59,198 nt of DNA from Pseudomonadales bacterium. Lineage in GTDB: Bacteria; Pseudomonadota; Gammaproteobacteria; Pseudomonadales; Pseudohongiellaceae. Below, one piece after another: positions 1 through 59,198 of the stretch. Positions within the stretch are counted from its first letter, which is position 1; each line of letters starts with the position of its first letter. The stretch spans positions 1 to 59,198 of the forward strand of contig JALEHB010000157.1 of assembly GCA_022763285.1 (NCBI GenBank), written 5' to 3'. The position numbers and the translations under genes are program-made. The notes under the pieces were generated by a model. The model saw only the letters and a program-made list of their open reading frames with translations. It had not been told where the DNA came from and ran no database searches.

Positions 1-1202
1 GCTGGTCACCCATGATTCGTGAAGTGGTGATGACCAAGCGCATGCCGCCGGGCCAGATTGACAACAAGGTGGGCCACAGGATGGCCAATGAAATGAATCT
101 GGCCGATGATGAGATCCAGAAGCTGGTTCGCTGGGTTAATGCCGGTGCCCCCATGGACGATGGAGCCGATCCCCTGGCGCAACTGACCTGGCCCGATACC
201 AAGTGGCAACTGGCTGCAGAGCTGGGCGAGCCGGACCTGGTGGTAAAAATCCCGCCGCAAGCCATTCCTGCCACTGGCGTGGTGGACTACATGGATATTC
301 CAATTGACCTGGGCCTGGAAGAAGACCGCTGGGTTCGCGCCAGCGAGGTGGCGCCGGACAAGGTGGAAGTGCTGCACCATATCATCACCACCGTGGTTCC
401 CCCGGGCGGCGCGGCCGATCCGCAAACTGCGTTTATGGAAGCCATCAACAGCCTGCCTGAAGAGAGGGCTGCGGCGATTCGCGCGCAGATGTTTGCCGCC
501 ATCGCCGCCGGTGAGCAACCGGATCTGGACCGCATTTTCCGTGAGAACCCGGACATCGATGTCGGCTTTATTCTCGGTGGCGGCGATGCCGACCAGGCCT
601 CCATCGCCGGCTATGCCCCGGGCAACAGCTTTACCATCAATCCCGAAGGTGTGGGCGGTATTCTCAAGGCCGGCTCACAACTGAGCCTGCAGATGCACTA
701 CACCACCTCTGGCAAGGAAGTCACTGATGCCACCGAAATCGGCATTTATTTCTATCCCGAAGGCTATGTGCCGGAAGAGCGCATGTCCGGTGGTGTGGGC
801 AATGCTTTCACCATCGCTATTCCGCCCAATGCCAAGGACCATGAAATGGAGCTGGTGACCTATGTGCCCAATGAGGCAGAGATTCACTCCCTGATGCCCC
901 ATATGCATTTCCGCGGCAAGCGCATGGCCTTTACTGCCCGCTACCCCGATGGCAGCGAAGAGTTGTTATTGTCAGTGCCCGCCTATTCCTTCAATTGGCA
1001 ACTGTCACATGAACTGGCAGAGCCTGTGAAGGTTCCCGCCGGCACACAGATTGTGGCCACCGGCGCTTTCGACAATTCCGGCCAGAACCCCTATAACCCC
1101 GATCCATCCATAGAAGTGAACTGGGGTGAGCAGAGTTGGGAAGAAATGTTCATGGGCTTCTACACCTGGAAGGAAGTGAACCAGGGTGGTGGCGAAGACT
1201 AG
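1..1202 (+). CDS. Heme/copper type II monooxygenase-like protein, 5' truncated
   Basis: The reading frame is open from the window edge, so the start and any upstream cytochrome c CxxCH motif lie outside. The first visible residues (IREVVMTKRMPPGQ, then LADDEIQKLVRWVNAGAP) match the C-terminal half of a cytochrome c-like domain in which the Met of RMPP would be the distal heme ligand. The rest resembles the copper type II ascorbate-dependent monooxygenase fold (PHM/DBH family), with candidate copper-binding histidines in VLHHIITT, LQMHYTTSG and MPHMHFRGK. Proteins of this fused type are usually exported and of unknown substrate. It ends with a clear terminator and has no operon partner downstream. 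Domain identity is fairly secure; the enzymatic activity is inference. Confidence 0.75.
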   Translation, partial: WSPMIREVVMTKRMPPGQIDNKVGHRMANEMNLADDEIQKLVRWVNAGAPMDDGADPLAQLTWPDTKWQLAAELGEPDLVVKIPPQAIPATGVVDYMDIPIDLGLEEDRWVRASEVAPDKVEVLHHIITTVVPPGGAADPQTAFMEAINSLPEERAAAIRAQMFAAIAAGEQPDLDRIFRENPDIDVGFILGGGDADQASIAGYAPGNSFTINPEGVGGILKAGSQLSLQMHYTTSGKEVTDATEIGIYFYPEGYVPEERMSGGVGNAFTIAIPPNAKDHEMELVTYVPNEAEIHSLMPHMHFRGKRMAFTARYPDGSEELLLSVPAYSFNWQLSHELAEPVKVPAGTQIVATGAFDNSGQNPYNPDPSIEVNWGEQSWEEMFMGFYTWKEVNQGGGED

Positions 1203-1221
1203 GCAGGATTGCTGCCAGACG

Positions 1222-1249
1222 AAAAGGCGAGCCTCGGCTCGCCTTTTTT
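1222..1249 (+). terminator. Rho-independent terminator of the monooxygenase-like gene
   Basis: Twelve-base arms (1222-1233 and 1236-1247) form a hairpin whose GC-rich core is GGCGAGCC/GGCTCGCC, followed by a T run. It lies 20 bp after the stop codon at 1202. The A-rich left arm means it could also work on the other strand. Confidence 0.85.
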
Positions 1250-1358
1250 GTGCCTGCCGCCTTCATCAGGAATCTTGCCCGGGATTTCTGCAACTGCGGT
1301 TTTCACTGTGTTAAGCTCATTCCGGTTTTCCATTCATTGCTTTGCTCCAGGTTGATTT

Positions 1359-3158
1359 ATGCGTCTATCAATTGCAGTTCTTTTGGGTTTATTACTGGCT
1401 AATTGTTCCGAACCTGCGGATACCGCTGCTGTCCCGGACAACACCGCACCGGCTGTTGTACAGACGGCGGTGGAAAACGCTGTCGACAATATTGTGGTTG
1501 AGAATACTGTTGCCACCGGCGACTGGGATCTCGGGTTCATGGCAGCGGTGGCCAATCCCTATGCCACCGACGCCGCGGCAACAATGCTGGCCCGGGGCGG
1601 GCATGCCGTGGATGCCGCTATTGCGGCCCACGCCGTACTGGGCCTGGTAGAGCCGGAAAGCTCCGGTCTTGGTGGTGGCGGCTTCATGGTCTTGTATGAG
1701 GCCGAAAGCGGCGAGGTCCGCTTCCTGGATGGTCGGGAAACTGCGCCCATGGCAGCCAGTATCGACATGTTCATGAATGACGGCGAGCCCATGCCCTATC
1801 TGCAAGCCTGGCAAAGCGGGCGGGCGGTGGGTGTACCTGGCGCCGTGGCCCTGTATAAACTGGCCCATGAGCGATACGGCCAACTGGACTGGGCTGAAAT
1901 CTTCCAGCCCGCCATCAATCTGGCCCGGGAAGGATTTCTGGTTACCGAGAAGATGGCCAATTACCTGCCCGGCATTGCCAATATTGCCAGACTCGATGAA
2001 AACCCCGGCAGTGCTGAGTATTTCTATCCCAATGGAGAGCCTCTGCAGGCCGGCGATCTGTTGCGCAATCCCGAATATGCCGAAACCCTGCAGGCCATTG
2101 TTGAACAGGGCCCGGACGCGTTTTACACCGGCGAAATTGCCGAAGCCATTGTGGCATCAGCCCAGGCCGAGCCCAACCCTGGCAGTCTCACCATGGAAGA
2201 CATGGCCGCCTATGAGGCCATAGAACGACCGGCAGTTTGTGGTCCCTGGCGAGAGCTGACAATCTGTTCCGCAACCCCGCCTTCTTCCGGCGCCATGCAA
2301 ATCATGGTAGCCAATCTTTATGACCATTTGTTGCCGGAAAATGCCAGCCAGGAACAACAGGTACAGGCTTTCGTCGATGCCCAGCGTCTGGCCTATGCAG
2401 ATCGTGACTATTACTTCGGTGACCCGGACCGGGTCGATGTACCAGTCGAACAATTACTGGATCCGACCTATATTGAGTCCCGGGCCAGCAACCCGGTGGC
2501 GCCGGATGCGATGCCAGAGCATGGTGATCCGGGCATGGTGCTGGGCGAGGCAGCGGCGGCGGTATTCGCGCCGGACAGCACCCGGGAACCTGCGGGCACG
2601 ACCCACTATTCCATTGTCGACAGCTATGGCAATGCCGTTTCCGTTACCATGACAGTGGAGTCGGTATTCGGCAGTAACCGCTGGGCGGCAGGTTTTCTGT
2701 TAAACAATGAGATGACGGATTTCTCCCGTGACTATGACCCGGCACTACCGGAAGCAGCCAATGCTGTACGACCCGGTGCCCGGCCCCGTTCCTCCATGTC
2801 TCCGTCCATTCTGCTGGATGCTGATGGTGAATTGTATATGGTTACTGGCTCCCCGGGAGGCAATTCCATTCCCGCCTACACCGCCAAGACCATTCTTGCC
2901 ACCGAGGACTGGGGCCTCAGTGTGCAGGAAGCCGTGGACTTCCCCAATATCATTGCCCGCGGCCAGACGGTCCGCGTCGAGACCGGTCGCGAGCCAGGCC
3001 AGGCGCTGGCAGATTACCTCAATGAAGCGGGCTATGATGTACAGGAAAGCGAAGGGGAAAATTCCGGCCTGCACGTCATTCGCGTGCACCCGGATCATCT
3101 GGAGGGGGCGGCTGACCCACGCCGGGAAGGCACGGTCATGACCACCGCCCCCTTATAG
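1359..3158 (+). CDS. ggt: Gamma-glutamyltransferase, exported
   Basis: A 599-residue member of the gamma-glutamyltranspeptidase family, which cleaves gamma-glutamyl bonds of glutathione and related peptides in the periplasm after autoprocessing into two subunits. The catalytic N-terminal nucleophile is visible as Thr414 in GTTHYSIVD, followed by the small-subunit landmarks LLNNEMTDFS and, near 490, TGSPGGN. The large-subunit start shows the typical AANPYAT and GLVEPESSGLGGGGF segments. The N terminus is a signal peptide with a possible lipobox (LLLANC, Cys16); Asn at -1 is unusual, so lipidation is uncertain. It stands alone between a terminator and a convergent gene. Confidence 0.93.
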   Translation: MRLSIAVLLGLLLANCSEPADTAAVPDNTAPAVVQTAVENAVDNIVVENTVATGDWDLGFMAAVANPYATDAAATMLARGGHAVDAAIAAHAVLGLVEPESSGLGGGGFMVLYEAESGEVRFLDGRETAPMAASIDMFMNDGEPMPYLQAWQSGRAVGVPGAVALYKLAHERYGQLDWAEIFQPAINLAREGFLVTEKMANYLPGIANIARLDENPGSAEYFYPNGEPLQAGDLLRNPEYAETLQAIVEQGPDAFYTGEIAEAIVASAQAEPNPGSLTMEDMAAYEAIERPAVCGPWRELTICSATPPSSGAMQIMVANLYDHLLPENASQEQQVQAFVDAQRLAYADRDYYFGDPDRVDVPVEQLLDPTYIESRASNPVAPDAMPEHGDPGMVLGEAAAAVFAPDSTREPAGTTHYSIVDSYGNAVSVTMTVESVFGSNRWAAGFLLNNEMTDFSRDYDPALPEAANAVRPGARPRSSMSPSILLDADGELYMVTGSPGGNSIPAYTAKTILATEDWGLSVQEAVDFPNIIARGQTVRVETGREPGQALADYLNEAGYDVQESEGENSGLHVIRVHPDHLEGAADPRREGTVMTTAPL

Positions 3159-3186
3159 GAAAAGCGGCCTGGAAAAAAACTATTAC

Positions 3187-3762
3187 CTACTGACCGGGTT
3201 GTCTTGGAGTCCAGTCACAACCCGGGCAGTTGGGATCGATGTTATTCTGTGCCAGCACCTCGAAGATGAAATCACGCCACACTTCATTAGGCTGCCAGAC
3301 CGTATTCATATCGGCCTTGGCTTCGGCCACTGGCACATCTTCATAGATCACCCGGTAGAGGAAGCTGAAGGCAGTCGCCCGGGCATTCACCTGGCAATGC
3401 AAAAGTGTCTTCTTGCCGGTGTTGCGCTGCATGGAATCGGCGAAGGCGTAGAATTCGCTGGGTAGAGGATTGGAGAAATCCACCGGCACCTGCATGTATT
3501 CCATGCCCAGCCCCTTGACGATCTGGTCTTCGTCCGGGAGTGCGTTGGTGTTATTGGTAAAAGCGATATACACCACCCGCTCGAATCCCTGGTCGCGAAT
3601 CAATTCGAACTGCTCGCGGGTCGGTTGGCCGGCGCTGGCGAAGGTCTCGCTGTATTGCCGGAAATTGGTGATCTCCGCCAGCTCAGAGGCGGGTTCTTCC
3701 AGCGCCAGACTCAATTGCGGCAGTAGCGTCAGTGCCAACAGGTATCTACAGATTGCTTTCAT
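3187..3762 (-). CDS. Exported cysteine-dependent phosphatase (DUF442/PTP-like)
   Basis: A 191-residue protein with a signal peptide (hydrophobic residues 7-20, LSLA cleavage). The P-loop is LLHCQVNARA, with Cys123 and Arg128. The CX4R spacing is that of the bacterial PTP-like/DUF442 family (the domain found in beta-lactamase hydrolase-like proteins) rather than the CX5R of classical tyrosine phosphatases. AGQPTREQFELIRDQGFERVVYI near 44-66 is also typical of that family. The C terminus has a CPGC pair that could form a disulfide. The substrate is unknown. It is convergent with ggt, 28 bp away. Confidence 0.75.
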   Translation of the reverse strand: MKAICRYLLALTLLPQLSLALEEPASELAEITNFRQYSETFASAGQPTREQFELIRDQGFERVVYIAFTNNTNALPDEDQIVKGLGMEYMQVPVDFSNPLPSEFYAFADSMQRNTGKKTLLHCQVNARATAFSFLYRVIYEDVPVAEAKADMNTVWQPNEVWRDFIFEVLAQNNIDPNCPGCDWTPRQPGQ

Positions 3763-3902
3763 AATTACTCCGTTTCCCGGTGTGTCCGGTTGATCATTCG
3801 CCAGACGCCCATCATAACCTGAAACATCCGCCTGAATCCCGACTACGCCGCGACCCTTCGTCGCAGTTCAATGGCACAGGTCGCAAGTACTGATATCCGC
3901 AA

Positions 3903-4541
3903 TCAGTTGTTGAGCAAGTCCAGCAGTGTCGGCATGCTGTCGATGATGGCCTCCGGCTGCTGGCGGGCCAGCCGTTCCGGTGAGTGGGCGCCATAACTCA
4001 CCGCAATCCTGCGCATACCGAGGCGGGCAGCCATCTCCATGTCGAATTCGGTATCACCCACCATGACGGCCTCGTGAAGACCGCAGTTCATCTCTGTCAG
4101 TAATTCTTCCAGCATCAGGGGGTTCGGCTTCGATGCAGTTTCATCGGCACAACGGCTGGCATGAAAATGTTGCTCCCAGCCAAGATTGCCCAGCACCCGG
4201 TTCAGTCCGCGGCGACTCTTGCCGGTTGCCACGGCTATCTGGTGGCCATCTGCTTTGAGTTGGTCGAGTGTCTCTTGCACACCCGGGAAGGTATCGCAGG
4301 GCTGCACATCCTTGACCACAAAATGGTGGGAATAACGGGCCCGCAATTCATCCAGAGGCGCCTGCTTCAGGCCCGGATACAATTCTTCCAGTGCTTCCTG
4401 CAGTCCCAGGCCAACAATGCCACGAATAGCCTGCTCTTCCCGGGGGTCGAGGCCGACATCTGCTGCTGCCAACTGCATGCACTGGGTGATTTTCGCCAGC
4501 GAATCCAGCAGGGTTCCATCCCAGTCAAAAATTACCAACAT
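3903..4541 (-). CDS. HAD-IA hydrolase, phosphoglycolate phosphatase-like
   Basis: A 212-residue haloacid dehalogenase superfamily phosphatase. Motif I is DWDGTLLDS at residues 6-14 (nucleophile Asp6), motif II is VATGKSRRG near 104, and motif IV is VMVGDTEFDMEMA near 162 with the two acidic Mg2+ ligands. The helical cap between 15 and 85 places it in subfamily IA with phosphoglycolate phosphatase Gph. Some relatives sit beside pseudouridine synthase genes, but no such gene is nearby here, so the exact substrate is open. No clear operon partner. Confidence 0.85.
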   Translation of the reverse strand: MLVIFDWDGTLLDSLAKITQCMQLAAADVGLDPREEQAIRGIVGLGLQEALEELYPGLKQAPLDELRARYSHHFVVKDVQPCDTFPGVQETLDQLKADGHQIAVATGKSRRGLNRVLGNLGWEQHFHASRCADETASKPNPLMLEELLTEMNCGLHEAVMVGDTEFDMEMAARLGMRRIAVSYGAHSPERLARQQPEAIIDSMPTLLDLLNN

Positions 4542-4654
4542 CGGCTGTGGTCAAATCACTTCGTCAGAACAAGAAAGCGATATTATGACTGCCCGGCTGC
4601 GAGCAGGCAAAAAAATCAGTCGCCCGCAGCATCTGCTGGCATCATTCGACCGAC

Positions 4655-6118
4655 TTAGCCGCCCCAGCGCAGAAAGTTCAGAAACTCGCGCCGCGTTTTC
4701 GGCCCGTAGGTGAGAAAACTGGGCTGGGGATTTTCCTGATAGGCCAGCTTCTCGGTGCTGACAAAATCGGTGGCGGTCAAGGCTCTGATTTCTGCCTCAT
4801 CAATGCCGTAGGGTACGGCGGCATTGAGTCCGAAGACCTTGCGCCGCAGTTCCGGGGTGATGGCCGGATAGCCGAATTCTTCCTGAAATTGCTCGGAAAT
4901 CTGGAAGGTTCTGAAGGCCTGAATCTGGTCCTGGGGTGATCCGTACCAGATGGAATCGGTGCCCCAGAGCACATTGTCTTCTCCGACATAGCGGAACAAC
5001 TTGCCCAGGGCATGGGCGGCATTGTCCGGATCACGCATGAGAAAGCGCCAGGTGCTTCCCAATTCTGCATAGACATTGGAATTGCGTGGCACTTCATTAT
5101 CCAGCAGAGACTGGATCAGGGTATCGATACCATCGTTGCCCGCGCCTTCTGCGAAGGCCTGCTCCTGATTCCCTGCCACGAAGCCAGAGTGGTAGATGAG
5201 AAAATTCATATCCGGGTAGTCGCGGGCCACTACGCCAATATCCGAACACTGACTGTGTTCATAGGATTGTGGCCCAAAAGGCAGACCCTTGTGGATACAG
5301 ATGTTCCTAACACCCAGACCTCGAGCCCTTTCAATCATGGCCCGTCCTACATCATCACTGAGGAAAAACCCGACGCCTCCGGGCCCGTACTGGGTATAGG
5401 TCTTGAAGGCGGAGATATTCCAGTTTTCCGCCAATTCATCCATGGCCTCCAGGTCGCCGTCCTGATTGGGATTAACCCGGCCGTGAATCATCAGGCGCTT
5501 GCTGCCCTCAAGCTCTGCCACGATCTGTCGTGTCTGGTCTGCATCTTCAATGGTCACCGGCTCGGTTTCCCGGGTTGAGGGCACAAAGGACAGCACCATG
5601 ATGTCGGTATCACTATCGAGAAACACGTCCTTGATAAATTCGCTCTGCCCCAGGCAACCCAGATAGCCGAGATTGCCACCGCTATTGGCCGCTTCGCAGG
5701 AGGCTTTTTCCATGCCGGCATAGGGCCGCGAATCCGGAGGAATCCGGCTCAGCCAGTCTCCTTCCGGGTTCACATAATGCCCCTGCACATCGAAGATGAA
5801 CTCACCCCCGCTCACCTGGGCATTGGCGGCTGCGGGGTCCAGAGCGGCCTCATCCATCACCTCAAAATAGCCACCGCGACGGTCATGGGCGGCATTGGCC
5901 TTGTTAAAGGCCAGCAGGGTACTGGCAGCACCGCAGCTTGAAATCAGAAATTGCCGACGGGATTGTGCGGTACGCCGGGCATGGGTGGTGGCCGCTTCCA
6001 GCGCCAGTTTATTGCCAAGCTCATTGGCAGGGGATACAGGGATTGGTTCGAATTCACCATTGGAGGTGCTATCGATCTTGATGGGCAGGCGAGTGCCGTC
6101 CTGGTCGAGTCGGTCCAT
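4655..6118 (-). CDS. Tat-exported amidohydrolase family protein
   Basis: A 487-residue TIM-barrel amidohydrolase (Amidohydrolase_2 type). I chose the ATG at 6118 because GGAGGA lies just upstream; an ATG further out at 6175 would add 19 residues without a comparable site. A Tat motif SRRQFL sits at about residues 53-58, followed by a hydrophobic stretch ending KANAA, so the region before the twin arginines is unusually long. The first metal motif reads DVQGHYV: Gln stands where the first His of HxH is usual. Later ligands look intact: the His in LIYHSG and the Asp in LWGTDSIWYG. The substrate is unknown; relatives include decarboxylases and lactonases. Confidence 0.8.
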   Translation of the reverse strand: MDRLDQDGTRLPIKIDSTSNGEFEPIPVSPANELGNKLALEAATTHARRTAQSRRQFLISSCGAASTLLAFNKANAAHDRRGGYFEVMDEAALDPAAANAQVSGGEFIFDVQGHYVNPEGDWLSRIPPDSRPYAGMEKASCEAANSGGNLGYLGCLGQSEFIKDVFLDSDTDIMVLSFVPSTRETEPVTIEDADQTRQIVAELEGSKRLMIHGRVNPNQDGDLEAMDELAENWNISAFKTYTQYGPGGVGFFLSDDVGRAMIERARGLGVRNICIHKGLPFGPQSYEHSQCSDIGVVARDYPDMNFLIYHSGFVAGNQEQAFAEGAGNDGIDTLIQSLLDNEVPRNSNVYAELGSTWRFLMRDPDNAAHALGKLFRYVGEDNVLWGTDSIWYGSPQDQIQAFRTFQISEQFQEEFGYPAITPELRRKVFGLNAAVPYGIDEAEIRALTATDFVSTEKLAYQENPQPSFLTYGPKTRREFLNFLRWGG

Positions 6119-6259
6119 GGTTTTTCCTCCTCGTTTTATTATTGTTCTGAGAGTTTGGCATGAATAATCGGTCAACCAAAAGGAAAATCGGGGTAGAAAT
6201 ACCGCTTTTTCAGGGCGGTGGAAGTAATCCGGCCTGCCAGAAAGCGCGTAATTCGGAGC

Positions 6260-6847
6260 ATGACCAAACTATTCAAGGCAAGCAAAGCACTTCTGCTATT
6301 GTCGGGCATTGTGCTAACGGCCTGTTCCACCGTGAGCGTGCAGGATTATGCCGGAGGCGAACCAGAGTTGGAAATGGAGCGCTTCTTCAATGGTGATCTG
6401 GTGGCCTATGGCGTGGTGAAGGACTGGCGTGGCCGGGTCATTCGACGCTTTCAGGCGGATATCGACGCCAGTTGGGAAGCGGGCATCGGCACCCTCGATG
6501 AAGATTTTCTGTTCGACGATGGTGAAACCGACCGCCGGGTCTGGACCCTCACCCCCGCCGGCGAAGGCAGCTACCGGGGCACTGCCGGTGATGTAGTTGG
6601 CGTCGGCGAGTTGCAAGTGGCAGGCAATGCCGTGTTTCTGGATTATGTCTTGCAGATACCCTACGGCAGCGGCAGCATCAATGTGCGCGTTGACGATCGC
6701 ATGTATCTGCTCACACCCGAGTTGCTGCTCAACGAATCAACACTGCGCAAGTTTGGTTTGAAGGTAGGAGAATTGCTGCTGGTGATTGCTCGGCGCGATG
6801 CCCTGCCGCCATCGGCAGAGGCCGCTAGTTTTTCTGGAAGTCAGTGA
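6260..6847 (+). CDS. DUF3833 family lipoprotein
   Basis: A 195-residue protein resembling the DUF3833 family of outer-membrane or periplasmic lipoproteins. From the ATG at 6260 the signal peptide is compact, with lipobox LTAC (Cys22). A GTG at 6218 is an alternative start that would add 14 basic residues. Family-like features are MERFFNGDLVAYGVVKDWRGR and the repeated DxxFxFDDGETDRRVW pattern, suggesting a lipocalin-like beta barrel. The function is not established. Its 3' end overlaps the convergent ACT-domain gene by 23 bp. Confidence 0.8.
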   Translation: MTKLFKASKALLLLSGIVLTACSTVSVQDYAGGEPELEMERFFNGDLVAYGVVKDWRGRVIRRFQADIDASWEAGIGTLDEDFLFDDGETDRRVWTLTPAGEGSYRGTAGDVVGVGELQVAGNAVFLDYVLQIPYGSGSINVRVDDRMYLLTPELLLNESTLRKFGLKVGELLLVIARRDALPPSAEAASFSGSQ

Positions 6848-7226
6848 GAAATTCAAGGGCCTGCTCTGCCCTCTCTTCAGGCACGAACACATGATCATGA
6901 TAAAACGCCGCCACCACATTGGCAGGTATGCCATTGGCGGCCAGTTTGTTGGCCACTGCAGCGGTGAAACCTACTGCATCCAGAGAACTGTGCACAGACA
7001 GGGTGATGCATCTGAACACGGAGGTATGCTTGATGCCATGGGTTTGTGCTATCTGTTTCTTGAGAATCAGGCTCATGCCCTCTTCCTCAAAATAGCAGGC
7101 CAGCGGACTCAGACGGTCCAGTTCGCTGAAGGGCGCGGATGGCACGGAACAGAAAACAAATTCCCCGGGCAACAACTTCGGTTGCAGCAAAGCCAGTAAC
7201 TTGTCCAGGTCTACTTCACCTGCCAT
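6825..7226 (-). CDS. ACT domain-containing protein (DUF2241/ACT_3 type)
   Basis: A 133-residue cytosolic protein. It has the two-part pattern of the ACT_3/DUF2241 family: an N-terminal DLDKLLALLQPKLLPGEFVF segment and a C-terminal half with LSVHSSLDAVGFTAAVA, then NVVAAFYHDHVFVP. ACT folds usually bind small ligands such as amino acids and regulate enzymes, but stand-alone members of this family have no defined partner. It starts at an ATG and overlaps the 3' end of the DUF3833 gene on the opposite strand. Confidence 0.85.
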   Translation of the reverse strand: MAGEVDLDKLLALLQPKLLPGEFVFCSVPSAPFSELDRLSPLACYFEEEGMSLILKKQIAQTHGIKHTSVFRCITLSVHSSLDAVGFTAAVANKLAANGIPANVVAAFYHDHVFVPEERAEQALEFLTDFQKN

Positions 7227-7280
7227 CGCACATTCCCCCGAATACTCAATCTTGAAGCTGTTATTGCAGGCTGGCGGCCG

Positions 7281-7508
7281 TCAAACAGTATTATTCACCC
7301 AGCCATCACGAAAATCGACCCGTTGCCAGCTTCCCCCTGGCATCTGGACAATATCTGGAGAAAAAATACCAGACTGATGGAAAACGGCCGGCTCAATCCT
7401 GAAGCTGTCCAGCCTTCGACTCAGCTCAGCTGCCCTTAGCCGAGCAATGCAGGCAGGGCAGCAGATTAAAGCACCATTGCCGCTGGCAAGGCAATGGACA
7501 ATCCGCAA
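7281..7508 (-). CDS. Doubtful small reading frame in a 320-bp intergenic stretch
   Basis: The stretch 7227-7546 holds no recognised gene. A 75-codon frame is open on the minus strand from a TTG at 7508, with a CCPAC cysteine cluster near residue 17 and GGSWQRVDFRDGW near the C terminus. I recognise no family, see no good ribosome binding site, and the start is non-canonical. It may be chance or a gene remnant. Confidence 0.2.
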   Translation of the reverse strand: MRIVHCLASGNGALICCPACIARLRAAELSRRLDSFRIEPAVFHQSGIFSPDIVQMPGGSWQRVDFRDGWVNNTV

Positions 7509-7546
7509 TCAATTGATTGCCATCAATAAAAGTGGCAATTGACTCT

Positions 7547-8146
7547 TCAGGCCAGGCTGATGACCTTCTGTGCAGCAGGACGCGCCGAAATTCGGTCAAT
7601 ATAGCTCACAAAGGCATCACGCTTTTCGAGCATATTGAATTGCACGCCCCAGAAAATTTGTGAGCCCAGATAAACATCGGCTGCGGTAAATTGCTCACCG
7701 CAAACCCACGGTCCTTTTGCTATCGCCAGCTCCAGGGCCTTGTACAGATCGTCGAAATTTCCAAAACCGAGAGTTCTGGATTGCTCCTGGGTGACTTCCC
7801 AGCCCATGGACTTGACTGTAACCGCTTGCTCCACCGGGCCAGCAGCGAAAAACAGCCAGCGGTAGAAGTCTGCCAGTGCCGGATCATCCGCAGCGGGAAT
7901 CAAGCCTTTCTCGGGAAAGGCGGCGGCGAGGTAGGTGCAAATGGCTGCCACTTCGGTGACTACTGCTCCTTTGTGCTGAAGCGCCGGCACCTTGCCCATG
8001 GGGTTGATCGCCAGATAGTCGGCTCGCTTCATTTGTTCGCCGTACTCGATCACCCGCATGTCGTAATCTTCACCCAACTCTTCCAGCATCCAATGCACAA
8101 TGGCGCCGCGTGACTGGGGATTGGTGTAGAAAATCAAATCTGCCAT
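7547..8146 (-). CDS. Glutathione S-transferase family protein
   Basis: A 199-residue cytosolic GST. The thioredoxin-like N-terminal domain shows NPQSRGAIVHWMLEELG, with a Ser/Arg pair at the usual activation position, then NPMGKVPAL, the cis-proline segment. The helical C-terminal domain ends with AKGPWVCGEQFTAADVYLG, the conserved N-capping box. A GGGAGA site precedes the ATG. It is one of three GST genes in the window (see 20793 and 56276), all of different subtypes. The substrate cannot be predicted. Confidence 0.9.
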   Translation of the reverse strand: MADLIFYTNPQSRGAIVHWMLEELGEDYDMRVIEYGEQMKRADYLAINPMGKVPALQHKGAVVTEVAAICTYLAAAFPEKGLIPAADDPALADFYRWLFFAAGPVEQAVTVKSMGWEVTQEQSRTLGFGNFDDLYKALELAIAKGPWVCGEQFTAADVYLGSQIFWGVQFNMLEKRDAFVSYIDRISARPAAQKVISLA

Positions 8147-8248
8147 GACTGTCTCCCTGGCTGTTTTCGTTAGAGCCGATTCTTTATGAAATCAATCGGA
8201 CTGCTGTTTGTTTGTGTGGCAGGCAGTATACACCTGCCGCGGATTTGC

Positions 8249-9073
8249 TTAAGCATCAATGTCCGAAGCAGGCAGAAACTGTTGGCAAAGCTGCCTCAGG
8301 GTCTCACTGTCAAACAGTTGCAAGCCCCTGGCTGCGAAGCGCTTTAAATCGGATTCATCCGGAAAGCTGTAATAAGCGCCGCCCTGCCCCTGGGCAACAG
8401 TAGACAGAGTCTCACCACGGGACAAACAATCCACCGCCTTGAGTATCTCTGCGCAACCATCTTCATAAAGTGCCAACACATGCCAAAGATAGGATCGTTC
8501 GTTGTCGATTGGCAGTTCAGTGGATGCAATCACCCGGCCGGTATCGATGCTGGCATCGTCAATTGTGTGCAAGGTAGTTCCGAGACTGGACTCACCGTTG
8601 AGCATGGCCCAGAAACTGGCCATCACGCCGCGGTATTGCGGCAATTTTCCGGAGTGCAGATTAATAACACCAAGCCGGGGAATTGCCAGCGCCGCTGCTT
8701 TGAGAATGACACCATAACGGATGCTGATGACAAGATCCGGAGCCTTGGCCCGCAATTGCTCCAGCTCTTCTGCTTCATTGAGCCGGTTCCACTGCCGCAG
8801 CGGCTGACCAGTCAGCCGGGCCAGTTCTTCGAAGGTTTTCAGCGCCGGGGCGGGGCGATCGGCCCTGGCCTGGGCCATCGGGAAAACCACGTCATTGAAA
8901 AAGTCCTGCTCCACAAACTTCAGGGCCCGCAGGGCAACAGGCAGCGCCCTGTTGCCACCAACCCGGGCAGACAGGGCCAGTTGAATATCATGCTTGTCAG
9001 ACAAGGCCGGCAGCAGGCGGTTGAGTGCCACACAGCTCGCCAGATCACGGTTACAGAGCAATACCAGTTTCAT
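8249..9073 (-). CDS. Formyltransferase family protein
   Basis: A 274-residue protein with the formyltransferase fold of methionyl-tRNA formyltransferase, GART and sugar N-formyltransferases. The catalytic triad is in place: Asn138 and His140 in INLHSGKLPQYRG, and the Asp of IDTG at about 177. I start it at the ATG at 9073, which gives the family-typical MKLVLLCNRDLAS; an upstream frame to 9163 looks like spurious extension. It lacks the long C-terminal tRNA-binding domain of Fmt, so an N-formyltransferase acting on an amino sugar or other small amine is more likely than Fmt. No sugar biosynthesis genes lie nearby. Confidence 0.8.
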   Translation of the reverse strand: MKLVLLCNRDLASCVALNRLLPALSDKHDIQLALSARVGGNRALPVALRALKFVEQDFFNDVVFPMAQARADRPAPALKTFEELARLTGQPLRQWNRLNEAEELEQLRAKAPDLVISIRYGVILKAAALAIPRLGVINLHSGKLPQYRGVMASFWAMLNGESSLGTTLHTIDDASIDTGRVIASTELPIDNERSYLWHVLALYEDGCAEILKAVDCLSRGETLSTVAQGQGGAYYSFPDESDLKRFAARGLQLFDSETLRQLCQQFLPASDIDA

Positions 9074-9194
9074 GGCGGCCAAGACTACCGGGGCTGGCCG
9101 CCAATGGGAACAGGCAGAGGCTTGGCGATTCTCCCCCGGGCGAGCTAGACTGTGGACATTCATCCATTTCTGCCAGCCCCATGGAGCCTGTTTG

Positions 9195-9761
9195 ATGCTG
9201 TTAACGCCAAGGATTAGCTCTGGAATTCATAGACTTGCCCTGACCGGCCTGATCATGGCCGGGCTTGCAGCTTGCGCCACCACACCGATCAGCCTGATGG
9301 ATTCCAGGCCCGGCCAAAGCCTGGCCAGAGGAGAATCTGCGCAGATGCACTTTTTTACCAACATCAGTGATTTCGATACCGGCGTACAGCTTGCCGCAGG
9401 CGCTCGTTATTCACTGCATATCCGCTTGCTGAGCAACTGGACCGATGGTTCGATTACAGAAAATGAATCTGGCCTGGATATCGATGAGCGGGGCTTCGCC
9501 AACAGCCAGATGGCCTGGCCCTGGTTGCGACATTTGCGCCGCTCCGGCAATCATCAGTGGTTCGAATTGATGCTTTACCAACCCCGCTGTGCCGGTGAAA
9601 GCCTGGCCGGGATCAGCGATCTGGAATTCGATGAAAGTAGTAGCAGTTATTATTTCGTCGCTAACTGTGACGGCAAACTGGCCCTGTTTGTCAACGACAG
9701 CTATGTTACTTACGCGAATAATGCAGGATACGCGAACATCGCCTTGTCCAGGGTGGAATGA
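9195..9761 (+). CDS. Lipoprotein with a LecA (PA-IL)-like C-terminal signature
   Basis: A 188-residue protein with a lipoprotein signal ending in LAAC. GGAG lies 8 bp before the ATG at 9195. The mature part is beta-rich, with a DTGVQLAAGARYSLHI strand early and LFVNDSYVTYANNAGYANIAL at the end. The final pattern, ND followed by Y.NN.G, resembles the calcium/galactose-binding end of Pseudomonas lectin PA-IL. That resemblance is my inference from motif shape. Two cysteines near 135 and 158 could pair. It may be a surface carbohydrate-binding lipoprotein; function unproven. Confidence 0.65.
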   Translation: MLLTPRISSGIHRLALTGLIMAGLAACATTPISLMDSRPGQSLARGESAQMHFFTNISDFDTGVQLAAGARYSLHIRLLSNWTDGSITENESGLDIDERGFANSQMAWPWLRHLRRSGNHQWFELMLYQPRCAGESLAGISDLEFDESSSSYYFVANCDGKLALFVNDSYVTYANNAGYANIALSRVE

Positions 9762-9793
9762 TTGCCGTCACTCCCTTCAAAAAGGAGTGACCC

Positions 9794-10225
9794 ATGCATA
9801 CAGTACAGCAAATACTCGCCCAAAAATCCGTCACCGACGTCTGGTCGGTGCGGCCTGATGCCACAGTTTTCGAAGCCATTCAAATGATGGCTGACCGCCA
9901 TGTCGGCGCCTTGCTGGTCATTGAAGGCAAGGAACTGCGCGGCATCATCTCGGAACGGGACTACGCCCGGGAAGTGATCCTCAAGGGGCGTGCCTCGAAG
10001 GACACTTTGGTAGGACAGATCATGTCCACTCCTGTGATTACCGTTTCCTCCACCGACCTGGTCAGAGATTCCCTGAGCCTGATGACCAATAATCACATTC
10101 GCCATTTGCCGGTCGTTGATCAGGACCAGATTATCGGCATTGTCTCTATTGGTGATCTGGTGAAAGACGTGATCGATGACCAGCAAAGCACCATCGAACA
10201 ACTGGAAAACTATATCCGCAGCTAA
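9794..10225 (+). CDS. CBS domain pair protein
   Basis: A 143-residue cytosolic protein made of two CBS domains (about residues 8-62 and 74-128), a Bateman module that normally senses adenine nucleotides. Each copy shows the expected hydrophobic pattern: HVGALLVIEGKELRGIISERD in the first and HIRHLPVVDQDQIIGIVSIGDLV in the second. An AGGAG site precedes the ATG. Its stop overlaps the convergent ModF-like gene by 4 bp. The regulated partner is not evident. Confidence 0.92.
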   Translation: MHTVQQILAQKSVTDVWSVRPDATVFEAIQMMADRHVGALLVIEGKELRGIISERDYAREVILKGRASKDTLVGQIMSTPVITVSSTDLVRDSLSLMTNNHIRHLPVVDQDQIIGIVSIGDLVKDVIDDQQSTIEQLENYIRS

Positions 10226-11718
10226 AGTAGCTGCTGCAGGGTATGGACGCCGCCGGCTGCGGGCACGAAGCGGTAGTGCCTGTTGATGCAGGCGGGTTGC
10301 TCACCGGCCACATGACTGACATAGAGCAATTGTGTCAGGCATTGCCCGGCAATCTGGTCCAGCAAAGCGAGAACTGCGCGGCGATGATAGTCATCCAGTC
10401 CCACACAGGGCTCATCGAGTATGAGGATCCGCGGCTGCTTCACCATGGCCCGCGCCAACAATACCAGCCGCTGTTGGCCAAATGACAATTCATGGTAGTA
10501 GGCAGCTGCAGAGTCCTCAAGATCCATGACCTGCAACCATGCCAGTGCCTTCTCCCGTTCCAGGGCGCCACTGTCATCATATAATCCCACCGAATCGTAG
10601 AAACCCGACACCACCACATCCTGCACCCGCCATCCCTTCACATACTTGTTATGCAACTCATTGGAAACCACACCAAAATGAGATTTCACTTCCCAGACTG
10701 ATTCGCCGGAACCCTTGCGTCGCCCAAACAGCAGCACTTGCTGGCCGTAGGCCTGGTGATTGTCGCCATCGATCAGACTCAGGAAGGTGGATTTGCCACA
10801 GCCATTGGGGCCTTCGAATAACACATGGTCGGAAGCTGTCATCTGCCAATTGATATCTGTCAGTACCGGCTTGCCCGACCAGGCGGCGGAAACATTGTGC
10901 AATTCCAGCAGCTTGCCTTCCTGCTGTGGGCGTTCTATTTCACCGGCGCCCGGCAATACCGACGGCAGTTCCAGTTGCCGCGTCATCATGGTCCGGAATT
11001 GGGGGGATTGTCTGATTTCTTCCACCGGGCCCTGGGCAAGCAGGCGCAGGTCCTGCATCAAAAGCAGATGAGACGCATAGGGAGGAATATCCCCCTCTCG
11101 CCGATGCAGGCTGAGACTGCAAAAACGTGAATCCAGAAGCTGTTCTATGCAGTTGAGGATGTGGGCCCGGGATTCCCGGTCAATACTTTCCAGGGGCTCG
11201 TCCAGAATCAGCAAGCCGCCGGCTGCCGCCTTGACACCATACAGAGCTCGGGCCAGCAAGGCCTTGCGCACTTGCCCCGATGACAGAAAGCGAATGCCCT
11301 GCTGTCTGAATGCAGCAAGATTCAAAACCTGCAATAACTCATCCAGCAGCGTCTCATCCTGCTCCTGCCGGGTCCTGGCACTGCAAATCAGCGCTTCAAT
11401 ACTGGTGCCCTGATCAGCAGCATCGGGGCTGTATTCACTGATATCGAGGCGATTATCCCGCTCCCACAGTCGCTGCTGCTCCTCAAAGGACACCAGAAAG
11501 ATCTGCCGGCGGGGGTCAAAATCTTCGGCCCATTTGACGTAGCTGCCGGATTCGCGGCGCTTGCCCGCCAGCAAGGTAGCCAGTAGCGACTTGCCGGCCC
11601 CGTTGGGACCGAACAGACAGTAATGCTGGCCGCGTTCCAGTTCCAGATTATCGATCTTCAGCACCGCCTTGCGACCGATGCGACACAAGGCCTGGTCGAC
11701 CTGCAGCAACGCAGTCAT
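10222..11718 (-). CDS. ModF-like protein with two ABC ATPase domains
   Basis: A 498-residue cytosolic protein with two ABC nucleotide-binding domains in tandem and no membrane segments. Domain 1 has Walker A GPNGAGKS (37-44), signature LSSGQVRK and Walker B LLILDEP. Domain 2 has GPNGCGKST, LSFGQQRL and ILILDEP. The second half contains VVVSGFYDSVGLY and a C-terminal QLLYVSHVAGEQPACI segment, which match E. coli ModF (PhrA) closely in my reading. ModF is linked to molybdate metabolism but its role is poorly defined. No modABC genes are in the window. Confidence 0.85.
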   Translation of the reverse strand: MTALLQVDQALCRIGRKAVLKIDNLELERGQHYCLFGPNGAGKSLLATLLAGKRRESGSYVKWAEDFDPRRQIFLVSFEEQQRLWERDNRLDISEYSPDAADQGTSIEALICSARTRQEQDETLLDELLQVLNLAAFRQQGIRFLSSGQVRKALLARALYGVKAAAGGLLILDEPLESIDRESRAHILNCIEQLLDSRFCSLSLHRREGDIPPYASHLLLMQDLRLLAQGPVEEIRQSPQFRTMMTRQLELPSVLPGAGEIERPQQEGKLLELHNVSAAWSGKPVLTDINWQMTASDHVLFEGPNGCGKSTFLSLIDGDNHQAYGQQVLLFGRRKGSGESVWEVKSHFGVVSNELHNKYVKGWRVQDVVVSGFYDSVGLYDDSGALEREKALAWLQVMDLEDSAAAYYHELSFGQQRLVLLARAMVKQPRILILDEPCVGLDDYHRRAVLALLDQIAGQCLTQLLYVSHVAGEQPACINRHYRFVPAAGGVHTLQQLL

Positions 11719-11763
11719 ACGCCGAAAGTCCCGACTTGTAGCAAACGCAACAACATCGACCCC

Positions 11764-12588
11764 TCAGGACCGCAGGCCGAGACCACGGCTGATCCGGCGC
11801 CACAATTTGCGATGGAAGCTGTCATGTTGAGGAAGTTTGAAATCGTCCGTTTCCGGAATCCACAGTGGATCACGAAAGGTCAGCTTGTCGGCCGTGCTTT
11901 CCATGGGCGTATAGTATTTGCAGCCCTCAAAATAATAATGGGTGACCTGGGAGTGACGACTGCGGCTGGCATCCTTGCGTGGTGCACCGCCATGCAAGAG
12001 ATTGGCATGCCAGATAATGGCCTCGCCTTTTTTGGCGATGCCATATTCCGCCTCCAGCGCCTGCTCGGCGATCAGGTCCTGAATACGCTGCTCATAAACA
12101 TGGTAATTGCTGTAGCCGGGTTCCAGATCAAAATCGTGCATACCGTAATAGGGCAGCTTGTGACTGCCGGGGTAGTAAATCAGCGGGCCGTTATTGTCAT
12201 CAATATCTTCCAGTGCCACCCAGACTCCCGCCATGTAGCCAGCCGGAATGGTGGAGAAATGAATGGTGTCGGAATGGGCCAACTGTGTCGTGCCAACAGG
12301 AAAGTTCAGGGTCTGGAAGGCCAGTGCCTTGCGGCCATAAAGCTGTTCCAGCGCCTGCAGAGCCCGGCTGTTGATGGCCAGTTGCCGCACTTCATTCACT
12401 TGCTTCCAGGCATCCTGTACTCTTGCCAGGGGCAGCTCACCGTCGCGAAACTCCTGGGGATAGAGGGGATAGACCTTCTCTTTAATGGTATCCAGTACTG
12501 CTTCATCAACGCCAAGGTCGATGCGGAGTACGCCACGCTGTTCAAATTCAGCAACTTGTGAATCAGTGAGTACTGCAGGCTCGCTCAT
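11764..12588 (-). CDS. Phytanoyl-CoA dioxygenase (PhyH) family protein
   Basis: A 274-residue Fe(II)/2-oxoglutarate-dependent oxygenase. The metal triad is visible as His105 and Asp107 in LAHSDTIHF and His199 in LLHGGAP. The middle has the family's VWVALEDIDDNNGPLIYYPGSHK strand, where the substrate pocket forms. PhyH-like bacterial enzymes hydroxylate varied small molecules, and the substrate cannot be told here. It is 45 bp downstream (in its own direction) of nothing obvious and precedes the ModF-like gene on the same strand, so the two may be co-transcribed. Confidence 0.88.
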   Translation of the reverse strand: MSEPAVLTDSQVAEFEQRGVLRIDLGVDEAVLDTIKEKVYPLYPQEFRDGELPLARVQDAWKQVNEVRQLAINSRALQALEQLYGRKALAFQTLNFPVGTTQLAHSDTIHFSTIPAGYMAGVWVALEDIDDNNGPLIYYPGSHKLPYYGMHDFDLEPGYSNYHVYEQRIQDLIAEQALEAEYGIAKKGEAIIWHANLLHGGAPRKDASRSRHSQVTHYYFEGCKYYTPMESTADKLTFRDPLWIPETDDFKLPQHDSFHRKLWRRISRGLGLRS

Positions 12589-12713
12589 GATTTCGCTCTC
12601 GTCTTGAATTCCATCATCATTCCCATAAATCCCATAGTCATCCCCGGCCTTTTGCTCTGCCCGGGCTTTCCGGGCTTTCCAGCCTTTACCGGCGTCCCTG
12701 ATTTTAGCCCCTC

Positions 12714-13718
12714 TCAGGGGCGCCAGCCCAGAGCCCGTTGCATGACCTCATTCTGGCTATTGAGCATGGGGCCAATTGCTCTGCGCCAGTAGTCAGCAGT
12801 ATGCCCGCCCTCTGCCTGGCGATACTGGAACGGTACATTGTTGATCAACAGCAGGCTCATCAGTTCCCGCGTCACGGCAATCAGACTGTCCGAGGTGCCG
12901 GCATCGAGATAGATGTGGGGCATCTGGCTACGGGGTACATTATAGATAATCTGAAACGGATCATAGGCCTCGGCCTGTTCTGCCCGCAGGAAATCGATGC
13001 CTTGTGGAGTTCGCTCCTGCTGGGTGCTGAAACCGTCGATGGAGATAATGTCGGCCACAAAGGCATCGGCCTGCTGAAAATTATTGTCCTCACTGCCGGG
13101 CACCGGCGCCTGCCTGCGTTCCATGCCGCTGTGCAGCGCCCGGGCAATATCCCGGGCATGGGACAGAGCCCCGCTGCTGCTGCCCAGAGAGATAAATTTG
13201 TCCGGATGTCGCAGGCCCAGAGCCAGTGCGCCAAAGCCGCCCATGGAAAGCCCGGCGATGGCTCGCCCTTCCCGCGCGGCAATGCTGCGAAACCTGGCAT
13301 CCACAGTGGGAATCACATCATTGATGATATGGTCTTCCCAGTTATTGCGCTGGCCGCCATCACTGCGGGCATAATTGATGTACCAGCTATTGCCGGCATC
13401 GGGCATGACCAGAATCAGTTCGTCCACCTGCCGGGCATACCAGGCCGCCGCCAGATTGCGGCCCCAGACCGTATAATTCTGCATATAGCCGTGCAACAGG
13501 TAGAGCACCGGATAGTCCTGTTCACTGTCCCCATAGCCCGGTGGCAGAATCACATCAAATTTCATGTTGCGCCCTACCGCCGGGCTGAAAAATTCCACCG
13601 TTTGCAGGCCTTCGGGCAAGGAAGTCGGGGCCGGGCCCGGAATCAGGTCCTGCCCCTGTGCCGACAGCCAGGGCAACTGCAGCAGCAATAACAGGATGCT
13701 CATCAGTATTTTGCTCAT
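12714..13718 (-). CDS. Exported esterase D/Fes-type alpha/beta hydrolase
   Basis: A 334-residue secreted esterase. Starting at the ATG at 13718 gives a clean signal peptide (MSKILMSILLLLLQLPWLSAQG). The nucleophile elbow is IAGLSMGGFGAL, the acid is probably in LDAGTSDSL, and the base is the His of EGGHTADYW. FDVILPPGYG followed by PVLYLLHGY near 80 is typical of the putative-esterase family (esterase D, feruloyl and mycolyl-type relatives). The substrate is unknown. It is divergent from the small cytochrome c gene. Confidence 0.88.
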   Translation of the reverse strand: MSKILMSILLLLLQLPWLSAQGQDLIPGPAPTSLPEGLQTVEFFSPAVGRNMKFDVILPPGYGDSEQDYPVLYLLHGYMQNYTVWGRNLAAAWYARQVDELILVMPDAGNSWYINYARSDGGQRNNWEDHIINDVIPTVDARFRSIAAREGRAIAGLSMGGFGALALGLRHPDKFISLGSSSGALSHARDIARALHSGMERRQAPVPGSEDNNFQQADAFVADIISIDGFSTQQERTPQGIDFLRAEQAEAYDPFQIIYNVPRSQMPHIYLDAGTSDSLIAVTRELMSLLLINNVPFQYRQAEGGHTADYWRRAIGPMLNSQNEVMQRALGWRP

Positions 13719-13815
13719 GGACAGATGGTAGCAATCACCGGCCTGAATGTAATCGTCGCCGCGTGTCTGCTGATCTGACTCTCTGCTAACATAGACCATC
13801 GATGAGGAGAATCTG

Positions 13816-14166
13816 ATGCCCGGATCTGTCAAAGCCTTGCTGCTCTGTTTACCCTGTCTGCTGTGTGCCAGCATCAGCCTGGCGCAGGAAGACGGACGGC
13901 AGCTGTTTTTGGACAATTGCGCCGAATGCCATCAAAGCGATGGCCAGGGCCTCGATAATATCTACCCTGCCCTGGCCGGCAACGAAACTGTGCTGGGCAG
14001 TGGTGCCGATGTGGCCCTGGTGCTGAGAATCGGCCGGGGTGAAATGCCCTCCTTCAAGGATGCCCTGAGCTTTGCGGAAATGGCGGCAATCATCAATTAT
14101 GTGCGCAATAGCTGGGGTAATAGCGGCGCCGAGATATCAGCCGAGGAGGTCGGGAAACTGTTTTGA
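13816..14166 (+). CDS. Small periplasmic class I cytochrome c
   Basis: A 116-residue protein with a signal peptide ending SLAQ and one heme-binding motif CAECH at residues 35-39. The probable distal Met is in RGEMPSF near 76. This is the usual layout of a monoheme class I cytochrome used as an electron carrier for an exported dehydrogenase or oxidase. GAGGAG lies 7 bp before the ATG. It stands alone, so its redox partner is not evident from neighbours. Confidence 0.92.
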   Translation: MPGSVKALLLCLPCLLCASISLAQEDGRQLFLDNCAECHQSDGQGLDNIYPALAGNETVLGSGADVALVLRIGRGEMPSFKDALSFAEMAAIINYVRNSWGNSGAEISAEEVGKLF

Positions 14167-14191
14167 GCCATGAGCGAATCACGGACAAAAA

Positions 14192-14219
14192 AAGACCCGG
14201 CACAAAAGTACCGGGTCTT
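14192..14219 (-). terminator. Rho-independent terminator, minus strand
   Basis: AAGACCCGG and CCGGGTCTT arms form a long stem around an ACAAAAGT loop. Read on the minus strand it runs into seven T residues, so it serves transcripts coming from the SDR gene side. On the plus strand there is no proper T run after it, though it may still slow readthrough from the cytochrome c gene. Confidence 0.85.
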
Positions 14220-14312
14220 AACAAAGCTACTTAGCCCGGTTAAGAATTAAGTAGCACCCACAGTGAAGGTAAAGGCTTGCAGTGCTGATCAGCCTTGCGA
14301 CCTGGTGCTACT
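14192..14312 (-). ncRNA. Candidate structured RNA or 3' UTR element
   Basis: Between the SDR stop (14378) and the terminator, the minus strand contains several exact inverted repeats. Arms 14304-14312 and 14250-14258 (GGTGCTACT type, 9 bp) enclose arms 14291-14296 and 14272-14277 (AAGGCT/AGCCTT). Arms 14248-14255 and 14226-14233 (GCTACTTA/TAAGTAGC, 8 bp) share bases with the first pair, so the two folds exclude each other. The terminator follows directly. This could be a small RNA, a 3' UTR-derived RNA or an attenuator-like switch. I could not identify a promoter or a known family. Confidence 0.35.
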
Positions 14313-14377
14313 GTATACAGGCAGTGTTGCGAGAGTCTTGCAGCTTGGTGAAAGTTCTGTGACAGCCAGGCGCGCCA

Positions 14378-15172
14378 TCAACTGCGCAAGTAGGACGCGC
14401 CATTGACATCGATGATGGTGCCGGTTGAAAACTCCGCCCCCTTTGAAGCCAGAAACAACACTGCATGGGCCACCTCCTGAGGTTCCGCGACCCGGTTAAA
14501 CGGGCTCTGGGCGCGGATAGCATCGCCATCGGGGCCAGACAGCAGCTCTGCCGCCAGTTCAGTATTCACAAAGCCCGGTGCTACCGCCGCCACGAAAACC
14601 TTATGGGGAGCCAGGGCCACGGCCAGTGACTGGGTCAGGGAATTGAGGCCGGCCTTGCTGGCACCGTAGGCGGGCTTGCCCGGCTCACCCCGAAAAGCAC
14701 CCCGGGAGCTAATATTGATGATGCGGCCACCGCCATGGGCCATCATATGCCGGGCAGCACAAAAACAGATATTGGCCGGGCCCACAAGATTGGTTGCCAG
14801 GGTCGACTGCCAGGCCTGCTGCCACTGCTCATAGCTGGAAGACTGGGGTGGATGGTAGGCCCCGATTCCGGCATTGTTAACCACGATATCCAGGCCACCC
14901 AGTTTTTCGATTGCCTCGTTTATTGCTGTCTCCACTGCCCCGGCGTCGGCCACATCTGCCTGTATTAAACTATGACCATCGCCAGGCAGCGTCGCCAGGG
15001 CCTGCTCGGCTGCCTCCCGGTTTTGCCGAAACAGCATGGCGACGGTAGCGCCCTGGCAGGCAAAGGCGGTGGAAACCGCCAGACCAATACCCCGACTGCC
15101 GCCGGTGACCAGAACCCTGTTGTTTTTAAAGCTGTTATTAAAGCTGTTGTTGGAACTGTTACTGCAATCCAT
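14378..15172 (-). CDS. Short-chain dehydrogenase/reductase (FabG-like)
   Basis: A 264-residue classical SDR. The cofactor motif TGGSRGIG is at residues 23-30, NNAG near 96, and the catalytic residues are Ser in NISSRGAF and Tyr/Lys in YGASK. The C-terminal TIIDVNGA is typical of 3-oxoacyl-ACP reductase FabG relatives. The N terminus is an odd Asn/Ser-rich stretch ([12 protein letters not shown]), encoded by a short direct repeat, ahead of the fold. AGGAAGGA precedes the ATG. It lies 29 bp downstream of the GAPDH gene on the same strand and is probably co-transcribed. Confidence 0.9.
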
Positions 15173-15201
15173 TTTCCTTCCTGCTCAGGGCAGACCAGGC
15201 A

Positions 15202-16221
15202 CTATTTCCCGAGGCCATCCATTTCTGCCAGTCGGCCTATGAGTTCTTCCACCCGGGTACTGTATCCCCATTCATTGTCATACCAGCTCACCACTTTCAC
15301 CATGCGTTTCTCCAGCACCTGGGTTAGCTGTGAATCAAAGATGCTGGAATGGCTATTGCCGATTATATCGCTGCTGACGATGGCCTCATCGGTATATTGC
15401 AAAATACCTTTCAAGGGGCCTGCTGCGGCCTCCCGCATGGCATTATTGATCATCTCGATATCACAGTCCCGCTCTGTCTCGATGGTGAGGTCAACCAGGC
15501 TGCCGTCGGGTACCGGCACCCGCATGGCCAGACCATCCAGCTTGCCCGCCAGTTCCGGCAATACCAGGCCAATGGCCCGCGCGGCACCGGTGGACGTGGG
15601 TACAATATTGGAAGCGGCATTGCGGGAGCGGCGTTTGTCCTTGTGGGGGGAATCAATCAGGCGCTGATCCGACGTATAGGCATGTACCGTGGTCAGCAAT
15701 CCACGTTTGACCCCCACCGCCTCATGCAAAACCTTGACCAGTGGCGCGGCGCAGTTGGTGGTACAACTGGCATTGCTGATAATGCGGGCTTCGGGGGTCA
15801 GGACATGATCATTGACACCACTGACCAGGGTTGCCTCAAGAGGGTCCTTGCTGGGCACGGTCAGAATCACCCGGCTGGCTCCGGCCTCCAGGTGCAGATT
15901 GATTTCATCCAGCTTGCGAAACACGCCGGAGCTTTCGATCACATAGTCAACGCCCAGCTCCTGCCAGGGCAGCCTGGCAGGATCGCGCTCCTGCAGCACC
16001 CGAAAGCGATCGCCGGCGATGGTCATACTGTTCTGATCCACCGTGACTTCGCCAGGGAAGGTGCCATGAATACTGTCGTACTTGAAGGCATAGGCAAGCT
16101 GATCGGCGCTGGCAAGATCGTTCACTGCCACCACATCATAATGCTGATGCAGCTTGGCAATACGCATGATGGTTCGACCGATGCGGCCGAAGCCATTGAT
16201 AGCAATGCGGGGTTTGGCCAT
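15202..16221 (-). CDS. gap: Glyceraldehyde-3-phosphate dehydrogenase, type I
   Basis: A 339-residue NAD-dependent GAPDH of glycolysis/gluconeogenesis. INGFGRIGR (8-16) begins the Rossmann fold and Asp35 in AVNDLAS indicates NAD preference. The active-site Cys153 is in SNASCTTNCAAP, and the partner His is in TVHAYTSDQ. The S-loop (PHKDKRRSRNAASNIVPTSTGA) and the C-terminal SWYDNEWGYS fit GAPDH better than erythrose-4-phosphate dehydrogenase (Epd), though Epd is a close relative. AGGAG lies upstream of the ATG. Confidence 0.92.
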   Translation of the reverse strand: MAKPRIAINGFGRIGRTIMRIAKLHQHYDVVAVNDLASADQLAYAFKYDSIHGTFPGEVTVDQNSMTIAGDRFRVLQERDPARLPWQELGVDYVIESSGVFRKLDEINLHLEAGASRVILTVPSKDPLEATLVSGVNDHVLTPEARIISNASCTTNCAAPLVKVLHEAVGVKRGLLTTVHAYTSDQRLIDSPHKDKRRSRNAASNIVPTSTGAARAIGLVLPELAGKLDGLAMRVPVPDGSLVDLTIETERDCDIEMINNAMREAAAGPLKGILQYTDEAIVSSDIIGNSHSSIFDSQLTQVLEKRMVKVVSWYDNEWGYSTRVEELIGRLAEMDGLGK

Positions 16222-16376
16222 ATGTGGATACTCCTGCTTACTGAATTAAACGGCAGACTGCTCAAAGGCTGGCGCGCTTAACTGGCCATCATTCGGCCAT
16301 TCAGCCTGCCACAATCTGTGCACAATGCTAGAATAGTCGTGTTTCACAAGCTCTGACAATCGCTGGAAATTCAGCC

Positions 16377-17312
16377 ATGCCCCTGCACCCCCAACTCAAA
16401 GCCTATCTGCAAACCATGGAAGAGATGGACATTCCGCCTCTGGAGACTGTGGATGTGGCCACGGCCCGGGCCATGTACGAAAAGGGTGCAGCGCAGACCG
16501 CTGGCGATACCATTGCCCTGCACAGGGTGGAAGACATCAGTATTCCGGGCCCTGCCGGTGAATTACGGGCCAGGCTTTACCGGCCAGGACCGGAGAAGCA
16601 ATTACCGGTTCTGGTCTATTTCCATGGCGGCGGCTTCACAATTGGTTCAATCGAAAGCCATGACAGTGTCTGCCGCGCCCTCAGCAAGGAGGCGCACTGC
16701 CTGGTGGTCTCAGTGGACTATCGACTGGCACCCGAACACAAATACCCGGCGGCGGTGGAAGACGCCTGGGCCGCCTGTTGCTGGGTGGTAAACGAGGCCG
16801 AAAAACTGGGAGCAGACCCGGACCGTGTGGCTGTCGGCGGCGACAGCGCCGGCGGCAACCTGGCCGCCGTAGTCTGCCTGATGGCCAGGGATGCAGGGGA
16901 TCTGAACCTTGCCTGTCAGCTACTGATCTATCCTGGCACCGACATGAGCTGCAGCCTGCCTTCCCATGAAACCTTTGCCGAAGGCTATCGCCTCACCCGC
17001 AATCTGATCATCTGGTTCTATGAGGCCTATTTCCAGCGCGATGACGATGTCACCGAATGGCAGGCCTCGCCGCTCAATGCCCGCAGCTTTGCCGATTTGC
17101 CGCCGGCCTTCATCCTGTCTGCCGGCTATGACCCGCTACAGGATGAAAACAAATCCTATGCCTATAAACTGGAGGGTGCCGGAGTCGCGGTGAAATACTC
17201 CCACTACCCGGACATGATTCACGGTTTTTATACCATGCCGGGCATCCTCGACCGGGCCAGGGAAGCTCTGTCCGAGTCCGCTGCGGCCCTGCGCGAGGCC
17301 TTTGCCCGCTAG
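16377..17312 (+). CDS. HSL-type alpha/beta hydrolase (esterase/lipase)
   Basis: A 311-residue cytosolic esterase of the hormone-sensitive lipase (alpha/beta hydrolase fold-3, bacterial family IV) group. The oxyanion motif HGGGF is at 83-87, the nucleophile Ser157 is in GGDSAGGN, the acid is probably in SAGYDPLQDE, and the base is the His of DMIHGF. There is no signal peptide. Such enzymes hydrolyse short acyl esters; the natural substrate is unknown. It is divergent from GAPDH. Confidence 0.9.
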   Translation: MPLHPQLKAYLQTMEEMDIPPLETVDVATARAMYEKGAAQTAGDTIALHRVEDISIPGPAGELRARLYRPGPEKQLPVLVYFHGGGFTIGSIESHDSVCRALSKEAHCLVVSVDYRLAPEHKYPAAVEDAWAACCWVVNEAEKLGADPDRVAVGGDSAGGNLAAVVCLMARDAGDLNLACQLLIYPGTDMSCSLPSHETFAEGYRLTRNLIIWFYEAYFQRDDDVTEWQASPLNARSFADLPPAFILSAGYDPLQDENKSYAYKLEGAGVAVKYSHYPDMIHGFYTMPGILDRAREALSESAAALREAFAR

Positions 17313-17317
17313 GCCAT

Positions 17318-17331
17318 TGTGACTTGTCACA
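17318..17331. promoter_or_regulatory. 14-bp perfect palindrome, possible operator
   Basis: TGTGACTTGTCACA lies 6 bp after the esterase stop and 54 bp before the metallophosphoesterase start. The half-sites look like those of CRP/FNR proteins (TGTGA/TCACA), but the spacer is 4 rather than 6 bp, so a canonical CRP site is unlikely. It could bind another dimeric regulator or be a chance palindrome. Confidence 0.25.
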
Positions 17332-17384
17332 GCGCTGTCATTGCCAACTGATAGACTGGCCTGACAGACAAACCGGGACGAAAC

Positions 17385-19064
17385 ATGAAACAACCAGCAT
17401 TGCTCTGCTTTCCTGTCTTTTTACTTTTCGCTGCCCAGCACGGGCTGGCCCAATGTGGACTGCCTGGCCCCCATGAAACCGCCCGCGGCACTGTGTTTGT
17501 CGATCGAGATAATGATGGTCTTTTCTCGGCGGGCGAGACCGGTGTTGAGGAGGTCGCGGTCAGCAACGGTTGCGAAGTGGTCCTGACCGATACCGACGGC
17601 CGCTATGAAATTCCCATCGCCGCCAATGAAATTCTCTTCATCAGTAAACCCGCCGCCTATTCCCTGGCGGTGGATGAATTCAATGTGCCCCGCTTCTTCT
17701 ATCGCCATTATCCCGAGGGCACTCCAGCGGCCATTGCCGGTACAGCGGTGGAGTGGCTGTTTCCTGTGGTGGAAGCTACCGGCGCACTACCCCGCAGTAT
17801 CGACTTCCCGCTCTATCGTTCGTCTGACAGTAGTGAGTTCAAAGCCCATGGTTTCGCCGATACCCAGGCACGCTATGAAAGCAGTCAGGACATGCTGCGT
17901 GAAGATCTGATCAATCCCCTGATTGGCAATCCCCATTCAGTGGATTTTGGTCTCACCGTGGGTGATGTGGTTTACGACAATCTGGCCATTTATCCCCGCC
18001 ACAAGGCCATGATGGCCCTGATGGACATACCCCAGTGGTATCTGCCCGGCAATCATGACATCAATTTCGAATCTCCCGATGCCTGGTATGCCAACGAGAC
18101 CTACAAACGCCATTTCGGACCGACCTATTACTCTTTCAACCACGGCAATGTGCACTTTGTGGCGCTGAATAATGTCGAGTATGCCGGCAATGGCAGGGAC
18201 ATCGATGGCAACAGCTATCGGGGCTATATTCCCGAACATCAATTGCAGTGGCTTGCGGCTGACTTGAGTCATGTGCCTTCGGACAAGCTTATCGTCATTG
18301 CCAGCCATATCCCTCTCATCGCTGAAGCCTCGGACGGCAGAAATCCGCCCGCCAGCGGCCCCAACACCGGGAACTTTCAGGCGCTGCTGGAAATACTGGA
18401 ACCCTTTCAACACATCTATGGTCTGGCTGGCCATGACACTTCGAACAGCTGGAAGGTTCAGGTTGATCACAGCCACGGCTGGGGCGGACTGCCATGGATT
18501 GCTCACACCCTTGCCGAAGTGCGTGGCAATGGCTGGACCCGCGGGCCAGCCGATCTACGTGGCGTAAGGGATGCCATGATGGAAGATGGTAATCCCAATG
18601 GCTACTATGTACTGCACTTCAATGACACTGAGCTGGTACCGGAGTTTGTCCCCTTCCCCTTTGGCAGCGATGCCGGCCAGCGACTGCGCATCACACTGGA
18701 CCCAGGACTGAAACCAGACGGTGATTCAATCAATCGGGGGCAGCTGCAGCCGGACACACATATTGTTGTCAATCTGTTCGATGGCGGGGCACGGGACAAG
18801 GTCTGGCTAAGTCTGGATGGCGCTGCGCCAGTAGCCATGCAATATACTGTGCGAACAGACCCCTTTGTGGAGCGCAGTCATGCGCGATTTGCCAATAGTG
18901 ACGATGCCTATGGCACTGCCCGGCGCTCATCCCATATCTGGCAGTGGCCATTACCGGATACGCTCCAGGCCGGACTGCATTCCGTCGTCGTTACCAGCGA
19001 AGATGAATTCGGCCAGACACGGCGCGGCAGTTTCAGTTTTGAGCTACTGCCAACAAACCACTGA
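17385..19064 (+). CDS. Exported calcineurin-like metallophosphoesterase
   Basis: A 559-residue secreted protein with a signal peptide ending HGLAQ. Residues about 30-110 form an SdrD/CNA-B-like N-terminal domain (VFVDRDNDGLFSAGE, then VVLTDTDGRYEI), as in the family's MetallophosN region. The phosphoesterase core follows, with GDVVYDN, the GNHD motif in YLPGNHDINF, IASHIPL and a final GLAGHDTS where GHxH is common. A C-terminal beta domain covers about residues 410-555. The substrate is unknown; phosphodiesters or phosphomonoesters are possible. Confidence 0.88.
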   Translation: MKQPALLCFPVFLLFAAQHGLAQCGLPGPHETARGTVFVDRDNDGLFSAGETGVEEVAVSNGCEVVLTDTDGRYEIPIAANEILFISKPAAYSLAVDEFNVPRFFYRHYPEGTPAAIAGTAVEWLFPVVEATGALPRSIDFPLYRSSDSSEFKAHGFADTQARYESSQDMLREDLINPLIGNPHSVDFGLTVGDVVYDNLAIYPRHKAMMALMDIPQWYLPGNHDINFESPDAWYANETYKRHFGPTYYSFNHGNVHFVALNNVEYAGNGRDIDGNSYRGYIPEHQLQWLAADLSHVPSDKLIVIASHIPLIAEASDGRNPPASGPNTGNFQALLEILEPFQHIYGLAGHDTSNSWKVQVDHSHGWGGLPWIAHTLAEVRGNGWTRGPADLRGVRDAMMEDGNPNGYYVLHFNDTELVPEFVPFPFGSDAGQRLRITLDPGLKPDGDSINRGQLQPDTHIVVNLFDGGARDKVWLSLDGAAPVAMQYTVRTDPFVERSHARFANSDDAYGTARRSSHIWQWPLPDTLQAGLHSVVVTSEDEFGQTRRGSFSFELLPTNH

Positions 19065-19089
19065 ACACCGCGATTAACAGTCTACAGCC

Positions 19090-19608
19090 TTAGAGCCAGC
19101 GCCTTACCTTGTTCTTGTAATCAAGGTATTCCTGGCCAAATGCCCTTTCCAGATAGGCTTCCTCCCGGGCAATGGCGATGTAGTACACCAGCACCGCGCC
19201 GGGAATGAAGCTGAGAAAAATCCACAGGCTGTTGGTGGCCAGACCGATGCCCATATTGAACAGGCAGAAACCGACATAAATGGGATTGCGGGAATAGCGA
19301 TAGAAGCCGTGGGTAATCAGGGCAGTAGTGGGCTTCCAGGGTTCGATGGCTGTGGACGAGCGTTTGAAGGTGCCGTTAATCAGGATCACCACCGTGACAC
19401 CGAACAGGGTCACGGCGATGCCCAGCGTCTCCAGTGACTCGGGAATTCCCATGCCCAGGGGCCAGATGGCATCCAGACCCGCTCCCAGTCCGATCAGCAA
19501 CAGAAACAGCAAGGGCGGCGGGAATTTGACCTGGGCATGGTCTGTCTCCCGGGCATCTGGCTGATCCGGCGCATTTTCCTGCTCACTCTGATTGTGATCC
19601 TGTGTCAT
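19090..19608 (-). CDS. Isoprenylcysteine carboxyl methyltransferase-like membrane protein
   Basis: A 172-residue integral membrane protein of the ICMT/PEMT-like family. After a hydrophilic acidic N terminus of about 27 residues there are four or five membrane segments. The signature is LITHGFYRYSRNPIYVGFCLFNMG (SAM-binding region), followed by a C-terminal AREEAYLERAFGQEYLDYKNKVRRWL, as in the family. Bacterial members have unclear substrates since protein prenylation is absent. AGGAG precedes the ATG. Confidence 0.88.
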   Translation of the reverse strand: MTQDHNQSEQENAPDQPDARETDHAQVKFPPPLLFLLLIGLGAGLDAIWPLGMGIPESLETLGIAVTLFGVTVVILINGTFKRSSTAIEPWKPTTALITHGFYRYSRNPIYVGFCLFNMGIGLATNSLWIFLSFIPGAVLVYYIAIAREEAYLERAFGQEYLDYKNKVRRWL

Positions 19609-19681
19609 TACCAGTCTCCTGCCTTGGTTCAGGGATAATTGTCCCAGTGTGGCACTTCATTCCGGTATAGAGTCAAGCATC

Positions 19682-20623
19682 TCAGCCCTGAGGGTCTTGA
19701 TTATCCTCAAAAGGAAGTGAGAAAACACAGATTTTCAGCCCCTTGCCCGCTTCGCTTTCCTCGAATTCCGGTGCCGCAGCGATCGACTCACTGTAGGTGG
19801 CCGCAGGCAGATGACGGGCAAACAACTCGTGCAGAAAATCGGCCTTGTGAAAGGGACTGTTGAGTACCGCCACAATACGGGCGCCCGGGCTCAGACATTT
19901 GGCCAGTTTGCGGATCACGGTGCCGTAGTCCCTGTCGGCATTGAATGCGCCGCGCTGCCGGGTTGGCGGATCAATAATGACCAGTTCATAAGGACCCAGC
20001 TGTTTGATCTTGCCCCAGGAGGTGAACAGATTATGGGGCAGCATGCGAATCCTGTCCGGGTCCTGCTGATTATGCAGGTGATTGCGCATCCCCCAACTGA
20101 TACTGGTCTTGCTGATATCCACACTGGTGACTGTACTGGCACCCCCTGCCAGGGCAGCCACCGAAAGGGAACAGCTATAGGCAAACAGATTCAGCACATT
20201 GCAGCCCTTGCTGTGCTGCCGAAGCCAGCTACGCAGCAAGCGGGTATCGAGAAACAGGCCGGCATTCTGGCGTCGGCCCGGATGAACCTCATAGGCCAAT
20301 CCGTCTTCCTTCACCAGGGTCAGGTCAGACTCATTGCCGGCCAGCACTTCGGTGGGCGCGCCCCGGATTTCCCGTCTCTGCAGCAGAACGGTCTCCACCT
20401 GTTGCAAGCGATCATGCTGCCGAATGGCTTCCAGCAGTAGTCCGGGCTGATCGACTGTCTGATAGCTGGTAATCAGGACAATGGGGGCAAACCAGTCGAT
20501 GCAGAGCTGTTCCAGTCCCGGATAACAGCGCCCACGACCATGAAATACTCGCCGGGCATCCGGCTGCGGCTGGCTGAAAAAAGTCCGCAACCTGTTTTCC
20601 AGTTGCGCAAGTGCTTGTTCCAC
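19682..20623 (-). CDS. Class I SAM-dependent methyltransferase, RlmI-like
   Basis: A 313-residue cytosolic methyltransferase. The SAM-binding motif I is VLNLFAYSCSLSVAAL, with TSVDISK after it, and the catalytic motif is VIIDPPTRQ. These match the C-terminal methyltransferase domain of the RlmI/RlmK group (23S rRNA m5C1962/m7G2069), where FAYTG and DPP are usual. FAYSCS is a slight variation. The N-terminal PUA domain of RlmI is absent or reduced. The start is a GTG at 20623 without a strong ribosome binding site. Confidence 0.82.
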   Translation of the reverse strand: MEQALAQLENRLRTFFSQPQPDARRVFHGRGRCYPGLEQLCIDWFAPIVLITSYQTVDQPGLLLEAIRQHDRLQQVETVLLQRREIRGAPTEVLAGNESDLTLVKEDGLAYEVHPGRRQNAGLFLDTRLLRSWLRQHSKGCNVLNLFAYSCSLSVAALAGGASTVTSVDISKTSISWGMRNHLHNQQDPDRIRMLPHNLFTSWGKIKQLGPYELVIIDPPTRQRGAFNADRDYGTVIRKLAKCLSPGARIVAVLNSPFHKADFLHELFARHLPAATYSESIAAAPEFEESEAGKGLKICVFSLPFEDNQDPQG

Positions 20624-20792
20624 GATGATTGACTGCTTCTCTTGCTAGGGAGTCCGAAAAAATCAATTGCGCATGATACAACAACGGGCCTGGGGTTTCG
20701 GCAAGGTTGTGACAGTCGGCCTTGCACTGCCGATACCAATTTCCGGATCGATTGATACACTGTGTAGCCCGCAGACCTGAGCAGCGAAAGCG

Positions 20793-21410
20793 ATGATCTT
20801 TTACTACGCCCCCAAAACCATTGCCCTGGCATCCCATATTGCCCTGGAAGAGGCAGCGCTGGACTATGAGGCCCGCCGCATTGATTTTGCCGCCACCGAA
20901 CAGCAATCCCGGGACTATCTCGGCATCAATCCCAAGGGCCGGGTCCCGGCCCTGGACACCGGCCAGGGTATTCTTACCGAGACCCCTGCCATTCTTGCCT
21001 ACATCGCCCAGATTGCGGGTGATGCCAATCTGGCTCCCGTTACCGAGCCCTTCGCCTTTGCCAGAGTGCAGGAGTTCAATCTCTATCTTTGTGCCACTGT
21101 GCACGTTGCCCATGCGCATCGGGTACGGGGCTATCGCTGGGCCGACGACCCCCGCGCCATTGAAGCCATGCAACAACGGGTGCCCGCCAATATGCGGGAA
21201 TGTTTCAGACTGATTGAAGACAAGTACTTCGAGGGCCCCTGGGTCATAGGAGAAAACTACTCAATCTGCGATCCCTATCTGTTCACCATCAGCAACTGGC
21301 TCAAGGGTGATGGCGTGGATGTGCAGGAATTTCCTCGCATTGCCGCCCATTTTCACGCTATGCGAGAGCGCCCCGAGGTTCGAAGGGTGCTGCTGTTACA
21401 CGGGCTTTAG
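20793..21410 (+). CDS. Glutathione S-transferase family protein
   Basis: A 205-residue cytosolic GST. The N-terminal thioredoxin-like part shows YYAPKTIALASHIALEEA and INPKGRVPAL, and ILTETPAILAYIAQ is the glutathione gamma-glutamyl-binding stretch. The C-terminal domain has GPWVIGENYSICDPYLF. It resembles beta/YfcG-like bacterial GSTs. It is transcribed towards the TPR gene, 103 bp away, but a functional link is not evident. Confidence 0.9.
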   Translation: MIFYYAPKTIALASHIALEEAALDYEARRIDFAATEQQSRDYLGINPKGRVPALDTGQGILTETPAILAYIAQIAGDANLAPVTEPFAFARVQEFNLYLCATVHVAHAHRVRGYRWADDPRAIEAMQQRVPANMRECFRLIEDKYFEGPWVIGENYSICDPYLFTISNWLKGDGVDVQEFPRIAAHFHAMRERPEVRRVLLLHGL

Positions 21411-21513
21411 CCCCGACTGCGCGGACACAGAACCGGCATGTATTGCATTAGTGGCTGGCAATTGGCAACCTTGGAGCGGTTTCAATCAGAATAATTGCCC
21501 GCGAGGTGACCGC

Positions 21514-23067
21514 ATGTACCGCCTTAAATCCTGCTTGTTTCTGAGCCTTGTGCTCACTCTTGGCAGCGCCAGCAGCAGCTTGCAGGCCGCTGAATTCGAA
21601 CAGATCGGCAGCTTCGACTTCCCCACATCCGGCAGCGGCCAGGCCCAGCAGCATTTTCTGCTGGGAGTCGGCTACCTGCACAGTTTTGGCTTTGTGCAGG
21701 CACAGCGGGAATTCCGCCGCGCCCAGGAACTGGACCCCGACTTTGCCATGGCTTACTGGGGTGAAGTCTTTACTTATCAGCATCCATTTTTCGGAGGCGC
21801 CTCAGACGGCCCGGCCGAAGCCCTGATGCGCCTGGGTCGCAGCACTGAAGAGCGGCTGGCCAAGGCACCCACCGACATGGAGAAAGGCTTTCTGCTGGCC
21901 GCCGAGGCCTATGCCATGACCGAGGGTGGCATGACCGCCCGTCGTCTCGCCTGGATGGAAGCCATGCTGGATGTTTATGAGAAGTATCCGGAGCATGATG
22001 AGGTCAAGGCCTTCACCACAGTGGCCATGCTGGCGGGCGCTACTGCATCCGGCGAGATGCGCGAGCGCATCAATATGCGGGCCGGTGCCATGGGCATGGA
22101 GTTGTTCAAGAAAAATGACAATCATCCCGGCGCTGCCCACTATGTGATTCACGCCTTCGACGATCCGGTACATGCTCCCATTGCTCTTGAGGCGGCCTGG
22201 AAGTATGCCGACATTGCTCCGGCCGTCTCCCATGCTCGCCACATGCCTACCCATATCTTCATCCAGCATGGCATGTGGGAACAGGTCTCACTGTGGAATG
22301 ACTCTGCCTTTACCGTGGCCCGTGAACTCTGGCAAGCGGGAGATGCTGCCGACCCTCAAAACCACTCCACCGACTGGGGACAGTACGGTGATTTGCAGTT
22401 GTGGGATCTGGACCGCTCCCGTCTGTGGATCGAAAGAGCCGAACAGACCCTGAGGGAAAATCCTGACCAGCGTCGCTCCATGAATACCCTCAAGACCCTG
22501 CAGGCCCGCCATATTATTGAGACCGAGGATTGGCAGATTCAGGCCCTCAACGACGCCATGACCGCCGATGAATTGCTCGCCCTCGGTCTCAGTGCGGCCA
22601 ATCTCGGCGAGATGGAACTGGCGCAGCAGGCCGCTGATCAACTCACCGCGCTTGCCAAAGCCAGCCCTGACAATCTCAACCTCGACAATGCCAGCCATCA
22701 GCTTGTTGGCCTGGTGCTGTTCAAGCAGGGCCAGGAGAGTGAGGGCCTGGAGCATCTGCACATGGCAGTTGCCGCGGCCGAAGCCGGTCCCCTGCCAAAT
22801 GGTGCTGCCAATCCGCTGAAACCGGCCCATGAACTGGCCGGTGAACTGCTGCTGGCTGCCGGCAATGCCGAAGCCGCAGCCGAGCACTTCGATAAATCCC
22901 TGCTACGCACTCCCAACCGTTCACTGTCCCTGCGAGGCGCCGCCAGGGCGCACCGGGCCCTGGGTCATGAGGAAGAGGCACGTGAGCACTACAGCGCCCT
23001 GCTGGCCAACTGGGGCGACAATGGCAGGCCCGCAGCCGACGAAGCCAGAGCATTTATGGGCGACTGA
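21514..23067 (+). CDS. Exported tetratricopeptide-repeat protein
   Basis: A 517-residue protein with a signal peptide ending LQAAEF. I start at the ATG at 21514, preceded by GAGGTGA; the longer open frame upstream is not convincing. TPR-like helices occur near the N terminus (GFVQAQREFRRAQELDPDFAMAYWG) and again at the C terminus (ELLLAAGNAEAAAEHFDKSLLRTPNRS). Central His-rich segments (NHPGAAHYVIHAFDD, SHARHMPTHIFIQ) are conserved-looking and may bind metal. It lies 15 bp before the sulfite dehydrogenase gene and probably shares its transcript, so a periplasmic accessory role is possible. Confidence 0.8.
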   Translation: MYRLKSCLFLSLVLTLGSASSSLQAAEFEQIGSFDFPTSGSGQAQQHFLLGVGYLHSFGFVQAQREFRRAQELDPDFAMAYWGEVFTYQHPFFGGASDGPAEALMRLGRSTEERLAKAPTDMEKGFLLAAEAYAMTEGGMTARRLAWMEAMLDVYEKYPEHDEVKAFTTVAMLAGATASGEMRERINMRAGAMGMELFKKNDNHPGAAHYVIHAFDDPVHAPIALEAAWKYADIAPAVSHARHMPTHIFIQHGMWEQVSLWNDSAFTVARELWQAGDAADPQNHSTDWGQYGDLQLWDLDRSRLWIERAEQTLRENPDQRRSMNTLKTLQARHIIETEDWQIQALNDAMTADELLALGLSAANLGEMELAQQAADQLTALAKASPDNLNLDNASHQLVGLVLFKQGQESEGLEHLHMAVAAAEAGPLPNGAANPLKPAHELAGELLLAAGNAEAAAEHFDKSLLRTPNRSLSLRGAARAHRALGHEEEAREHYSALLANWGDNGRPAADEARAFMGD

Positions 23068-23082
23068 TTCAGGAGAAACGGC

Positions 23083-24369
23083 ATGGCAAAACAAGAAAAA
23101 CAAGCATTGCAACAAGTGGCTGGCAATGGCCTGCTGAGTCGGAGGCATTTACTGGGATTGGGACTGAGCGGGGCCGGTCTCGCGGCCAGCCATAGCCTGG
23201 TAGCCCAGGAATCCGGCGTGGTTTTTTCCATCCCCCAGTGGTCGCGACAGCCAGGGCCGGGTTCCAGCCCCTATGGCAGCCCTTCTCCCCACGCCAGTCA
23301 TATCCAGCGCATGTCCGGCAACCCCAACCCGACCTATCCGGGCGGTGGTGCTTCCCGTTCGCCCCTGCAATATCTGCAGGGCAGTATTACCCCCAACAGC
23401 CTGCATTTTGAACGGCACCATGCCGGAGTACCGGCAATTGATCCGGCCGGCCACAAACTGGTCATCAACGGCCTGGTACGCCAGCCCCTGGCCTTCAGCT
23501 ATGAAGACCTGTTGCGCTACCCGATGGTCAGCCGCATTCACTTTCTGGAATGTTCAGGCAATAGTGGCGCCATGTTGCGTAGTGCCACTGCCGATAGCGG
23601 GGCCACCGCCCAGAGCATCCATGGTCTGGTTTCCTGCGCAGAGTGGACCGGCGTACCCTTGTCGGCGCTGCTGGAAGAAGCCGGCGTACTGGACCAGGCC
23701 AGCTGGGTGGCTGCGGTGGGTGCAGATGCCGCCAGTATGGGCCGCTCCCTGCCGCTAAGCAAAGCCCTGGATGATGTCATGATTGCCCTGTACCAGAATG
23801 GCGAGCCTATCCGGCCCGAACAGGGCTATCCCATGCGCCTGTTCGTGCCGGGCTGGGAGGGCAATATCAGTGTCAAATGGCTGACCCAACTCAAGCTGCT
23901 GGATGAAGCTGCCCAGTTCCGCGATGAAACCAGCAAATACACTGACACCCTGGCCGATCGCAGCAGCCTGCAATTTACTTTCCCCATGGGGGTCAAGTCG
24001 CTCATTACATCGCCCTCGGGTCAGATGCAATTGAACAATCCCGGCGTTTATGAAATCAGCGGCTTAGCCTGGTCGGGGCATGGCAGTATTACCCGCGTGG
24101 AAATCAGTGCGGACGGCGGCCGTAGCTGGGCCGATGCAGAACTGCAATCCCAGGTTCACGACCGCGCCCTGACCCGCTTCCGCCTGCCCTGGCAATGGCG
24201 CGGCTCAGACGCCATCCTGCAAAGCCGGGCCCATGACAGTCGCGGCAATGTGCAGCCTACCCGGGCCAGCATTCTGGCTGCCCGTGGCAATATCGCCACC
24301 TACCACAACAACGGCATTCAAAGCTGGTCAGTCAATTCAACCGGGGAGTTGCGTAATGTCTATGCCTGA
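23083..24369 (+). CDS. Sulfite dehydrogenase, molybdopterin subunit (SoxC/SorA-like)
   Basis: A 428-residue sulfite oxidase-family enzyme. A Tat motif (LSRRHLLGLG, 18-27) exports the folded cofactor-loaded protein. The Mo ligand is Cys157 in HFLECSGNS, and the C-terminal dimerisation domain shows RVEISADGGRSWADA. Family members oxidise sulfite to sulfate and pass electrons to cytochrome c. The next gene, overlapping by 14 bp, encodes such a cytochrome, as in SorAB and SoxCD. With no soxXYZAB here, I read it as a stand-alone sulfite dehydrogenase rather than part of a full Sox system. Confidence 0.9.
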   Translation: MAKQEKQALQQVAGNGLLSRRHLLGLGLSGAGLAASHSLVAQESGVVFSIPQWSRQPGPGSSPYGSPSPHASHIQRMSGNPNPTYPGGGASRSPLQYLQGSITPNSLHFERHHAGVPAIDPAGHKLVINGLVRQPLAFSYEDLLRYPMVSRIHFLECSGNSGAMLRSATADSGATAQSIHGLVSCAEWTGVPLSALLEEAGVLDQASWVAAVGADAASMGRSLPLSKALDDVMIALYQNGEPIRPEQGYPMRLFVPGWEGNISVKWLTQLKLLDEAAQFRDETSKYTDTLADRSSLQFTFPMGVKSLITSPSGQMQLNNPGVYEISGLAWSGHGSITRVEISADGGRSWADAELQSQVHDRALTRFRLPWQWRGSDAILQSRAHDSRGNVQPTRASILAARGNIATYHNNGIQSWSVNSTGELRNVYA

Positions 24370-24910
24370 TTTTTCTGCCAAACGTCTGCTCACCAGCCTG
24401 CTCTGCATGGCAATGCTGGGAGCCGGCTGGAACAGTGTCGCCCAGGACCGCCCCGCACCCGGCCTTGGACAGGCCATCAGTGAAGCCCAACTGGATGACT
24501 TCGACCTGGTCGCTCCACCGGGAGGCAGTGGTTTCCCGGAGGGCAGTGGTACTGCAGCCCAGGGCCGCAGTCTGTTCAACCAACGCTGCGCCGCCTGTCA
24601 TGGCAGCGAGGGCCAGGGCACATCCGGCAATACCGTGCTCGTAGGCGGCTCCATGCAATCGGAGGGGACACCCCTGCGTACCGTTGGCAGCTACTGGCCC
24701 CATGCCAGCACCCTGTTTGACTATATTCGCCGGGCCATGCCCGCCGATGCCCCCAAGTCCCTGGACAACAGCGAGGTCTACCAGCTAACCGCCTACCTGC
24801 TGTATCTCAACGGCATCATCGGCGAACAGGAAACCCTGGACCGGGCAGCACTGCTATCAGTCACCATGCCCAATGCCGACGGTTTTATCGATCGAAGCCA
24901 GCTGCACTGA
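24356..24910 (+). CDS. Cytochrome c subunit of the sulfite dehydrogenase (SorB/SoxD-like)
   Basis: A 184-residue exported monoheme cytochrome c. The ATG at 24356 follows GGGGAG and lies inside the preceding gene, an overlap of 14 bp that suggests translational coupling. The signal peptide ends NSVAQD; the heme motif CAACH is at residues 78-82. The distal Met is probably in RRAMPADAP, followed by the SLDNSEVYQLTAYLLYLN helix seen in SoxD-like cytochromes. Its job is to accept electrons from the molybdenum subunit. Confidence 0.9.
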   Translation: MSMPDFSAKRLLTSLLCMAMLGAGWNSVAQDRPAPGLGQAISEAQLDDFDLVAPPGGSGFPEGSGTAAQGRSLFNQRCAACHGSEGQGTSGNTVLVGGSMQSEGTPLRTVGSYWPHASTLFDYIRRAMPADAPKSLDNSEVYQLTAYLLYLNGIIGEQETLDRAALLSVTMPNADGFIDRSQLH

Positions 24911-25053
24911 GCCATGACAAAAAGCGCCGGCCTTGATCTGCATCAGGGCCAGACTGCCCGGCAGGGCCTGAATTGCAGTATCATGAAACTGAAGGATTCG
25001 GCCGCCCCCGGGCGCGCTAATTAACTGTTCAATCTCCGATACGAGACTGCATT

Positions 25054-25488
25054 GTGGAAAATTTTACTCCCGTAACCGCCCTGCTTGGCGGCCTGCTTAT
25101 TGGTACTGCCGCCACACTCACACTCTGGGCCAATGGTCGCATTGCCGGCATTAGCGGCATTCTCTCTGGCGTCATTGTCCCCAGGGGACGGGACGCAGTC
25201 TGGCGCTTGTTATTTGTTCTGGGCCTGCTCAGTGGCGCGCTGGCCTATGCCCTCCTGCGTGGTCAGCCCACACCACTGGATCTCCAGGTTGGCCCGGGTC
25301 TGACCATCGTTGCCGGCCTGCTGGTTGGCTTTGGGACACGACTGGGTAGCGGTTGTACCAGTGGTCATGGCATCTGTGGACTGGCGCGCTTCTCCAGACG
25401 CTCCTTCACCGCCACTCTGACTTTCATGCTGGTGGCTATCATCACCGTCTTTGTCATGCGCCATCTGATGGGAGGAACGGCAGCATGA
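25054..25488 (+). CDS. YeeE/YedE family transporter, N-terminal half protein
   Basis: A 144-residue membrane protein with four hydrophobic segments. The family signature LGSGCTSGHGICGLARFSRRS (Cys101 and Cys108) corresponds to the conserved cysteine of thiosulfate/sulfur transporters of the TsuA/YeeE type. It begins with a GTG at 25054. It overlaps the next gene by 4 bp, and the two together make up what is one polypeptide in TsuA. Located after sulfite dehydrogenase genes, it probably moves a reduced sulfur species. Confidence 0.88.
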   Translation: MENFTPVTALLGGLLIGTAATLTLWANGRIAGISGILSGVIVPRGRDAVWRLLFVLGLLSGALAYALLRGQPTPLDLQVGPGLTIVAGLLVGFGTRLGSGCTSGHGICGLARFSRRSFTATLTFMLVAIITVFVMRHLMGGTAA

Positions 25489-25910
25489 GCACCGTGACCA
25501 ATCGCGCCAACCTGAGCATTTTTGTCGCCGGCTTTCTCTTCGGCCTGGGTCTGGTTGTGTCTGGCATGTCCAATCCTGCCAAGGTGGTTGGCTTTCTTGA
25601 TGTTGCCGGCAACTGGGATCCCAGCCTGATTCTGGTGATGGGGGGCGGCTTGCTGGTCACAGTCCCGGCCTTTCATCTGGTCCTCAAAAATTCCCAGCCT
25701 CTGTTCGAAGAAAAATTCTTCCTGCCCACGCTCAAGGCGGTGGACAGCAAACTGGTAGCTGGCGCGGTGCTGTTCGGAATCGGCTGGGGCATTGCCGGCT
25801 TTTGTCCCGGACCGGCCCTGGCGGCCCTGGTTTCCCTGAATCCGCTGGTATTGCTGTTCCTGGCTGCCATGATCGGCGGCATGTTGCTGCACCACTTCCT
25901 GCTGGAATAG
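25485..25910 (+). CDS. YeeE/YedE family transporter, C-terminal half protein (DUF6691-like)
   Basis: A 141-residue membrane protein, the second half of the split transporter. The typical start FVAGFLFGLGLVVSGMSNPAKVVGFLDV and the later GIGWGIAGFCPGPA (Cys107) are family hallmarks. Its ATG overlaps the TGA of the first half in an ATGA junction, so the halves are translationally coupled. As an alternative substrate, selenium- or sulfur-containing anions in general remain possible. Confidence 0.9.
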   Translation: MSTVTNRANLSIFVAGFLFGLGLVVSGMSNPAKVVGFLDVAGNWDPSLILVMGGGLLVTVPAFHLVLKNSQPLFEEKFFLPTLKAVDSKLVAGAVLFGIGWGIAGFCPGPALAALVSLNPLVLLFLAAMIGGMLLHHFLLE

Positions 25911-25999
25911 TCGACCCTTTCAAAGTTCCAGACAGGGCTTATCAAAATTGTAATATTGGGATGTTACACTCCGGTAGCATTTGAACTGTTGAGCATCCT

Positions 26000-26929
26000 G
26001 TGTCTGCTGAAATCACGCGTTTGAGCCTCACCGAACTGGCAAGCGACGGCCCGGCTTTTCGCCGCAAACTCTATGAAGGCCTGCGTGAGCACGGATTTAT
26101 CATCCTCCGCGATCACTCCATCGATGCCGGGCGACTTGAACAGGCCTATGCGCTCACCCGGCAACTCTTCGCCCTGCCCCTGGAAACCAAACTCAAATAC
26201 GACAGTGGTAAGGGCGCGGCCCGAGGCTATACCGCCTTCGGCCGGGAAAATGCCGTCGGCAATCAGCATGCAGACCTGAAAGAATTCTGGCATATCGGCC
26301 CTGAGCTTGGCCCCGACAGCCCCTACTTCGACAGCTATCCTGACAATTTCTGGCCCGAAGAGATCAGCGGCTTCAGAAACTGTTTCAGCGCCCTGTACAA
26401 AGAACTCGAACAACTGGGCAAACAACTGTTGTCTGAACTGGGCCAGGCCATGGGGCTGGAGCGGGATTTTCTTTCAAACCTGGTCAAGGACGGCAATTCG
26501 GTCTACCGCCTGTTGCACTATCCGGCGCTTACCGACCTGGACAGCAGCAAGGCAATGCGCGCCGCACCCCATGCCGACATCAATCTGATTACCTTGTTGG
26601 TGGGTGCTACCGATTCGGGACTGGAACTACTGTCCCGTGATGGCAGTTGGCTGCCGGTGGAATCGCAGCCTGATGAAATTGTTGTCGATACCGGTGACAT
26701 GATGAGCAGACTGACCAATGACATGTTGCCGTCCACGGTTCATCGGGTGGTCAATCCCAACAAAACTGACTGCTCCCGCTATGCCATGCCCTTTTTCCTG
26801 CATCCTCATTCCCGGGCCAGCCTCACATGTCCGCCCCAGTGCGCCGGTCCCGATGGCAGCAAATACCCGCCGATTACTGCCGGTGAGTTTCTTCAGCAGC
26901 GACTGCGTGATATTGGCTTGATGGATTAA
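26000..26929 (+). CDS. Isopenicillin N synthase-type 2-oxoglutarate/Fe(II) oxygenase
   Basis: A 309-residue cytosolic oxygenase of the isopenicillin N synthase-like family. The iron ligands are His191 and Asp193 in APHADINLITLL and His248 in STVHRVVNP; Arg260 in SRYAMPFF would bind the 2-oxoglutarate carboxylate. The N-terminal DIOX_N part (LREHGFIILRDHSI) is present. The start is GTG. Bacterial relatives include ethylene-forming and thymine hydroxylase types; the substrate here is unknown. It is convergent with the nucleoside transporter, 3 bp away. Confidence 0.88.
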   Translation: MSAEITRLSLTELASDGPAFRRKLYEGLREHGFIILRDHSIDAGRLEQAYALTRQLFALPLETKLKYDSGKGAARGYTAFGRENAVGNQHADLKEFWHIGPELGPDSPYFDSYPDNFWPEEISGFRNCFSALYKELEQLGKQLLSELGQAMGLERDFLSNLVKDGNSVYRLLHYPALTDLDSSKAMRAAPHADINLITLLVGATDSGLELLSRDGSWLPVESQPDEIVVDTGDMMSRLTNDMLPSTVHRVVNPNKTDCSRYAMPFFLHPHSRASLTCPPQCAGPDGSKYPPITAGEFLQQRLRDIGLMD

Positions 26930-26932
26930 GAG

Positions 26933-28156
26933 TCAGCCCAGACTCAGAAAGAAACTGGCGATGGCGGCACTCATCAGGTTGGCCATGAATCCTGCCAGTA
27001 CCGCCTTGAGCCCAAGCTCGGCAATTTCTCCCCGCCGTTGCGGTGCCATAGTACCAAGTCCCCCCAATTGAATACCGATGGAAGCAAAATTGGCAAACCC
27101 GCACAGGGCGAAGGAAACCACTGCCTGGGTATGGGTACTGAAGGACTCAATCTGAGCGGTAAATTCCACAAAGGCCACGAATTCATTGAACACCAGCTTC
27201 TGGCCGATGAGGCTGCCGGCCATGCGGGATTCCTCCCAGGGCACTCCCAGCAGAAGGGCCAGAGGCTGCAATACCACCCCAAACAAATACTGCATTGACA
27301 GACTGTCGAAACCGAAAAGCCCACCAAGCCAGCCCAGCAGGGCATTGATCACCGCGATCAATCCGACAAAGGCCAGCACCATGGCACCGATATTGATGGC
27401 CAGGTTCATGCCACTGCTGGCACCTGCAGCCGCTGCATCGATCACATTGACGTGGCGCTCGAATTCCAGGTGAAAATTTTCATCTTCATTGGTGATGGTT
27501 TCGGTTTCCGGCACAAACATCTTGGCCATAAGGAAGCCACCCGGCGCGGCCATGAAACTCGCTGCCAGCAGGAAGCGGATATCCACACCCAACAGAACAT
27601 AGCCAGCCAGAACCGAGCCCGCGACCGTGGCCATGCCCCCCACCATGATGGCAAACAGTTCGGAGCGGGTCATGCTGGCAATATAGGGCCGCACCACCAG
27701 GGGAGCTTCTGTTTGCCCAACAAAGATATTGGCAGTGGCCGACATGGATTCAGCCTTGCTGGTACCGAGCAGTTTGCGTAGCGCACCACCAATAACCCGA
27801 ATCAGCCAACCCATAACTCCCAGGTAATACAGCACCGAAACCAGGGAGGCAAAGAACACCACAACGGGTAGCACGTGAAAGGCAAATATAAACCCCATCT
27901 CAAATTGACCAATGGGACCGAATACAAACGCGATACCTTCCTGAGCGTTGTCCAGCACACTGGACACCGCGGAGGAGATAGCTTCCAGCATGGCGATGCC
28001 GGGCGGCAGGTAGAGCGCCAGAGAGCCCAGCAATAGCTGCAGGCCAAATGCCAGGCCCACCGTGCGCCAGTTAATGCGGCTACGTGCAGAAGAGCAGGCA
28101 TAGGCTATGGCCAGCAGGGTCAGCATGCCCAACAGACTAATCGGTGCAGTCATCAA
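26933..28156 (-). CDS. nupC: Concentrative nucleoside transporter (NupC/CNT family)
   Basis: A 407-residue inner-membrane symporter that takes up nucleosides with H+ or Na+. Recognisable parts are the N-terminal helix segment, the GQTEAPLVVRPY loop (a core CNT substrate-binding motif), GGMATVAGSVLAGYV, and near the end KLVFNEFVAF and ALCGFANFASIGIQLGGLG. Its start overlaps the stop of the uridine kinase gene by 4 bp, so uptake and phosphorylation of nucleosides are coupled in one operon. Confidence 0.93.
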   Translation of the reverse strand: MMTAPISLLGMLTLLAIAYACSSARSRINWRTVGLAFGLQLLLGSLALYLPPGIAMLEAISSAVSSVLDNAQEGIAFVFGPIGQFEMGFIFAFHVLPVVVFFASLVSVLYYLGVMGWLIRVIGGALRKLLGTSKAESMSATANIFVGQTEAPLVVRPYIASMTRSELFAIMVGGMATVAGSVLAGYVLLGVDIRFLLAASFMAAPGGFLMAKMFVPETETITNEDENFHLEFERHVNVIDAAAAGASSGMNLAINIGAMVLAFVGLIAVINALLGWLGGLFGFDSLSMQYLFGVVLQPLALLLGVPWEESRMAGSLIGQKLVFNEFVAFVEFTAQIESFSTHTQAVVSFALCGFANFASIGIQLGGLGTMAPQRRGEIAELGLKAVLAGFMANLMSAAIASFFLSLG

Positions 28157-28815
28157 TCCGGTCCTTGTAACTGAGACAATAGTCTTTCAGCCAGTGCCTG
28201 CAGGCGGGATTCCTGCAGAGTCTGACCATCGATGAGCAGATCGGCATGCTCTCTGCTCGGCAAAACATATTCCTGATACATGGGCAGTACACTGTCCGCA
28301 AACTGCTGCTTCACGGATTCTTCCGTTCTGCCGCGCTCACGAACATCCCGCTGAATGCGGCGGTCCAGGCACAGCTCAATAGGTGTATCCAGATACAGGG
28401 TCAGGTCAAACTGTTTGCGCAGCTGAGGATCAGACAACACCAGCACCCCTTCCACAATGAGCAACTGCGGAGGCTGTAATGGCCGGGTACGGCGTGCCCG
28501 GGTGTGGTTGACGTAATCATAGACAGGCACATTCACATGCTCGCCGGCACGCAGGCTGTTTAACTGCTCAAGCAGCAGTTCATGTTCCAGTGCCCGGGGA
28601 TGGTCATAGTTGACCCGGGTGCGTTCGCTGAACTCCAGATGATCCTGATTACGGTAGTAGGCGTCTTCGGCTAGCACTTCGGCAGCCAGGCCCTGATCCA
28701 TGGTTGCCAGGCAGTCAGTCAGGTTTCTGGCCAGCCAGGACTTCCCGGAACCGGATGGGCCGGTGATTGCGATTATGCTGCCTAGCAATTCAATGATCCG
28801 CCTGCGGAAAGACAA
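28153..28815 (-). CDS. udk: Uridine kinase
   Basis: A 220-residue kinase that phosphorylates uridine or cytidine in pyrimidine salvage. The P-loop GPSGSGKS is at 19-26, followed by AEDAYYRNQ, NYDHPRALEHELL, PVYDYVNHTR and LIVEGVLVL, all in the family order. The start as given is a TTG at 28815; a second TTG at 28788, nine codons later, is an alternative with a better-placed purine-rich site. It is 22 bp downstream of the selenoprotein gene and overlaps nupC. Confidence 0.92.
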   Translation of the reverse strand: MSFRRRIIELLGSIIAITGPSGSGKSWLARNLTDCLATMDQGLAAEVLAEDAYYRNQDHLEFSERTRVNYDHPRALEHELLLEQLNSLRAGEHVNVPVYDYVNHTRARRTRPLQPPQLLIVEGVLVLSDPQLRKQFDLTLYLDTPIELCLDRRIQRDVRERGRTEESVKQQFADSVLPMYQEYVLPSREHADLLIDGQTLQESRLQALAERLLSQLQGPD

Positions 28816-28837
28816 TTAAGGAGGCGTGATGCAAGCT

Positions 28838-29065
28838 TTATTCTGATCTTTGATCAATCAGAGCAGCAATCTCGCCAGGTTCCGGAAAGCGCTTACTCGC
28901 TCCCTTGGAAAAAATCAGCTCGCCATCAAGCTTCACGTCAAAAATACCACCACCGCCTGCCACCAGACTGATCTCAGCAGGCCCGCGATCCAGAATCTCT
29001 GCTGACACACGGTCAGCCTCGGGTCGATAGTTTCAAACGGAACAGTATTTGATTTCGATGCGCAT
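28838..29065 (-). CDS. SelW-like selenoprotein with an in-frame TGA codon (CxxU)
   Basis: Read from the ATG at 29065 to the TAA at 28838-28840, one frame of 76 codons is interrupted only by a TGA at 29033-29035. With selenocysteine there, the 75-residue product has the redox motif C8-S-V-U11 followed by NYRPEADRV, then VAGGGGIFDVKLDGELIFSK and a short C-terminal helix. This is the complete fold order of the Rdx/SelW/SelT/SelH thioredoxin-like family, in which CxxU or CxxC sits in the loop after the first beta strand. GAGG lies 8 bp before the ATG. A SECIS-like hairpin follows the TGA. Probable role: small cytosolic redox protein. It precedes udk by 22 bp on the same strand. Confidence 0.88.
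29001..29017 (-). promoter_or_regulatory. Candidate bacterial SECIS hairpin
   Basis: On the minus strand GCTGAC-CGTGT-GTCAGC forms six perfect base pairs around a five-base loop with G at the second loop position. It starts 15 nt after the TGA codon, so the loop begins 21 nt downstream. This agrees with the described bacterial SECIS consensus: a short stem-loop inside the coding sequence, a fixed distance from UGA and a G early in the loop. It would recruit SelB with Sec-tRNA. Confidence 0.75.
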
Positions 29066-29182
29066 CTGATTCGCCTCTGACTGAATTTAACCCAGAAAGA
29101 CTGCTCTTGTTAACCACTGCAGCAGCAATCGGGCAAACCGTAAACTTTCTGTAATATAAACCGGCTTCATGACACCCCAACT

Positions 29183-29208
29183 CCAGTTCCGGGGTCCAAT
29201 TCCGGGGG
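29183..29208 (+). repeat. Two tandem 13-bp units, possibly REP/RAYT-related
   Basis: CCAGTTCCGGGGT is followed directly by CCAATTCCGGGGG, then GTCAGAGC. The TTCCGGGGTCAGAG-like string is reminiscent of REP elements associated with RAYT transposases, from memory. No transposase gene is nearby. It lies in the 190-bp gap between argD and the selenoprotein gene. Confidence 0.25.
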
Positions 29209-29255
29209 TCAGAGCGCCTGTCCCTGTTCCAACGGACTTTACCGGCTGGCTACGG

Positions 29256-30497
29256 TCAGGCGGCAGCAATCTCCGCCACAGTGGCAGCCAGAATATCCAC
29301 ACCTCGGTCGATGTCAGTCTGGCTGATATTGAGAGGTGGCAACAACCGCAACATGTTGCCGCCGGCGGTGCCCACCAGCAGCTGGTTCTGCCTGAGCGCC
29401 GCCATCAATTCAACATTATTGGTCTTGCACTTGAGACCAATCATCAGGCCGCGGCCATGGACCGAATCCAGCTGTTCCGGGAAGCGCTCAATCAGTCCCT
29501 CGAGTTTGCGTCGCAGACTCTCGCCCTTGCTGTGCACTTCATCCAGCAGACCCGGCTCCAGCAACAAGTCCATTACTCCATTACCCACGGCCATGGCCAG
29601 CGGATTGCCACCAAAGGTACTGCCATGACTGCCAACGCCCATGGTCTGCCCCACCGCGACACTGGTCAGGCAGGCGCCCACCGGAAAACCGCCGCCAAGC
29701 CCCTTGGCCAGTGCCATGATGTCCGGAGCGATGGCGCTGTGCTGGTGGGCAAACAATTTGCCACTGCGGCCGATGCCACATTGCACTTCGTCGTACATCA
29801 AAAGCAGGCCCTGTTCATCACAGAGTTGCCGAACTGCCTGCAGAAATTCGGTGGATGCGGGACGAATGCCACCCTCACCCTGCACCGGCTCAAGAATAAT
29901 CCCGGCCGTCTGCGGCGTAATCTGCTCCCGCAAGGATTCCAGGTCACCCCAGGCGGCCTGATCGAAACCGTAGTCAGTGGGGATAAAGCCGCGGGTATGA
30001 TTTTCATTGCCAGCCGCCGCCAGTGCTGCCAGGGTTCGGCCATGAAAACTCTCAGTAAAGCCGATAATCCGGAAACGTTCCGGGTGTCCCGTGGCAAGCT
30101 GGTATCCGCGGATCGCCTTGAGCCCCGCCTCGATTGCCTCGGTGCCGGAATTGGCAAAGAACACCTGGTCGGCAAAGCTGTGTTCGGTCAGGCGCCTGGC
30201 CAGGCGCTCGGCACCGGGAATACGAAACAGATTGGAGATATGCCAGAGCTTATGCGCCTGCTCGTCCAGCACCTTCACCAGATGGGGGTGGGCATGACCG
30301 AAACTGGTGACGGCAATGCCGGAGAGAAAATCCAGGTAGGCTTCCCCGGACTCGGTAAACAGTTCACTGCCCTTGCCGTGACTGAAGACCAGATCAGCCG
30401 GTGGACTGTAGTTTGGCCAGAGGGATTGCCGCTCTGACTGGTTTGATGTCTCTGTGCTGGACACGATTTTCTCTCCCACAACGTTTGCTGACAGCAT
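29256..30497 (-). CDS. argD: Acetylornithine/succinylornithine aminotransferase
   Basis: A 413-residue class III PLP-dependent aminotransferase, about the normal length for ArgD. Visible motifs are FANSGTEAIEAGLKAIRGY, SFHGRTLAALAA, LEPVQGEGGIRPA, MYDEVQCGIGRSG and the PLP lysine in ALAKGLGGGFPVGA. It converts N-acetylglutamate semialdehyde to acetylornithine in arginine synthesis and can serve lysine or ornithine pathways. No other arg gene is in the window. A related omega-aminotransferase function cannot be fully excluded. The ribosome binding site is weak. Confidence 0.9.
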   Translation of the reverse strand: MLSANVVGEKIVSSTETSNQSERQSLWPNYSPPADLVFSHGKGSELFTESGEAYLDFLSGIAVTSFGHAHPHLVKVLDEQAHKLWHISNLFRIPGAERLARRLTEHSFADQVFFANSGTEAIEAGLKAIRGYQLATGHPERFRIIGFTESFHGRTLAALAAAGNENHTRGFIPTDYGFDQAAWGDLESLREQITPQTAGIILEPVQGEGGIRPASTEFLQAVRQLCDEQGLLLMYDEVQCGIGRSGKLFAHQHSAIAPDIMALAKGLGGGFPVGACLTSVAVGQTMGVGSHGSTFGGNPLAMAVGNGVMDLLLEPGLLDEVHSKGESLRRKLEGLIERFPEQLDSVHGRGLMIGLKCKTNNVELMAALRQNQLLVGTAGGNMLRLLPPLNISQTDIDRGVDILAATVAEIAAA

Positions 30498-30586
30498 TGG
30501 CGAGCAGGCTTGCTAGCGCCGGCCCGCTGCAGGCAAAGAGTATCAGTTGGGGCCCGATAGCTCGATAGCAGCATCGAAAATCAGCG

Positions 30587-30623
30587 CAAAAAAAAGCCCG
30601 CGCCAGGCTCAGCTGGCGCGGGC
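30587..30623 (-). terminator. Strong Rho-independent terminator, minus strand
   Basis: An 11-bp GC-rich stem (30596-30606 with 30613-30623) around a six-base loop. On the minus strand it is followed by eight T residues. It closes transcripts from the MHS transporter gene and insulates argD. Confidence 0.9.
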
Positions 30624-30920
30624 GTAAATGCCCATATACAAAAGAAATCTGCTTAGCAGTACAGCCATAACTGTCAAGGGAGAGATTTGTCAGTCAGAGC
30701 CATACAAGATTTCCTGTACGTCACCTGGATATTTGCAGGACCCGTGCCAACTTCCAGAACCCGAAAAACGGCGCTTATCCGACCTCCGGGCGGCCAATTT
30801 TGAACCAAGATGAAACAGGCGCGGAATTTTTGCGCGAAAATTGTGCTTCCGGAGGCTCTGCCCGGGCACAAGCTGGCCCGGGTGCGTCCGGCAGGATGCC
30901 AGACGAACCCGGGACAGCGT
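30624..30920. other. 297-bp intergenic stretch, no gene recognised
   Basis: Short frames on both strands here match no family I know and lack ribosome binding sites. The stretch includes GCCCGGGCAC and GCCCGGGTGC near 30857-30883, which might fold, but nothing more is supported. It is most simply the 3' untranslated region of the MHS transporter transcript. Confidence 0.5.
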
Positions 30921-32291
30921 CTAGTCCGTATCGTGCAGACTGGTCTTGTAGGTTTCTGTCAGATACAGCACCGACAAAAGCGACAGTGCCGAAGCGATGG
31001 CGATATAGACCGAGACCCAGATGATGGCATATTCGGTCCATAGAATAGTGGCGATAGTGGGAGCAAAGGCACCACCGACAATGGCCCCTATCTGGTAGCC
31101 CAGGGAGGCACCCGAGTAGCGTACCTCGGTACTGAACAGCTCGGTGAAAAAGGCCGCCTGGGGGCCATACATCATGCCCAGGAACATCAGGCCGCCACTG
31201 ATTGCCACCACGATCAGCCAGAAGTTGCCGGTGTCAATCAGGGGGAACAGGACAAAGGCCCATACCCCGGTGAGGACTGCACCCAGCATAAAAATGCCGC
31301 GACGACCATGGCGGTCAGAATAAGAGGCTGCCATAAACTGGGTCGGTATCTGAATGGCGGAAGCCAACAGAACAGCACCGAGCATGCTGTCCCGGGACAG
31401 GGCTGCCCCGTTCGGGTCCCCCCCATAGGCCAGCACGAAACCAATCAGAATATAGAATGTAACCTGAATCGACAGAAAAGCACCTGCCGCCAGGGCGATA
31501 CGTTTGGGGTATTTCACCAGGGCCTCGAGTACCGGTGAGCGCTTCACCGGCTGGGCCTGTTCCAGCTTGCCTTCCAGTTGCTTCTTGATCTTCGCTGCCT
31601 CCAGTTCCTTGAAGGCATCGGTGTCTTCCATATGCAACTGGATATACATACTGATGGCGATCAGCACCACGCTGGCAATAAAAGGAATGCGCCAGCCCCA
31701 GTTCATGAAAAATTCCTCTGACACCATGGCACTGATTATCATAAAGGCGAGATTGGCGAGGATTACCCCGACCGGTGCACCGGCCTGGGCATAGGCACCG
31801 TAGTATCCACGCTGATCAGGCGGGGCGCTTTCGGTCACCAGCAGCATGGCACCGCCCCATTGACCACCAATGGCGAGACCCTGGGCAAAGCGCAGCACAG
31901 TCAACAGAATAGGTGCAGCAACGCCGATGGTGGCATAGGTTGGCAACAGGCCAATCAGGGTCGAAGCCACACCCATCAGCACCAGGGCGATGACCAGGGT
32001 TTTTTTGCGACCTACCCGGTCGCCGAAATGACCAAACAGGATGCCACCCAGAGGCCTGGCAATAAAACCGAAGGCAAAGGTACCAAAGGACAGAATCAGG
32101 CCAATGGTGGGTGAACTGCCCGGAAAGAAGGCTGCGGGAAACACCAGGGCGGCGGCCGTGGCATACAGGAAAAAGTCATACCATTCGATACTGGTGCCGG
32201 CCAGGGCGGTCAGGGCCACCTTGCGCATATTCGATTTTAAATGCTGCTCGTCGACTGCACCGGTGGCAACTGGCTCGATATTCTCGGCCAT
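30921..32291 (-). CDS. MFS transporter, metabolite:H+ symporter (MHS) family
   Basis: A 456-residue inner-membrane transporter with 12 predicted helices. The start GTSIEWYDFFLYATAAALVF and the loop HFGDRVGRKKTLV are the MHS-family signature (ProP, ShiA, KgtP, CitA relatives), and the second copy of the loop appears as SYSDRHGRRGIF. A charged cytoplasmic loop of about 40 residues separates the halves. It imports a small organic acid, betaine or similar solute with H+; the substrate cannot be named. GGAGAG lies upstream of the ATG. Confidence 0.9.
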   Translation of the reverse strand: MAENIEPVATGAVDEQHLKSNMRKVALTALAGTSIEWYDFFLYATAAALVFPAAFFPGSSPTIGLILSFGTFAFGFIARPLGGILFGHFGDRVGRKKTLVIALVLMGVASTLIGLLPTYATIGVAAPILLTVLRFAQGLAIGGQWGGAMLLVTESAPPDQRGYYGAYAQAGAPVGVILANLAFMIISAMVSEEFFMNWGWRIPFIASVVLIAISMYIQLHMEDTDAFKELEAAKIKKQLEGKLEQAQPVKRSPVLEALVKYPKRIALAAGAFLSIQVTFYILIGFVLAYGGDPNGAALSRDSMLGAVLLASAIQIPTQFMAASYSDRHGRRGIFMLGAVLTGVWAFVLFPLIDTGNFWLIVVAISGGLMFLGMMYGPQAAFFTELFSTEVRYSGASLGYQIGAIVGGAFAPTIATILWTEYAIIWVSVYIAIASALSLLSVLYLTETYKTSLHDTD

Positions 32292-32438
32292 AGCGGGTCT
32301 CTCCTCATTATTTCCATGGCCTCTGAGGCCAGGAGTTTATTGTTATCCTTCGCTAATCTGCCTGGGAAGGCTGAATCGAGCATAGCAGGAAACGAGCGCT
32401 CTATTCATCCGTTTACGCCTAAGCGACGATTTTCACGT

Positions 32439-32885
32439 ATGATTGGCAGCATGATGTATTCGTTATTCAGATTGTTGCATTTCGCGGCCCTGTTCCTGTT
32501 CGCGGGTGCCCTGCTGATTGAGAATATGGCCATAAAACCCACCATAAACGGGGAAGATGCCCGCAATCTGGCCAAGGTGGATCGTGCCTGCGGGCTGGGC
32601 GCCCTGCTCAGCTTCTTGTTCGGACTGGTGCTTTGGCTCTGGGTTGGCAAGCCGGCAGCCTTCTACAGCGCCAATCCGGTCTTTCATGCCAAGCTGGGTC
32701 TGTTTTTTCTGCTTCTGGCCCTGGCCGCCTGGCCGGCGCTGTTTTTTCATCGTCATCGCCATTCCCGGCAGGAGAGTATTGCGGTTCCCGGGGCTCTGCG
32801 GATTATGCTGCGTCTGGAGCTGGTAGTGATGCTGGAGATTCCCATACTGGCCTTTCTGATGGCCCGGGGTATTGGCAGCAGCTGA
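32439..32885 (+). CDS. DUF2214-like small membrane protein
   Basis: A 148-residue protein with four hydrophobic segments (about 5-25, 50-70, 82-102, 124-142). The pattern RLLHFAALFLFAGALLIENM and later NPVFHAKLGLFFLLLALAAWP resembles the DUF2214 family and, more distantly, CopD-like four-helix proteins with conserved His residues. The start could be the ATG at 32439 or those at 32451 and 32454; none has a strong ribosome binding site. It lies 19 bp before the exported methyltransferase gene and may be co-transcribed. The function is unknown. Confidence 0.7.
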   Translation: MIGSMMYSLFRLLHFAALFLFAGALLIENMAIKPTINGEDARNLAKVDRACGLGALLSFLFGLVLWLWVGKPAAFYSANPVFHAKLGLFFLLLALAAWPALFFHRHRHSRQESIAVPGALRIMLRLELVVMLEIPILAFLMARGIGSS

Positions 32886-32904
32886 ACCCATTGCGGAGGA
32901 ATTC

Positions 32905-33657
32905 ATGGCACGGTTCAACACACTGCCACTGCTGCTAGCCTTGTTGCTGCCCTCGCCGGTATTGGCGGACCTGGACAGCGAAGCCCTCCGTCAGGCGCTT
33001 GCCGCAGCCGACCGCGACGTCAATGACTACATCCGTGACCCCTATCGCAAACCGGTCGAGGTACTGGAATTTCTCGGCATTGAAGCAGGTATGACGGTAC
33101 TGGATCTGTATGCGGCGGGTGGTTATTACACCTTCATCCTGGCCAGGGCAGTAGGACCGCAAGGCCGGGTCTATGCACAAAATACCCGGCGTGGTCTGAA
33201 CACCCTGGAGGATCGCCAGGACATCACCCAGGGACAGGCACTGGCAGCGAAAATCGAGCGGGGCAGGCTCAACAATGTCCGGCAACTTGTACAAGCGGTT
33301 GATGAGCTACAGCTGGCAGCCGAATCACTCGATGCCGTCCTGCTGGCCCAGACACTGCACGACTATTACAACACCGACCCTGAGCGTGCCCTGGCCCTGT
33401 TGCGACAGATGTACAGCCTGCTGAAGCCAGGCGGCGTGGTGGGGGTGACCGACCATGTCGGCATCGCCGGCCGCAATAACCGGCAATTGCACCGCCTGCA
33501 AATCCGGCAGGCCGTGTCTGTGGCAGAACAGGCCGGCTTCAGGGTCGAGTCCAGCGAGCTGTTGCGCAATCCCCGGGACGATCACAGCCGCAACATCTTT
33601 GATCCTGCCCTGAACCGAAACACTGACCGCTTTCTTTTGAAACTGATCAAGCCCTGA
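32905..33657 (+). CDS. SAM-dependent methyltransferase-like protein with a signal peptide
   Basis: A 250-residue protein. GGAGGA lies 4 bp before the ATG at 32905, which fixes the start and gives a clear signal peptide (TLPLLLALLLPSPVLADL). The mature part has a Rossmann methyltransferase layout: VLDLYAAGGYYTFILARAVGPQGRVYAQN (motif I with AAGG in place of GxGxG), VLLAQTLHDYY, and LLKPGGVVGVTDH. Relatives with the same exported architecture occur in other proteobacteria. SAM is not known in the periplasm, so either the activity is lost or the ligand differs. Confidence 0.8.
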   Translation: MARFNTLPLLLALLLPSPVLADLDSEALRQALAAADRDVNDYIRDPYRKPVEVLEFLGIEAGMTVLDLYAAGGYYTFILARAVGPQGRVYAQNTRRGLNTLEDRQDITQGQALAAKIERGRLNNVRQLVQAVDELQLAAESLDAVLLAQTLHDYYNTDPERALALLRQMYSLLKPGGVVGVTDHVGIAGRNNRQLHRLQIRQAVSVAEQAGFRVESSELLRNPRDDHSRNIFDPALNRNTDRFLLKLIKP

Positions 33658-33842
33658 GCGCGATTGTTGCTGCTTGGAGCTCCGGGCATGATTTGATAGG
33701 CTGATTCGCCTGATACGATTCAAGCCTTTCGATGCCGTACAAGGTAGAATCATGAGCAAGCACTGCAGCCCCGACAGGTGGTGGTGATGTCCACCGTTGG
33801 CTCCGCTGTGCTATCCGAGAATCCCTAGCCGGTAGATATTTG

Positions 33843-34331
33843 ATGTCCGACCAACAAATCTCCATGTTTGCTGATGCAGGCCCCGCCGCTGGGGGGAAAA
33901 CTGTCAGCTTCACCGTCAATCGCACAATCAATGCCACTGCCCAGGCTAGCTTTGATCGCTGGCTGATCCCGGTTTTTCTGGAAGGCTGGATGTTCGGTGC
34001 CCATAGTGGCGATGAGGCCGTTGAAGATCTTGCCAATACGGTTCGCAAAGGTGGCGACTTTGCCTACAAGGTGAAAAGAGACGGCAAGGCGGTAAGCTAT
34101 CACGGCAGCTATGAGGAACTGGATATCCCTCGCCTGCTGGTGTTCAGCTGGCAACAGGATGACAGGGAAGCAGAGCGCTGCCATTTCCATGTGACTTTCA
34201 GTGAAGAGGCCGGCAAGACCCGACTTAAACTGCAGGCGAAGATCCCCGAGCAGTTGGCAGAACAGCGTGACAGTATCAAGCAGCTCTGGAGCGAACGCCT
34301 CAACAAGCTGGCCGAAGGTTTCAGGAAATAA
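33843..34331 (+). CDS. SRPBCC (AHSA1/START-like) domain protein
   Basis: A 162-residue cytosolic protein of the SRPBCC superfamily, AHSA1 subgroup. The pattern is SFTVNRTINATAQASFDRWL, then KGGDFAYKVKRDGKAVSYHGSYEELDIPRLLVFSWQ and FHVTFSEEAGKTRLKL, as in Hsp90-ATPase-activator-like proteins, followed by a C-terminal helix. These folds bind hydrophobic ligands. There is no partner gene that suggests a ligand. Confidence 0.85.
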   Translation: MSDQQISMFADAGPAAGGKTVSFTVNRTINATAQASFDRWLIPVFLEGWMFGAHSGDEAVEDLANTVRKGGDFAYKVKRDGKAVSYHGSYEELDIPRLLVFSWQQDDREAERCHFHVTFSEEAGKTRLKLQAKIPEQLAEQRDSIKQLWSERLNKLAEGFRK

Positions 34332-34473
34332 GCCCGCCGGCGACACAACAAAAGCGACCTGGCCCGGTCACTGCCTGGCCCACACTGAATGCAGCCTGCG
34401 CTGATATCGAACAGGCCCCTGGCCGGGTCACCCTGTTAATCCGGAAGGGCTGTAATTTGCCGTATCCAGAACC

Positions 34474-35904
34474 ATGACTGAACATGCCTCCTCCGATCGC
34501 CATGCCGTCAGCATGACCCATGCAGCGCTTTGCTTCGCCGGCGTCATCGGCATGATCGCCGCTGGCCTGAGCCTGTTTGCAGTCTCATTGCACAGCGTTA
34601 TTTTCCTCTGTCTGGTATGGACCGCCGCAAATGCCCGCTGGCTGGGATACAGCTATGGGGAAATCCAGCGACTGATGAGTGACGCCATCAGTCGGGCCCT
34701 GCCTGCAATTTACATTTTCCTGCTGATTGGCATGATCATCGCCAGTTTCATTCACAGCGGTACCATCGCCACCCTGATGTACTACGGCCTGTCCTGGCTG
34801 AGTCCTGCCCTGTTCCTGCCGGTGGGACTGATCATGTGCGCTCTGATGTCCCTGGCCACTGGCACTGCCTGGGGCACGGTGGGAACCCTCGGAGTGGTCT
34901 TTATGGCCATGGCTTCGGTACTGGATTTGTCACTGGGGATGGTGGCCGGGATGATCGTATGTGGTGCCACCTTCGGGGACAAGCTCTCTCCGGTGTCCGA
35001 TACCACCAATCTGGCTGCCATGAGTGCCGGTACCAATCTCTACCGGCATATTTATTCCATGCTGATGACCACAGCCCCCACTTTTCTGCTGACCTTGCTG
35101 CTGTTCAGCCTGCTTGGTCTGAACAACAACATTGATACCCTGGCCCTGGAGCAGACCGAGCTCATTCGCCAGACCCTGGCCAGCCACTATCGTCTGTCTC
35201 CCTGGATTACGCTGCTGCCCATCATTGTCCTGTTCAGCCTGAGCGTGAAGCGGGTCGCCGCCGAGGTCACCATGGCAGTCTCCAGCCTGCTGGCGGTTCT
35301 GGTGGCGGTACTCTATCAGGGTCAGGACCTGGCTCTGGTACTCAATGCACTCTGGGAGAACAGTCCTGGCAATACCGGTATAGCCAGCCTTGATGACTTG
35401 CTGGGTCGAGGTGGCATGTATGCCATGAGCTGGACATTGCTGCTGGCAATCATGGCACTGGCTCTGGGTGGAGTCATGCATGGTGCCGGATTCCTGTCAG
35501 CCTTGCTGGCAGGACTGATTGCCAGGGTCAGACACCGTGCGGCTCTGGTGGCCAGCACGATCGGCAGTGGGCTGCTGGGCAATATGGCTATGGGTGAGGC
35601 CTATATATCGATTATTCTGAACTGCCAGTTGTTTCGGGACAAATACCAGCAGGAAGCACTGGACCCGGCCTTGCTGTCTCGCAGCGTGGAAGAAGGCGCG
35701 ACCCTGACCACTGGCCTGATTCCCTGGACCACGGCCGGTGCTTTTTACAGCGCCACCCTGGGAGTGGCAGTTGTCGATTATCTGCCCTGGGCGTTTTTTA
35801 ATTATCTCAATGCTCTGATAGCCATTGCCATGGCTGCGCTGGGGATCGGCTTGTTGAATCAGTCGGCGGCTGCCAGGCGCAACACACAGGGCCCTGGTCA
35901 CTGA
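34474..35904 (+). CDS. nhaC: NhaC-type Na+/H+ antiporter
   Basis: A 476-residue inner-membrane antiporter with about 11-12 helices. The motif TFGDKLSPVSDTTNLAAM, together with LMSLATGTAWGTVGTLG earlier, is characteristic of NhaC proteins; the second half has LLGNMAMGEAYISIIL and WTTAGAFYSATLGV. It exports Na+ in exchange for H+, which suits a saline habitat; close relatives exchange malate/lactate. It is monocistronic and convergent with glpD. Confidence 0.9.
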   Translation: MTEHASSDRHAVSMTHAALCFAGVIGMIAAGLSLFAVSLHSVIFLCLVWTAANARWLGYSYGEIQRLMSDAISRALPAIYIFLLIGMIIASFIHSGTIATLMYYGLSWLSPALFLPVGLIMCALMSLATGTAWGTVGTLGVVFMAMASVLDLSLGMVAGMIVCGATFGDKLSPVSDTTNLAAMSAGTNLYRHIYSMLMTTAPTFLLTLLLFSLLGLNNNIDTLALEQTELIRQTLASHYRLSPWITLLPIIVLFSLSVKRVAAEVTMAVSSLLAVLVAVLYQGQDLALVLNALWENSPGNTGIASLDDLLGRGGMYAMSWTLLLAIMALALGGVMHGAGFLSALLAGLIARVRHRAALVASTIGSGLLGNMAMGEAYISIILNCQLFRDKYQQEALDPALLSRSVEEGATLTTGLIPWTTAGAFYSATLGVAVVDYLPWAFFNYLNALIAIAMAALGIGLLNQSAAARRNTQGPGH

Positions 35905-35932
35905 GCACTCTGATTCTGTCGGAACTCAGTAA

Positions 35933-37423
35933 CTACTGCCGATAGGTCTGTTCGATATAGTTCTGCAGCGACAGTTTCTGCTTGTCATCAAACTGGTAGC
36001 CCAGTTTGCTGCGCCGCCAGAGCACATCTTCTGCTGAGTAGGCCCATTCTTTTCTGCATAGATAATCTACTTCCCTTTGATACAGGCCATGACCAAAATG
36101 CACGCCCATATCACCGAGAGAACGGGCGTTCCTGAGCAGTTCATAACTGAGCGTGCCGTAGCTACCCAGCCAGCGATTGATAATTTCCGGACCCAGCCAG
36201 GCATACTTGCTTGCCAGTTCGCGGAACAGATTTTCTGACATATCAAAATCGCCTCCGGGCAGCAGAGCCTTTTTGGTCCAGTTGCCGCGCATGCGGGGAA
36301 AATACTGGCCGAGTTCATTCATGACTCGTTCCGCCAGCAAGCGATAGGTCGTTACCTTGCCGCCATAGACTGACAGTATGGGCGCCGGGTCCTCGATCAG
36401 TTCCAATCGGTAATCACGAGACACCTTGCTGGCATTCTTCTCGTCTTCATCGATCAGCGGCCTGACGCCCGAAAAGGTGGAGACGATTTCGGAGCGCAGC
36501 ACCGATTTTCTGAAATACAGATTGGCGATAGACACCAGATAGTTGATTTCGTCATTGCTGATTTTAGCCGCCCCCGGGTCGCCATTGTATTCTTCCTCGG
36601 TGGTGCCAATCAGCGAATACTTGCCCAGATAGGGAATCACGAACACCACCCGTCCATCATGATGCTGCAACATATAGGCTTGCTTGCCCGGATGAATTCT
36701 GGGCACCACGATATGACTGCCCTTGACCAGGCGAATGCTGTGCGGTGCGGGGGCATGGGTCAGGGATTCCAGCAGGCTGGCAACCCAGGGCCCGGCGGCA
36801 TTGACCAGCACATGACAATGGCGGACAAGTTCCCGGCCCTGGCGGTGATCGAAGAGCGTCACTTTCCAGCCATCACCTTCTGGCTCGATCCTCTGACATT
36901 CGCAGTAATTGAGAATCTCCGCCCCCTTGTCCCTGGCCTGCAGGGCATTGAGAACCACCAGTCGGGAATCATCCACCTGGGCATCCCAGTATTCAAAACC
37001 GCGCCGGATGCTCGGGTTCAGCGGGCTGTCCTCGCCATAGCTGACGCGCCGGGATGCCTTGAAACGATCCCGTTTGGCGAGATTGTCATAGAGAAACAGG
37101 CCGGCCTGGATCAGCAGGGAATTGCGTGAGTTGTTCAGCTGGGGAATCTGGAACGCCAGTGGCTTGATGATATGGGGAGCCGCCCGGGTGAGCACTTCCC
37201 TCTCCATGAGGGATTTGCGCACCAGCAGAAAATCATAGTTTTCCAGATAGCGCAGACCGCCATGAATGAGCTTGGTGCTCCAGGAAGAGGTGGCACTGGC
37301 CAGGTCGCCCATTTCGCACAGACAGACGCTCAAACCTCTGCCGGCCGCGTCCGCAGCAATACCCACTCCGTTGATGCCACCACCGACTACCAACAGATCC
37401 AGTGTCTGATCCGACTGATTCAC
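35933..37423 (-). CDS. glpD: Aerobic glycerol-3-phosphate dehydrogenase
   Basis: A 496-residue FAD enzyme of the inner membrane that oxidises glycerol 3-phosphate to dihydroxyacetone phosphate and reduces quinone. The FAD motif LLVVGGGINGVGIAADAAGRG is near the N terminus, followed by SSWSTKLIHGGLRYLENYDF, a GlpD hallmark. SVYGGKVTTYRLLAE near 350 and the C-terminal DUF (DxLWRRSKLG) complete the protein. The start is a GTG. It is divergent from glpK and gives the second step of glycerol catabolism. Confidence 0.95.
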   Translation of the reverse strand: MNQSDQTLDLLVVGGGINGVGIAADAAGRGLSVCLCEMGDLASATSSWSTKLIHGGLRYLENYDFLLVRKSLMEREVLTRAAPHIIKPLAFQIPQLNNSRNSLLIQAGLFLYDNLAKRDRFKASRRVSYGEDSPLNPSIRRGFEYWDAQVDDSRLVVLNALQARDKGAEILNYCECQRIEPEGDGWKVTLFDHRQGRELVRHCHVLVNAAGPWVASLLESLTHAPAPHSIRLVKGSHIVVPRIHPGKQAYMLQHHDGRVVFVIPYLGKYSLIGTTEEEYNGDPGAAKISNDEINYLVSIANLYFRKSVLRSEIVSTFSGVRPLIDEDEKNASKVSRDYRLELIEDPAPILSVYGGKVTTYRLLAERVMNELGQYFPRMRGNWTKKALLPGGDFDMSENLFRELASKYAWLGPEIINRWLGSYGTLSYELLRNARSLGDMGVHFGHGLYQREVDYLCRKEWAYSAEDVLWRRSKLGYQFDDKQKLSLQNYIEQTYRQ

Positions 37424-37698
37424 CTGAATGCCTGATTTATCCTGATTAGAACTTACGGAACAGCATCCTGCTGTCCTGCAATCTGCCGCGCCCGGAATTC
37501 AAACCCGAGACAGCTGGTAACAGGACTCCTGCCCGGTGCGCTGCAGCTACTGTTGCCAGTCTTTATTGCTATTTACAACGGCAAGCCAGGCCAGATTCAT
37601 TAGTGTAACATGGGCTCTGCTGAAAATTTCTGCGAAGCAGGACATAAAAACCATGCATCCTGCGCCTTAATAATGACAAGAGCAAGTCAGAGATCGAC
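37424..37698. promoter_or_regulatory. Divergent glpD/glpK control region
   Basis: The 275-bp gap must hold promoters for both genes. A hairpin-like inverted repeat ACAGCA-TCC-TGCTGT lies at 37460-37474, near glpD. TTTACA at about 37571, upstream of glpK, could be a -35 box but the matching -10 is weak. I find no convincing match to the E. coli GlpR operator. Confidence 0.4.
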
Positions 37699-39186
37699 AT
37701 GAAAAAATACATACTTGCCATAGATCAGGGAACCACCAGCAGTCGAGCCCTGCTTTTCGACCTGGACGGCAAGCCCTGTGCAGTCGGGCAACAGGAATTC
37801 CGCCAGTATTTTCCCGCCAATGGCTGGGTGGAACACGATCCGCTGGAGATCTGGTCCAGCACTGTCGCCAGTTGCCGCTCAGCCCTGGCCTCGGTTGCCG
37901 CTGACGCCGCCGACCTGATCTGTATCGGCATCACCAATCAACGGGAAACCACCATAGTCTGGGACCGGCAAAGCGGCGAACCGGTGCATCCAGCCATTGT
38001 CTGGCAGGACCGCCGTACCAGCGACTATTGCCAGAGCCTGCGCCAGCAGGAGCAACTGGTGGAGCTGATCCAGGACAAGACCGGTTTGCTGCTCGACCCT
38101 TATTTTTCAGCCACAAAACTGCGCTGGATATTGAATAATGTAGAGGGCGCCAGGGAGCGAGCAGAGAAAGGCGAACTGGCCTTCGGCACTGTCGACAGTT
38201 ACCTGCTCTGGCAGCTAAGTGGTGGCCGGCAACACAGCACCGATGCCAGTAATGCCTCGCGCACCATGCTGTTCAATATCCGTCAGCAGTGCTGGGATGA
38301 TGAACTGCTGGAATTATTCGACATTCCGCGCAATCTGTTGCCCGAGGTAAAAGACTGCGCCGCTGATTTCGGGCTTAGTGACAAAAGTGTACTGGGGGCT
38401 GAAGTACCCGTAACAGGTATTCTGGGGGATCAACAGGCCGCTGCGTTCGGTCAATGCTGCTTCCATCCGGGTATGGCCAAAAGCACCTATGGCACCGGCT
38501 GTTTTCTGCTGGTGAATACCGGCAGTGAGATGGTCAAGAGCAGCAATCGCCTGCTGAGCACAGTGGCCTATCGACTCAATAATCAAACCAGCTACGCCAT
38601 TGAAGGCAGTATCTTCATGGCCGGAGCCACCATGCAGTGGCTGCGGGATGAAATGCGGCTGATCAAGACCGCGGCCGACTCTGAAACCATGGCGCGGGCC
38701 ACCAGTGATGATCTCAGTGTGTATCTGGTGCCCGCCTTCACCGGCCTGGGAGCACCCTACTGGGACGCCGATGCCCGCGCTGCAATCTTTGGCATGACCC
38801 GTGATACCGGCGACAAAGAAATAGTCACCGCCGGCCTGATGTCAGTTTGTTACCAGACCCGGGACCTGGCCGAAGCCATTGCTGCCGATGGCGCCAGCCT
38901 GGAAACGTTGCGCGTGGACGGCGGCATGATCAAAAACGACTATCTGCTGCAAAAACTGGCAGATGTTCTGGCCTGTGAAGTGCACCGGCCCACAGTCACC
39001 GAAACCACGGCATTGGGCGCTGCCTATGTAGCCGGTCTGCAGGCGGGCATTTATGATTCACTCGATCAGATTTCAAGCAAATGGCAATTGGACAAGGCCA
39101 CCAAACCCGAAAAGGATGAGCAGTGGCGCCAGGCGCGTTATCGCGGTTGGCTCGATGCTGTTGGCCGAACCCGCAGCGTCGTCTGA
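37699..39186 (+). CDS. glpK: Glycerol kinase
   Basis: A 495-residue FGGY-family kinase that phosphorylates glycerol to glycerol 3-phosphate. Landmarks are [14 protein letters not shown] (6-19), [45 protein letters not shown], the FGGY-type motif [14 protein letters not shown], and [13 protein letters not shown] at the end. The length is normal. It pairs with glpD; no glpF uptake gene is present, so glycerol entry is by diffusion or a distant gene. Confidence 0.96.
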
Positions 39187-39220
39187 ATAAAGAATAATTG
39201 CAGCAAGTATCAAAGCCTCT

Positions 39221-39826
39221 ATGGAACTACATTTATTTCGACACGGAGAAACTGACTGGAATGCCGAGCGCAGGGTGCAGGGCCAGTCAGAGTCACAGCT
39301 GAGCCCTCAGGGTATTGAACAGGCCCGGGCACTGGGTGATCGCATCCGCCACCTGCAATACCAGAAGGTTTATTGCAGCAGCAGTGTCAGAACCCGACAA
39401 ACGGCAGAACATGCCTTTGCCCAGGCCGATTTCGACATCGAGTATCTGGACAGTTTGCGGGAGATCTTCATGGGCCCCTGGGAGGGCGAGCTCTATGACG
39501 ATATCGCAGCGCGCGAGCCGGACTCTTTCAGACACTTCTGGCATGAACCCCATTTGTTTCAGGTCGAAGGAGCAGAGACTTTTGAGCAGTTGCAGCAGCG
39601 GGCCATGGATGCCATTGCCGGGATTTTCAGGCAGCACAGCGGGCAGCGCATCGCCATCGTCAGTCATGGTGCCCTGATCAAATCGGTACTCTGCCATTGC
39701 CAACAGCAGGCCCTGAGTGAGTTGTGGGCAGCCCCGAAGATGCACAACTGTGCCCACAGCATTGTACAGTTTGAAAGCCTGGCAGAGCCGCGGGTGATCC
39801 AGTACGCCGATCAGGCAATGCCATAG
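39221..39826 (+). CDS. Histidine phosphatase (RHG) family protein
   Basis: A 201-residue branch-1 histidine phosphatase. The phosphorylated His8 lies in the LFRHGETDWN motif, with Arg7 and the later SSSVRTRQTAE, and the second catalytic His is in IVSHGALIKSV. It resembles CobC/GpmB/PhoE-type small-molecule phosphatases; without a cob cluster I do not assign CobC. It lies 34 bp after glpK and may be read from the same promoter. Confidence 0.88.
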   Translation: MELHLFRHGETDWNAERRVQGQSESQLSPQGIEQARALGDRIRHLQYQKVYCSSSVRTRQTAEHAFAQADFDIEYLDSLREIFMGPWEGELYDDIAAREPDSFRHFWHEPHLFQVEGAETFEQLQQRAMDAIAGIFRQHSGQRIAIVSHGALIKSVLCHCQQQALSELWAAPKMHNCAHSIVQFESLAEPRVIQYADQAMP

Positions 39827-39852
39827 CCCTGCCCGGATACTGAAGTGCAAAG

Positions 39853-40137
39853 CTAGCGGTTGTCTTTGCTCATTCGATGCAGGCGGCGACGCAGCCAACG
39901 GCGGGCGGGAGGGATATCAGTGGCGATAAGCACCAGGCCCAGCGGTATCATCCAGAAGCCCAGCACTGGCAGGAAGCCCAGAAAACCAAGCCCCACCAGC
40001 AACAGTCCGACTATGCCCCGCAACAGCGGTGGAATAAAGCGCTGGCCTTTGCCCTGAGCGACAAATAGCCGTGCCGCGAAACGGCGCTTGCGCATTCTTC
40101 GCTGCTGCGTCTTGCTGGCTTCAGTTTGTTCGTTCAC
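39853..40137 (-). CDS. Small basic membrane protein (PGPGW-like)
   Basis: A 94-residue protein starting at GTG. After an Arg/Lys-rich N terminus comes RGIVGLLLVGLGFLGFLPVLGFWMIPLGLVLIATDIPPARR, which gives two membrane segments with the F/GLPxxGFWMxPLGL pattern of the putative transmembrane PGPGW family, and a basic C terminus. The function is unknown. It runs divergently from the lspA-like gene. Confidence 0.65.
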   Translation of the reverse strand: MNEQTEASKTQQRRMRKRRFAARLFVAQGKGQRFIPPLLRGIVGLLLVGLGFLGFLPVLGFWMIPLGLVLIATDIPPARRWLRRRLHRMSKDNR

Positions 40138-40257
40138 AAGCTCGATTCCTGCCGTCTCACTGCCAATAACTTCCCTGCGCTATGCTATGCTAGCGCTTTT
40201 GCTACCACCGTCAGACATGTCAACAGTCTGCGCATCAGATTAGCCGGGAGGCCGGAT

Positions 40258-40743
40258 TTGCAAGTCAGAAACATCAACATGGCACTGTACCTTGGCATTG
40301 CCGTTACCGTGGCGGCATTCTCGCAGCTAAGCGGTTACTGGGTAAACAATACCATTCCCCTGAACAGCACAGTGGAACTGAATAGCCTGGTGCATTTCAC
40401 CCATATCAGGAATTATGGCGGCGTTTTCGGACTCGGCCAGGGCATGGGTTGGCTGTTCGGCCTGTTCAGTATCACCCTGCTGGCCGGCGTCAGTGCCTAT
40501 CTGTGGCTGGGTAAGCACATCGGCCGTTTCGAGTATATTTGCTTTGGCTTTATCGTCGGCGGCGGTGCCAGCAATATTATTGATCGCTTGCTGCGGGGCA
40601 GTGTCATTGATTTTATCGACATCCAGCATATTCCCTACTGGAATTACATCTTCAATACCGCTGACGTGATGGTACATGTCGGCATCTGGCCACTGCTTTT
40701 GTATAGCCTGTTCTTTCAACAGAGTGATACGAAACAGTCCTGA
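40258..40743 (+). CDS. Divergent signal peptidase II (LspA) paralog
   Basis: A 161-residue membrane aspartic peptidase-like protein with four hydrophobic segments. I choose the TTG at 40258 because GGGAGG lies 6 bp upstream; the first ATG at 40279 has no such site. The catalytic aspartates of LspA are both present: Asp109 in SNIIDRLL and Asp136 in FNTADVMV, with the supporting HIRNYGGVFGL. The usual N-terminal DQxTK reads SQLSGY. LspA normally cleaves prolipoproteins and sits by ileS; this copy is outside that context and is probably a second, specialised copy. It is convergent with the pilus operon. Confidence 0.78.
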   Translation: MQVRNINMALYLGIAVTVAAFSQLSGYWVNNTIPLNSTVELNSLVHFTHIRNYGGVFGLGQGMGWLFGLFSITLLAGVSAYLWLGKHIGRFEYICFGFIVGGGASNIIDRLLRGSVIDFIDIQHIPYWNYIFNTADVMVHVGIWPLLLYSLFFQQSDTKQS

Positions 40744-40793
40744 TAGCAGTAATCGGCTTTCGAAGTCCGACCCTGCGGCCCGAATCTGACATT

Positions 40794-40826
40794 AAAAAAC
40801 CCGATCACTGCAACAGTGATCGGGTT
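40794..40826 (-). terminator. Terminator of the pilus operon
   Basis: AACCCGATCACTG and CAGTGATCGGGTT make a 13-bp perfect stem with a three-base loop (40798-40826). On the minus strand six T residues follow. It lies 43 bp after the last pilin gene and marks the operon end. Confidence 0.92.
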
Positions 40827-40869
40827 GGGCGTTGCCGAAAGTCGGCGGGGTCGAACAGAATCTACGCGA

Positions 40870-41559
40870 TTACATGCGATAGCATAGCGTGTATTCATTG
40901 TCCTCGGAGTACACACCACCGCCACCAAGAGCGTTATTGGACGGATTGGTATTGGTGCCGCTAGTGCCCTGGGTAGCACGCAGACGGCCCGAAGCTCCAT
41001 TGCCATCGTCCATTTCATTGTCGATAGCTATGGCAGCAGAACCCGGTACCTGGCTCATGCACACCTTATTGCCACCCAAACCACCGTTGACAGTCTGGGT
41101 AGTGATACTGATCAGGCCGCCCCAGGGATTGGTTGGCAAGGCAGCAATACCGGTATCGGCAGGATCACCGGCGATAAAACCGGCAGCACGAAGCTGGCGC
41201 CAGAAAACATCGGTTTCATTGTTAGGATTAAACACCCGACCACGATCTGCACGGATACGGCCATCGGCATTACCACCGATATTGGCACTGCTCCAGCTTG
41301 AACCACGAGCCTGAACAGCTGCAGTGTTACCATCATCGCCCGGCAGCGCGCCGTAGCGGTCCTGGTAGGCAAACATGGCAGCAGCGGTACCATTCATATC
41401 GCGAGTCGCTTGCTTGACCCGTGAGTTTTCAATCAGTTCTTGACCTTGCAGTACACCACCCACAAGCAGACCGATAATCACCAAAACAATGGCGATCTCG
41501 ATCAAGGTAAAACCTTGCTGACGCTGTATGGCCGGCATTGTTTTGATAGATCGTTGCAT
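40870..41559 (-). CDS. Type IV prepilin (MSHA-like pilin)
   Basis: A 229-residue prepilin. The class III signal is MQRSIKTMPAIQRQQG, cleaved before Phe17, and the mature N terminus FTLIEIAIVLVIIGLLVGG has Glu at +5. The globular part is Gly/Asn-rich, with two cysteines near 182 and 226 able to form the C-terminal D-loop disulfide. GGGGGA lies upstream of the ATG. It has its own candidate promoter and ends at the operon terminator, so it may be expressed more strongly than the assembly genes, as expected for a structural pilin. Confidence 0.88.
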   Translation of the reverse strand: MQRSIKTMPAIQRQQGFTLIEIAIVLVIIGLLVGGVLQGQELIENSRVKQATRDMNGTAAAMFAYQDRYGALPGDDGNTAAVQARGSSWSSANIGGNADGRIRADRGRVFNPNNETDVFWRQLRAAGFIAGDPADTGIAALPTNPWGGLISITTQTVNGGLGGNKVCMSQVPGSAAIAIDNEMDDGNGASGRLRATQGTSGTNTNPSNNALGGGGVYSEDNEYTLCYRM

Positions 41560-41640
41560 TCTTGCATCCCCCTGGAATCAGATTCCGTTGGTTTGTACAC
41601 AGTAAAAAGCTTATTAGAGTCATCGACTAAACTGGCGGCA

Positions 41641-41669
41641 ACTATAGCGATGGCCCCAACAAGCCGCAA
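41641..41669 (-). promoter_or_regulatory. Candidate sigma-70-type promoter for the pilin gene
   Basis: On the minus strand TTGCGG (41664-41669) and TATAGT (41641-41646) are separated by 17 bp. The -10 box matches five of six consensus bases and the -35 only three, so it may need an activator. It lies about 80 bp before the pilin ATG and after the kinase stop. Confidence 0.35.
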
Positions 41670-41689
41670 TATGTAGGTTTTTTTTACAA

Positions 41690-42745
41690 TTATTTTGGTA
41701 ATTTCATCACAAAAATCAGCGGTTTGTCTGGCGCTGCCCGGGCTTCAATACGCCCTCCAGCCGCCGTCACAAGCTGCCTGGCGTGATACAGACCAATACC
41801 CAGGCCATCCCCCTTTTCGCTCCAGAACGGCTCGAACAGGCGCTCTGGCCATTTGCAGGGACTGCCATTGCGGTCCTGCAGCTCAATTTTGATCAGTTTT
41901 TCGCCTTCTGCTTCGATAGTGACGGTAATATCGGGTCTTGACCCCGTCTTAAGCTGGCTTTGATCCACGTAGTTACCGAACAAGTTGTCAAGAATACTGT
42001 CCAGAGACTCCTGGTTCATGGCCACCTCGCCAGCCCCGTCGATGACAACTGACAGATCGTGAATCTTTGCCGTTTTGTGAAGGGCTTCACACAAATCAAT
42101 CTCGGTCCGGGTTTCCGGTGACGGTTCACTGGACAGGGTTTTCAGAAATCGCTCGCAGCGCTGGCGCAGGGTGGGCATTACACCGCGCACGCTTTCCATC
42201 AGTTTTTCCTCGGAGCCCGGACGCCCGCTCTCCAGTTGTTCACCCAGCAGGTTCACCAGCTGCACAATGTTTTTCATATCATGCTGCAGGAACACATTCA
42301 TTTTTGCAGTCTGGGCAAAAGCACCCTGCACCGAAGCCAGTTTCACCCACATATCAGTATAGAAAATCAGAAACAGGCTTTGTGAAACCATGGTTGAAAA
42401 ATAGCGCTGCTCAAAGCGGCGGCGACCGTCGTATAGATTGACGGTCAGGGCAATATCTTCCACTTCCAGGCGGCGGCTGATGAATAACTCACCTTCCTTG
42501 CCCTCGCTGGCAGTCATGGTGGAACCGAACCAGTCCAGATGCCAGCTGATTCCCCGAAAGCCTGCCTTCTGCAGGGGTTGCCAACAGTGACGTAGAAAGT
42601 TCGGCAGATCAAACTCAAGCTCTTCGTTGAGGCTGACCAGCTCATTGGTAATTTTCACCCGTGCTCTGGCCTGACCAAGCAGCCACAGCGTGGCGACGAT
42701 GATGCTGAGGCCGACCAGGATCAGATAGGGATAGAGACTAGCCAT
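41690..42745 (-). CDS. Membrane sensor histidine kinase in the pilus operon
   Basis: A 351-residue kinase. One membrane segment at about residues 6-24 anchors it, and no large periplasmic domain is present, so sensing is probably cytoplasmic or via partner proteins. The phospho-acceptor is His155 in FLQHDMKNIVQ, an HDxKN box like that of PrsK-type kinases. The N box is LDNLFGNYVDQS and the G2 box GDGLGIGLYHARQ. Its start overlaps the response regulator gene by 8 bp, so the two are a pair. Confidence 0.87.
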   Translation of the reverse strand: MASLYPYLILVGLSIIVATLWLLGQARARVKITNELVSLNEELEFDLPNFLRHCWQPLQKAGFRGISWHLDWFGSTMTASEGKEGELFISRRLEVEDIALTVNLYDGRRRFEQRYFSTMVSQSLFLIFYTDMWVKLASVQGAFAQTAKMNVFLQHDMKNIVQLVNLLGEQLESGRPGSEEKLMESVRGVMPTLRQRCERFLKTLSSEPSPETRTEIDLCEALHKTAKIHDLSVVIDGAGEVAMNQESLDSILDNLFGNYVDQSQLKTGSRPDITVTIEAEGEKLIKIELQDRNGSPCKWPERLFEPFWSEKGDGLGIGLYHARQLVTAAGGRIEARAAPDKPLIFVMKLPK

Positions 42746-43406
42746 CTTCCCGCTTGATGCCGAACTTTTTCAGAAAGTAATAGATGCTCTCGCGCTTCAC
42801 ACCGAGGCGCGCTGCACTCTGATAGACGTTAAACTCGGTATCCTTGAGCACCTGTCGCACCAGGCGTTCTTCGGCGTCCTCCCTCACTGCTTTCAGCCCA
42901 TCCTCGACCCGGGCATTAAGCTGTAATTTGGTCAGCCCCTGTTCCCGGGACAGGGTGCGTTCATTACCGTAGAACAATACCGCCCGCTGCACGGCATTGA
43001 GAATAACTTCAGAGGAGGAGGGTTTGGACAAAAAATCAAAAGCACCTTCCTTGATCGCCGCCAGAGCCGAGCTTTCTTCATCCTGTCCGGTCAGCACAAC
43101 TATTTTCGCAGGATAGAGCTTTTCCCCGATACGGCGAATAGTGGCCAGCCCCTCGCTTGTGGTGTGGGGTGATGGCGGCAGGCCAAGGTCGACAATGATG
43201 ACGGCGATGTCCGGATCGGAGTCCAGTACCGCTTCGGCACTGTCTTTGCTGTCGGCTTCCTGCACATGATAGTCATGGCTTTCCAGCAAATTGCACATCA
43301 CCAGGCGCAGCGCCGGATCATCTTCCACCAGCAGAATGTGAACAGCCTCATCTGCTTGCCCGGCAGCTTCGCCGCTGTCCTGTTGGTCGTTGCTAATTTC
43401 TGACAT
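42738..43406 (-). CDS. Response regulator: receiver plus Fis-type HTH, no AAA+ domain
   Basis: A 222-residue regulator. The receiver covers about 23-140: acidic pair EDD at 28-30, phospho-acceptor Asp73 in VIIVDLGLPPSP, Thr in VLTGQDE and Lys in FLSKPSS. A C-terminal Fis-like helix-turn-helix (about 180-218; YQSAARLGVKRESIYYFLKKFGI) binds DNA. The sigma-54 AAA+ ATPase that separates these parts in NtrC-type proteins is missing, giving an ActR/RegA-like layout. It lies between pilin genes and the kinase, so it probably controls this operon or pilin expression. Confidence 0.88.
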   Translation of the reverse strand: MSEISNDQQDSGEAAGQADEAVHILLVEDDPALRLVMCNLLESHDYHVQEADSKDSAEAVLDSDPDIAVIIVDLGLPPSPHTTSEGLATIRRIGEKLYPAKIVVLTGQDEESSALAAIKEGAFDFLSKPSSSEVILNAVQRAVLFYGNERTLSREQGLTKLQLNARVEDGLKAVREDAEERLVRQVLKDTEFNVYQSAARLGVKRESIYYFLKKFGIKREDG

Positions 43407-43424
43407 GGCTTGTTGTTAACAGAT

Positions 43425-44150
43425 CTAGGGCAGTTGTCCGGCCGAAATCATGCGCGTGAAAAGAATATTGGCGGAAATCCAGACCAGCTGATCGTCGAAT
43501 ACATCCTCGATATAGCCGGTGGAGACGAAATCATCGTCATTGGCCATGCGGTAGCCCGCCACGGTGGTCTCCCCGGAATTTTCCGTGGCATCAACATCTG
43601 CACCGGTAAACTCAGCCCAGTCTGCCCCCATGGACAACAGCACCACCGGCACCGAACTGGCAATCACATCTGCGCAGGCCGCCTGGGCACAGACGCGTAA
43701 ATCGGGATTCAGGGCGGCCATACCCACTCCTCGCATGCCGTTGGCAGTAGTAAAAGCATTGCCGTTGGCATCAGAGACTGAATAGCGATAGGGATTGAGC
43801 CATTCATCCAGTAACAGACCATCATCATTTACCGGCCCGCTGATGCCCAAAGTAACCGCGGGCACAAAACCATGGTCGCGAGTACAGGCCCCACCACCCA
43901 CCGGTGCTTCGGCACCGCCACTGGCGGCAGTGGCCGGACAGGGCAAACGACCGGTGACCTGGGCGAATCCGTAAAGGGAATCCACGATTTCCTGCAAGCG
44001 GGCCTCGGTAGCATTACGCCGGTTCATTTCCTGGGTGGCACCGAGTGACATCAGCAGACCACCCAGCAGCGCCGAGACAATGACCAGCACCACTGCCATC
44101 TCCAGCAAACTGAAACCGCGTTCGGACTTTATTATTGGATTGATCAGCAT
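43425..44150 (-). CDS. Minor prepilin of the pilus operon
   Basis: A 241-residue prepilin-like protein. The processing site is SERG followed by FSLLEMAVVLVIVSALLGG, with Glu at +5. The globular part contains GRLPCPATA and a disulfide-ready set of cysteines. The LPCP motif is shared with the upstream minor prepilin, so the two probably come from one ancestral type. The start overlaps the preceding gene by 7 bp. Confidence 0.82.
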   Translation of the reverse strand: MLINPIIKSERGFSLLEMAVVLVIVSALLGGLLMSLGATQEMNRRNATEARLQEIVDSLYGFAQVTGRLPCPATAASGGAEAPVGGGACTRDHGFVPAVTLGISGPVNDDGLLLDEWLNPYRYSVSDANGNAFTTANGMRGVGMAALNPDLRVCAQAACADVIASSVPVVLLSMGADWAEFTGADVDATENSGETTVAGYRMANDDDFVSTGYIEDVFDDQLVWISANILFTRMISAGQLP

Positions 44151-45100
44151 CGGGTTCCGGTCCTGCTAATGTTGGGGACGGTTTGATCCAGAGTATAGGT
44201 AATACCACAGCCTGTGAAGGCCAGAGTTGCCGAATCATTGCTCAGGCGAGTGTAGGCCGTGTTCACATCCCATTGATTGGATTGAAACCAGGCCGGGGCC
44301 GGCGCCGGCGCTACCGTAGTGGCATCGGCAAATTCACTGGCGTCGGCCGGATAACTGCCATTGCTGGCATGCCAGGCATCCAGAGACTGCTTCACAGCTT
44401 CCGCCACCCTGGCAGATACCGGTGCCAGAATCTCCGCTGCTGTCACCGCCATCACCCGGTCATTGAAGGCCGCAGGATCGGTGGCGTAGTAAGTGATGAA
44501 ATCAGGAGGTGAAAGATTATCTGCTTCAAGATAGTTGGAGGTGTTGTTATTGGGCCTGGACTGACTTGCCAGGGCTTCACCCGGCGCGATGATCACCGCG
44601 GCTATACCGCCGCGCCCGTCGAGACTAAAACTACCGTTGACTGCGGTATTCACAATACCGGCCGGATTGCGCCGGAACTCCGGACTGACTGCATACCATA
44701 ACTGTTGATCGATGCCTGCCATGGATTCGGTTACGGGGAGAATATCGCCAGAGGGTAGCGTGATCGAGGTGGGCAGGCGGGCCAGCGTGGTTGTCGCGCA
44801 AGGACTGTTTTCGCTGCCGTTATTACTGGAATCGGGGCAAGGCAAATGCCCGGGCCCCGCGCCAGCGGCACCGTAGTAATCACCATGCAAGACTGCATAG
44901 GAAATCAATACATCCCGGGCCGCGCGCAATTCAGTGAGGGTGTCAGTATTTTCTCGCTGCTGGATCACATTATTATTCATCACCGTGAGGAAAACACTGG
45001 CCCCTGCCATGAACAGAACCATAAACAGTATCAGCAGCACCACGCCCCTTTGATGAAACGGGGATGGCGGACAAAAAGCGGATGAAGACCTGTTCAGCAT
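44144..45100 (-). CDS. Minor prepilin lacking Glu5
   Basis: A 318-residue protein. The probable prepilin site is HQRG followed by VVLLILFMVLFMAGASVFL; the +5 position is Ile, not Glu, as in GspK- or PilX-like tip subunits. The globular part has GHLPCPDSS, like its neighbour, several cysteines and an Ala/Pro-rich stretch (TTVAPAPAPAW). It is the largest pilin-like protein here, which fits a tip position. It lies 7 bp after the next gene upstream. Confidence 0.75.
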   Translation of the reverse strand: MLNRSSSAFCPPSPFHQRGVVLLILFMVLFMAGASVFLTVMNNNVIQQRENTDTLTELRAARDVLISYAVLHGDYYGAAGAGPGHLPCPDSSNNGSENSPCATTTLARLPTSITLPSGDILPVTESMAGIDQQLWYAVSPEFRRNPAGIVNTAVNGSFSLDGRGGIAAVIIAPGEALASQSRPNNNTSNYLEADNLSPPDFITYYATDPAAFNDRVMAVTAAEILAPVSARVAEAVKQSLDAWHASNGSYPADASEFADATTVAPAPAPAWFQSNQWDVNTAYTRLSNDSATLAFTGCGITYTLDQTVPNISRTGTRC

Positions 45101-45107
45101 AGCAGCC

Positions 45108-45647
45108 TCACTGTTGATCCGGGCTCTGCTCTGGACTGCCAGGGGGAAGCTGGTAGGCTTCGAGTATTTGCCCCGTATTGAGATCCAGCACCTGCCCCGG
45201 TTTCACTTCATAGCCGATGCCGTTATCAGGATTACGAATCAGCAATCGCCCCTGCGAATAGGGCAACAACAACTCCACATTGTCCGGCAACTGATCCTGG
45301 GCATAGGCCTGGCTGTTAAGCCAGATGGTGTAGCTGCCATCACTGCGCCTGAGCGTGCCACCATGACTGAACAGTCTCTCTTCCGGCTCCAGCACCGGTG
45401 CAGGCCTTTCCGGCTCCGGCTCCGGTTCCTCTACAAATACTTGCGGCTGCAAGCTGCGCTGACGCAGCGCTTCCAGATGAGATCGCTCAGCCGGTGTCAG
45501 AAACAAGCGACCAACTTCCTCGGTCTGCGCAGAACTTTGGGCAGAACCGGTTTCTCCGCCAGTCAGCAGTAACAGGGCGAAAAGCGAACAGAGAAATGTT
45601 TTACGCCTGGTTAAATTCATCACGCAGCTAGTATTCCGGTTCGACAT
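45108..45647 (-). CDS. Exported pilus accessory protein (PilP/MshK position)
   Basis: A 179-residue protein with a signal sequence. Starts at 45647 or 45620 are both possible; the second gives a shorter N terminus ahead of RRKTFLCSLFALLLL. A LFLTPAERSHLEALRQ segment and a Glu/Pro linker (EEPEPEPERPAPVLEPEE) lead to a small beta domain, GTLRRSDGSYTIWLNSQAY. It occupies the place where MshK or PilP, inner-membrane to secretin connectors, are found, but I see no firm sequence match. Confidence 0.65.
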   Translation of the reverse strand: MSNRNTSCVMNLTRRKTFLCSLFALLLLTGGETGSAQSSAQTEEVGRLFLTPAERSHLEALRQRSLQPQVFVEEPEPEPERPAPVLEPEERLFSHGGTLRRSDGSYTIWLNSQAYAQDQLPDNVELLLPYSQGRLLIRNPDNGIGYEVKPGQVLDLNTGQILEAYQLPPGSPEQSPDQQ

Positions 45648-46272
45648 AGGTCTCTCGCTGGAATGAATACCAGATCAGCGCACAATCTGCCATCTGGTGC
45701 GGCAGCAAGCTGAGGTATTCATTATCGGATTCGATGGCTTCCCGCATGGTGCATTCATCAACAACAAACAGTCCACCGGTGGCATACAGGCCTTCCAGCA
45801 GCCGGGCCAGGTCGCCTTCATGCAGAAGTGGCAATTCCAGCCGCAGCGGCGTGCCACGCAAGGAAATCTGTTCCTCCGGATAGTCCACCTCGGTCACATA
45901 GGGGATTACTACCCGGTCCTGTTCGGCAATTTCTACCGTGACGGGATAGAGATTGTGACGGTTGCGCAGCGTTGTGATGGTGTCCAGCAGGGCTACCCGG
46001 TCTTCCTGGTCCAGCAGACCGCGTGACTGCATCTGCTCGAAGACACCAATATTGTCGACGATAATCTGTTCCGCTGCCTCGATCTCCTGAACCTGGGCCG
46101 CCAGCAGTTCAAGGTCTCCACGCACCTGAAACTCGGCAGTGCGCATTTCATCCTGATAGCGACTGGCCAGCCACCACAGCGCAGCAGACAGCAGCAGCAC
46201 CGACAGCAATGCCAGCAGTGGTATCTTCAGCCACAGCAAATCCTCTTCCAGATTGCGACGCTTCAGGGCCAT
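45628..46272 (-). CDS. PilO/MshJ-like inner-membrane protein
   Basis: A 214-residue bitopic protein. A single membrane helix at about residues 16-38 (IPLLALLSVLLLSAALWWLA) is followed by a coiled-coil (about 45-85) and a periplasmic alpha/beta domain ending in VDECTMREAIE. This is the shape of PilO/MshJ/GspM, which make the inner-membrane alignment subcomplex with PilN. It lies 1 bp after the PilM/PilN-like gene. The sequence is divergent, so the call rests on architecture and position. Confidence 0.7.
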   Translation of the reverse strand: MALKRRNLEEDLLWLKIPLLALLSVLLLSAALWWLASRYQDEMRTAEFQVRGDLELLAAQVQEIEAAEQIIVDNIGVFEQMQSRGLLDQEDRVALLDTITTLRNRHNLYPVTVEIAEQDRVVIPYVTEVDYPEEQISLRGTPLRLELPLLHEGDLARLLEGLYATGGLFVVDECTMREAIESDNEYLSLLPHQMADCALIWYSFQRETYVEPEY

Positions 46273-46273
46273 G

Positions 46274-47806
46274 TTATCTTTCCCGGATTATTCTGATGGC
46301 AAAATTCACATTCACTTCCCGGTCATCGATTACCGTACTCACACCGCTGTCCGGGGTGTTTTCCACCGGCATCGAAAGCGGGGTAACGCGCAAGCCCCCG
46401 ACGCTGTCCAGAGCATTGATGAAACTGCGCAGCTGACGATCCGATTCACCAATGCTGACATTACTCTGTAATGCCCCTGTGACGTCGATCGAGAGCTGGG
46501 CCCGATTATCCAGTAGCACCTGGGTCACCGACGCCGTGCTTTCGGGATCTCGCAAATGCCAGACCAGACTTTGCAGGCGCACTGAGGGATACTGATCCAG
46601 CACCTTGCTCAGGGTCGCCAGCAGGGCAAATGGGGTCTCCGCCTGTCTGTCAATGAGTTCAAAGGTTCCCACCGCCAGTTCCATGGCTTCGGAAGGAATG
46701 GGAGTTTCGGGAAACTGAGCGGTCAGGGCATCGTATTGGGACTGAATGGGCTGTAACTGGCCACTGAGCTGTTCAATATTGTCTCGCCTGTTCAGGGCAT
46801 TGAGAGCAATGGGCGTCGCATTGGCGATACCGGCAATCAGGAATACCAGTGACAAGGTATAAATTACCCGACGTGCGGCGAATAATTCCTGAAAACGGGT
46901 CACCGAGCGCGAAGCATAAAAATTATTCAACTCATGGCCGCGAATAGCCCAATCCAGACACAGCATGATGGCGGTGATTGAGCTCTCCGGGCCACTGAAA
47001 CGAGCCGGGTCCATCATGTCGATGGAATTGTGATGCTCGATTCGCTTGAAATTCTTGTTTGATGGTATACCTGCAAAAATATCATCGGACAGAATCGGGG
47101 TGATGACATGCACGTCCATGGATTCATCGAAACCGATCAGGCCAATCCGTTCCAGATAGTCATTGGACTGGTTACAAGCCTCGATTATATCGTCGGCCAG
47201 ATCGGCCTCGCTGCCCTCGGGCAAGGGAGTCAGGCGGGAAAACATGGTTTTGCCACTCTCGAAATAGGTATGCCGGATGCCGGACACTTCCCAGTTCACC
47301 AACAGGACCCGCTCCTGATCTCCCAGGCCCATGGCCCTGATCAAGGCTGCCAGAGCATAAGCCGGCGTAGTGATACTGCGAATGGGAATTTCCTGTTGCA
47401 GCAGCGCCTTGACCCAGGGCTCCAGCGCCTGGTTCTTGCCGATAGCACTGAACAGCACTTTATCATCCTTGCGCCCGCCACTCTCACGACCGACAATTTT
47501 TGCCGATTTGTAGTCCAGACCGCGAAAATGCTGGGCAGATTTTCTCGCCAGAAAAGAATGCCGGTCAGTGGGACTGACATGGGGTACCTTTTCAACGATG
47601 AAGTCTTCGGAGATTGAGTCCACCAGAATGGTCACCGGTAATTGCTTGTTCTCCGCCAGATAGGCCTTGAAGTTTTCATGCCCGCCTGGCTCGTCGGAAA
47701 ATCTGGCCACATGGGTCAGACAATCCTTGTGCAATTCAAAGATGGACAAGCCTTCCAGATTGATCAGGAATATACGCCGGGTCTTTGGTGTAAAGAAATT
47801 CCGCAA
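46274..47806 (-). CDS. PilM/PilN-like fusion protein (MshI/GspL type)
   Basis: A 510-residue protein. The first 300 residues lack membrane segments and read as an actin-like PilM/GspL cytoplasmic domain (VLLVNWEVSGIRHTYFESG). A membrane helix near 325-345 (IYTLSLVFLIAGIANA) leads to a PilN-like coiled-coil and periplasmic ferredoxin-like domain. The start is a TTG at 47806, supported by an AGGGA site 6-7 bp upstream. It would anchor the ATPase and platform to the alignment complex. Confidence 0.75.
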   Translation of the reverse strand: MRNFFTPKTRRIFLINLEGLSIFELHKDCLTHVARFSDEPGGHENFKAYLAENKQLPVTILVDSISEDFIVEKVPHVSPTDRHSFLARKSAQHFRGLDYKSAKIVGRESGGRKDDKVLFSAIGKNQALEPWVKALLQQEIPIRSITTPAYALAALIRAMGLGDQERVLLVNWEVSGIRHTYFESGKTMFSRLTPLPEGSEADLADDIIEACNQSNDYLERIGLIGFDESMDVHVITPILSDDIFAGIPSNKNFKRIEHHNSIDMMDPARFSGPESSITAIMLCLDWAIRGHELNNFYASRSVTRFQELFAARRVIYTLSLVFLIAGIANATPIALNALNRRDNIEQLSGQLQPIQSQYDALTAQFPETPIPSEAMELAVGTFELIDRQAETPFALLATLSKVLDQYPSVRLQSLVWHLRDPESTASVTQVLLDNRAQLSIDVTGALQSNVSIGESDRQLRSFINALDSVGGLRVTPLSMPVENTPDSGVSTVIDDREVNVNFAIRIIRER

Positions 47807-47815
47807 GATTAGTCC

Positions 47816-49021
47816 CTATAATTGCAGATTACTGATGGAATCATAAACAGGTCCCATGACCGATAACATGACCCAGCCCAGAATTCCGCCCAGAAAAATT
47901 GTCATCACCGGCTGAATCAGGGCCTGCACCTTTTCAATTGAATCGCGAATATCGCGGTCATAGAAATAGGAGACATTGAGCAATGCCTGGTCCAGGTCGC
48001 CGGTTGTTTCCCCAACCCTGATCATGCGTACCACCAGTGGCGGAAAAAGCCCGGTATTCCTGAAACTGGCAGATACGCCCTCGCCCTGCTGAATGTCTGC
48101 CCTGGCCCGTGACAGGGCAGTCCTGATGGCCGTATTGGTGGTGGTGCGTTCGGTGATCTCGATACACTGCAAGACCGGAATGCCGGCGCGATACATCATG
48201 GCAAACAGATTGGCGAAGCGTGACAAAATGATTTTCTTAAGCACCGGCCCGATCTGCCAGACCTTCAGCTTGAGAGAATCCAGCTGGTAGCGCACATCCT
48301 TGCTGGCGGAGGCCAAGATCTTGATTATCAGAGTCAGGGCAATGGGCACGATGGTAAAAAGATACCAGTAGTTCACGAAAAAATTGGAGGTCGCAATCAG
48401 CAGGCGGGTATGGGCCGGCAAGGTGGAGCCGATGCCTTCGATAAAAGACACCAGTTGCGGCACCAGATAGACCATCAGAAAGCCCACCACGAAAAATATC
48501 GCCGCGCCGACAAAAGCCGGAAAAATCATCAGCTTTTTGGTGGTTGAAATCAATTCGTCCTGCCACTTGATCATTTCATTCAGTGATTTGAAGACATCCG
48601 GAAGCTGGCCACTTTGCTCACCGGCGGCGATCAGGTTGATAAACATCTCATCAAATACTGATGGATGCTCTGCCAAGGCCTCAGACATCTTCATACCGCT
48701 CTCTATGTCTTCGATGACCTTGGCGATAACGCCTCGAAAGGCGGCCTGTTCGACACTGTCACGCAAATCCTCAAGGCCGTCGATCAGCGAAACACCGGAG
48801 CGGGTCAATTGCTCCATATGAAAACAAAAATTAATCAGGTCAATCCGTCTGATAGTTCGGATACTGCTACGTGAGCGCTTATCCTGCACAAACTTGCAAC
48901 GCACCAGGTCCATACCCATGCGACCAAGACGTTGCTCGAGATCAGATTCATTGGCTGCATCCAGCTTGCCAGTCTGGGTACGACCCCGGGAATCGATTGC
49001 CTTGTAGGTGAACAGCGCCAC
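47816..49021 (-). CDS. Platform protein, GspF/PilC/MshG family
   Basis: A 401-residue polytopic protein with two GspF domains. It begins MALFTYKAIDSRGRTQTGKLDA, the family N terminus, has LTRSGVSLIDGLEDL in repeat 1 and MYRAGIPVLQCIEI in repeat 2, and three membrane helices (about 170-190, 215-235, 375-395). It sits in the inner membrane and couples ATP hydrolysis by the MshE-like ATPase to pilin movement. The start is a GTG, 4 bp after mshE. Confidence 0.92.
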   Translation of the reverse strand: MALFTYKAIDSRGRTQTGKLDAANESDLEQRLGRMGMDLVRCKFVQDKRSRSSIRTIRRIDLINFCFHMEQLTRSGVSLIDGLEDLRDSVEQAAFRGVIAKVIEDIESGMKMSEALAEHPSVFDEMFINLIAAGEQSGQLPDVFKSLNEMIKWQDELISTTKKLMIFPAFVGAAIFFVVGFLMVYLVPQLVSFIEGIGSTLPAHTRLLIATSNFFVNYWYLFTIVPIALTLIIKILASASKDVRYQLDSLKLKVWQIGPVLKKIILSRFANLFAMMYRAGIPVLQCIEITERTTTNTAIRTALSRARADIQQGEGVSASFRNTGLFPPLVVRMIRVGETTGDLDQALLNVSYFYDRDIRDSIEKVQALIQPVMTIFLGGILGWVMLSVMGPVYDSISNLQL

Positions 49022-49025
49022 GGAA

Positions 49026-50744
49026 TTACCTGCTGACGCGACCCGTCAGATCCACCTTGCGCGTGATCTCATCAAGACTGGTGGAACCATCGATAACCCG
49101 GCGACAGGCATCATCGGCCAGCACCTTGAAGCCCGTGGCAGTGGCTGCCTTGCTCAATTCATGCGCCGAGGTATTGGACGAAATCAGCTTCTTCAGATAA
49201 TCGCTGATCTTGAGAATCTCGACGATGGCAAGTCGCCCCTTGTAACCCACATAGCCACAATTGGCGCAGCCTTCTGCCTGATAAATAGTGATATTCTGTA
49301 CCGCTTCGTCCAGCCCCAGTAATTGCCTTTCTATTTCACCGATCTCATGGGGCTTCTTGCAGAAGCTACACAGCTTGCGCACCAGGCGCTGGGCAATAAT
49401 CCCGATCAGGTTGCTGGCAATGATATCCGGCAAGACGCCGAGGTCCTGCAGCCTGGGTATGCTGCCTACGGCTGAATTCGTATGCAGGGTGGAGAAAACC
49501 TGGTGACCGGTCATGGATGCCCGGAAGGCCATTTCGGCTGTCACGGCATCACGAATCTCACCCACCAGAATGACATCCGGATCCTGGCGCATCATGGAGC
49601 GAATACCCTCGGCAAAACCCAGCTTCGCTGACTCATTGATGGAGGTCTGTCTGATCATGGGCATGGGATACTCGACCGGGTCTTCCATGGTCATGATATT
49701 AATGGCTTCGGTATTGATGTGATTCAGAATCGAGTACAGGGTTGTTGTTTTACCACTGCCGGTTGGGCCGGTAACCAGTATCACTCCTTCCGGTTTGGCC
49801 AGCATAAGTTTGGTCAAATGCAGGTTTGAATCACTCAGCCCCAGATTTTCCAGAGGCACGATACCCTTGCGCCGGTCCAATACCCTCATGACAATATTCT
49901 CGCCATAGGTAGTTGGCTGCGATGCCACCCGGAAATCAATCTGCCGCCCGATAAGCGACAATGACAAACGGCCATCCTGCGGAGCCCTGGACTCGGCAAT
50001 ATTCATATTACTGATCACCTTCAGGCGCACCACCATGGCTGGCCAGTAACTGCGGTGCAGGGAACGTACCTGTCGCAGCACACCGTCAATTCGATAGCGA
50101 ATGCGCAGGAAGGCCTCTTCCGGCTCAAAGTGAATGTCTGAGGCATCACGCTGAACCGCGTCCGCCAGCAAGGCATTCACCAGACGCACCATGGGGTGAC
50201 TGTACTCATCGCCTTCGGTCTGCAAATTCTCAAAATCAACCTCACCGGTTTCAATTTCCTGCAGAATTCCATCGATGGACAGATCGAAACCGTACACTTC
50301 TTCGATCAGATGAACGATATCGGCTTCCGAACCCAGCAGAGGGCGGATTTCGATATCCCCTTCATTCATGGCTCTGACCTGATCCATGGCGACGATATTG
50401 AATGTGTCAGCCATGGCCAGGCTCAGCACTGCGGTTTCCTTGTCAAAGGACAGTGGCAAGATCTTGAAGCGACGCGCCAGGTCCTGGGGTACCATCTTGA
50501 TTGCTTCGGCATCGATCACGGCACTGCTGACATCAACGCTTTCAAAGCCGGTATTTTCACTGAGGGCGTCACGGATAATGGCGTCGGTAACGAAGCCCAA
50601 CTGTATCAGCACGGCACCGATGCGTTTGCCAATGGCTTTTTGTTCCTGCAGGGCAATACGCAATTGATCCTCGGTAATAATGCCGCGATCAATCAGGACC
50701 TCACCCAGGCGCTTGTTGGGAACTTCCTTGGTTTCTTCACTCAT
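49026..50744 (-). CDS. Pilus assembly ATPase, GspE/PilB/MshE family
   Basis: A 572-residue secretion ATPase. The N-terminal MshEN domain (residues about 1-150) begins RLGEVLIDRGIITEDQL; in MshE this domain binds cyclic di-GMP. The core has Walker A GPTGSGKTTTL near 335, the Asp box, Walker B and the His box in HTNSAVGSI. A tetracysteine zinc site is formed by CSFC and CANC. The start overlaps the TPR gene in an ATGA junction. It drives pilus extension. Confidence 0.95.
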   Translation of the reverse strand: MSEETKEVPNKRLGEVLIDRGIITEDQLRIALQEQKAIGKRIGAVLIQLGFVTDAIIRDALSENTGFESVDVSSAVIDAEAIKMVPQDLARRFKILPLSFDKETAVLSLAMADTFNIVAMDQVRAMNEGDIEIRPLLGSEADIVHLIEEVYGFDLSIDGILQEIETGEVDFENLQTEGDEYSHPMVRLVNALLADAVQRDASDIHFEPEEAFLRIRYRIDGVLRQVRSLHRSYWPAMVVRLKVISNMNIAESRAPQDGRLSLSLIGRQIDFRVASQPTTYGENIVMRVLDRRKGIVPLENLGLSDSNLHLTKLMLAKPEGVILVTGPTGSGKTTTLYSILNHINTEAINIMTMEDPVEYPMPMIRQTSINESAKLGFAEGIRSMMRQDPDVILVGEIRDAVTAEMAFRASMTGHQVFSTLHTNSAVGSIPRLQDLGVLPDIIASNLIGIIAQRLVRKLCSFCKKPHEIGEIERQLLGLDEAVQNITIYQAEGCANCGYVGYKGRLAIVEILKISDYLKKLISSNTSAHELSKAATATGFKVLADDACRRVIDGSTSLDEITRKVDLTGRVSR

Positions 50745-52861
50745 GGTGTCAACGTCCTGCTCAATGTTTCTACCCGACGACGGGCTCCGTTCAGATCGAA
50801 GCCCGCTTGCTGACTCTGTGCCTGAGTCAGGGCCTCCTGGTAAAAAGGGATTGCTGCCCTGGCCTGATTCAGATGCTCGAGGCTGACAGCCAGGTTATAG
50901 GCGTAGTCCGGGTTCATTTGTTCGGGTCCCTCAGCCTGACTCCGGGCCAGTTGCAGGGCACGAAAATAATACTGCTGGGCATCGCTCCACTGTTGCCGCG
51001 ATGCATAGAAATTGCCCATGGCATAGGCCAGACTGGCGACCTGCGGATGCAGGTCCAACAGCCGGCGCAATTCACGCTCCTGGGTTGCTGGCCCACCGGC
51101 GGGACTCAATTCCAGCAATGCGGCCCGCGCCACCGGATCGGCAGGATTACGGGCCAGCATGCGGGAATAATAGTCCATGGCCTGAGCCGGCTGCTGCTCT
51201 GCCACAGCGATGGCCGCCAGACCCAGCAGCGCATCCCGGTGCATGGGGGAATCCGCCAGCGCCGCCTGATAGCGCTGCCGCGCCAGTCCCAGATCCCCAC
51301 GTTGATAGGCAGCATAGGCCTCATTTAGCAAAGGCTGCAGAGTCGAATCGGCCTGTCGACGGGTAAAATTGATTTGCGCCACCGCCGCAGCCGGCGCTTC
51401 AGTGTCTGATTGTGGCTGCACGGCACTGCCGGCAGCTTCCGGGTCGTTGCTGTCAGATGCTGTGGGCGTGACATCTCCCGCATCCGCCAGCGCTTCTTCT
51501 GCCGGTGCCTGGCCTGTATTGTTGCTATCGCCTGAGGCGCTTGCCAGGGCAGGTGCTGCTGCTATCTGCTCCGGGTTTGCGGGCAATGCTGCCTGCTCAG
51601 CTGGATCAACGGTATCAACAACAGGCATTGGAGCTGACACTGAGGTTTCAGCAGGCAGGGTTGCCAGTGTGGTGAAACGGACAGTGCTATTGCTGTCAGA
51701 ATCAGTCAGAGACACTGTTTGTTCCGGCTCATCAAGATCAGCTTCATCAAAATTGGCAACCCCGGACGGTTCTTGCTGAACACTGTCCTGATCAAACAGC
51801 TCACTCTGTGACTGGTTGACCACATAGTTATCCGGCACGGTGATACCACTGCCGGAATCAGTGTTCAGCATCATCAGTAGTCCTCCGGCCAGCAATAGCA
51901 GCACCACGGCGGCCGCCGCGCCCAGCGCCAGCATTTGACGTCGACGCTTGCCGCTGCCTTGCTGTTTGGCAGCGAATACTGAGCGAGCCGAGGCCCGGCT
52001 GCTGGCACTGCGCTCCCTGATCCCGGGCGCTTTGTCTGCCAGTGTCAGTTCCGCTGACTTATGCTCCGACTGCCGGGATTCGGCTTTTGTAAAGAAAGGA
52101 TCTGGACTATCTCCGCCCGACTTGTTTTCGACCGTGAGTTCCAGTTTACTGGTGGACTTGTTGGCCGGAGCCCTTTTACCAGCACTTACTGGAGATTCTG
52201 TGCCCAGTCTTCTGTTTAACGCCTCTTTATTTGTCGCAGGCTCTCTATCCGCTGAGGGCTCTTTATCCGCTGAGGGCTCTCTATCCGCTGAGGGCTCTTT
52301 ATCAGCTAAAGGCTCTCCATCCTCCGAAGCTTCTTTATCTGAGGCAGACTCTATTGAGGCATAAGGTTTTTCTTCAGCGAATGACTTCAGGCTGTCAGGT
52401 GACTTGTTTGTCTCAGGCTGTGTCGCAGCCTGCTCGTCGGGCTCGCCGATGAAAGGTTGCCGTGTTGCTGTGGCTTCCTGAGGCGCCAGCTCCAATGCTG
52501 ATTCACTGGCTGGCGAGCCCTTATCCACTTGCTCCTGAGGCTTCGGTTCTTGTTTGTTTGGCGCATCCGGCTCCTGAAAATCCAGCGGCAGATCGGGGAT
52601 GCTGCTACCGGACCCCAGGCGACTTGCCGGCGCTTGCGGTGTCGGCGCTACAGGCGGGGTTGGTCTGGCATTCTTTTCCGCTGACGGTGATTCCGCAGGA
52701 GTGACCGCTTCGTGGTGGGTGGCTGCGGGCTTTTGTGCTGTTTCAGAGCGCTGCGTCGGCTTTTCGTTGGCAGGGTCCTGCCCTTCCTTCGGAGCAGGAC
52801 CGGACTCAGCCTTCTTCCTGGACTCCTCGGCCTTGCGCAGCGCATCCATTAACAGGCTCAT
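50741..52861 (-). CDS. TPR protein with a disordered repeat-rich middle (MshN-like)
   Basis: A 706-residue bitopic protein. The N terminus SLLMDALRKAEESRKKAE is the conserved cytoplasmic start of GspB/MshN-type proteins. Residues about 40-300 are Pro/Glu/Ser-rich and low-complexity, with six-residue ADKEPS/ADREPS repeats. A membrane helix follows near 315-335 (LALGAAAAVVLLLLAGGLLMML), then a further acidic linker and four or so TPR units in the last 200 residues. It probably supports secretin or pilus assembly in the periplasm. Confidence 0.8.
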   Translation of the reverse strand: MSLLMDALRKAEESRKKAESGPAPKEGQDPANEKPTQRSETAQKPAATHHEAVTPAESPSAEKNARPTPPVAPTPQAPASRLGSGSSIPDLPLDFQEPDAPNKQEPKPQEQVDKGSPASESALELAPQEATATRQPFIGEPDEQAATQPETNKSPDSLKSFAEEKPYASIESASDKEASEDGEPLADKEPSADREPSADKEPSADREPATNKEALNRRLGTESPVSAGKRAPANKSTSKLELTVENKSGGDSPDPFFTKAESRQSEHKSAELTLADKAPGIRERSASSRASARSVFAAKQQGSGKRRRQMLALGAAAAVVLLLLAGGLLMMLNTDSGSGITVPDNYVVNQSQSELFDQDSVQQEPSGVANFDEADLDEPEQTVSLTDSDSNSTVRFTTLATLPAETSVSAPMPVVDTVDPAEQAALPANPEQIAAAPALASASGDSNNTGQAPAEEALADAGDVTPTASDSNDPEAAGSAVQPQSDTEAPAAAVAQINFTRRQADSTLQPLLNEAYAAYQRGDLGLARQRYQAALADSPMHRDALLGLAAIAVAEQQPAQAMDYYSRMLARNPADPVARAALLELSPAGGPATQERELRRLLDLHPQVASLAYAMGNFYASRQQWSDAQQYYFRALQLARSQAEGPEQMNPDYAYNLAVSLEHLNQARAAIPFYQEALTQAQSQQAGFDLNGARRRVETLSRTLTP
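52225..52332 (-). repeat. 18-bp tandem repeats inside the MshN-like gene
   Basis: Five to six copies of an 18-bp unit lie head to tail: two clean copies alternate between CTCTATCC and CTTTATCC starts, with degenerate copies at both ends. They encode a six-residue unit in which Lys and Arg alternate (ADKEPS, ADREPS), so there is also a 36-bp higher-order period. The array keeps frame and can change length by slippage. Confidence 0.9.
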
Positions 52862-52892
52862 AATCGATTCTCTAGTCTTGTTCGCTTATTGT

Positions 52893-54521
52893 TTAACGAA
52901 GCGAAGCACCCTGGGCAGCAGCACCTGAAGCAGCGGCAGAAGGCAGGAATTGTCGGTAATTCTGCAGCTCCCCACTCAGGCCGGGTTGGCGAACCACCAC
53001 CGGGCGGATGAAAATAATCAATTCGGTCTTGATTTTGTTGTCGTCCCGATAATTGAACAGATTGCCAAGTACCGGTACCCGATTCAAGCCCGGCAATCCC
53101 GCCACATCGGAATCCACCGTATCCTGCATCAACCCGCCCAGTACCGCGATTTCTCCGCTGTCTACTGTCAATATTGATTCAATTTCCCGGATCTGGATCT
53201 CAGGTATGGAATTGACCACCTGGGCGTCAGCCAGGGCCGGATTGGGGTCATCCACGAAACGGATTATGCGGGAGATGGTTGGCCTGACATTCAGGGTAAC
53301 CTGATCCGACTCACTGATTTGTGGAGTTACGGCCATGGTAAAGCCCACCGGAACCGTATGCACTTCACTGGTATAGGTTGGCGGAATTGCCGGACTGGTG
53401 GCTGTCGCCGGAAAGCCTGCTTCTACGTCAATGGTGAAATAAATTTTGCTGTCTACTACCCGCAGCATGGCAGTCTGGTTATTCAGAGCCATCAGACGGG
53501 GGCTGGACAAAACCTGGGTATCACCAAACTGCGACAACAGGCTGATGGTGGCATTAACCGCATCAGGACCTGCGCTTTTGTCGATTGTGAGCACATTGGT
53601 GGGGGCAGTATCGAGATTGAGGCCGGTCAGTTCCTGACTGAAACTGATCTGGCCGCTGTCGCGAGCCAGCATCGCCCAATCCACACCGGACTGGAAGCGA
53701 TCGCTGAGATTCACTTCTACCACGGTTGCTTCGATCATCACCTGATACAAAGCCCTGGTGCGAACCGACTCAATAAACTCGAACACTTCTTCATGCTGTC
53801 TAGCTGTGGCGCGCACAGTCACCAACCCCGTTTCCGGACTGACCACGACGGGGCTTGGCTCACCCTCTTCTGTTGCACTGCCAATAATTGAAATCAGGTT
53901 TGCTTCCAGGGTTTCCCAGAACTGGTTACTGGTGGCCTGATTCAGCACCGTGGTTGAATTATTGGCTTCAGCCGAGCCGGAGTCGCTGCCAACGCCATTG
54001 GAGACAGCAGAAGATACGCTCACCGCCGATGAAGAATTTCGCGCCACATTCACATAATCAATGCTATAGCTGCGCAGCTCCGGCTGATCCGGTTGCACCA
54101 CCAGATAATCATTGCCTTCGAATGACCAGCGAATTTCCACTTGCCTGGCGATTCGCTCCAGAATCTGGGGCAAGGTCTGGTCAATGGCATTGATGCTGAC
54201 CGAACCACTGATGGCCGAGTGCACGTCAACATTGATATTTGCATCGCGGGCCATGGCAAACAGCAGTTCCCGAACTGGCACGTCCTGCACTACAACTGAA
54301 TACAGTTCCAGAGGCGCCTCCGGCTGCGGCGGCGTCACCACCGGCAAATCACGCACAATATCAGGAATGTCCTGATTGGTGCGCGGCGCTTCGTCCTGAT
54401 TCATATGCCGGCCCTGCAATTCGAAATCCGGCTGCTCAGTCGGCGGGGGCAGTGAATCACAGGCCGCCATGAAACTGGCCACCAGCATCCCCGCCAGAAA
54501 TCTTGTTGCATTCAATTGCAT
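52893..54521 (-). CDS. Outer-membrane secretin, MshL/PilQ family, lipoprotein
   Basis: A 542-residue secretin. GGAG lies 7 bp before the ATG at 54521, which gives a lipoprotein signal ending FMAAC; an upstream frame to 54572 is not needed. The N-terminal STN-like domain is followed by a KH-like N1 region, and the C-terminal beta-barrel part shows VLSSPRLMALNNQTAMLRV, VGFTMAVTPQI and GEIAVLGGLMQD, all secretin hallmarks. It forms the pilus exit pore. It lies 4 bp after the MshM-like gene. Confidence 0.93.
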   Translation of the reverse strand: MQLNATRFLAGMLVASFMAACDSLPPPTEQPDFELQGRHMNQDEAPRTNQDIPDIVRDLPVVTPPQPEAPLELYSVVVQDVPVRELLFAMARDANINVDVHSAISGSVSINAIDQTLPQILERIARQVEIRWSFEGNDYLVVQPDQPELRSYSIDYVNVARNSSSAVSVSSAVSNGVGSDSGSAEANNSTTVLNQATSNQFWETLEANLISIIGSATEEGEPSPVVVSPETGLVTVRATARQHEEVFEFIESVRTRALYQVMIEATVVEVNLSDRFQSGVDWAMLARDSGQISFSQELTGLNLDTAPTNVLTIDKSAGPDAVNATISLLSQFGDTQVLSSPRLMALNNQTAMLRVVDSKIYFTIDVEAGFPATATSPAIPPTYTSEVHTVPVGFTMAVTPQISESDQVTLNVRPTISRIIRFVDDPNPALADAQVVNSIPEIQIREIESILTVDSGEIAVLGGLMQDTVDSDVAGLPGLNRVPVLGNLFNYRDDNKIKTELIIFIRPVVVRQPGLSGELQNYRQFLPSAAASGAAAQGASLR

Positions 54522-54525
54522 AGAA

Positions 54526-56085
54526 TTACTCCGGAATGAAAGCTGCAACGCTTGAATTGATATTGCATTCAACCGTGCTCATGTTTTGCACGAAGGGCCG
54601 GTAATCCTGTATCGGCGCTGGCAATGATTCGATATAGGCCTGGGCCAGGCTGACCCCGGCGAAATTCTTGTGTTTGACTGTCCAGTAGCTGCGATTGCCT
54701 TCGCTTGACATGCAGAAATAGGATTCTTCCAGCAAACCGGAAGCCTGCAGTTCCTCAAGAAAACGTTCGGCGAACTCCAGATTCCCCAATTCGCCGGACA
54801 TAAACTGAATGGTATAGGCCTCGGGGTTGGCCGCACGCAGCCACTCGATAGAGGCCAGCAGTCGCTGCTGGGTCAATGTGTCGAAACCTGACTGGGCCGG
54901 CTTCAGAGCAGTTGGCGAGGTTTGTTCCACCGCCTGTTTTTCTGGCAGTAGCGCAGCAGTCATGTCCGCCTGTTCCTGCGGCTCAGCAGTTTGCGGCATT
55001 GGCTCGGCAGCCGGCGGCCAGCTATTGGCAGCAAGGGCCAGGGGAGATTCCTTGCTTGCCACCATGGCTGGCAATGAGGAATCAGACCCGGTCGCAGTCG
55101 GCATTATGGAATAATCAGTCTGCCCGGCCACACCAACACTGCCCGGCCACAGCACAAAGGCGAGCACTGCGACTGCTGTCAGCACCGCTGCACCAGCCAG
55201 ACGTGCCGGCCAGAACAGTGCTTTCATCAGTGCTGAGGAATAGTCGCTGTCGCGGATCGCGGCACTGACATGTCGCAGCTTCACCACTGGCGGCACATCC
55301 GGACTCAGGTTCTCCGGTGACTCCAGGACATTATCGGCAAATGCTGCCAGCAAGGCCTTGTCCGCCAGAATATTAATGCGCCGGGTAAGACCCCGCGATA
55401 CTTTTGCAATCAACCATTCAGCCGAGGCTGTAAACAGATGGGGACAGGGACAGCCGGCGGCCCCGAGGCGAAAGCGGATATAGGCCCGGGTTGCCTCGAC
55501 ATCCAGGGGCGACAGATAGAAACTGTGGGTAATACGTTCGCGCAATTGGCGAATATGTCTGGCACTGAGGTTTTTATCCAGTTCAGGCTGACCAAACAGA
55601 ATGATCTGCATCAGCTTGTCGCGATGGGTCTCGAGATTACTGAACAGGCGAATTTCCTCGAGGGTCTCGACCGGCATGCCCTGGGCTTCCTCGATAATCA
55701 CCAGCACCTTGCGATTGGCGGCATGCTGTTTCAGCAAATAATTTTGTAGTTGCTGCATCACCAGCAATTTGGAAGTGTCCCGCCGCACCAGCAGTTTCAG
55801 CTCGAAGGCGATGGCATAGAGGATATCATCCGGGGAAAGATTGGGATTGGCCAGATAAACCACCTCGGTGGATTCCGGCAATTGCTCTTCCAGCATGCGG
55901 CAGAGCATGGTCTTGCCGCTGCCCACTTCACCCACAACCTTGAGAATGCCTTCGCCGGATTCGATGGCATACAGCATGGCATCCAGCACCACACCACGGC
56001 CCTCGGCGCCGCCGGAAAAAAACAGTGAAGTATCTGGTGTAATGCGAAACGGATGCCGCTGCAATCCAAAATAATCCAGATACAT
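54526..56085 (-). CDS. ExeA/MshM-like AAA+ ATPase with a C-terminal SPOR-like domain
   Basis: A 519-residue protein that opens the operon. The start MYLDYFGLQRHPFRITPD is the ExeA/GspA/MshM signature. The AAA+ domain has Walker A GEVGSGKT (52-59), Walker B VLVIIEEAQ and a sensor region. A membrane helix at about 300-316 is followed by an Ala/Pro/Glu linker and a SPOR-like C-terminal domain (YTIQFMSGEL to the end) that may bind peptidoglycan, helping the secretin through the wall. AGGAG precedes the ATG. Confidence 0.9.
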   Translation of the reverse strand: MYLDYFGLQRHPFRITPDTSLFFSGGAEGRGVVLDAMLYAIESGEGILKVVGEVGSGKTMLCRMLEEQLPESTEVVYLANPNLSPDDILYAIAFELKLLVRRDTSKLLVMQQLQNYLLKQHAANRKVLVIIEEAQGMPVETLEEIRLFSNLETHRDKLMQIILFGQPELDKNLSARHIRQLRERITHSFYLSPLDVEATRAYIRFRLGAAGCPCPHLFTASAEWLIAKVSRGLTRRINILADKALLAAFADNVLESPENLSPDVPPVVKLRHVSAAIRDSDYSSALMKALFWPARLAGAAVLTAVAVLAFVLWPGSVGVAGQTDYSIMPTATGSDSSLPAMVASKESPLALAANSWPPAAEPMPQTAEPQEQADMTAALLPEKQAVEQTSPTALKPAQSGFDTLTQQRLLASIEWLRAANPEAYTIQFMSGELGNLEFAERFLEELQASGLLEESYFCMSSEGNRSYWTVKHKNFAGVSLAQAYIESLPAPIQDYRPFVQNMSTVECNINSSVAAFIPE

Positions 56086-56275
56086 TGATTTCTCCTGATT
56101 CCATTAACAGGCTGCCGGACAAATCGGCAAGCCAGCACAAGGGCCTGGGGGTAAACCAGTTCTAGTCAGTTGTATCGGTCCGAAACCAGAGAAATTGATG
56201 GCTGGAGGGGAATAAGCGGGTAAATAAGAGGGCCTGTCTGGCTAAAAGGCAGCCGGTTTCACACAAGCGGCCTTT

Positions 56276-56935
56276 TCAGCGCGCCTCACCCACTTCAAAA
56301 TCGCTCAGGACCTGCTCTTCGGCCGCTGCGGCCTGGCGCCATCGCATCAGGGAAGGGTCTTCCAGCATGAACTGGAAGTAATCGTCGGCTTCAGGCCCCA
56401 GCTCAGCGCCATAGCTGTAAAAGCGCATCACCACCGGCGCATACATGCAGTCGGCCAGAGAGAATTTGCCAAACAGATAATCGCCACGATCCACAAAGCG
56501 GCGCCGGGCCTGGGTCCAGAGGGCATCGATACGGCGGATATCCTGTTCCACCGCCGCCGAAAAGCTCACTTGTTTGCGGGCCCGGCAATTCATTGGTAAT
56601 TCGCTGCGCAAAGCCATAAACCCGGCATGCATCTCACTGCAGAACGAACGGCACAGGGCCCGGGCTTCACGTCCCACTGGCAGAGCCCTGTTGTCCAGAT
56701 ATTGCTCGTTGAGGTATTCGCAAATCGCCAGAGACTCCCAGACGGTCAACTCCTCGTCGATCAGTACCGGCACTTTCAGACTGGGGGAGTAGCGGGCCAG
56801 CTCTTTTTTATAATTGTCGGTGAACAATTTAATGCTGATTTCCCGAAACGGGATTTCGAAATGATTCAGCAACATCCAGGCACGCAGCGACCAGGATGAA
56901 TAATTTTTACTGCCTATGACCAGTTGCAGACTCAT
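56276..56935 (-). CDS. Glutathione S-transferase family protein
   Basis: A 219-residue GST. The start is the ATG at 56935, 5 bp after GGAG; a GTG two codons earlier is less likely. The N terminus IGSKNYSSWSLRAW has the Ser of the YSSWSLR motif typical of this subgroup (zeta/maleylacetoacetate isomerase-like relatives), then SLKVPVLIDEELTVWESLAICEYL. The C-terminal box FGKFSLADCMYAPVV is present. The substrate is unknown. Confidence 0.9.
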   Translation of the reverse strand: MSLQLVIGSKNYSSWSLRAWMLLNHFEIPFREISIKLFTDNYKKELARYSPSLKVPVLIDEELTVWESLAICEYLNEQYLDNRALPVGREARALCRSFCSEMHAGFMALRSELPMNCRARKQVSFSAAVEQDIRRIDALWTQARRRFVDRGDYLFGKFSLADCMYAPVVMRFYSYGAELGPEADDYFQFMLEDPSLMRWRQAAAAEEQVLSDFEVGEAR

Positions 56936-56941
56936 TGCCAC

Positions 56942-57279
56942 TCCGCGACGACGAAAAAACGGGAGGCGCCACTATAGCGGATTAACCCCCGCTTGGCACC
57001 TTCGCCGGCAGCTTGCTGCCCACACCCCACACCTCTGCTATCTATCTGTTTTTATTAAATTTATTAACGTCCAGTCAGACAAGATTGCGAATAGACAAAG
57101 CCCGGGGCATAGGGTAGCCTCTAGACTGTATCTGACCGGGTACAGCCGGTCTTGCAAGTCCATTATGGATGCTGTAACTGATTGATTTGCAAGGCTTTTG
57201 AGGGGGCTGAGTTGATCAGGGCCAACCCGGAAGGAGCAGATAAAACCAATAAGAATCTTTTTCATCAGCGAGGCATAAA
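56942..57279 (+). promoter_or_regulatory. 338-bp leader and promoter region of the PQQ dehydrogenase gene
   Basis: No gene is recognised. An A/T-rich patch at 57049-57068 could hold the promoter. Downstream, GACCGG-GTACAG-CCGGTC forms a hairpin at 57134-57151, and CTTGCAA (57151-57157) pairs with TTGCAAG (57187-57193). A purine-rich stretch precedes the coding start, and GAGG lies 6 bp before the ATG. The long leader could be regulatory, but no known riboswitch class fits. Confidence 0.35.
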
Positions 57280-59198
57280 ATGATAAGAAAAGATGCTGTC
57301 TTGAAACGCCTCAGATCTTCGGCCTTGATTGGCCTGGTGATGAGTATCTCCGGAGGCCTGGTGGCCCAGGACACGGTCGAATGGACCACCCTGGGAAATG
57401 ACTTTGCGCATACCCGCTATTCCCCCGCTTCTGAAATCACCATTGATAACTTCGAAGATCTGGAAGTCGCCTGGGAATGGAGTGGCGCCAGCCTTGGTGC
57501 TGTCAGCGGACGCTCAACCCCCAGCTACATCAACGGAACCCTCTATACGGTTGCCGGCCCGCGCCGAAACGTGGTGGCAATCGACCCCAAGACCGGCGAA
57601 ACAATCTGGTCCTACCGTCTGCCCAATACTCCCCGCTGGGAATATTCCATGCGCGCCGACTACGGCAAGGGTGTTGGCTATGCGGAAATCGATGGCCAGG
57701 AAATCATTTACATGATTACTCCCGGTTTTTTCCTGATCGCCCTGGACGCCCAGACTGGCGCTCCCCTCAAGGATTTTGGACGCCCGGTGCCCATCGACGG
57801 TTTCCCGGAAACCGGTGTTGTGGATCTGCTGGCCGATCTTGGCCATCCCTATGACCCCTATGAAGGTATCCCGCTGGAAACCGGCTATATCACCGGTTCA
57901 TCACCACCGATTGTAGTGAACAACACCATTGTTGTCGGCAACTCGGCAGAGCAGGGTTACAATCAGGCTCGTATCGAGAACGTGCCAGGTGACATTCTTG
58001 GTTATGATGCCCGCAGTGGTGAGTTCAAGTGGAAATTCAATGTTATTCCACGCCCTGGTGAGTATGGTCATGAGACCTGGGAGAACGATGCCTGGCAGTG
58101 GACCGGTGACGTGTCTTCCTGGGCTCCGATTTCTGCCGATGTTGAGAATGATCTGGTATTCATTCCCACCAATGGCGCCACCATCGACTACTACGGTGGT
58201 TTCCGTCCTGGTGACAACCTCTTTGGCACCAGTGTGATCGCCCTGCGCGCCAGCACTGGTGAGAGAGCCTGGCATTACCAGACCGTCAAACACGATATCT
58301 GGAACTACGACAACCCGATGGCACCCATCGTCATGGACCTGAATATCCCGGGTCAGGGCGTGGTGCCAGCGGTGGCCCAGGTCACCAAGCAAAGCATGGT
58401 ATACACCTGGAACCGCCTGACCGGTGAACCGGTGTGGCCGTTTGAAGAGCGCGAGGTACCGGCGTCCATAGTACCGGGTGAAGTACTGTCTCCAACCCAG
58501 CCCTTCCCCACCAAGCCGGCACCGTTTGACATGCAGGGAGTCTCTCCTGATGACCTGGTGGACTGGACTCCGGAATTGCATCAACAGGCTATCCAGGCCT
58601 TCGCCGATTACCAGATGGGCCCGCTATTCAACCCGCCCATCCATCGGGACAATCCACTCGGCAAGCGTTCTGCCATGATCTGCCCCGGTGGTGGCGGTGG
58701 TGCCAATATCACTGCACCGGCTGTGGCTGATCCCACTACCGGCATGCTGTATGTGTCTTCACAGTCAGCCTGTTCAGCAGTGCAACTGGTCCCGGGTGAG
58801 GAAGCAGACACCCAGTATGAAAAGCCAACCGGCACGACTTTCGCCCGTTATGCCAATGGCCCGGGTGGCGGTGCGCCGCGGCATCCTGCCGGCATTCCGC
58901 TGTACAAGCCGCCTTACAGCCGTATCACCGCCATCGATATGAACACCGGTGATCACGCCTGGATGATTCCTACCGGCAACACACCGGATCGGGTTCTGAA
59001 TAACCCGGCTGTTCAGGGTCTGGACATCGGCAACACCGGTTCAGGCAACCTGGTGCCCATGACCATCACGCCCAACATGCTGGTCTATTCCGACACCGAA
59101 TCCGACGGCACTCCCATGCTGTATGCCGTCAACAAGGCTACCGGAGAAACTGAAGCCGCCATCGAAGTCCCTGCTCGCAGCCGCTATGGCATGAGCAC
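57280..59198 (+). CDS. PQQ-dependent quinoprotein dehydrogenase, 3' truncated
   Basis: The frame runs from the ATG at 57280 to the window edge (639 codons) without a stop. A signal peptide ends LVAQD. The mature part is a beta-propeller of the membrane-type or soluble PQQ dehydrogenase family: WTTLGNDFAHTRYSP opens the first blade, ID..TGE.IWSYR and LDAQTGAPL are tryptophan-docking repeats, and KHDIWNYDNPM contains the Asp-x-Trp typical of the glucose/alcohol dehydrogenase active-site region. It probably oxidises an alcohol or sugar in the periplasm with PQQ and Ca2+ or a lanthanide. The missing end could carry a cytochrome c domain. Confidence 0.9.
   Translation, partial: MIRKDAVLKRLRSSALIGLVMSISGGLVAQDTVEWTTLGNDFAHTRYSPASEITIDNFEDLEVAWEWSGASLGAVSGRSTPSYINGTLYTVAGPRRNVVAIDPKTGETIWSYRLPNTPRWEYSMRADYGKGVGYAEIDGQEIIYMITPGFFLIALDAQTGAPLKDFGRPVPIDGFPETGVVDLLADLGHPYDPYEGIPLETGYITGSSPPIVVNNTIVVGNSAEQGYNQARIENVPGDILGYDARSGEFKWKFNVIPRPGEYGHETWENDAWQWTGDVSSWAPISADVENDLVFIPTNGATIDYYGGFRPGDNLFGTSVIALRASTGERAWHYQTVKHDIWNYDNPMAPIVMDLNIPGQGVVPAVAQVTKQSMVYTWNRLTGEPVWPFEEREVPASIVPGEVLSPTQPFPTKPAPFDMQGVSPDDLVDWTPELHQQAIQAFADYQMGPLFNPPIHRDNPLGKRSAMICPGGGGGANITAPAVADPTTGMLYVSSQSACSAVQLVPGEEADTQYEKPTGTTFARYANGPGGGAPRHPAGIPLYKPPYSRITAIDMNTGDHAWMIPTGNTPDRVLNNPAVQGLDIGNTGSGNLVPMTITPNMLVYSDTESDGTPMLYAVNKATGETEAAIEVPARSRYGMS

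Follow-up and report, generated by a model that had tools for sequence, protein, structure and literature searches.

A short gene with an in-frame TGA in a Pseudohongiellaceae genome is very probably a SelW-like selenoprotein gene

Introduction

Does a TGA codon inside an otherwise intact reading frame end the protein, betray a decayed gene, or specify selenocysteine (Sec)? This question is raised by a short frame in a contig of a Pseudohongiellaceae bacterium (Pseudomonadales), within the stretch of 59,198 nucleotides analyzed here and called the window. An earlier note, made from the letters of the window, had placed at positions 28838–29065 an overlooked SelW-like selenoprotein gene carrying its own SECIS element.

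The SelW-like family has been known for a long time, and marine data contain it in abundance. SelW-like CxxU proteins are reported as the most abundant selenoprotein family in the Sargasso Sea set, with 48 genes (PMC1088965), and are described in the same terms for the GOS data (PMC2398784). Reviews place SelW-like selenoproteins under PF10262 (PMC9312934, PMC13188914). In Epsilonproteobacteria, SelW genes are described as missed by annotation (PMC4607533), and for Campylobacter jejuni SelW (CJnc60), full-length translation past the UGA is reported from Ribo-seq and proteomics (PMC11955535).

Results

The gene, here called selW, lies on the minus strand (28838–29065), with its ATG at 29065 and a TAA at 28838–28840. 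The coordinates of the earlier note are right; the strand had been left unstated. Read on the plus strand, the same interval holds two in-frame TGA codons and lacks an ATG start, and this reading was rejected. The product, 75 residues followed by TAA, reads MRIEIKYCSVUNYRPEADRVSAEILDRGPAEISLVAGGGGIFDVKLDGELIFSKGASKRFPEPGEIAALIDQRSE and corresponds to the 76-codon frame that had been described with a single TGA in a C-x-x-U motif. The sole internal stop is the TGA at 29035–29033 (codon 11), at the second redox position of C-S-V-U, where it would be read as Sec (residue 11). The SelW/Rdx residue order that had been proposed (CSVU, NYRPEA, GGGGIFDVKLDGELI) is present in full, as is the GAGG ahead of the start codon, within a Shine-Dalgarno-like AGAGG at 29074–29078 on the minus strand, 8 nt ahead of the ATG. 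A standard-code reading ends the product at residue 10, and selW is absent from the standard-code list of open reading frames of the window. Promoter-like matches are weak: two occur in 28750–29300 (shuffle mean 0.5, sd 0.7), of which one is on the selW strand (29113–29084, 9/12). A weak terminator-like match also lies within selW (28932–28917; shuffle mean 0.7).

On the same strand, a gene of the phosphoribulokinase/uridine kinase family (28153–28815) begins with a TTG at 28815, 22 nt downstream of the selW stop, and we infer that the two genes are co-transcribed. Next after the kinase gene comes a Na+-dependent nucleoside transporter gene (26933–28156, minus strand). The order selW, kinase, transporter recurs in four loci among 40 compared (L050, L062, L075, L078), whose flank lengths differ, and was not seen in the available flank of the same-genus relative L056/L088. 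The order may reflect functional linkage or shared descent.

For family assignment, Sec was replaced by Cys. Pfam Rdx (PF10262) covers residues 2–71 (E 9.6e-19, 67.8 bits against a cut-off of 22.6), and NCBIfam TIGR02174 is matched with 51.9 bits (cut-off 34.2). The score for the equivalog NF041051 SelTWH_Campy, 86.4 bits, lies below its cut-off of 88, and the protein is therefore filed under the wider SelW/Rdx family only. Both TIGR02174 and NF041051 are matched at E up to 0.001 by every one of the 20 sequences in the alignment of chosen relatives. The AlphaFold2 model, again with Cys for Sec, has a pLDDT of 93 and places CxxU (residues 8–11) between a predicted strand (2–8) and a predicted helix (14–27). 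The best PDB match of the predicted fold is the SelW-related 2fa8; the Foldseek ranks continue with 3dex, 2ojl, 2obk, 2oka, and 2p0g, then MIEN1 (2ljk) and mouse SelW (2npb). Foldseek E-values are below 0.001 for 2fa8, 3dex, and 2p0g and weaker for 2npb (0.019), and a sequence profile search of the PDB returned the same eight entries. The Cys-type bacterial Rdx structures 2fa8, 2p0g, and 2oka have the fold in common with the window protein (TM by query length 0.87–0.92), with the redox motif in the same place. The selW product is thus predicted to adopt the thioredoxin-like SelW fold.

A putative SECIS apical hairpin occupies 29001–29017 on the minus strand, its stem formed by GCTGAC (29017–29012) and GTCAGC (29006–29001) and its loop by CGTGT (29011–29007), in agreement with the 6-bp stem starting 15 nt after the TGA, with a G in the loop, that had been noticed before. 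Folding of some 60 nt after the TGA, which had been suggested as a check, gave a divided answer. In a 61-nt piece starting at the TGA, the optimum is another structure (z 0.24; 110/200 shuffles match or exceed its stability). The hairpin is optimal in a 41-nt piece, though 31/200 shuffles fold equally well; for a 23-nt piece 7/200 do. An Rfam scan of 28500–29400 at E up to 5 gave two weak matches only, neither at the hairpin. Single-sequence folding thus leaves the proposed SECIS role unproved, and it is comparison with relatives that supports it.

The comparison comprised 40 Sec rows (the window and 39 relatives), 38 of them distinct over 51 nt; L056 and L088 apparently stem from a single record, and L066 is like L067. 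Each of the 38 distinct rows has a 5-nt loop with G as its second base. Stem cells are paired in 97.4% of cases against a shuffled mean of 83.0, and two-sided, compensatory changes number 30 cells against 11.0 in shuffles. When the partner strand is slid by 1–3 columns, pairing falls to at most 47.8%. Two-sided changes affect three of the six pairs, a count equalled by 51/500 shuffles, while the other measures are equalled by 0 to 14/500. RNAalifold finds the same stem unprompted. The full stem is present in 32/38 distinct Sec rows and one pair is broken in the other six; none of the 54 located Cys homologues has the full stem. A hairpin unconserved among relatives had been named as evidence against the selenoprotein reading; instead, the stem is kept by compensatory changes.

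The stem could still be a by-product of the conserved peptide ADRVSA, with Sec inserted through some other signal. ADRVS is conserved in 28/38 distinct rows, conserved codons could pair by chance, and the 61-nt fold leaves the hairpin out. However, within the ADRVS rows Ala and Ser covary at their third positions, pairing in 25/28 against a permutation mean of 16.1, with 0/20000 permutations as high, although the permutations ignore the relatedness of the rows. The third positions of Asp and Val pair in 28/28, with one U-A replacing C-G. Arg is encoded by CGT in 26/28 of these rows, whereas CGT makes up 0.17 of the Arg codons in nine genes of the window. Moreover, and independently of the permutations, the stem survives shifts between peptide types: the ten other distinct rows form a stem of equal size at the same place with AVSLAA-type peptides, and the divergent locus L092 does so with ALRARA and a C-G instead of a G-C as its fourth pair. 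L092 entered a further analysis, in which 17 of 39 distinct rows were hand-picked to cover the subgroups and the stem again covaried. In other words, one stem is encoded by three different peptides in the SelW lineage (ADRVSA, AVSLAA, ALRARA), and a hairpin that merely follows from its peptide is very improbable.

To place the TGA among relatives, we compared several genome samples. The genome_contigs scan yielded 30 loci; its peptide patterns omit residue 11, and therefore it did not favor TGA, although it did favor the YRPEADRV peptide. A viral_contigs scan found no relative. In the order-level sample, an Rdx match occurs in 98/293 genomes, with one internal TGA in ten of them, the genome of the window included. 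One Rdx gene in this comparison (G085:C141:10870-11083) gave two overlapping matches, one of them containing a TAA, which reflects either a broken gene or an assembly error. In the class-level sample, the subfamily profile matched in 50/369 genomes, with an internal TGA only in the genome of the window and in G382, the source of L092. At the codon that aligns with residue 11, TGA occurs in all 39 subfamily relatives and TGC in the single conventional Rdx of the set. L092 is the fortieth TGA case; it was excluded from the 39/39 count and the 38-row covariation and included in the tree. As Cys controls, 60 loci were taken: tblastn located 55, namely 54 Cys genes and the TGA-bearing L092, and the five unlocated were omitted. 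Because L022 and L089 represent one gene, the 54 Cys rows contain one duplicate. In a midpoint-rooted tree of 93 rows, one branch (support 100/99) separates 39 Sec rows from the 54 Cys rows, and no Cys form occurs on the Sec side among these rows. Many inner forks are weak because there are few columns. The Cys-type Rdx genes compared at class and order level thus differ from the window gene in having Cys at the Sec position, in lacking the full stem, and in lying on the other side of the tree.

These data bear on the view that selW is a pseudogene of a Cys-type Rdx gene whose TGT or TGC mutated to TGA. Such a change requires a single base, and within the order stop-free Rdx genes outnumber those with a TGA. 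Yet the TGA keeps its codon position among relatives across Pseudomonadota, Verrucomicrobiota, and one Planctomycetota record, instead of appearing at the unrelated positions that would have spoken against a selenoprotein. The gene of the window has no second internal stop, and its residues are conserved in subfamily relatives both before and after the TGA. The conserved TGA and the intact downstream frame argue strongly against decay, as does a covarying hairpin absent in full form from the Cys homologues. We consider a pseudogene extremely improbable.

The machinery for Sec was sought in the genome of the window (3.40 Mb, 293 contigs, 91.5% complete), where the earlier note, finding no such gene in the window, had advised looking for selA, selB, selC, and selD. 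Each best match exceeds its cut-off: selA 581.6 bits (267.9), selB 333.1 (242.25), selD 266.2 (125), and tRNA-Sec 65.1 (gathering score 47), the last also called by ARAGORN as tRNA-SeC with anticodon tca (UCA). Matches below the cut-offs (selB 6, tRNA-Sec 9, selD 1) were left unused. In 14 control genomes, many matches occurred at E 0.001, and those over the cut-off numbered 2/14 for selB, 5/14 for tRNA-Sec, and 2/14 for selD. The C-terminal part of known SelB binds the SECIS element; here it is not fully seen because the selB gene is interrupted by a contig end. The selD gene (L018 235-2502, G000:C291) is one frame of 755 residues with a C-A-G-C-G-G-K motif, presumably the position of Sec in some SelD proteins, and a long N-terminal extension, which we take to be an NADH-dehydrogenase-like part. 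This arrangement resembles the Ndh-SelD fusions described in the GOS survey, all of which are reported with a CxxC motif (PMC2398784). The organism thus has the genes for decoding Sec, with selB incomplete.

Other candidate selenoprotein genes were also sought in this genome. The 91.5% complete assembly showed no classical FdhA selenoprotein, as TIGR01591 gave only two matches, both below the cut-off and without a stop, and three CMD (AhpD-type) matches have no internal stop. Three AhpC-TSA (peroxiredoxin-like) genes have one TGA each inside the matched part, at C186:4308-4670, C278:5295-5690, and C132:6738-7085, in the contexts GGUTMQC, DWUPFC, and SWUGCR. They probably encode additional selenoproteins of Prx-like types already known.

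Among 21 genomes tested, selA is present in 11/11 with a TGA-type SelW and in 5/10 without, which fits a SelW gene that needs the machinery and a machinery that does not need the SelW gene. Five genomes of the same genus or family (G081, G044, G183, G224, G204) keep selA with no match to a TGA-type SelW; there, the Sec machinery presumably serves other selenoproteins.

A near-cognate tRNA, for instance that for Trp, might read the TGA, which alone would permit such read-through, but nothing else was found in favor. The genome has Sec machinery, and all 54 located stop-free homologues carry Cys, the usual counterpart of Sec, at this position, so that this explanation has next to no probability.

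Discussion

We conclude, with a probability of about 0.96, that selW belongs to the SelW-like (Rdx, CxxU) family and functions as a selenoprotein gene, with SelB reading the hairpin and Sec inserted at the UGA. The gene, the position of its TGA, the machinery genes, the covarying hairpin, and the predicted fold were established here; the mode of insertion and the redox role are drawn from the known family. By that analogy, SelB with Sec-tRNA would bind the hairpin 16–32 nt after the UGA, Sec would be delivered to the UGA codon to give a 75-residue thioredoxin-like protein, and C-S-V-U would serve as a thiol/selenol redox center. The selenoprotein interpretation of the earlier note has held on each point where it was at risk, namely the machinery, the TGA position, and conservation.

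The window gene is an ordinary member of a SelW-like selenoprotein family already known from bacteria. Campylobacter jejuni belongs to another bacterial group than the organism of the window. Its SelW (CJnc60), likened here by description, is also small, unannotated, and has Sec at a UGA (PMC11955535), whereas the window protein scores just below the cut-off of the Campylobacter type. The marine SelW-like genes, as described for the Sargasso Sea and GOS sets, have in common with the window gene the CxxU motif, the SelW family, and a SECIS element that follows the UGA directly and carries a G in its small apical loop (PMC1088965, PMC2398784); in these descriptions, no decisive difference was found.

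The three peptide types suggest a tentative idea, to which we give somewhat less than an even chance: the recoding signal, a 6-bp stem with a 5-nt loop and G as its second base, may have dictated the residues of SelW helix 1 after the UGA, with three peptide solutions, perhaps locking the lineage into Sec. For the SelW-like family, the GOS survey reports 56 Cys homologues beside 427 Sec forms (PMC2398784). The window gene adds a sound SelW example in a genome with Sec machinery, and the comparative set offers a clean case for how far a recoding signal within a coding region shapes its protein.
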